This document shows, piece by piece, positions 1 to 23,956 of a stretch of 23,956 bases of DNA. The stretch's first letter is position 1, and every line of letters begins with the position of its first letter. A model generated the notes under the pieces. It was not told where the DNA came from. It saw only the letters and a program-made list of their open reading frames with translations, and did not search any database. Origin of the DNA: a virus. Where the stretch lies: the IMG/VR virus record IMGVR_UViG_3300042354_000024, positions 1 to 23,956 of that record, one strand, 5' to 3'. Made by a program: the position numbers and the translations under genes.

Positions 1-309
1 CGCGACCTTGGCTGTTGGCATTGTGGCACTCAAGGCGATGACCTGATACCTCACCATCGACTCAACCGAGGCATGGGAAGTAAGAATCACCTAGCTAGTC
101 AGTCGAGCAACATCATCCCACTGTGTGCCGAGGCTAACGGCTTGCTAGAGTCAAACGCTGGCTTTGCTGAGCTAGGTCGTAAGCTGGGCTGGAAGCTAAG
201 GAATCATGAAACGCCGACTGAAGTGCCTATCTTTGGGCATGGTGGCTGGTGGCTACTGAATGACGACTTTACAAAAGACTTGCTGGAATCCGACCCTGAG
301 ATGTATTAG
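1..309 (+). CDS. HNH endonuclease, 5'-truncated
   Basis: The frame is open from base 1, so the true start lies outside the window; the ATG at 73 is internal. Before it the frame encodes CWHC (residues 5-8) and then HHR (about residues 18-20), followed by SNIIPLC (about residues 36-42). This is the CxxC, central His-His and Asn layout of small HNH nucleases, where a zinc knuckle supports a beta-beta-alpha metal nuclease fold. The C-terminal part (GWKL, then GGWWLLNDD) is typical of short phage HNH proteins. It probably nicks or cuts DNA, either as a free-standing homing-type nuclease or in phage DNA metabolism. It is followed by a gap with RNA structure rather than an overlapping gene. The family is fairly sure; the biological role is not known. 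Confidence 0.8.
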   Translation, partial: RDLGCWHCGTQGDDLIPHHRLNRGMGSKNHLASQSSNIIPLCAEANGLLESNAGFAELGRKLGWKLRNHETPTEVPIFGHGGWWLLNDDFTKDLLESDPEMY

Positions 310-327
310 GTGATACAGTCCAAGCAA

Positions 328-406
328 GGGGCTGGATTAGACTCGACTATCAGTAAAGCCGATGAGGAATCTGACTAGGACTCGGGTGCAACTCCCGACA
401 GCTCCA
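328..406 (+). ncRNA. Miniature tmRNA-like RNA (tRNA-like domain of ssrA)
   Basis: The 5' end GGGGCTG (328-334) pairs with CAGCTCC (399-405) as a 7-bp acceptor stem with a G-U wobble at the third pair, the alanyl-tRNA synthetase identity signal kept in tmRNA. A406 is the discriminator. TCGAC (343-347) sits about where the conserved UCGAC of the tmRNA D-loop lies. A T-arm follows: stem TCGGG/CCCGA (382-386/394-398) with 7-nt loop TGCAACT. Bases 347-353 and 371-378 pair over 7 bp with one bulge, like tmRNA helix P2, closing a 17-nt loop. The 3' part resembles the tmRNA 3' consensus (GGAC, GGG, T-loop, CCC, CAGCTCCA). Pseudoknots and most of the mRNA-like part are absent: 79 nt against several hundred. 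No normal anticodon arm can be folded. CCA is not encoded directly after A406. It may be a working minimal RNA, or a relic of an ssrA attachment site. Confidence 0.55.
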
Positions 407-456
407 CGCCAGGATACATTTCAGGTGCTAGTGTAAAGACATAACTGAATAAGAAA

Positions 457-483
457 GCCCCCTAGGGTCAAACCCTAGAGGGC
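457..483. terminator. Strong hairpin, possible terminator
   Basis: Bases 457-468 and 472-483 form a 12-position stem with one C/A mismatch and a CAA loop. On the + strand no T-run follows. On the - strand the stem would be followed by TTTCTT (complement of 451-456), so as an intrinsic terminator it fits better in the reverse direction. It lies just after the tmRNA-like RNA and may act as a 3' processing or stability structure. The hairpin is certain; its role is not. Confidence 0.5.
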
Positions 484-502
484 AGACACCAACAATCATC
501 CT

Positions 503-531
503 GTTGGCATCAAGATAATCTTAGTGCCAAC
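503..531 (+). promoter_or_regulatory. Inverted repeat upstream of the replication operon
   Basis: GTTGGCA (503-509) and TGCCAAC (525-531) are perfect inverted repeats. Between them AAGA and TCTT can also pair, giving an interrupted hairpin. It ends about 10 nt before the AGGAAGG ribosome-binding site at 541-547 of the next gene, so it could be an operator or a leader structure controlling translation. No good promoter could be placed here. A function is inferred from position only. Confidence 0.35.
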
Positions 532-553
532 CTTTATAGAAGGAAGGCACATT

Positions 554-751
554 TTGCTTAACTGGGACAATCTAACGCTGGCAGAGATTCTGCCGCACTA
601 CGCAAACAACATATTCATGGCTGAGATGGACTACAAGGCTATGGGCCTTGATGCCGGACAATGGGCAATGCTAGTCAAGGATGCCTTTGAGTCGAGGGTA
701 GTCAACGCAACTGTATTGATGGTCATGCTCGACAGAGCAAGTGTCGCCTAA
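554..751 (+). CDS. Hypothetical protein, 65 aa
   Basis: Start chosen at TTG 554 because AGGAAGG (541-547) lies 6 nt upstream. An in-frame GTG at 524 has no ribosome-binding site and falls inside the hairpin at 503-531. The protein begins MLNWDNLTLAEILPHYANN and has a mainly helical, amphipathic look with no Cys or His motif and no membrane segment. Its stop overlaps the start of the next gene (TAATG), so it is translationally coupled as first gene of the replication operon. Being first before an initiator it may be a small regulator or replication accessory protein, but nothing in the sequence proves that. Confidence 0.65.
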   Translation: MLNWDNLTLAEILPHYANNIFMAEMDYKAMGLDAGQWAMLVKDAFESRVVNATVLMVMLDRASVA

Positions 752-1416
752 TGCCACTAATTAGAGGTCACCACACCTTTGACGATCACTTCACCCAGAT
801 ACCTAACAACTGGGTAAGAGATTCAAACCTGTCATTGAAAGCCATTGGGCTACTAACGCAACTAATGAGCCACCGACCTGGTTGGAACATGAGCATAAGT
901 AGCTTGGCAAGGTTCAATAAGACCGGAGTACGCACAATCAAATCGGCAGTCCAAGAGCTTGAACTCTACGGCTACCTAGTTCGATCAGAGAAGCAGGAAC
1001 ATAATCCAGACGGCACTTTTGCCGATTATGTTTGGACTACTGCTGACCCGTTGCAAAATGGCGTTACGGCAAAAAGCGTTGACGCTAAAGTACACACAAA
1101 GAACACTATTACTAAAGAAGAACAACCTATTAAGAATAAACAAGAGAATATATCAACAGATACCTTTGATAAATTCTGGGAGTTCTACCCTAAAAAGAAA
1201 GCTAGGGCTGATGCTGAAAAGGCATGGAACAGAGCAATCAAACGCAAACCAGCTAGTGAGATTATTGAGCTAGCAAAGGCTTACTCCCAAGGTAAGCTAC
1301 CGGCAGAGGAATACATACCCAACGGATCTACCTGGCTAAACAACAATCGGTGGGAAGATGTAAATGCGACAATTGAGAAGCCAAGAGAGTTCAAGACAGG
1401 GGTGTTTTACAATTGA
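751..1416 (+). CDS. Replication initiator / helicase loader-like protein
   Basis: This 221-aa protein has two recognisable parts. Residues 1-100 form a winged-helix DNA-binding domain: a start-like LKAIGLLTQLMSH segment, then a helix-turn-helix with NKTGVRTIKSAVQELELYGY. Residues about 135-205 match the C-terminal module of phage O / DnaT / DnaD-type proteins: FWEFYPKKK, then AEKAWNRAIKR, then YIPNGSTWLNNNRWED. Residues 100-135 are a polar linker. Such proteins bind the phage origin and bring in the helicase, encoded next door with a 4-nt overlap (TTGA at 1413). The linker region is richer in A+T than the flanks. Confidence is high for the replication role and moderate for initiator against loader. 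Confidence 0.88.
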   Translation: MPLIRGHHTFDDHFTQIPNNWVRDSNLSLKAIGLLTQLMSHRPGWNMSISSLARFNKTGVRTIKSAVQELELYGYLVRSEKQEHNPDGTFADYVWTTADPLQNGVTAKSVDAKVHTKNTITKEEQPIKNKQENISTDTFDKFWEFYPKKKARADAEKAWNRAIKRKPASEIIELAKAYSQGKLPAEEYIPNGSTWLNNNRWEDVNATIEKPREFKTGVFYN

Positions 1417-2669
1417 GTAACTTTGAGGAACTTGTAATCGGGTCAATCCTGCTTACTAACGGCAAGGCAATTGACGAACTAACCCTGACACCGGATGACT
1501 TTGACAATCTAGCAAACGGCAAAATCTACGCAACAATGCTGGAGATGAGAGCAGCTAGAGAGCCGATTGATACCTTCACAGTTGGAACTAAGTTGCCGCG
1601 CTACGCAGCTGACCTGCATGACATGGTTACAGCAACACCAACAGCCGCTTCGGTAATTTACTACGCAACCCAAGTCATAGACCTAGCAACTCGTAAAAGG
1701 GTCCAGCAAGCTGGAAACTTACTTAGTATCAAGTCCCAAGGCGATGACATCAATCAGGTAATCGAGCTTGCCAGAATTGAGCTAGATCAGCTAACCGAAA
1801 AGAACCAAGCCACTAAGCCGAGCTATGTTGATGACGAATTGCTGTCATACATGGATGAGCTCGATAAGCCAAAGCATTACGCTAAGTCACCTTGGCCCAA
1901 TCTCAACGAAATAATCATGGGCTTCAAGCCAGGTGCTTTATACATAATCGGTGCAAGACCTGGCATCGGTAAGACCATTGTTGGTTTGCAGATTGCATGG
2001 GAGCTATCGAAGTCTGGAGCTGTTTCATTCCACAGCCTAGAGATGAGCCGCACCGAGCTCTATAACAGAATTATCAGCATGGAAGCTGAGGTTTACATTG
2101 GCAACATCAACCAAGGTTCTCTCAGAGATGAGCACTGGATCAAAATTCAAAAGACAAGGCAAAGCTGGTCAAACCACCGACTAGCAATCTTTGACAAGTC
2201 AGGGCAAACCCTTCAGCAGATACGAGCCTCAGCGACAAGCATCAAAAAAGAAGGGCAACTCCAAGCCATAGTTGTTGACTATTTAGGTTTGATTCAAGAC
2301 ACAATTGCTGGTCGCAAGCGTTACGAGATGATTACAGACATAAGCATCGGGCTAAAGAACTTGGCTAGAGATCTAAATGTGCCGGTCATCGCACTAGCTC
2401 AGCTCAATCGAGGCCCAGAGCAACGCAGGGATTCTGAACCTGACCTAGCTGACCTAAGAGATTCAGGTGGAATTGAGCAGGATGCCGATGTCGTTATCTT
2501 GCTACACAGAGTCAAAACTGCTTGGGATGACCCTGAACTTGAATGGCAAAAGTCAGGAATGATTATGAAGGTTGCCAAGAACCGGCATGGCAAGATTGGC
2601 AACGCAAAGCTAATCTTTGAGGGTGAGCTTTCAAGAGTCGTCCAACCGCCCAAAAACGATAAAGACTAA
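1413..2669 (+). CDS. dnaB: Replicative DNA helicase, DnaB family
   Basis: The 418-aa length is close to that of bacterial DnaB (about 450). Residues 5-100 are the DnaB N-terminal domain (SILLTNG, then DDFDN). The RecA-like core holds Walker A GARPGIGKT (180-188), the SLEMS catalytic-glutamate motif (208-212), Walker B IVVDYLGLI (286-294), the LAQLNR sensor region (328-333) and a DLRDSGGIEQDAD motif (347-359). It should form a hexameric ring that unwinds DNA 5'-3' at the phage fork, loaded by the product of the preceding gene. It starts at TTG 1413, overlapping the previous stop by 4 nt, with AGGGG (1397-1401) upstream. No intein or break is seen. No DNA polymerase is encoded nearby, so the host polymerase, or one outside the window, must be used. 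Confidence 0.97.
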   Translation: MSNFEELVIGSILLTNGKAIDELTLTPDDFDNLANGKIYATMLEMRAAREPIDTFTVGTKLPRYAADLHDMVTATPTAASVIYYATQVIDLATRKRVQQAGNLLSIKSQGDDINQVIELARIELDQLTEKNQATKPSYVDDELLSYMDELDKPKHYAKSPWPNLNEIIMGFKPGALYIIGARPGIGKTIVGLQIAWELSKSGAVSFHSLEMSRTELYNRIISMEAEVYIGNINQGSLRDEHWIKIQKTRQSWSNHRLAIFDKSGQTLQQIRASATSIKKEGQLQAIVVDYLGLIQDTIAGRKRYEMITDISIGLKNLARDLNVPVIALAQLNRGPEQRRDSEPDLADLRDSGGIEQDADVVILLHRVKTAWDDPELEWQKSGMIMKVAKNRHGKIGNAKLIFEGELSRVVQPPKNDKD

Positions 2670-2678
2670 GATTATGGC

Positions 2679-2954
2679 GTGGATGACAATGTGGCCTTAT
2701 GCTGCCGATGTGGAGCAACCTGGAAGGTCAATACGCATAAACGCAAGCGTAAAGACCTCAAGTGCCAATCCTGTCGGATGCACCGAGCCTTGGTCATCAA
2801 GTATGGATCCGAGAAGTGCATCCCTTGGCAGGGCGATTTTGACAAGGCTACTCTCACCATCCCAATCTTTGACGGCAAGCCAGTCCTACCTGGCACTAGA
2901 ACTTGTGGGCATCTCGACTGCACCAATCCCAACCATGTCGCTGGTGACCACTAG
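2679..2954 (+). CDS. Small zinc-finger protein with HNH-like C-terminus
   Basis: GTG at 2679, 9 nt after the helicase stop. The 91-aa product has CCRCG and CQSC as an N-terminal zinc knuckle (residues 8-11 and 30-33), a basic stretch KRKRKD between them, and a C-terminal CGHLDCTNPNHV (about 76-87). The latter resembles the CG..CxNPxH(L/V) motif of recombinase-type or pathogenesis-type HNH nucleases. The downstream helices of a full HNH enzyme are missing, so it may be a DNA-binding relic or a very short nuclease. An overlapping frame from ATG 2674 lacks these conserved Cys/His residues and is not preferred. It sits in the replication operon between helicase and SSB. Confidence 0.72.
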   Translation: MDDNVALCCRCGATWKVNTHKRKRKDLKCQSCRMHRALVIKYGSEKCIPWQGDFDKATLTIPIFDGKPVLPGTRTCGHLDCTNPNHVAGDH

Positions 2955-2986
2955 AGTAAAACAACAAATCGAAAGGAAATAAAGAG

Positions 2987-3340
2987 ATGGCAATAATCAA
3001 AGTAAAGGGCGCAATCACCAAGATTTTTTGGGAATCTAAGGGCCTTATCGTTACAGAGTCATACACAGCTAGGTCAGGCGACACAGTTGAAAAGCAATTT
3101 ACAGTATGGTTAAAGCAACCAACCACGCTTGAGGTCGGTGACACAGTTCAAGTTGAGGGTCTATTGTCAGTCGAGATTGAGGCTTGGGTAAATCAAGATG
3201 GTTCACCAAAACTCAATCGAGAAGGTCAGCCTGGTCAGTCCATCAAGGTAAGCATCAACAACCCCTTGGTAGTCCCAGCCGAGCCACTACAAATCATCAA
3301 GGGAATCTTCGAGCCGACACACGAGCCAAGTCCCTTTTGA
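2987..3340 (+). CDS. Single-stranded DNA-binding / OB-fold protein
   Basis: ATG 2987 follows a good site (GAAAGGAAA, about 8 nt upstream). The 117-aa protein begins with alternating beta-strand residues (IIKVKGAITKIFW), carries QFTVWLKQP and then VGDTVQVEGLLSVE, a pattern typical of OB folds and SSB (strand, loop, then GD.V.V.G). The end HEPSPF resembles the acidic-PF tail with which SSB contacts its partners, although fewer acids are present. It should coat single-stranded DNA behind the helicase. The location between helicase and RusA fits this. Sequence alone cannot exclude another OB-fold protein. Confidence 0.68.
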   Translation: MAIIKVKGAITKIFWESKGLIVTESYTARSGDTVEKQFTVWLKQPTTLEVGDTVQVEGLLSVEIEAWVNQDGSPKLNREGQPGQSIKVSINNPLVVPAEPLQIIKGIFEPTHEPSPF

Positions 3341-3504
3341 AAAATCTCCGTTGGTTATTCCCAGCCATTACCGCCGGCATACTAATAAACCTATCTACGC
3401 ACTCAACAAGCGGTTTAGATTGGTTGGGAATAACCTTCGGTTTGCTTTACACCTGGGCTGCCATAATGGGAGCATGGGAACTGTATGGCAGAGGTAAGCC
3501 TTAG
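3337..3504 (+). CDS. Small two-helix membrane protein, 55 aa
   Basis: TTG 3337 overlaps the stop of the SSB-like gene by 4 nt (TTGA), and the reading frame runs to TAG 3504. The peptide has a basic start (MKNLRW), a first membrane helix (about residues 7-20), a short polar turn (STHSTSGLD), a second helix (about 26-45) and a basic end (YGRGKP). It overlaps the start of RusA by 20 nt. Size and two-helix topology are seen in holins and in small inner-membrane proteins. No endolysin is nearby, so a holin role is only a guess. A longer in-frame reading upstream would run inside the SSB gene and is unlikely. Confidence 0.6.
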   Translation: MKNLRWLFPAITAGILINLSTHSTSGLDWLGITFGLLYTWAAIMGAWELYGRGKP

Positions 3505-3883
3505 CGTTACAGGCGACCCAGCCAGCCAAGGATCACACGCCATAATGCATGGCAGGATTGTCCAAGTCAACAGCTCCAAGCACAAGGCATGGCGTAAAGC
3601 CATAGTCCAAGAAGCAATCGCTACCCTGCCGGATGACTGGCAACCCATAGACGAGCCATGTGAGCTAATCGTCAACTTCTATCTACCCAAGCCGAAGACA
3701 GTAGATCGCCAGCTCCCAAGCGTGTCACCTGACCTAGACAAGCTCATTAGGGCAGTAGGGGATAGCCTGACCGATTCAGGGGTGGTCATTGATGACAGCC
3801 GCATTGTCCGCATCTCAGCTAGGAAGCTCTATGCCGAGGGCATCGCGCCAGGTGCCACAATTCAGGTCAAAACCCTCAACTAG
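3485..3883 (+). CDS. rusA: RusA-family Holliday junction resolvase
   Basis: The 132-aa protein matches RusA in size (about 120) and pattern. An N-terminal strand with GDPASQGS is followed by SPDLDKLIRAVGDSLT (residues 81-96) and GVVIDDSRIV (99-108). In RusA these clustered aspartates (here D83, D85, D93, D103/D104) with the adjacent lysine bind Mg2+ and cut four-way junctions symmetrically as a dimer. In phages it resolves recombination and replication intermediates before packaging. ATG 3485 overlaps the previous gene by 20 nt. It is the last gene of this operon: a 115-nt non-coding gap with a new promoter follows. Confidence 0.93.
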   Translation: MAEVSLSVTGDPASQGSHAIMHGRIVQVNSSKHKAWRKAIVQEAIATLPDDWQPIDEPCELIVNFYLPKPKTVDRQLPSVSPDLDKLIRAVGDSLTDSGVVIDDSRIVRISARKLYAEGIAPGATIQVKTLN

Positions 3884-3922
3884 CCCTTTAGCGCGACACG
3901 CCGATAATTAGGGAAATTTGCC

Positions 3923-3956
3923 AAAATTTGACAATTTTACTAAAAAATGTTATCAT
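3923..3956 (+). promoter_or_regulatory. Sigma70-type promoter with palindromic operator candidate
   Basis: A perfect -35 TTGACA (3928-3933), a 17-nt spacer and -10 TATCAT (3951-3956) form the best promoter in the window. The -35 box lies inside the palindrome AAAATT-TGAC-AATTTT (3923-3938), and a related AAATTT half-site lies just upstream (3914-3919). Such an arrangement would let a repressor block RNA polymerase. It drives the cluster of small genes from 3999 on. Start of transcription is expected near 3962-3963. Confidence 0.8.
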
Positions 3957-3962
3957 TACTTT

Positions 3963-3992
3963 ATGGCTCAAGGGGAGTCAGAAAAGGAGTAA
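3963..3992 (+). CDS. Possible 9-codon leader peptide
   Basis: ATG 3963 lies exactly 6 nt after the -10 box, so the transcript may begin with this codon. The frame reads MAQGESEKE and stops with TAA inside the GGAGTAA that also serves as ribosome-binding site for the gene at 3999. Translation of this leaderless mini-frame could affect access to that site. It may be chance. No attenuator structure is evident. Confidence 0.25.
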   Translation: MAQGESEKE

Positions 3993-3998
3993 TACAAA

Positions 3999-4250
3999 AT
4001 GGCAACAAAGGCAAAGATTACGGCACTAGCAAAGAAGTTAGGTTGTGAGCTAACCATCGAGCCAACATACATCGAGGTAGCTGCACCCAAGGGCAAAGTA
4101 ATTAGCGATGATGTTATGCACTACTCAGGTTTCGAGATTGGCCTTTACACAAAAAAGGAAATCTGGGAAAGATTAGATTACGAGCTATCGCTAATCAGAG
4201 ATTGCCAAGGCACAGAGTTTTGCGATTGCAAGTCAGTGGTGATGGCATAA
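3999..4250 (+). CDS. Hypothetical protein, 83 aa
   Basis: First full gene after the strong promoter, with AAAGGAG about 9 nt before ATG 3999. The sequence begins MATKAKITALAKKLG, then has a beta-like segment (ELTIEPTYIEVAAPKGK) and an aromatic middle (YSGFEIGLYTKKEIWERLDYEL). The C-terminal CQGTEFCDCK contains three Cys. No catalytic motif is recognised. Position directly behind the strongest promoter and the best Shine-Dalgarno in the region suggests strong, probably early, expression, as expected for a host-takeover or accessory protein. This role is inference. Confidence 0.78.
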   Translation: MATKAKITALAKKLGCELTIEPTYIEVAAPKGKVISDDVMHYSGFEIGLYTKKEIWERLDYELSLIRDCQGTEFCDCKSVVMA

Positions 4251-4415
4251 ATGAAAACCATAATCCTTTATCTAATCTCACTAACCGGCATCTTGATTGC
4301 AAGCTGGCAGATACAAGAGATACATCTCGGCTGGGGTTACACACTCGGAGTCGCAGGTTTGATTGTTGCCTTCTTTGTGGCAGTCAACTCACTAACAAAG
4401 GACACTCGTAAATGA
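4251..4415 (+). CDS. Small two-helix membrane protein, 54 aa
   Basis: ATG 4251 follows directly on the TAA of the previous gene, and the TGA (4413-4415) overlaps the next ATG at 4412. The peptide has two hydrophobic stretches, TIILYLISLTGILIASW (residues 3-19) and a second at about 31-49 (TLGVAGLIVAFFVAVNSL), with the polar turn QIQEIHLGWG and a charged end KDTRK. Membrane insertion is very likely. It resembles the peptide at 3337-3504 in length and topology but not clearly in sequence. Function unknown: holin-like or superinfection-exclusion proteins have this form. Confidence 0.68.
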   Translation: MKTIILYLISLTGILIASWQIQEIHLGWGYTLGVAGLIVAFFVAVNSLTKDTRK

Positions 4416-4594
4416 ATGAGCAAGAACTAGCTGAGCGCATTATTGCCGAGGCTCAGAAGTGGACAGAGATTCAGTTCACACTTCAAGATGGTGTGCCAGG
4501 TATGACGGCACAGACACGCAACGAAGCCAAGGCTCGCATCGAGCTAATCGAACACATCAAGCAAACCTACAAAGAAATGAGAGCAAATGCCTAA
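4412..4594 (+). CDS. Hypothetical helical protein, 60 aa
   Basis: ATG 4412 overlaps the preceding TGA, and the stop overlaps the next start at 4587, which argues strongly for real coupled translation. The product is almost entirely helical and charged (ELAERIIAEAQKWTEIQ, then NEAKARIELIEHIKQTYKEM), and could form a coiled-coil or helical hairpin. There is no Cys, no membrane segment and no known motif. It is probably a small adaptor or inhibitor-type protein; the function is not recognisable. Confidence 0.68.
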   Translation: MNEQELAERIIAEAQKWTEIQFTLQDGVPGMTAQTRNEAKARIELIEHIKQTYKEMRANA

Positions 4595-4829
4595 CTACAA
4601 TCCAGAACCACTTGAGTTCGCAGTCAAAGACTTCCAGCCTCACCAGTACAACTTTGGTGTTGCCAAGTCTGACGGAATCTACATGGGCAGGATGCTTATG
4701 AAGAACGAGGTGCTGAGTCTTATCAAGGCAGCGTATCCAATCCCAACCAAAGCAATCGCTAAGGTCATTGACATCGTGGACAGCATTGAAATCTATGTTG
4801 ACCCTCAATACAACATCTCATCGAGGTAG
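4587..4829 (+). CDS. Hypothetical protein, 80 aa
   Basis: ATG 4587 overlaps the previous stop by 8 nt. The protein starts with a polar, aromatic part (MPNYNPEPLEFAVKDFQPH), has MGRMLMKNEVLSLIKAAYP in the middle and a beta-like end (IDIVDSIEIYVDPQ). No family is recognised. Tight packing between two other small genes, GC and codon use like the neighbours, and a stop only 2 nt before the next ATG support it as a real gene of the same operon. Confidence 0.66.
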   Translation: MPNYNPEPLEFAVKDFQPHQYNFGVAKSDGIYMGRMLMKNEVLSLIKAAYPIPTKAIAKVIDIVDSIEIYVDPQYNISSR

Positions 4830-4831
4830 CT

Positions 4832-5122
4832 ATGAACCTGACACCCTACGCAGAAGGCTTTTACGCTGGCATCCGTTACCAGCGCGAGAACATCCTTGAC
4901 TTTGTATCTATCCACTTGGATCAGGGCTACATGGTTACAGCCGAGGACATCGTTGAGGAGATAAACGGCCAGTATAAGAAAGACATGAAGCTTCAAGTAG
5001 ATGCCATGATGGATGGCAGCCTTGACAAGCTAATCAAGAACCTTGACGAGCTTGCCTACACAGTCACCAAGATTGAGAACCAAGCAAAAGAGTTGATTGC
5101 TGAGGTGACCGAGAAACCATGA
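4832..5122 (+). CDS. Hypothetical helical protein, 96 aa
   Basis: ATG 4832 follows GAGG (4823-4826), 5 nt upstream. The first half contains YAEGFYAGIRYQRENILDF, a pattern that recurs in the small protein at 5427 (FGRGFAKGYVQGTKE). The C-terminal half is a long charged helix with heptad-like spacing (LDKLIKNLDELAYTVTKIEN) that could form a coiled coil. It overlaps the next gene by 4 nt. No enzymatic motif is seen. Confidence 0.72.
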   Translation: MNLTPYAEGFYAGIRYQRENILDFVSIHLDQGYMVTAEDIVEEINGQYKKDMKLQVDAMMDGSLDKLIKNLDELAYTVTKIENQAKELIAEVTEKP

Positions 5123-5430
5123 AGTCAACAATCAAAGGCATAGACCTGAGCACTAGCTTTGACGCAACAGTCATTAGATACTTTGACGAGAACGCAAAGC
5201 TCCTGCTCTCGAAGCACAATGACTATGGACCTACCAACATCAGCAACGCACCTGGTGGAGCTATCAACGGCCTACGAGTCAGGATGCATGACAAGTTGGC
5301 AAGGATCAATCACCTGACTGATTCTGGCAACGCACCTGAGCATGAAGCCTTGCGCGATTCTTTCATTGACCTTGCAAACTACGCAATTATCGGTTTGCTG
5401 GTCCTAGACGGAGAGTGGCCTGACAAATGA
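5119..5430 (+). CDS. DUF1599 / nucleotide-modification-associated domain protein
   Basis: This 103-aa protein shows the features of the DUF1599-type family: LLLSKHNDYGP (residues 28-38), a glycine-rich stretch, LRVRMHDKLARINHLTD (52-68) and, after a short polar part, LRDSFIDLANYAIIGLLVL (79-97). The His/Asp/Glu-rich helices resemble the all-alpha NTP pyrophosphohydrolase-like arrangement. The family is found in phages near nucleotide and DNA modification genes, which fits the methyltransferases downstream. The exact reaction is not established. ATG 5119 overlaps the previous TGA by 4 nt, and the stop overlaps the next ATG. Confidence 0.8.
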   Translation: MKSTIKGIDLSTSFDATVIRYFDENAKLLLSKHNDYGPTNISNAPGGAINGLRVRMHDKLARINHLTDSGNAPEHEALRDSFIDLANYAIIGLLVLDGEWPDK

Positions 5431-5669
5431 TCGGATGGCGACCTAACCGCGAGGAATCGCGAGCGCGGAAACTGACCATGGCTTTTGGCAGAGGCTTTGC
5501 CAAGGGTTATGTGCAAGGCACAAAAGAAATGGCTGATTACCTGACTGAGCAGATTATTCACTCAATCAACCAGGATGCAGTCCTAAGAACGACAGTAGAT
5601 GTGGACACCATCGAGAGAGTCGTTGAGATTATCGAGGCGGTGAGGGACATTGGCAAAACACAGAGCTGA
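5427..5669 (+). CDS. Hypothetical protein, 80 aa
   Basis: ATG 5427 overlaps the previous stop (ATGA). The N-terminus is basic (MIGWRPNREESRARK), followed by FGRGFAKGYVQGTKEMADYL, which is similar in pattern to residues 8-20 of the 4832-5122 product and may reflect a shared small domain. The C-terminus is helical and acidic (DVDTIERVVEIIEAVRDIG). No catalytic motif is recognised. The coupled overlaps on both sides make the gene itself likely. Confidence 0.68.
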   Translation: MIGWRPNREESRARKLTMAFGRGFAKGYVQGTKEMADYLTEQIIHSINQDAVLRTTVDVDTIERVVEIIEAVRDIGKTQS

Positions 5670-5772
5670 AAGGCAACCGATCAACTGGCGCATCATGCGA
5701 GTTCATTGGGCATACAAGACACTAAGAATCAGGCGGGCGTTTTACACATTCTTGTTCAAGGTGTCACGATGA
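5650..5772 (+). CDS. Small basic protein, 40 aa
   Basis: TTG 5650 has GGTGAGGG immediately upstream, and the frame ends at TGA 5770-5772, overlapping the next ATG at 5769. The peptide MAKHRAERQPINWRIMRVHW and onwards is very basic and aromatic (many Arg/Lys, three Trp/Tyr-type residues), suggesting nucleic-acid or membrane-surface binding. It overlaps the previous gene by 20 nt. An alternative start is ATG 5695. The coupled overlap at 5769 is the best support. Function unknown. Confidence 0.5.
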   Translation: MAKHRAERQPINWRIMRVHWAYKTLRIRRAFYTFLFKVSR

Positions 5773-6092
5773 CTCACTTTACTAACGCTGATGAGCGAGA
5801 AATCTTTGACGCTATCTTGCTGCTCAAGGATGACGAGCGCGAGTGGTCGAGTGAGCTAGAAGCAATTAGGCGCAACCTTGCCAGATTGTTAGAAAGAATA
5901 ATGCAAGTCGAGTGGCACTACCTTGAGCCAGAAATCGGCGACTTAGCTCTAAACTTGATAAGAGAAACTGAAAGGGAAAACAATGCTCGAAGGACTAGCA
6001 CCACAGGTGAAGAAATCATCTTGCAAAGTAAGAACAATCCTGGAAACTCTGGACACCAAGGATCAAGCAATTCTTGTCAATGCCATAAGTAA
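5769..6092 (+). CDS. Hypothetical protein, 107 aa
   Basis: Start placed at ATG 5769, with AAGGTG about 7 nt upstream and coupled to the preceding stop; a further in-frame ATG at 5706 lies inside the previous gene and lacks a site. Residues 1-72 are helical and acidic (FTNADEREIFDAILLLKDDE, then LEAIRRNLARLLERI). The last 35-40 residues are polar and low in complexity (NNPGNSGHQGSSNSCQCHK) and overlap the next gene out of frame for 110 nt, so this tail may be poorly constrained. No family is recognised. Confidence 0.62.
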   Translation: MTHFTNADEREIFDAILLLKDDEREWSSELEAIRRNLARLLERIMQVEWHYLEPEIGDLALNLIRETERENNARRTSTTGEEIILQSKNNPGNSGHQGSSNSCQCHK

Positions 6093-6204
6093 TGACTCTT
6101 GGACAGCACCAGCACTAGCTAGGGAACTAACAGCCAGGGGTATCGCAATCAGCGAGAAGCCTATTCTGCTACACCGAAGGAAAGAGTGCAGCTGTGCTAG
6201 ATAA
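5983..6204 (+). CDS. Small HTH DNA-binding protein
   Basis: ATG 5983 has GAAAGGG 6-7 nt upstream. The 73-aa protein contains ILETLDTKDQAILVNAI (residues 19-35), SWTAPALARELTARGIAISE (39-58) and LLHRRKECSC (62-71). The pattern 'LD..D...L..AI....W....LA..L..RG...S...I..HR...C.C' is that of small actinophage helix-turn-helix proteins. It probably binds DNA and may regulate neighbouring genes. Its first 110 nt overlap the previous gene in another frame. It overlaps the phosphoesterase gene by 11 nt. Confidence 0.8.
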   Translation: MLEGLAPQVKKSSCKVRTILETLDTKDQAILVNAISNDSWTAPALARELTARGIAISEKPILLHRRKECSCAR

Positions 6205-7339
6205 CTTGGAACCAGCACCAAAAGTAGAAACGCCTAAAGAGTACCGACCTGCCTTTGAGTTTGACGGCAACGAGGGTTGGGCTCAGTTACCAGCAACATC
6301 AGGTGTACCTAGCTTTGATGACTTCCTAACCCAACAGGGCTTTGATCCAGATGAGTTTGAGGTCACCGGCACACCACGCACATCACGCTGGCAACGCTAT
6401 GACGGCGAGTGGCTATCAAGCTATCGCTTTACATTCAGACGCAGGGTTGCAAACCTTGACCTGCCATTGCTTTACTCACAAGCCAAGAAAGCCTACAAGC
6501 CTAAGAAAGACTTCAGAACGACTTCTGAAAAGGCTCTAGTGATTCTTTGGTCTGACTTACAGGTTGGCAAGGTTGACCACCGAGGCGGCATCGAAGCCAT
6601 GATTGCCAGAGTAGAGGAAACAAAAGAAAAGCTAACTGTTCTGCTCAAGCGAGAGAAGCCAGCCAAGGTTATCTTTGTTGACTTAGGTGACACAGTAGAG
6701 GGCTTTGACAATGCAGGTGGCAATCAGCTCCAGAGCAATGACCTAAGCCCGATGCAACAGGTTGACATCGCAACTACCTTAGCTTGGGACCACTTGAAGC
6801 TACTTGCTCAATACAGCAACGACATCACCTACGCATCAGTTGGCTCGAACCATTGCCAATGGCGTGTCAGGGGTAAGCAGCAAGGCACACCAACCGATGA
6901 CTGGGGTATCCACATCGGGCGCACACTTGCAAGGCTGGCAAAAGAAACAGAGATGCCCATCAAGTTTTACGAACCTCAAAAGCATGACGAGTCTTTAGCA
7001 ATAGACATCTTTGACGACCAGTTCCACATACTCGGCATCTGGCATGGACACCAAAGCCCTAGACCAGACCAAGTGCCTACATGGTGGCGACAGCAAGCCT
7101 TTGGTAAGCAACCTGTTGGAGATGCAACCATCGGGGTATCTGGACACTTCCACCATCTCAGAGTCTTAGAGCTTGGCTCAACCTCAAGAGGATCATCGCG
7201 CTTTTGGATTCAGGCAAGCACTATGGACAACGGCTCAGGCTGGTGGAAATTGCGCTCAGGCGAGGACTCGGTGCCAGGCTTAGTGACCTTTGTGCTTGAC
7301 AAGGGCGTTGACTTCACCGGAACTGTTTACAAGCTATGA
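6194..7339 (+). CDS. Calcineurin-like metallophosphoesterase
   Basis: GTG 6194 follows AAGGAAAGAG. The 381-aa protein carries the phosphoesterase metal motifs in order: SDLQVGK (120-126, the usual second-position His replaced by Gln), DLGDTVEG (163-170), GSNHCQW (217-223), WHGHQ (283-287) and GHFHHL (317-322). Residues 1-110 are a phage-specific extension with a region resembling a beta-rich recognition domain (TSRWQRYDGEW). Such two-metal enzymes hydrolyse phosphoester bonds in nucleotides, nucleic acids or proteins; the substrate here is unknown. The Gln version of the first motif is common in phage members. It lies between an HTH gene and DNA methyltransferases, so a DNA-related job is plausible. 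Confidence 0.92.
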   Translation: MLDNLEPAPKVETPKEYRPAFEFDGNEGWAQLPATSGVPSFDDFLTQQGFDPDEFEVTGTPRTSRWQRYDGEWLSSYRFTFRRRVANLDLPLLYSQAKKAYKPKKDFRTTSEKALVILWSDLQVGKVDHRGGIEAMIARVEETKEKLTVLLKREKPAKVIFVDLGDTVEGFDNAGGNQLQSNDLSPMQQVDIATTLAWDHLKLLAQYSNDITYASVGSNHCQWRVRGKQQGTPTDDWGIHIGRTLARLAKETEMPIKFYEPQKHDESLAIDIFDDQFHILGIWHGHQSPRPDQVPTWWRQQAFGKQPVGDATIGVSGHFHHLRVLELGSTSRGSSRFWIQASTMDNGSGWWKLRSGEDSVPGLVTFVLDKGVDFTGTVYKL

Positions 7340-7920
7340 AAATCGGCAGCTTATTCAGCGGCTACGGCGGTCTTGACTTAGCTGTAACAAAGCTGACAGG
7401 CGCTGAGGTTGCTTGGCACTGTGAGTGGGAAGCTGCACCAAGCCAGATACTTGAGGCACACTTTCCAGGCGTTCCAAACTATCGAGATGTTAGCGAGGTT
7501 GACTTCACACAAGTTGAGCCAGTTGACATACTCACAGGCGGCTTTCCTTGTCAGGATTTATCTCTGGCAGGTAAGCGAGCAGGATTACAGGATGGAACTC
7601 GCTCAGGCTTATGGTCAGAGTTCTATCGAGCAATACAAGAAATAAAACCAAAGCTAGTCATCATCGAAAATGTTAGGGGTTTACTAAGTGCAAAAGCCAA
7701 CAATGGTATGGAATACACAGATGAAGTATTGGGAACACTCAACGGAAAGCCAGCTCTTAGAGCTATCGGAGCCGTTCTTGGGGACTTGGCAGACATCGGG
7801 TACGATGCTCGATGGTCAGGTGTACGAGCTAGTGATGCCGGCGCACCACACCAACGATTCAGAGTCTTTATCCTCGCCTACCCAGCGGCCGCAGGGCCTA
7901 CCAACACCCACAGTTTCTGA
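7336..7920 (+). CDS. C5-cytosine DNA methyltransferase, N-terminal part (frameshifted)
   Basis: ATG 7336 overlaps the previous stop. The 194-aa frame has motif I (SLFSGYGGLDLA, 5-16), motif IV with the catalytic cysteine (GGFPCQDLS, 68-76, Cys72), motif VI (ENVRG, 111-115) and motif VIII (QRFRVFI, 173-179). It then runs into a stop at 7918-7920, just where the target-recognition region should begin. The rest of the enzyme continues in the +1 frame (next entry). Removing one G from GGG at 7894-7896 would join them as AYPAAAG-LPTPTVSD. As sequenced, the protein lacks its recognition domain and motifs IX-X and should be inactive alone. Whether this is a real mutation, a sequencing error or a recoding site cannot be decided here. 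Confidence 0.88.
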   Translation: MKIGSLFSGYGGLDLAVTKLTGAEVAWHCEWEAAPSQILEAHFPGVPNYRDVSEVDFTQVEPVDILTGGFPCQDLSLAGKRAGLQDGTRSGLWSEFYRAIQEIKPKLVIIENVRGLLSAKANNGMEYTDEVLGTLNGKPALRAIGAVLGDLADIGYDARWSGVRASDAGAPHQRFRVFILAYPAAAGPTNTHSF

Positions 7921-8500
7921 CCAATACACAGGCAACTTTTCAAGTACACAACAATCTCCAGGATCAATGCATTTATTTACATTAGCTCAAGTATTTCATA
8001 AATTAGATTTGTTTATGACACCAGTTGCGACAGAGGGAACTAAAGCACCATCACAGCAAACAAGCAAAACAAAAAGCAAGACAGGTCAAGTATGGCTGTC
8101 GAATCAAGCCAAGGATATATCATTGCTTCCAACTGCAACGGCAATACAAAGCCGGAACATCACATCAGGTAGACAACCAGATTCAAAGCACCACTCGGGA
8201 ACTACTTTGCATGATGTTGCTTACTTAGGGAGCTGGGGTAAGTTTGAGCCAGCCATAAGACGCTGGGAAGCTATCATCGGCAGACCAGCACCAGAGCCAA
8301 CGAAGCCAGACGGCAAAGAAGGAAACCATAGGCTCTCATCTAAGTTCACAGAGTGGATGATGGGACTACCTGACGGCTGGATAACAGACATCGGACTAAA
8401 GCGTAACGATGAACTCAAAGCCTGTGGCAACGGAGTAGTTCCTCAGCAAGCAGAGCTAGCCCTTAGCTTGCTAGGCATCAAGGAGATACTAGAGAGATGA
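7835..8500 (+). CDS. C5-cytosine DNA methyltransferase, C-terminal part (frameshifted)
   Basis: The homologous part begins near 7895 (GLPTPTVSDQYTG) in the frame +1 to the N-terminal half; ATG 7835 is merely the nearest upstream in-frame start, and the frame itself is open from earlier. The segment holds the target-recognition region (LPTATA, then PAIRRWEAIIGRPAPEPT), LSSKFTEWMMGLPDGWITD and motif X (LKACGNGVVPQQAELAL). These are standard ends of actinophage C5 methyltransferases. The frame ends with an ATGA overlap into the next methyltransferase. Codon use is like the neighbours, so the break looks recent. It might be translated only as part of a frameshift product. Confidence 0.75.
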   Translation: MPAHHTNDSESLSSPTQRPQGLPTPTVSDQYTGNFSSTQQSPGSMHLFTLAQVFHKLDLFMTPVATEGTKAPSQQTSKTKSKTGQVWLSNQAKDISLLPTATAIQSRNITSGRQPDSKHHSGTTLHDVAYLGSWGKFEPAIRRWEAIIGRPAPEPTKPDGKEGNHRLSSKFTEWMMGLPDGWITDIGLKRNDELKACGNGVVPQQAELALSLLGIKEILER

Positions 8501-10119
8501 CCTACCAAATACTCAAAGGCAACAGCCTAGACCTACTACCAACACTTGCCGACAACAGCATAGATGCCATAGTCACCGACCCACCTTACGGACTAGGCAA
8601 CCCTGACCCTGATTACATCATCAAGGCAATACAACTCTGGGCATCAGGTGATCGCGCTCACATACCTGAAGGCAAGGGATTCATGGGTAAGTCTTGGGAT
8701 TCCTTTGTGCCACCACCTGCTATCTGGGATGAGTGCCTAAGAGTGCTAAAGCCAGGTGGACACTTGCTTGCCTTTGCTGGGACTCGAACCTATGACCTTA
8801 TGGGTATCTCTATCAGGATGGCAGGGTTTGAGATTAGGGATTCAATCGGGTGGGTGTATGGGTCAGGATTCCCTAAGTCGCTTGATGTTAGCAAGGCGAT
8901 TGACAAGGGACAAGGGCAAAACTTACAGAGGCAGTTGCAGTTTGTAAACTGGATGAGAACCACAGGCCTAAAGCAGCAACAGATAAACACCATTATTGGC
9001 AAGGCAGATGTTGGGTCACACTACCTAAGACTTGACCAGCCAGCGATTGCAACCGCAGACCTGTTTGACAAGCTACGCCCTTACTTGCCAGAAGTGCCAG
9101 AGGAAATAGAAAGACTTGTTGCTGAACGCACAGGGATTGAGTGGAGTGAATACAAAAATCGCAAAGTTGTTGGCAAAACTTTATCTGGTGGTGCCAAAGC
9201 TTGGGCCAATGGTGCAAACAATAAAGACAAAGGCAATAATGATTACACTGGTCAACAAGAATGGGACATCACTGCCCCAGCAACACCTGAAGCAAAACAA
9301 TGGCAAGGATGGGGAACAGCACTAAAGCCAGCACTCGAACCAATAGTCGTTGCTCGCAAACCCCTTATTGGAACAGTTGCCGAGAATGTCCTAACTCATG
9401 GAACAGGTGGGCTAAACATTGATGCCAGCAGGATAGGGAGCGATCAAAACAAGATAAACACTTATGACAAACGTGGCCCTTTTGGGGACAGTCAAGAGGG
9501 AAACGAATACACAAGTAAGACAGTTCAAGGCAGATGGCCTGCAAACCTAATCCTTGACGAATACACAGCAGAGCTACTTGATGAGCAGAGTGGGACAAGC
9601 AAAAGCCAAGGTGGTCGGATAGGCAAGAAGGAAACCTCCAACATTGACTTTGGGTTGTCAGGCAATTACAGCAAAGGTGATCCTGGGTTTGGCGATACAG
9701 GTGGAGCATCTCGATTCTTTTATGTAGCTAAAGCATCAAAGCGTGATAGGAACGAGGGGCTTGAGGAACTAGAGGCAACAAGAATCTGGGACACGAGCCG
9801 CAAGCCTGAGAACATTGGTAGCAATACGCCTCAGAATCGCTCCACACAACCACGCCAAAACTTTCACCCAACAGTAAAACCAACCGAGCTAATGAGATAC
9901 CTAGTCAAGCTCATCACACCACCAGGCGGCACAGTTCTTGATCCGTTCACCGGCTCAGGCTCAACAGGTAAGGCAGCAATCCTTGAGGGCTTTGACTTCA
10001 TCGGCATCGAGCTAACCGAGGACTACTGGCCCATCATCGAGGGCAGACTAAAACACGCTGAAGCCAAGGTTGCCGAGGCAAAAGAAAAGATAGAAGCCCA
10101 ACCTCAAGGATTATTCTGA
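8497..10119 (+). CDS. Beta-class DNA amino-methyltransferase (N6-adenine or N4-cytosine)
   Basis: In this 540-aa protein the catalytic motif IV VTDPPYGLG (26-34) precedes the AdoMet-binding motif I DPFTGSGST (482-490), the order that defines the beta class. HPTVKPTELMRYL just before motif I is typical of the class. DPPY favours N6-adenine, but N4-cytosine is not excluded. The protein is much longer than the usual 250-350 aa. Residues about 130-215 form an insertion with an HTH-like part (WMRTTGLKQQQINTIIG) that may read the target site. Residues about 290-430 form a second variable region. No restriction enzyme is nearby, so it is an orphan enzyme, probably shielding phage DNA. The C-terminus is a charged helix (KHAEAKVAEAKEKIEA). 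Confidence 0.94.
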   Translation: MTYQILKGNSLDLLPTLADNSIDAIVTDPPYGLGNPDPDYIIKAIQLWASGDRAHIPEGKGFMGKSWDSFVPPPAIWDECLRVLKPGGHLLAFAGTRTYDLMGISIRMAGFEIRDSIGWVYGSGFPKSLDVSKAIDKGQGQNLQRQLQFVNWMRTTGLKQQQINTIIGKADVGSHYLRLDQPAIATADLFDKLRPYLPEVPEEIERLVAERTGIEWSEYKNRKVVGKTLSGGAKAWANGANNKDKGNNDYTGQQEWDITAPATPEAKQWQGWGTALKPALEPIVVARKPLIGTVAENVLTHGTGGLNIDASRIGSDQNKINTYDKRGPFGDSQEGNEYTSKTVQGRWPANLILDEYTAELLDEQSGTSKSQGGRIGKKETSNIDFGLSGNYSKGDPGFGDTGGASRFFYVAKASKRDRNEGLEELEATRIWDTSRKPENIGSNTPQNRSTQPRQNFHPTVKPTELMRYLVKLITPPGGTVLDPFTGSGSTGKAAILEGFDFIGIELTEDYWPIIEGRLKHAEAKVAEAKEKIEAQPQGLF

Positions 10120-10292
10120 TGCCTACTTACGATTACAAATGCAAGACCTGTGACCTCAAGATGTCAGTCATAAGAAAGATAGACGAGCCAGATAGAACAC
10201 CACTCTGTGCCAACTGTGTCAAAGACTTAGTGAGAGTGTATGACCCACCAGCAGTTACCTTCATGGGTATCGGTTGGGGTAAAGATGCTTAG
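10119..10292 (+). CDS. FmdB-type zinc-ribbon protein, 57 aa
   Basis: ATG 10119 shares a base with the TGA of the methyltransferase gene. The product MPTYDYKCKTCDLKMSVIRK onwards has CxxC at residues 8-11 and a second CxxC (CANC, about 35-38), then RVYDPPAVTFMGIGWGKD. This is the FmdB/putative regulatory zinc-ribbon family pattern (MPTY.Y.C..C ... PAV.F.G.GF). Such ribbons occur in many actinophages close to the terminase genes. They probably bind nucleic acid or protein. The last 8 nt overlap the next gene. Confidence 0.85.
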   Translation: MPTYDYKCKTCDLKMSVIRKIDEPDRTPLCANCVKDLVRVYDPPAVTFMGIGWGKDA

Positions 10293-10614
10293 GTTTCCAA
10301 AACCATGCCTAGTGTGTGGGGTACTAACCAAGGGACTGAGTAGGTGTGATACACACCAAGCTGATTGGCAAGCAGTAGAAAACCTAAGACTGAAAGACAT
10401 GAAGGCTAGGCGGCCCAACCTGTATGACAACAACTACCGCAAGAGGGCTAGGGTAGTACGCCAGTCGGCTTTGTATTGTCATCTGTGTAACGAACCAGCA
10501 AGAAGAAATGATCCATTTACAGCAGACCACATCATTGCTGGAGATAAAGAAAGCCCATTAGCTGCCGCTCACAGGTCTTGTAACAGTCGTAGAGGGAATA
10601 AGCCCATTGAATAG
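10285..10614 (+). CDS. HNH endonuclease next to terminase
   Basis: ATG 10285 was chosen because it follows GGTTGGGG and couples with the previous stop; a longer in-frame reading from 10240 lies within the zinc-ribbon gene. The 109-aa protein has a first zinc pair (CLVCG), then NNYRKRARVVRQ, a second pair CHLCNE, the catalytic ADHIIAGDKESPLAAAHRSCNSRRGNK. The latter is the D-H...N...H..CN.R.G HNH signature (residues about 83-107). HNH proteins encoded beside TerS/TerL in HK97-type phages work with terminase in cutting concatemers at cos. The location directly before the terminase genes supports the same role here. Confidence 0.93.
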   Translation: MLRFPKPCLVCGVLTKGLSRCDTHQADWQAVENLRLKDMKARRPNLYDNNYRKRARVVRQSALYCHLCNEPARRNDPFTADHIIAGDKESPLAAAHRSCNSRRGNKPIE

Positions 10615-10752
10615 TCAGATAAGCCCTGTACAGGCCCCCTACCGCCTTACTGGGGGGTGGGTAGGAAGTCAGGTAAACACAGGGACCTATCACCCCGACC
10701 AAATGCTTCTGTGCATCTCCGCAGTTCAAAACCATCGGGGTAAGCTAGAGCT
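10615..10752 (+). other. Non-coding gap with inverted repeats; packaging-site candidate
   Basis: This 138-nt gap between HNH and TerS contains several pairings: the 10-bp palindrome CCTGTACAGG (10625-10634), CCCCC/GGGGG (10635-10639/10652-10657), the alternative CCTACC/GGTAGG (10638-10643/10660-10665), ATGC/GCAT around a short loop, and CCCCGA/TCGGGG (10693-10698/10735-10740). No coding frame or T-run is seen. In cos phages the cleavage site and TerS-binding repeats commonly lie exactly here. The exact cut and overhang cannot be read from sequence. Confidence 0.45.
10741..10746 (+). promoter_or_regulatory. -10 box for leaderless terS transcript
   Basis: TAAGCT ends exactly 6 nt before ATG 10753, the spacing expected when transcription starts at the start codon. 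No Shine-Dalgarno is present at the usual distance. The same hexamer and spacing recur before the tail chaperone gene at 21149. No clear -35 is visible. Confidence 0.45.
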
Positions 10753-11193
10753 ATGCCAAACCCACCTAAGCCAGCCGAGCTAAACATCCTTCAAGGCAAT
10801 CCAAGCAAGCGAGCAATACGCACAAATGACGCTATTGCCCCCCTTGAATACGGCTACATTGAGCCACCTGTTGAGCTTGGTGAAGTAGGCAAGCAGTTCT
10901 GGGATTCAATCTTTGGAGCCGGTGAACTTTGGATTAGCATCAAGACCGACACGCAACTTGTCCAGCTTGTCTGTGAGCAGCTAGATAGGCGAGAGCTAAT
11001 CAAGCAACAGATTCAAGCTGACCCAACTGACCCGACCTGGTACAGACAAGCTAATGAGGTAGAAAAAGCCATTGTGACTGGACTTAGCTTGTTAGGCTTT
11101 AGCCCATCCGACAGGACACGCCTTGGTTTGGTATCAGCGAAGACTAAGACCAAGCTAGAGGAAATCATTGCTAAGCGACAAGCCAAACAGTAG
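10753..11193 (+). CDS. terS: Terminase small subunit
   Basis: The 146-aa protein starts MPNPPKPAELNILQGNPSKR, the basic lead of P27-type small terminases (phage terminase small subunit with '.G.P..R'). A central helical region (VGKQFWDSIFGAGEL, then TDTQLVQLVCEQLDRRELI) is followed by FSPSDRTRLGLVSAKTKTKLEEI, the family's C-terminal signature. It recognises phage DNA and hands it to the large subunit. It overlaps TerL by 26 nt. It has no good Shine-Dalgarno but a TANNNT box 6 nt upstream. Confidence 0.93.
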   Translation: MPNPPKPAELNILQGNPSKRAIRTNDAIAPLEYGYIEPPVELGEVGKQFWDSIFGAGELWISIKTDTQLVQLVCEQLDRRELIKQQIQADPTDPTWYRQANEVEKAIVTGLSLLGFSPSDRTRLGLVSAKTKTKLEEIIAKRQAKQ

Positions 11194-12703
11194 CTGGCCC
11201 CCACGCTGGCTGACCCCTGTACCCCAAAAGGCTATTGACAAAGGTGACGGCGATTTAGCCATTGAGTTTGCTGAGGCATTTGGCACTATCGGTAAAGACG
11301 GAATTGCTGGTCGAACAGGTGAAGCACTAAGACTAAGACCTTGGCAAAAAGAGCTTGTTAAACGCATCTTTGCCAGAGATGAAAATAATGGACTTAGAGC
11401 GCAAGTGGCCTTGGTTGGAACTCCACGCAAATCAGGCAAAAGCGCATTGGCATCAACGCTGGCTCTTTACAGTCTTATCGCTGAGGGTATTGAGGGTGCT
11501 GAAGTTGTGGTTGCTGCTGCCGAAAAGGAACAGGCTCGAATCATCTTTGGTGAAGCAAAGCGTATGGTTGAGGCCAGCGAGCTTTCTCAAATGTGTACTG
11601 TTTATCGAGATGCAATCTATGTGCCAAGCACTAACTCTGTAATGAAGGTTTTGTCTGCTGAGGCCTACTCAAAAGAGGGCCTAAATATCTCTAGGGCTGT
11701 GGTGGATGAAATCCATGCTCACAAGAATCGGGAACTTTTTGATGTACTTTCTAACGCTATGGGTAACCGAGGCAAGCTTGCTCAACTACTAGCAGTAACA
11801 ACTGCTGGTCAAAAGACAGACATGACGGGGCAAGATTCTATTGCTTATTATCTTTACCAATACGGCAAAAGAGTGGCAACAGGCGAGATAGATGACCCTG
11901 CCTTTTTTATGTCTTGGTGGGAAGCAGAGCCAGAGGCAGACCACAGACTTGAAACAACTTGGGAATCAGCCAACCCTGGATACAACGATCTAGTTTCTAA
12001 GGATGACTTTGCCTCAGCAGTAAATAGGACACCTGAGCCAGAGTTTAGAACCAAGCGACTCAACCAATGGGTTAGCTCGCTCAATGCTTGGCTACCAAAC
12101 GGCAAGTGGGAAACCCTTGATGCAGACATTGAGCTTGACCCTGACCAGCCGGTCATTGTTGGCTTTGACGGCTCGTTCAATGGCGACTGCACAGCCCTGA
12201 CTTATTGCACTATCCCTAAAGATGATGAATTGCCACACATCGGACTTATTAGAGTTTGGGAAAAGAAGCCAGAGGATACCGATGACTGGCGTGTTAGCAC
12301 CTCTGAGGTTGAGGATGAGATTATCCAATTTTGCCAGAAATACAATGTAAAAGAAATAGCCTGTGACCCTTACCGCTGGCAACGCACAATGGAAGCCCTA
12401 CAAGAGCTGGGCTTTCCAATAGTCGAATACAACTCAGGATCACCATCTCGGATGGTCCCAGCTTGCTCAAAACTCTACACAGCAGTAACCGAGGGCAACC
12501 TAACTCACGATGGCAACCCAATCCTTACTAGGCACCTATCTAACACAGTTATCAAGACAGACCGCTTAGGACCAAGAATTGTAAAAGAGCATAGAGGCTC
12601 ACCGCGCAAGATTGACGCTGCTGTCGCGGCTGTCATAGCCTTTGATAGAGCAACTGTTGGTAGAGTAGAGGATGAGCAACTGAGTCCTCAATTCTTTATT
12701 TAG
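11168..12703 (+). CDS. terL: Terminase large subunit
   Basis: TTG 11168 has AGAGGAA just upstream. In 511 aa the packaging ATPase carries Walker A VGTPRKSGKS (83-92), Walker B AVVDEIHAH (177-185, acidic pair D180-E181) and a coupling region TTAG (211-214). The RNase H-like nuclease domain begins at VIVGFDGSFNGD (329-340, D334), with CDPYRWQ (D400) and RKIDAAVAAV (D483) completing the acidic triad. It cuts concatemeric DNA and pumps it into the prohead through the portal. No intein or break is seen. Genes on both sides (HNH, TerS, portal) fit. Confidence 0.97.
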   Translation: MLSDKPNSSWPPRWLTPVPQKAIDKGDGDLAIEFAEAFGTIGKDGIAGRTGEALRLRPWQKELVKRIFARDENNGLRAQVALVGTPRKSGKSALASTLALYSLIAEGIEGAEVVVAAAEKEQARIIFGEAKRMVEASELSQMCTVYRDAIYVPSTNSVMKVLSAEAYSKEGLNISRAVVDEIHAHKNRELFDVLSNAMGNRGKLAQLLAVTTAGQKTDMTGQDSIAYYLYQYGKRVATGEIDDPAFFMSWWEAEPEADHRLETTWESANPGYNDLVSKDDFASAVNRTPEPEFRTKRLNQWVSSLNAWLPNGKWETLDADIELDPDQPVIVGFDGSFNGDCTALTYCTIPKDDELPHIGLIRVWEKKPEDTDDWRVSTSEVEDEIIQFCQKYNVKEIACDPYRWQRTMEALQELGFPIVEYNSGSPSRMVPACSKLYTAVTEGNLTHDGNPILTRHLSNTVIKTDRLGPRIVKEHRGSPRKIDAAVAAVIAFDRATVGRVEDEQLSPQFFI

Positions 12704-12710
12704 GTTGGTA

Positions 12711-12848
12711 ATGACAGCGACAATTCTTCAAGCGACAGGCGTGTTTGCCATCGCACTAGGGGCTTCTTTTATTTATCCACCAGCAGGGGTAATTCTGCTA
12801 GGTATCGGACTGCTCGTATTCGGTATAGCCATTGAAAGAAGTAAGTAA
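12711..12848 (+). CDS. Small two-helix membrane protein, 45 aa
   Basis: ATG 12711 lies 7 nt after TerL, and the TAA shares its last base with the portal ATG (TAATG), so the frame is very probably used. The peptide has two hydrophobic segments (ILQATGVFAIALGASFIY at 5-22 and GVILLGIGLLVFGIAI at 26-41) joined by PPA and a charged end ERSK. Short membrane peptides at this place occur in other actinophages; their job is unknown. Confidence 0.68.
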   Translation: MTATILQATGVFAIALGASFIYPPAGVILLGIGLLVFGIAIERSK

Positions 12849-14185
12849 TGCTAGGTAATCTTTTTGAGCAACGCGCTGTAAGTTTTCAGACTGTTTGGGG
12901 TGCAGGTGAGCCTTGGGGTTTGCAATCTGAGGCTGGCGTAAATGTCACAACTAAAAAGTCTTTTGAGATTGTTGCTTTCTTCTCAGCAGTCAGCCTAATC
13001 TCTGACACTATTTCAACTTTGCCATGTGGGGCTTATCTAAGGATTGGTGCAACACGCCGACCTTTGAACCCTAGACCAGTTTGGTTAGACCAGCCAGATG
13101 TTGACCTAAGCACAAGAGCAGCGTTCTTTCAGCAGGTCTTTTCTAGCTTGTTGGTACATGGCAACTCTTACACCAGAGTCTTTAGGGATGCACAAGGTCA
13201 GGTTGTAAACCTAGTCAACCTTGATCCTGAAAAGATTGAGGTTGAGCGTTCCAAGATTGGTCGCAAGATTTACCGCTACCAAGACGAGGCTAGACCACTA
13301 AACAACGATGAGGTTATTCACATCGTTGACCTAATTCTTCCAGGTGAACTAAAAGGCATGAGCCGAGTAGAAACCCTAAAGCAAGCACTAGGACTAAACA
13401 TTGCGCTTAGCGATTACGCTGCTAGATTCTTTGGAACTGGTGCATCAGCCGCTGGTGTTATCGAGTTCCCAGGCAACCTAACAAGTGAGCAAGCAAAACA
13501 ACTAGCTGACGGCTTTGATGCAAGACACCGCAACGGAACAAGACGAGCGCACAAGACAGGCGTTCTATCTGGTGGAGCTAAGTTTGTTTCAACACAGCTA
13601 GACCCTGAAGCCTCACAAGCACTAGAGTCACGCAAGTTCGCAGTCGAGGAAATCGCTAGAGCTTTCAATGTGCCACTTCACTTGCTAGGTGTACCAGGAA
13701 CAGCAAGCTACGCATCTGTTGAGCAGAACAACCTTCAGTTTGTATCTATGACCCTAAGACCTCTGGCTGAAAAGGTTGAGGCCGCTTTCTCACGCCTACT
13801 GCCAGGCGATGCCTTTATCAAGTTCCAGTTCGGTGACCTACTAAGAGCAGACCTTGAGGCTCGTATCCGTTCTTACTCAGTTGGATCGCAAGCTGGTTTC
13901 TACTCGACCAACGACATCCGCAGACTTGAGGACATGGAGCCAGTTGAGCAAGGCGATCAGTACCGAGTGCCACTAGCTAACATCGCACTCGCAGACACCC
14001 AAGTAATTACAGATGACCGCAAGGTGCTTATGGCACAGCGACTTGTAACTGTTGGTTTTGACCCTGAGCAAGTATTGGCAGCTCTTGGATTACCAAGCAT
14101 CGGTCACACTGGCGTACCAAGCGTTATGTTGCAGGGTGTTGCACAGATTGACCCTAACGATCCTGAAGCTGTTTACGGAGTCTAA
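12848..14185 (+). CDS. Portal protein (HK97 family)
   Basis: The 445-aa protein matches phage portal proteins in size and pattern. The N-terminal part has VAFFSAVSLISDTISTLPCG. The wing and stem part holds LVHGNSYTRVFRD and IHIVDLILPGELKGMSR. The crown side has EEIARAFNVPLHLLG and YASVEQNNLQFVSMTLRPL, a motif found in nearly all HK97-type portals, followed by FYSTNDIRRLEDMEP. Twelve copies form the ring through which DNA enters and to which the connector binds. It is coupled to the membrane peptide gene (TAATG) and followed 2 nt later by the next gene. Confidence 0.96.
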   Translation: MLGNLFEQRAVSFQTVWGAGEPWGLQSEAGVNVTTKKSFEIVAFFSAVSLISDTISTLPCGAYLRIGATRRPLNPRPVWLDQPDVDLSTRAAFFQQVFSSLLVHGNSYTRVFRDAQGQVVNLVNLDPEKIEVERSKIGRKIYRYQDEARPLNNDEVIHIVDLILPGELKGMSRVETLKQALGLNIALSDYAARFFGTGASAAGVIEFPGNLTSEQAKQLADGFDARHRNGTRRAHKTGVLSGGAKFVSTQLDPEASQALESRKFAVEEIARAFNVPLHLLGVPGTASYASVEQNNLQFVSMTLRPLAEKVEAAFSRLLPGDAFIKFQFGDLLRADLEARIRSYSVGSQAGFYSTNDIRRLEDMEPVEQGDQYRVPLANIALADTQVITDDRKVLMAQRLVTVGFDPEQVLAALGLPSIGHTGVPSVMLQGVAQIDPNDPEAVYGV

Positions 14186-14187
14186 CT

Positions 14188-14448
14188 TTGCCAATTACCA
14201 CAGGACAGATAGTTGCTGGCACAGCCAGAGTTGCGATTGATGGAAGCTCCGTTAGCGATTGGAGATTGCACATCCACAACATGGATAACACAACTGCTCT
14301 TTATGTTGGCGATGAAACTGTCACAACCTCAAATGGGTTTAGCCTTTTCAAAGAGGACTCACTAGAGCTTCAGTGCTATCCAAATGAGCATATCTATGTT
14401 GTTTCAACTAAAGGTAATCACCGCATCTCATTCTTGAAGCAGGTATAG
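14188..14448 (+). CDS. Small beta-rich virion-associated protein, 86 aa
   Basis: TTG 14188 has GGAG 7 nt upstream. The sequence is nearly all beta-like (IVAGTARVAIDGSSVSDW, then TALYVGDETVTTSNGF and HIYVVSTKGNHRISFL). The pattern 'HIHNMDN....YVGDE.VT..NGF.L' is found in small beta-sandwich proteins of tailed phages encoded next to portal or capsid genes. It could be a decoration or head-completion protein. There are no cysteines beyond one and no catalytic motif. Function is inferred from fold type and neighbours. Confidence 0.72.
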   Translation: MPITTGQIVAGTARVAIDGSSVSDWRLHIHNMDNTTALYVGDETVTTSNGFSLFKEDSLELQCYPNEHIYVVSTKGNHRISFLKQV

Positions 14449-14450
14449 AA

Positions 14451-16172
14451 ATGCCCTATTACATTACAAAGACAAATCCTGACTGCCCTAACTGGGCTGT
14501 TGAGAAAGAAAACGGCGAGCTAATTGCTTGCCATGACTCTAAGCAGTCAGCGATTGATCAGGCAGTTGCTATTAGCCTTGCTGAAAAAACCGAGTTTATT
14601 GGTGAGCGAGCTGCTATTGGGTCATTAGCTATTGATGACTATGTATCTTGGTCACCGCTCGACCCAAGGGTTGCTGCTCAGATTGTTATGGTCGAGGGTG
14701 AGCTGGCTGTTGTTAGATTGTTTGAGTATGAGGAAGGCATCTTTGAGCCAACCGACAAGCTAATGGTTATCAATGTATTTCAGCTAGAAAAGATACCAAC
14801 CCCAAAGATGATTGCTATCGAGGTTGAGGAAATTGAGGAAATTGACGAGCCTGACAATGAAGGCGCTAACCTGCCAGATAATTACAGACCAGCTCTAGCC
14901 GAGGATGTCCCAGAGGGAAGGGCTTGTGGCAATTGTTTCTTCTTTGATGAGTCAAGGGTAAACGCTGAAGGTGACAAAGCTTGGTGTGAGCGTTGGGATG
15001 ACTTTGTTGATGGTGGTTTCTACTGCAACTCTTGGCAGTCAAACGATGAAGGTAGGGCTATCAACCAAGAAGCCCCTGCCTACATGAGAGCAGCAGCTCG
15101 GCGTGGACTTGAGTATTACGAGGAAGGTCTTGCTGGTGATGGCGTAACCCCTGGCACTATTCGCGAAGCCAGAGAGATGGCTGAGGGTCGCGTGTCAGAT
15201 GACAAGTGGATAAGAATAGCTGCTTGGATTGCTAGGCATCTAGTTGACCTTGACTCACCAGATGCAAATCCAGACTCAGACAATTACCCATCCGCAGGTG
15301 TAGTTGCTCATTTGCTTTGGGGATCAGGACCAAGCAAGAGAGCAGCACAAAGAACCCAAGACTACGCTGATTCAGTAGTTGCTAGAATCAGAGCAGAGGA
15401 AACTAACAGCATGGATAACAAGAACAAGTGGCTCAAGGTTGCGAGAGCAATCGCACTAAAGATTGACGGCGTTGAGCCTGAAGCCAAACAGCCAGAGGTA
15501 AGAACCAACAGCGTTGACTTCGAGGTCAGGGCTGAGGGTGACGGCATGACCTTCACCGGCTACGCCTCTGTTTTCAATTCCCCATCCGAGGATTTAGGTG
15601 GTTTTATTGAGTATGTTGCGCCAGGTGCTTTCAAGCGTTCTTTGCAATCTCGCAACGAGGTCAAGCTTCTTTGGAACCATGACTCAGGTGAGCCTCTGGC
15701 TTCCCTAAGAGGTGGCACAATGCAACTCGTTGAGGATGAGCGTGGCCTAAAGGTTACGGCTAAGCTCCCTAACACAACAAGGGGAAGGGATGTAGCGGAG
15801 CTTTTAAGAACCAACGTAATTTCAGAAATGAGTTTCGGATTCAATGTCATCAAGGATTCATGGTCTAGAGATGGACAGACAAGAACCCTAGAGTCAGTCA
15901 GATTATTCGAGGTCAGCGTGGTAAGTTTTGGGGCCTATAAATCCACAGAAGCATCAGTCAGATCATCACAAACCATCAACCCTGACCAGCTAGCTGATGC
16001 CCTGCTAAAGCTAGAGTCTGGTGAGGAACTTGACGAGGCCAACGCTAACTTGATTACCGATGTGGTCAACAAGCTAAAAGCACAGCCAGAGATTGATGAA
16101 GCAATTGACAACGGCCTTGAACTACTAGACCTAAAGAAAAAGCAGTTTGACCTTCTATTGAAAAGGATATAA
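14451..16172 (+). CDS. Prohead maturation protease with long multidomain N-terminus
   Basis: The last 220 residues are an HK97-type (U35) protease: MTFTGYASVFNSPSEDLGG (366-384), VAPGAFKRSL (389-398), LLWNHD with the catalytic His410, and SEMSFGF with the catalytic Ser (S461 most likely). It cleaves capsid N-terminal delta domains and itself during head maturation. The first 320 residues are unusual: a DUF2188-like segment (1-45), an SH3-like segment (55-118), a four-cysteine part (C159, C162, C179, C192) resembling an iron-sulfur or zinc site, and a helical domain (205-312, ARRGLEYYEEGLAGDG and IRIAAWIARHLVDL). An in-frame ATG at 15411 (residue 321) has AGAGGAA about 8 nt upstream and would give a standard 253-aa protease. 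The stop is 2 nt before the next gene. Confidence 0.93.
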   Translation: MPYYITKTNPDCPNWAVEKENGELIACHDSKQSAIDQAVAISLAEKTEFIGERAAIGSLAIDDYVSWSPLDPRVAAQIVMVEGELAVVRLFEYEEGIFEPTDKLMVINVFQLEKIPTPKMIAIEVEEIEEIDEPDNEGANLPDNYRPALAEDVPEGRACGNCFFFDESRVNAEGDKAWCERWDDFVDGGFYCNSWQSNDEGRAINQEAPAYMRAAARRGLEYYEEGLAGDGVTPGTIREAREMAEGRVSDDKWIRIAAWIARHLVDLDSPDANPDSDNYPSAGVVAHLLWGSGPSKRAAQRTQDYADSVVARIRAEETNSMDNKNKWLKVARAIALKIDGVEPEAKQPEVRTNSVDFEVRAEGDGMTFTGYASVFNSPSEDLGGFIEYVAPGAFKRSLQSRNEVKLLWNHDSGEPLASLRGGTMQLVEDERGLKVTAKLPNTTRGRDVAELLRTNVISEMSFGFNVIKDSWSRDGQTRTLESVRLFEVSVVSFGAYKSTEASVRSSQTINPDQLADALLKLESGEELDEANANLITDVVNKLKAQPEIDEAIDNGLELLDLKKKQFDLLLKRI

Positions 16173-16174
16173 AC

Positions 16175-16351
16175 ATGGCAAGCAAAGATGAAATCAAAAA
16201 GGCAATCCTAAAGGCTGCTGGTAACCCTTCTGTCGGCCTAGTTGCTGACATGGCGGAGGATTTTGCTCAGGCAGTTTGGGAACTAGACAACACTAACTCA
16301 TACAACCCAGCCAAAGAAGCAAGGGTTGTTGACAGTAAAGAAACCCGATAG
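16175..16351 (+). CDS. Hypothetical protein, 58 aa
   Basis: ATG 16175 follows AAAAGGA with about 7 nt spacing, directly after the protease gene. The product (MASKDEIKKAILKAAGNPSV, then GLVADMAEDFAQAVWELDN) is helical and acidic. Short proteins of this type with 'AGNP..G.....A..FA.A' occur beside capsid genes in actinophages. It may be a head assembly accessory. It is the last gene before a strong terminator. Confidence 0.7.
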   Translation: MASKDEIKKAILKAAGNPSVGLVADMAEDFAQAVWELDNTNSYNPAKEARVVDSKETR

Positions 16352-16362
16352 AGTTTCTTTAG

Positions 16363-16401
16363 CCCCAGCTCAACCCCCTTTCTGAGCTGGGGTTTTCTTT
16401 T
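16363..16401 (+). terminator. Rho-independent terminator before the capsid gene
   Basis: A perfect 10-bp stem CCCCAGCTCA/TGAGCTGGGG (16363-16372/16383-16392) with a 10-nt loop is followed by TTTTCTTTT (16393-16400) and one further T. It ends the head-protease transcript 12 nt after the last stop and separates it from the capsid gene. Confidence 0.93.
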
Positions 16402-16423
16402 GCCTATAAACTTGAACCTAACA

Positions 16424-16466
16424 GTTGAGTGTAAGCACCGCTGTATCTGTTGAGTGTCAGCACCGC
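16424..16466 (+). repeat. Imperfect 18-bp direct repeat upstream of capsid gene
   Basis: GTTGAGTGTAAGCACCGC (16424-16441) is repeated as GTTGAGTGTCAGCACCGC (16449-16466) with one mismatch and a 25-nt period. The pair lies in the gap between a terminator and the capsid gene, where a promoter must lie. Two same-direction copies about 2.4 helical turns apart suggest binding sites for a regulator. A TATAAA (16405-16410) just upstream is a possible -10 box. No clear -35 was found. Confidence 0.75.
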
Positions 16467-16498
16467 AGGAAACCCATTCAATCATTTATAGGAGAATC

Positions 16499-17650
16499 AT
16501 GTCTGATTTCATCAAATCTCAGATGGACGCTCGCAACAACCTGATCGCACAGGCAAGAGAAGTTCTTGACATTGCACAGGCTGAAAAGCGTGGTCTATCT
16601 GCTGAGGAAAACACCAAGATTGCTCGTATCGAAGCTGACATTGACTCAGCCGATGCAACAATCGAAACGGCTCGCAAGCTAGCAGACCGCGAAGCTCGCG
16701 CGTCTGAGGCAGCAGCTTCATTCACACCATCAGCTCCATCAGCTCAGAACTCTGACGCTGACATCCTTCGTGCAATCGCTTCTGGCGAAATGCGCGGATA
16801 CGACTTCGCTCGCGAGGTTCGTACCCTAGTTCCATCCGCAAACACTGTTGGTCAGTCTTTCTATGACCAGGTATTTGAGATTGCTCAGCTAGTTGGCCCA
16901 ATGCTAACTGTGTCTGAGGTTTTCAACACCACTTCAGGTGAGAACCTAGTAATCCCAACTGTTACCGCTACCTCATCCGCTGGATCAGTAGCAGCAGCAG
17001 GAACCATCTCTGAGTCCAACCCAACATTCTCATCCATCACTCTTGGAGCTGAGAAATATGGTGCGCTTGTCCAGGTGGCCCAGGAACTAGTAACTGACGC
17101 TGGATTCAACATCTCAAGCTACATCGCACAGCAGCTAGGTACTTCTCTAGGTTTGCAGGCAAACTCCGTTCTAACCACAAAGCTATCCGCAGCCGCTGGC
17201 TCAGTAGTAACTGGTGGAACTGGTGTATCTGGTGCTGCTTCATACGAGAACCTAATTGACTTGGTTTACGGAATCGCCGATGGCGCTCGCGTACTACCAG
17301 GCCTAGGTTTCCAGATGAGCAAGTCAGGTATCGCTGCTGCGAGGAAACTTAAAGATGGGGCCGGAAATTATATCTGGACCAACTCTGCAGTTCCTGGACA
17401 GCCAGCAACCTTGCTTGGCTACCCAGTGTACGAGAACCCAAATGTCGCAGCAGTAGGAACAGCAGCTAAGTCTGTATTGTTTGGACACCTACCAAGCTTC
17501 AAGGTTCGCGTTGCAGGTGGAATCCGCGTTGACCAGTCTGCTGACTTCGCGTTCAACCAAGACACAATCACCTACCGAGGCCTAATCCGTCTTGATGGTG
17601 GACTAACCCACGCTACCCACATTGGGTACTTCAAGGGTGGAGCTAGCTAA
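16499..17650 (+). CDS. Major capsid protein (HK97 fold)
   Basis: Start placed at ATG 16499 with AGGAG 5-6 nt upstream; upstream in-frame codons lie in the repeat region. Of 383 residues, 1-75 are a charged helical delta domain (NNLIAQAREVLDIAQAEKRG, then EEDNT-like acidic helices) that acts as internal scaffold and is normally removed by the protease. After a linker (FTPSAPSAQN) come the HK97-fold signatures: GENLVIPTVTATSSAG, YGALVQVAQELVTDAG, LKDGAGNYIW, GYPVYENPN and GLIRLDGGLTHATHIGYFK. Arginine codons are mostly CGC/CGT, while many other genes use AGA, as expected for a very highly expressed protein. Terminators flank the gene on both sides. Confidence 0.96.
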   Translation: MSDFIKSQMDARNNLIAQAREVLDIAQAEKRGLSAEENTKIARIEADIDSADATIETARKLADREARASEAAASFTPSAPSAQNSDADILRAIASGEMRGYDFAREVRTLVPSANTVGQSFYDQVFEIAQLVGPMLTVSEVFNTTSGENLVIPTVTATSSAGSVAAAGTISESNPTFSSITLGAEKYGALVQVAQELVTDAGFNISSYIAQQLGTSLGLQANSVLTTKLSAAAGSVVTGGTGVSGAASYENLIDLVYGIADGARVLPGLGFQMSKSGIAAARKLKDGAGNYIWTNSAVPGQPATLLGYPVYENPNVAAVGTAAKSVLFGHLPSFKVRVAGGIRVDQSADFAFNQDTITYRGLIRLDGGLTHATHIGYFKGGAS

Positions 17651-17675
17651 ATCTAGCCCCCAGTCAAAAAGCTGG

Positions 17676-17719
17676 CAGTGGGTCACAGAGCGTAGGACTG
17701 TGGCCCACTGTCTTTTTTT
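17676..17719 (+). terminator. Rho-independent terminator after the capsid gene
   Basis: CAGTGGGTCACAG (17676-17688) pairs with CTGTGGCCCACTG (17698-17710) over 13 bp with one G-T pair and a 9-nt loop, followed after TC by seven T (17713-17719). A very strong terminator 26 nt after the capsid stop and 14 nt before the next ATG. Confidence 0.95.
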
Positions 17720-17721
17720 GC

Positions 17722-17727
17722 TATTGT
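17722..17727 (+). promoter_or_regulatory. -10 box for leaderless glycosyltransferase transcript
   Basis: TATTGT lies between the terminator T-run and ATG 17734, exactly 6 nt before the ATG. There is no space for a normal leader after the terminator and no properly spaced Shine-Dalgarno (AGG ends 1 nt before the ATG). A leaderless transcript is the simplest reading; no -35 is visible. Confidence 0.45.
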
Positions 17728-17733
17728 TTAGGT

Positions 17734-18924
17734 ATGCCTACGAATAAAGAGAAACTAAACGGCGCTGTAAGCGTCTGGTCTAATAGCTATAACGCCCCTA
17801 CTGGTTACGGTCAACAGGTCACAATGCTAGTTGACCGACTCAAGCAATCTGGACTTGATGTTGCCATGCTTTCTAACTACGGACTTGAAGGCATCCCTAG
17901 CACAATCAAAACCCCTCATGGTGAAATACCTCATTACCCCAGAGGCTTAGACCAATACTCAAACGACTCTGGGCCACAGGATCACAAGACCTTTATTGCT
18001 GACAAGAATAAGCCAAACCTTTTTATTAGCCTTTACGATGTCTGGGTGATGAAAGCTAAAGCTTACGATGACTTCCCAATCGCCGCTTGGACACCACTTG
18101 ACCATGTGACTTTGCCACCAGGCGTAGAGAAGTTTCTAAAGAAAGAAAATGTCACGCCTATTGCAATGTCACCTCATGGTGTCAGACAGCTAACGGCTAA
18201 AGGCATTGAGTGTGAATACGCGCCTCACGCAATAGACACCAAGACTTACAAGCCAACTTACAAAATAGGCAAACACCCAATCAATGATTACATGGGCATC
18301 ACGCCTGAAACCTTTGTTGTTGGAGTAGTGGCTGCTAACAAAGCATCAGGCCTAGTTCACCGCAAAGCCTATGGCGAGCTAATTCTTGCCTTTAGTATCT
18401 TTGCCAAAGATAAGCCTGACGCGGTGTTGTATCTTCACACTGACTCATTCGGTTTATCAGGTGGCTGGAACTTGCTAAACATCCTTGCATCGCTAGGAGT
18501 AAAAAAGGATCAAGTAATCTTTCCCAACCCACAGGACTATCGCTTTGGTCTAGCCAAGTCTGACCTTGCTGCTCTCTATACAAGGATGGATGTTTTACTA
18601 GCACCTAGCTTGGGTGAAGGCTTTGGCGTTCCTAGCGTTGAAGCTCAGGCTTGTGGCACTAGGGTAATTGGGTCAAACTGGGCAGCAACACCTGACCTAA
18701 TCAGCGATGACTCTTGGCTAACAGATGGACAGCTAACTTGGGATGCCGGTCAAGACGCTTGGTGGATGACACCCAATGTGGGTAGCTTGGTAAATGCCTT
18801 AGAGGAATCTTACAAAGCTGATCGTGGGACATCTCAGGTTGCTATTGACTTTGCTAGCCAGTTTGATGTCGAAAAGGTTTGGTCAGACAACTGGGTTCCA
18901 ATCTTGACAAAGCTACTAAAATAG
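17734..18924 (+). CDS. Glycosyltransferase, GT4-like (GT-B fold)
   Basis: The 396-aa protein has the GT-B architecture. The N-terminal domain has a glycine-rich acceptor loop (NSYNAPTGYGQQV, 17-29). The C-terminal domain has VVGVVAANKASGLVHRK, a nucleotide-sugar-binding start, and the family signature APSLGEGFGVPSVEAQACG (290-308) containing E-x7-E (E295, E303). It transfers an activated sugar with retention of configuration. Phage enzymes of this type next to capsid genes are thought, and in some mycobacteriophages shown, to sugar-coat virion proteins. It follows the capsid terminator by 14 nt. Confidence 0.93.
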   Translation: MPTNKEKLNGAVSVWSNSYNAPTGYGQQVTMLVDRLKQSGLDVAMLSNYGLEGIPSTIKTPHGEIPHYPRGLDQYSNDSGPQDHKTFIADKNKPNLFISLYDVWVMKAKAYDDFPIAAWTPLDHVTLPPGVEKFLKKENVTPIAMSPHGVRQLTAKGIECEYAPHAIDTKTYKPTYKIGKHPINDYMGITPETFVVGVVAANKASGLVHRKAYGELILAFSIFAKDKPDAVLYLHTDSFGLSGGWNLLNILASLGVKKDQVIFPNPQDYRFGLAKSDLAALYTRMDVLLAPSLGEGFGVPSVEAQACGTRVIGSNWAATPDLISDDSWLTDGQLTWDAGQDAWWMTPNVGSLVNALEESYKADRGTSQVAIDFASQFDVEKVWSDNWVPILTKLLK

Positions 18925-18942
18925 ACCTAAACTGACTTTGCA

Positions 18943-19009
18943 CCAAGTCGAGCTGCTACTAGGGAAACCCAGCCGCTTGGAGTGAGTCGGTAAGAGTAGA
19001 AAGGCCGAC
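18943..19009 (+). promoter_or_regulatory. Structured leader covering the ribosome-binding site of the GT2 gene
   Basis: The 90-nt gap between the two glycosyltransferases can fold into two elements. First, CCAAG/CTTGG (18943-18947/18976-18980) with an inner CG.GCTG/CAGC.CG stem separated by single-base bulges, topped by a loop with GGGAAACCC. Second, GTCGG/CCGAC (18986-18990/19005-19009), which encloses the GAAAGG site (18999-19004) of the gene at 19015. No T-run follows the first stem, so it is not a normal terminator. Translational control is an inference; it does not match a riboswitch class known to me. Confidence 0.45.
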
Positions 19010-19014
19010 AACAC

Positions 19015-19662
19015 ATGATTCCAGTATTAGCTTTCCCAACTTACGCAAGGCACGATTTAGCTCAGCGAATGATTGACTCGATTGACTATCCAGTCGAGCA
19101 TTTAGTGATTGTTGACAACTCTGGCAAGCAAGAGTTCAAGCCTGTAAAGCCAGATACTGTAAAGAACCTTTGGCTAATCCCTGTGCCTTTTGGTGTTGGG
19201 CCAGTAGCAGCAATGAACTTTGTAACCAAGGCAACCCCACACGCTAAGTATTGGGTCTTTGCTAGTGAGGATACTTGGTGTGAGCCTGGTGCTTTAGAAA
19301 AGATAGCTAATGAGGTTGACACCGAGGCTTTGAACTTTACTGGTGCTGTTCCTGACTGGGCTTTTGTCGCTATCGGTGAGGGTGTAGTCCTAAAGGCTGG
19401 ACTAGCAAGCGAGCTATTTCACCCTCTTTATTTTGATGACAATGACTATGAGCGAATCATTGACGCACATGGGATACCCAAAAAGCGCATCCATGCCACA
19501 ATTCACCACAACAACAGCTCGACTATTGCTGCTGGCTATGGCCCTAAGAACGCTCGTACCTTTTCAATCAACCAAAGACTTTACGAGGAAAGACGAGCTG
19601 AGAATAACCTCAATGGTGGCGAGTGGTCGCTAAAGATAAGGCGAGAGAACTCTTGGGACTAA
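19015..19662 (+). CDS. Glycosyltransferase, GT2-like (GT-A fold)
   Basis: The 215-aa protein opens with MIPVLAFPTYARHDLAQRMI and LVIVDNSG (30-37), the start of GT-A Rossmann-type enzymes, followed by GVGPVAAMNFVTK (60-72) and VFASEDTWCEPGALEKI (81-97). SED at 84-86 sits where the metal-binding DxD motif normally lies, then comes a late acidic motif FDDNDYERI. It is shorter than typical GT2 enzymes (about 250-300). It probably adds a sugar to a virion protein or works in sequence with the GT4 enzyme upstream. The start has GAAAGG 10 nt upstream inside a possible hairpin. Confidence 0.85.
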   Translation: MIPVLAFPTYARHDLAQRMIDSIDYPVEHLVIVDNSGKQEFKPVKPDTVKNLWLIPVPFGVGPVAAMNFVTKATPHAKYWVFASEDTWCEPGALEKIANEVDTEALNFTGAVPDWAFVAIGEGVVLKAGLASELFHPLYFDDNDYERIIDAHGIPKKRIHATIHHNNSSTIAAGYGPKNARTFSINQRLYEERRAENNLNGGEWSLKIRRENSWD

Positions 19663-19687
19663 CCTTATTAGTATCCTTTTGATTCAG

Positions 19688-19693
19688 TAGAAT
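19688..19693 (+). promoter_or_regulatory. -10 box candidate before connector operon
   Basis: TAGAAT lies in the 41-nt gap after the GT2 gene, 10 nt before ATG 19704, which would leave a leader of about 3-4 nt. The same hexamer occurs at 21593-21598 after another terminator. No Shine-Dalgarno is evident before 19704. No good -35 is seen. Confidence 0.4.
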
Positions 19694-19703
19694 AGAGAAC
19701 ATT

Positions 19704-20303
19704 ATGGCAATTACAAATGGCTACGCCACACTCGCAGAAGTCAAAGCCTCACTTCGCATTACAGACAACATTGATGACAGTCTGTTAGAAACAGCTATTG
19801 AATCTGCATCTCGCATGATTGACGGCTACACAGCTCGAACCTTCTCAAACGCTGGAACTGCCACTAGAAACTTTGCCGCTACCGATGCAATCAACCTAAT
19901 TATTGACGATGCCATCTCGGTTTCCGTAGTGTCCTCTACCGATGAAGTCGGGGATACCTATGTTGTTTGGGAAGCTAACGACTTTCAGCTTGAGCCACTA
20001 AACAGTCGCTCAGATGGTCTTTACATGCCATACACAGGCATTAGGGCTGTCAACACTTACACTTGGCCTGTTGTTGACCAGCAAGCCCTTTGTCGTATTA
20101 CCGGTGTCTGGGGTTGGCCTTCAGTTCCAATCGCAATCAAACAGGCAACCATCATTCAGTCATCAAGACTTTACAAAAGACTAGACAGCCCACTAGGTGT
20201 CGCAGGATTTGGTGACATGGGAGCAATCCGAGTTGGTCGCTACCTTGACCCAGATGTTGAACAGCTTGCTATGCCATTCAAGATTATGAGGAATTTCGGC
20301 TAA
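19704..20303 (+). CDS. Head-tail connector (gp6-like adaptor)
   Basis: The 199-aa protein begins YATLAEVKASLRITDNIDDS and continues LLETAIESASRMIDGYTAR, the helical opening of HK97 gp6 / SPP1 gp15-type adaptors. It has a beta-rich middle (YVVWEANDFQLEPL) and a closing helix with IKQATIIQSSRLYKRLDSP, also typical. It docks on the portal ring and forms the first connector layer. It ends in a TAATG overlap with the next gene. Confidence 0.9.
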   Translation: MAITNGYATLAEVKASLRITDNIDDSLLETAIESASRMIDGYTARTFSNAGTATRNFAATDAINLIIDDAISVSVVSSTDEVGDTYVVWEANDFQLEPLNSRSDGLYMPYTGIRAVNTYTWPVVDQQALCRITGVWGWPSVPIAIKQATIIQSSRLYKRLDSPLGVAGFGDMGAIRVGRYLDPDVEQLAMPFKIMRNFG

Positions 20304-20704
20304 TGAGCATCAGCCAAATTAGGACTGCTCTAGCTACAAACCTTGCAACCATTCCAGGGCTACGCACAGCCGCCGAGGTTCCTGATCTACCTAACCCACC
20401 TATCGCCATTGTTGCGCTAAACAATGTGAGCTATGACCGAGCCTTTGCTCAGGGAATGACTAGCTACACATTTGTCATCACAGCAATAGTTGGAAGGGCT
20501 GCCGAAAGAGAGGCACAGCGCAAGCTTGACGCCTACATCTCGCCAGGGGCAAACAGTGTCAAAAATGCTATAGAATCAGATAGTACTCTTGGTGGATATG
20601 CCTACGACTGCCGAGTAGTGTCTATGGACTCTGTTGGTTCATTGACAATAAGCGACACCACATACCTGGCTGCCGACTTCACAGTCACAGTCATAGCAAA
20701 CTAG
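20303..20704 (+). CDS. Tail terminator / head-tail joining protein
   Basis: ATG 20303 overlaps the previous TAA. The 133-aa product (MSISQIRTALATNLATIPGL, then NNVSYDRAFAQGMTSYTFVI and RAAEREAQRKLDAYISPG) shows the alpha-beta pattern of tail-terminator proteins of the gpU/gp10-type. It has the typical 'alpha helix, P.PP...V, long strand, helix .A...L..Y' layout. Place in the order adaptor, terminator, tail tube agrees. An alternative is a head-closure protein. Confidence 0.78.
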   Translation: MSISQIRTALATNLATIPGLRTAAEVPDLPNPPIAIVALNNVSYDRAFAQGMTSYTFVITAIVGRAAEREAQRKLDAYISPGANSVKNAIESDSTLGGYAYDCRVVSMDSVGSLTISDTTYLAADFTVTVIAN

Positions 20705-20714
20705 GAGAAATAAA

Positions 20715-21131
20715 TTGGCAAAATTTTATGCACAAGACTACAAGGTCACTATTGGCACTGCTGTACTAAGCAGCTCAATCGCCTCTGTAACTCTTGACAT
20801 TACTACCGATGAAGTTGAAACAACTGCATTTGGTAGCTCATACCGCACACGCATTGGTGGACTAAAGGATGCATCTGTATCCCTAGACTTCCACCAAGAC
20901 TTTGGAGCCGGAGCAGTTGACGCTCTACTATTCCCACTTATGGGCGAAACAGTAGCAGTCAAGATTGCACCTACCTCTGGAACTGTAACTGCAACCAACC
21001 CTGAGTACCGCTTTAACGCGCTAGTCACTCAGTACCAGCCATTCGCAGGAGCTGTTGGCGATCTAGCCACACTATCTGTAACTTGGCCGGTATCCGGTGA
21101 AGTTGTGCGCGGAACCGCTCCATCAGCGTAA
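20715..21131 (+). CDS. Major tail tube protein
   Basis: TTG 20715 has AGGAG 7-8 nt upstream. The 138-aa protein is beta-rich (YKVTIGTAVLSSSIASVTL, then VETTAFGSSYRTRIGGL and ASVSLDFHQDFGAGAVDAL) with an end FAGAVGDLATLSVTWPVSG. TTAFG....R....GL.D...S..F.QD is a recurring pattern of small actinophage tail tube proteins. It polymerises into hexamer rings around the tape measure. The next gene is the tail assembly chaperone, as expected. Confidence 0.88.
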   Translation: MAKFYAQDYKVTIGTAVLSSSIASVTLDITTDEVETTAFGSSYRTRIGGLKDASVSLDFHQDFGAGAVDALLFPLMGETVAVKIAPTSGTVTATNPEYRFNALVTQYQPFAGAVGDLATLSVTWPVSGEVVRGTAPSA

Positions 21132-21136
21132 TCTGC

Positions 21137-21142
21137 TAAGCT
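21137..21142 (+). promoter_or_regulatory. -10 box for leaderless chaperone transcript
   Basis: TAAGCT lies in the 17-nt gap after the tail tube stop, exactly 6 nt before ATG 21149, the same hexamer and spacing as before terS (10741-10746). No Shine-Dalgarno is present (CTAACCCC precedes the ATG). Confidence 0.45.
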
Positions 21143-21148
21143 AACCCC

Positions 21149-21415
21149 ATGAAAATAATCCTACAAATCGAGTTCAGCAACAAGCCTGGTGAAACTAAAG
21201 AGGTCACCTGTCTAGCGTCTGATATGGTCAAGTTCGAGTCACACTTCAACTTGTCTATTGCAAACCTAGAAAAAGACCTCAAGATTACTCACCTCTTGTT
21301 TCTAGCTTGGGCAAGCGAAACACGCACAAAGTCAACAGCCAAACCTTTTGAGGAGTGGGTGGATGAGGTAGTTACCATTTCTGCCGCAGACGACCCAAAA
21401 GCATCAAAGGGCTAG
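21149..21415 (+). CDS. Tail assembly chaperone, short form (gpG-like)
   Basis: ATG 21149 lies 17 nt after the tail tube gene. The 88-aa product has a beta-like start (KIILQIEFSNKPGETKEVTC) and a helical body (SIANLEKDLKITHLLFLAWA, then FEEWVDEVVTI), typical of the first chaperone of siphophage tails. It ends with the zero-frame codons AAG GGC TAG, which contain a -1 slip site (see 21406). Like lambda gpG it should hold the tape measure before tube assembly. Confidence 0.88.
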   Translation: MKIILQIEFSNKPGETKEVTCLASDMVKFESHFNLSIANLEKDLKITHLLFLAWASETRTKSTAKPFEEWVDEVVTISAADDPKASKG

Positions 21416-21564
21416 GCGACCAATCTGCACATTGGTACATCGCTTCACTAGCAGTTGAGTCGGGCATCAGTCCACTTGAGCTTATGAAGTTAGACGAACG
21501 AATGTTGTGGACTATAAGCCGGTATCTAATTTCTAGGAACCAAAGCCAATCTCCAAAAAGATAA
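21149..21564 (+). CDS. Tail assembly chaperone, -1 frameshift fusion (gpGT-like)
   Basis: A -1 slip at 21406-21412 carries translation past the short-form stop. The added 50 residues (LGDQSAHWYIASLAVESGIS, then PLELMKLDERMLWTISRYLI) form a helical tail resembling the C-terminal part of siphophage gpGT-type proteins, and stop at TAA 21562-21564. The fusion is 138 aa. The extension lacks its own start with a ribosome-binding site, in agreement with expression only by frameshift. Nucleotide coordinates span both frames; the reading frame changes at 21408-21409. Confidence 0.85.
21406..21436 (+). promoter_or_regulatory. Programmed -1 frameshift site with hairpin
   Basis: The heptamer A AAG GGC (21406-21412) fits the X XXY YYZ rule in the chaperone's zero frame. 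Six nt later ACCAAT (21419-21424) and ATTGGT (21431-21436) form a 6-bp stem with a 6-nt loop, at the distance usual for a stimulating structure. The zero-frame stop TAG follows the heptamer directly. Confidence 0.88.
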
Positions 21565-21565
21565 G

Positions 21566-21589
21566 CCCCCGAAAGGGGGTTTTTCTTTT
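21566..21589 (+). terminator. Rho-independent terminator after the chaperones
   Basis: CCCCC (21566-21570), GAAA tetraloop, GGGGG (21575-21579), then TTTTTCTTTT (21580-21589). It starts 1 nt after the fusion stop. It separates the chaperones from the tape-measure operon. Confidence 0.93.
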
Positions 21590-21592
21590 GGG

Positions 21593-21598
21593 TAGAAT
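21593..21598 (+). promoter_or_regulatory. -10 box candidate of the tape-measure operon
   Basis: TAGAAT (one mismatch to TATAAT) lies 3 nt after the terminator T-run and 35 nt before the start at 21629, which has its own AGGAG. A promoter is needed after the terminator and this is the best candidate. No -35 is visible. Confidence 0.4.
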
Positions 21599-21628
21599 TA
21601 TTAGAGTTACCCAATCTAGGAGTCATTG

Positions 21629-22258
21629 TTGGTTGCCGCAATACAGCAGATAAGAATACAAGGGATCAAAGAAACCTTGGAGCTTCTTGATGCTGTCCAA
21701 CCAGGTGCAATCAAGGAACTTAGAAAAGACATTAGGCGTATTGCTCAGCCAGTAGTGTCTGCTATCAAGTCCAATGTTCCAACCACCTCACCATTGAGAG
21801 GTATGAATCACTATGGTCGCACTAGGTTTGCTGGGGCCAAAGTAAGCGCTGAACTCTTGCTACGAGGCTGGGGAAACAGCGACACAATCCCCCTTGCCAG
21901 ACTTGCAGTTGTATCACCAAAGGATGCTGCTGGTCTTGAAATCGCTGACATGGCTGGTAGAAAGACAATGATGAATGGCCCTGCCTTGAAGTACGAATAC
22001 AAGGGTAGGGGTCGTATTGGTGGCTCAGGTCGTCAAAGACCAACAAAATCAAGATCAGTAGTACGCCGAGGAAACACAGCGGCATTTAGCTACCGAATCA
22101 ATGGTCAAGGTAAGGGCATGACCGACAATCTAGGTGGCATACCTTCTCGCTATGTTTACCCCGCTTTAGCTCAACGAGAAGATACATTGGCTGCCGATAT
22201 GCTCAAGACCATCGAAGGCTACACCGAGAGAATCAACCAAAAAATTAGGATTATGTAA
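21629..22258 (+). CDS. HK97-gp10-like minor structural protein
   Basis: Start chosen at TTG 21629, 6 nt after AGGAG (21618-21622); the adjacent TTG 21626 would be only 3 nt away. The 209-aa protein starts with an amphipathic helix (IQGIKETLELLDAVQPGAIK, then RKDIRRIAQPVVSAIKSNVP), the usual beginning of HK97 gp10-type proteins, where residues like these lead into a beta barrel. The middle is rich in basic and glycine residues (RGRIGGSGRQRPTKSRSVV). It may be a head-tail joining or minor tail protein. Its place between chaperones and tape measure is not the usual one for gp10. It is coupled to the tape-measure gene (TAATG). Confidence 0.7.
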   Translation: MVAAIQQIRIQGIKETLELLDAVQPGAIKELRKDIRRIAQPVVSAIKSNVPTTSPLRGMNHYGRTRFAGAKVSAELLLRGWGNSDTIPLARLAVVSPKDAAGLEIADMAGRKTMMNGPALKYEYKGRGRIGGSGRQRPTKSRSVVRRGNTAAFSYRINGQGKGMTDNLGGIPSRYVYPALAQREDTLAADMLKTIEGYTERINQKIRIM

Positions 22259-23956
22259 TGGCAATTAAGATTCCGATTCTCACCAGCTTTGACCCTAAAG
22301 GTCTAAAGCAAGCTAACGCTGCTTTTGCTAACCTGCAAACCTCTATTGGTTCTCTAGGTAGAAACTTTGCAGTTGTTGGCGCTGGCATAGCAGGTGCTAC
22401 TGCCCTTCTTGGTAATGCTGTAATGTCGGCCTCTAGCTTTGAGGCTGAGTTTGAGGGTGTCAATCAGGTATTCAAAGACGCTGCTGGTTCAGTGCAAGCT
22501 TTTGCTGAGGCTGCCGCCCAAACTGCCGGTCTAAGCGCAACAGAGGCCCTAAGAGCATCCAAGACATTTGGTTTGTTTGCTACCAGTGTAGGACTTGGCA
22601 CCGCTGAGGCCGCTACATTCTCAACAAGCTTGGTACAGCTTGCAGGTGACCTTGGATCATTCAATGACCTACCTACGGCCGATGCCCTAGCTGCTATCCA
22701 ATCTGGACTTCAAGGCCAAGCCGAGCCTCTTACAAAATACGGTGTTTTCTTAACCGACCTTAGCCTAAAGCAAGCTCTATTCAATGCCACAGGTGAAGAA
22801 GTAACTGGCACTCTTACAGCTCAACAAAAAATGGTGGCCGCCTATTCTCAGATTTTTGCAGACACCACAGTTCAACAGGGTGACTTTGTAAAGTATCAAG
22901 CGACACTTGGTAACCAACTAAAAGAAGTAGGGGCAGACTTCCAGAACCTAACAAGGGATATTGGCATGATGCTTATCCCAGTGATTACTGAGGCAATGCC
23001 TGTAATCAAGGCGATGGCAACAGAGATTGGTGAAAAGCTAAAGGCAGCCATTGGCTCTATTGACTGGAAATCTTTGATTACTTCAGTAGTTGACCTTACT
23101 GTCTTTTTAGTTCAAAACGCCGAAACCATTGCCAAGGTCGTAGCAGCTGTCTTTATTCTTAACACAGCTTTCAAGCTCATGGCGGTAGCTTCTGGCATAG
23201 CTAAAACAGCTATTGCATTGCAAACTTGGTTTACTGCCCAACTAGCAGCAGGTATGACACTTGCCACTATTGCAAGCACTTTGCTAAGTGCTGCCATGAG
23301 ATTGATTCCTTTTGTTGCTGTCGCCACCGCTATTGGTTTTGTAGTGGTCGGCATTATGCAAATGGGTGATGAAAGCAGAAAAGCTACGCCTTATGTTGAC
23401 AACTATGGTGGAGCAATCCGCAAGTCTGGTGATGATGCTTTATGGGCTGCCGAGCGTTACGGCATAGCAACTGACGCTGCAAACAGGTTCTCTAGTGCTG
23501 TCGGTAAACCTTACACTGGGCCAGCCAGAATCACCCAAGCTGAAATAGATGCAAGATTACTTGGTAGGGCAATAGAAAAAGGCAGAGCGCCAGCACCATT
23601 TGTCATGCCAGACTTTTCTAAATTGTTGGGATCTGCTACTTCTGGTCCTAGTTTTTCTCTTCCTGCACTTGACACATCGGGATTGGAAGAACAACAAAAA
23701 GACCTTCTTGATGGACTAAATAGCCTGAACGATGCGCAAGCTCAGGCAGCAAATAATGAGCAAGAGATACTTGACAAAAGAAAGTCAGCTTTTGAGTCCT
23801 TTACAGATTCAGTAAAGTCTTTATTTAGTCAAATCAAAGACAGCATACTTTCAAGCTTCAACCTGCCTACCCTTGGCAACTCAGTCAACAGCATCACTAG
23901 AAACATCTCCAAGCTACTAAAGCGCACTAAAGGCTTTGCTCGAAGCATCTCACAGC
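22258..23956 (+). CDS. Tail tape-measure protein, 3'-truncated
   Basis: ATG 22258 overlaps the previous TAA; the frame is open to the window end (566 complete codons). The start (MAIKIPILTSFDPKGLKQAN) and a first hydrophobic segment (FAVVGAGIAGATALLGNAV) are typical. The core holds FEAEFEGVNQVFKDAAGSVQ, GLSATEALRASKTFGLFA and GLQGQAEPLTKYGVFLTD, the conserved actinophage tape-measure motif. Long hydrophobic segments follow near residues 295-320 and 345-370 (LIPFVAVATAIGFVVVGIM), which in this family can insert in the host membrane during DNA delivery. The last part is polar and helical. The length sets the tail length and cannot be given because the gene is cut. Confidence 0.96.
   Translation, partial: MAIKIPILTSFDPKGLKQANAAFANLQTSIGSLGRNFAVVGAGIAGATALLGNAVMSASSFEAEFEGVNQVFKDAAGSVQAFAEAAAQTAGLSATEALRASKTFGLFATSVGLGTAEAATFSTSLVQLAGDLGSFNDLPTADALAAIQSGLQGQAEPLTKYGVFLTDLSLKQALFNATGEEVTGTLTAQQKMVAAYSQIFADTTVQQGDFVKYQATLGNQLKEVGADFQNLTRDIGMMLIPVITEAMPVIKAMATEIGEKLKAAIGSIDWKSLITSVVDLTVFLVQNAETIAKVVAAVFILNTAFKLMAVASGIAKTAIALQTWFTAQLAAGMTLATIASTLLSAAMRLIPFVAVATAIGFVVVGIMQMGDESRKATPYVDNYGGAIRKSGDDALWAAERYGIATDAANRFSSAVGKPYTGPARITQAEIDARLLGRAIEKGRAPAPFVMPDFSKLLGSATSGPSFSLPALDTSGLEEQQKDLLDGLNSLNDAQAQAANNEQEILDKRKSAFESFTDSVKSLFSQIKDSILSSFNLPTLGNSVNSITRNISKLLKRTKGFARSISQ

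Follow-up and report, generated by a model that had tools for sequence, protein, structure and literature searches.

The element at positions 328–406 of the window, by which we mean the whole 23,956-nt stretch of viral DNA that was analysed, is the tRNA-like domain (TLD) of a tmRNA without the mRNA-like body. The element (hereafter the mini) and the features that adjoin it are as follows.

1–309, plus strand: HNH endonuclease gene, truncated at its 5' end by the edge of the contig (phrog_740, E 1.5e-18)
328–406, plus strand: mini tmRNA, tRNA-like domain only, mature RNA from G1 to A73 (RF00023, model R1, 18 near relatives)
328–334, plus strand: 5' strand of the acceptor stem, GGGGCUG, with G330 as the G of G3·U70 (7 of 7 pairs; anchored count of 66 representatives)
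343–347, plus strand: UCGAC of a tmRNA-type D-loop, without a D-stem (sequence; RF00023 alignment)
348–353, plus strand: 5' strand of a P2-like helix, UAUCAG, with C347–G378 as a possible extra pair (covaries with 371–377 in 66 sequences)
354–370, plus strand: short linker with an inner hairpin (CC GAUGA GG), replacing the mRNA-like domain of several hundred nt (conserved AAAGCC..GG motif)
371–377, plus strand: 3' strand of the P2-like helix, with C375 bulged (anchored pair count; minimum-energy fold)
382–398, plus strand: T-arm with a 5-bp stem and a UGCAACU loop (100% paired in the family, three covarying pairs)
399–405, plus strand: 3' strand of the acceptor stem, CAGCUCC, with U403 as U70 (anchored pair count)
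406–409, plus strand: discriminator A73, then CGC (sequence)
457–483, plus strand: strong hairpin with a 12-bp stem, a possible transcript end or attenuator (hairpin of altered sequence in most relatives)

Structure and identity of the element

The third acceptor pair is G330–U403, and the 7-bp acceptor stem, the UCGAC motif, the T-arm and the P2-like helix with its single bulge all lie, in the sequence and in the fold, where a preliminary description of this DNA had placed them. The minimum-energy fold of 328–406 is exactly the proposed structure (−25.1 kcal/mol), with a z-score of only −1.4, so that folding energy by itself is no proof. Because A73 is followed by CGC, the CCA end is not encoded and would need adding. 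Where an mRNA-like body would be expected, 26 nt lie between the two halves of the element; no mRNA-like domain with a resume codon, tag frame and stop was found in it, and its fold contains none of the pseudoknots PK1–PK4, for which there is no room.

A search of the window at Rfam gathering thresholds returned nothing, and ARAGORN reported neither a tRNA nor a tmRNA gene in it. At a relaxed threshold the Rfam tmRNA model, which the preliminary description had proposed as a check, matches positions 328–409 (RF00023, 34.9 bits, E 5.3e-12), a score below the Rfam gathering score of 47, with model ends 1 and 374 both matched within one 82-nt stretch. Model R1, a covariance model trained on 12 viruses other than this one, with the element's own family left out, matches the element at 54.4 bits (E 3e-13), and the same minimal feature combination gave 0 matches in 36 Mb of sequence simulated as 1500 copies of the window with a first-order Markov model. 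Together with the covariation reported below, the R1 score and the match to both ends of RF00023 bear out the earlier proposal that this phage carries a minimal tmRNA TLD.

Two other readings of these nucleotides were rejected. The element is not a tRNA gene, as it forms no cloverleaf, its fold has no D-stem and ARAGORN is negative. Positions 354–377 read GCC GAU GAG GAA UCU GAC UAG (ADEESD-stop), which resembles a tag peptide; this frame is lost in relative L005 and shifted in L017.

The window copy is atypical in some respects. Its T-loop is UGCAACU versus the usual UUCGANU and its D-loop is non-consensus, changes that could weaken the contacts with SmpB. In relatives, the P2 'loop' frequently contains a further short hairpin, with the sequence CCGCACGCGG or a covarying variant, and the pairs of this inner hairpin covary across the family (83.5% paired); the window's own version (CC-GAUGA-GG) is degenerate.

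Distribution among viral contigs

A pattern derived from the element matched 18 further virus contigs. In these near relatives the flanks are less conserved than the element, whose helices change on both strands, with UAUCAG/CUGACUA becoming UGCCAG/CUGGCA in L005 and a T-stem C-G pair becoming U-A. A looser pattern, in which the whole 5' acceptor strand and positions 68–70 were free, matched at least 120 stretches; after an acceptor-pairing filter, at least 127 IMG/VR contigs carry a mini, forming about 60 clusters or lineages at 90% identity. Two complete sub-scans yielded 8 and 41 contigs, 3 and 20 of which were already listed, and from them the strict-pattern total is estimated at roughly 250 of 2.9 million contigs; the mini form is thus uncommon yet widely spread. 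Most relatives outside the window's own group score 41–77 bits with RF00023. Among the matches listed, 31 of the 127 viral relatives encode ACCA, and a tRNA gene lies within 500 nt at 19 of the 127 loci, in a few cases only 1–3 nt away.

A separate 69-nt type (GGGGGUG..CACCUCC) was observed at positions 6364–6432 of L021 and in six near-identical contigs. It has a short P2 and no inner hairpin, and is possibly an independent reduction.

Covariation and an invariant G3·U70 pair

As MAFFT alignments A1 and A2 put the acceptor stem in the wrong place, pairs were counted in 66 representatives parsed by fixed anchors and, separately, in a model-based alignment. In the anchored count, seven of seven acceptor pairs are formed in all 66 representatives; acceptor pairs 4–5, T-stem pairs 1–2 and P2 pairs 1–7 each occur as several standard pair types, exchanged in a compensatory manner; and pairing is well above that of shuffles, while a P2 register shifted by one falls to chance level. 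The model-based alignment, with 83 distinct rows, has 95.3% of its cells paired and a covariation score of 0.626, versus 0.129 for shuffled and at most 0.086 for slid alignments, values that are biased towards the structure because this alignment was fitted to it and includes a few tRNA matches, a bias from which the anchored count is free. The compensatory changes that the preliminary description had suggested looking for are therefore present both in near relatives and across the 66 representatives, so that its refuting case of stems that relatives fail to keep did not arise, and the covariation leaves little doubt that these sequences specify a working RNA.

The G3·U70 pair is present in 66 of 66 representatives and the neighbouring pairs vary freely; position 70 and the entire 5' acceptor strand had been left free in the search pattern behind this count. 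The predicted alanine-type design, also proposed earlier, is thereby upheld. Since a pure SmpB sponge would not need alanine, the invariance of this pair suggests that the alanine-charged form matters, on the ribosome, beyond the soaking up of SmpB alone. SmpB titration would work 'whether or not chargeable' (PMC4131195), and the strict retention of G3·U70 is consequently left unexplained by the simplest decoy model.

Minis in cultured phages and cellular genomes

BLAST searches with two of the relatives identified minis in Pontimonas phage phiPsal1 and in the Streptomyces phages LuckySocke, GiJojo, BRock, Shaeky and pSt2308. Those of phiPsal1, LuckySocke, BRock, Shaeky and pSt2308 score 54–65 bits with RF00023 (GiJojo was not rescored), and 0 of these five phage regions carries a tmRNA annotation at the mini. 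The Streptomyces phage minis (L252–L254, L258) lie inside tRNA arrays, in a gap in the annotation, and ARAGORN overlooks them although they are above the RF00023 cut-off. ARAGORN-based annotation hence overlooks a class of phage RNA genes. Cultured Streptomyces and Pontimonas phages bear unannotated minis, and with these isolates a role in ribosome rescue can be tested at once.

By terminase, the nearest isolate to the window is phiPsal1 (55% identity over 98%). Its mini, at L251 3000–3081 (MG835450 5569–5650), lies between the prohead protease and capsid genes. The element therefore changes slots between genomes, occupying the protease/capsid slot in phiPsal1 and an HNH/replication slot in the window. 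The place in the window that corresponds to the phiPsal1 slot is occupied by a small open frame and by a hairpin resembling a terminator (about 16360–16400). Two glycosyltransferase genes (window 17734–19662) lie directly 3' of the capsid gene, an arrangement shared with phiPsal1.

A model search of 395 Actinomycetes genomes gave three matches, all in a phage-like context: one in an integrase-bearing prophage, between the genes for small and large terminase, one adjoining another terminase gene and one adjoining a dNMP kinase gene. A match in an Acidimicrobiaceae MAG lies near a phage portal gene. In cellular genomes, most pattern matches proved to be the 3' terminus of a regular tmRNA (in Vibrio, among others) and were rejected. 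Also set aside as minis were the 3'-half matches in Pseudomonas phage PA_L9 and Rhodobacter phage RcSimone-Hastad, which belong to full tmRNAs of the permuted type. No tmRNA match was obtained in Mycobacterium phages LittleLaf or Predator.

Relation to known tmRNAs

The preliminary description knew of no such phage RNA, a statement that has to be corrected, because a 'TLD only' tmRNA of Mycobacterium phage DS6A has been published (Mao et al. 2009, as related in PMC4131195 and PMC11915505), and, according to the same accounts, a DS6A-like TLD molecule inhibits tmRNA in E. coli. As far as the published description allows the two to be likened, the DS6A RNA is also phage-encoded, joins both tmRNA ends directly and amounts to hardly more than the tRNA-like domain; it differs in being a single phage case in that literature, whereas well over 100 virus contigs are involved here. 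Of the 97,179 sequences in a 2025 tmRNA database, 9 are classed as 'standard, no CDS' (PMC11915505), and these nine may include some of the RefSeq phages named here.

Bacterial tmRNA (ssrA, RF00023) shares with the mini the G3·U70 acceptor, the UCGAC D-loop without a D-stem, P2, GGAC and the T-arm, but the mini has no mRNA-like domain, resume codon, tag, stop or pseudoknots and measures 79 nt versus 300–400. The full-length and permuted tmRNAs of phages such as mycobacteriophages Bxz1 and Wildcat, and Melnitz, are likewise phage-encoded, contain the tRNA-like domain and are often found near tRNA genes; unlike the mini, they retain a tag reading frame (PMC4131195, PMC9004378). The tmRNAs of jakobid mitochondria and Mallomonadaceae plastids also have no coding part and are about 65 nt long in plastids, yet the presumed partner of the jakobid form is nucleus-encoded SmpB and no virus link is known for these organellar RNAs (PMC11915505). 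Measured against the open-access journal literature, the kind of RNA is thus already known from DS6A, and what is new is its breadth, the covariation, the invariant G3·U70, the presence of a full tmRNA and a mini in one phage, and the ARAGORN blind spot.

That phage, a 123-kb genome (record G003), has a mini (65 bits) at a distance of 31 kb from a full tmRNA (94 bits, ARAGORN tag SPEYRIRLLTNTKW), the two loci being L296 487–568 and L295 289–680. This co-occurrence argues that the mini is no mere stand-in for tmRNA.

Proposed function and alternatives

Our preferred reading, which we hold to be somewhat probable, is that the mini would act as an alanine-charged, dominant-negative inhibitor of host ribosome rescue and ssrA tagging. 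Host tRNA maturation enzymes would cut the mini out of a phage transcript, CCA would be added to its 3' end and host AlaRS would charge it with alanine via G3·U70, whereupon EF-Tu and host SmpB would bind it as they do host tmRNA. The mini and host tmRNA would compete for SmpB, AlaRS, EF-Tu and stalled ribosomes, and the mini, once on a stalled ribosome, would block trans-translation instead of finishing it. Lacking a resume codon, a tag frame and a stop codon, it should be unable to complete trans-translation, and it is from this inability that competition and dominant-negative action would follow. The inhibition of tmRNA by a DS6A-like molecule in E. coli provides a precedent (PMC4131195, PMC11915505). 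Phage lambda immP22 is not supported by an E. coli tmRNA whose resume codon has been changed to a stop, a defect comparable to the absence of tmRNA (PMC2862035), and the failure of this resume-codon mutant implies that a TLD that has no coding part would be expected to block rescue (PMC2862035, PMC2481249). Because some phages, lambda immP22 among them, need trans-translation (PMC2862035), the benefit that a phage would draw from inhibiting rescue is not obvious.

The genes that accompany the mini bear on how it would work. SmpB is encoded in 0 of 25 mini-bearing virus records and an RF-1-like factor or peptidyl-tRNA hydrolase (Pth) in 0 of 22, many of these records being fragments, so that host factors would be needed.

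The main rival is tag-less rescue, which we regard as unlikely. Here a charged TLD with SmpB would enter the stalled ribosome and take over the nascent peptide, and drop-off followed by peptidyl-tRNA hydrolysis would free the ribosomes and leave phage proteins untagged. The invariant G3·U70, implying that charging matters, is compatible with such a role, as are the jakobid mitochondrial tmRNAs without a coding part, which co-occur with SmpB and are thought to be helpful (PMC11915505), and the observation that E. coli phages gain from ribosome recycling and not from tagging (PMC2862035). However, lambda immP22 plates with an EOP of 1.3e-5 when the resume codon of E. coli tmRNA is unusable (PMC2862035), resumption and termination on tmRNA are needed for phage growth (PMC2481249), and in the 22 records the mini is unaccompanied by a phage RF-1-like or Pth protein. 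The preliminary description had offered a decoy or a tag-less rescue RNA as alternatives; the pair survives as the natural reading of a TLD without a coding part, while its tag-less half appears less likely than inhibition in view of PMC2862035 and the lack of a phage release factor.

Ranking just behind, and also unlikely, is a role outside trans-translation, in which the RNA would serve as an AlaRS/EF-Tu decoy, as bait for tRNA-cleaving defence enzymes or as RNA-processing punctuation in phage transcripts. Such a role would fit the locations of the minis, which some phages carry within tRNA arrays and others between unrelated genes, but the mini keeps tmRNA-specific traits, namely the missing D-stem and the UCGAC and GGAC that flank P2, for which a generic tRNA mimic would have no use.

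It is highly improbable that the phage simply holds the 3' end of host ssrA as attP. The cores of attP sites do resemble the 3' ends of tRNAs and tmRNAs. Phage integration into tmRNA genes is known, and the integration site of DS6A is a tRNA-Lys gene (PMC10865867). Against an attachment site, both tmRNA ends are present and covary, and the 30-nt 3' part of the element, with up to 3 mismatches allowed, occurs in 0 of 395 Actinomycetes genomes, so the outcome that the preliminary description had named as refuting its proposal, with only the 3' end equal to host ssrA, did not materialise. In addition, no integrase is annotated in the complete circular genome of phiPsal1, whose mini is flanked by protease and capsid genes, and in the L293 prophage about 5.6 kb separate the integrase gene from the mini, which has terminase genes on either side. 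Full tmRNAs are common among phages, but that the mini is the decaying remnant of one that lost its middle is just as improbable given near-perfect stems, compensatory evolution over about 60 lineages and stronger conservation than in the flanks. The attachment-site and remnant readings are already contradicted by the sequences compared here.

Alongside inhibition as the preferred reading, we tentatively put forward a broader framing, to which we give somewhat less credence: that ~80-nt, alanine-charged mini-tmRNAs with an inner hairpin may be a widespread, virus-specific class with which phages of several bacterial groups would gain control of ribosome rescue directly at the ribosome, distinct from host tmRNA, tRNAs and SmpB sponges and found beside a full tmRNA in at least one phage. 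The spread of the mini suggests that ribosome rescue is a regular phage target.

Genomic surroundings in the window

The element is intergenic, beginning 18 nt past the stop of the HNH endonuclease gene and lying upstream of a gene set for replication initiation and DnaB. None of the scanned genes of the window, which is a fragment, encodes an integrase. Weak minus-strand matches to PyrR and trpB motifs, below threshold, fall within positions 457–545. In the same stretch, the hairpin at 457–483 is followed by two mutually exclusive hairpins (CCAACA..UGUUGG and GUUGGCA..UGCCAAC), and most relatives have hairpins of altered sequence in the region matching 457–545, which looks like a terminator or attenuator leader.
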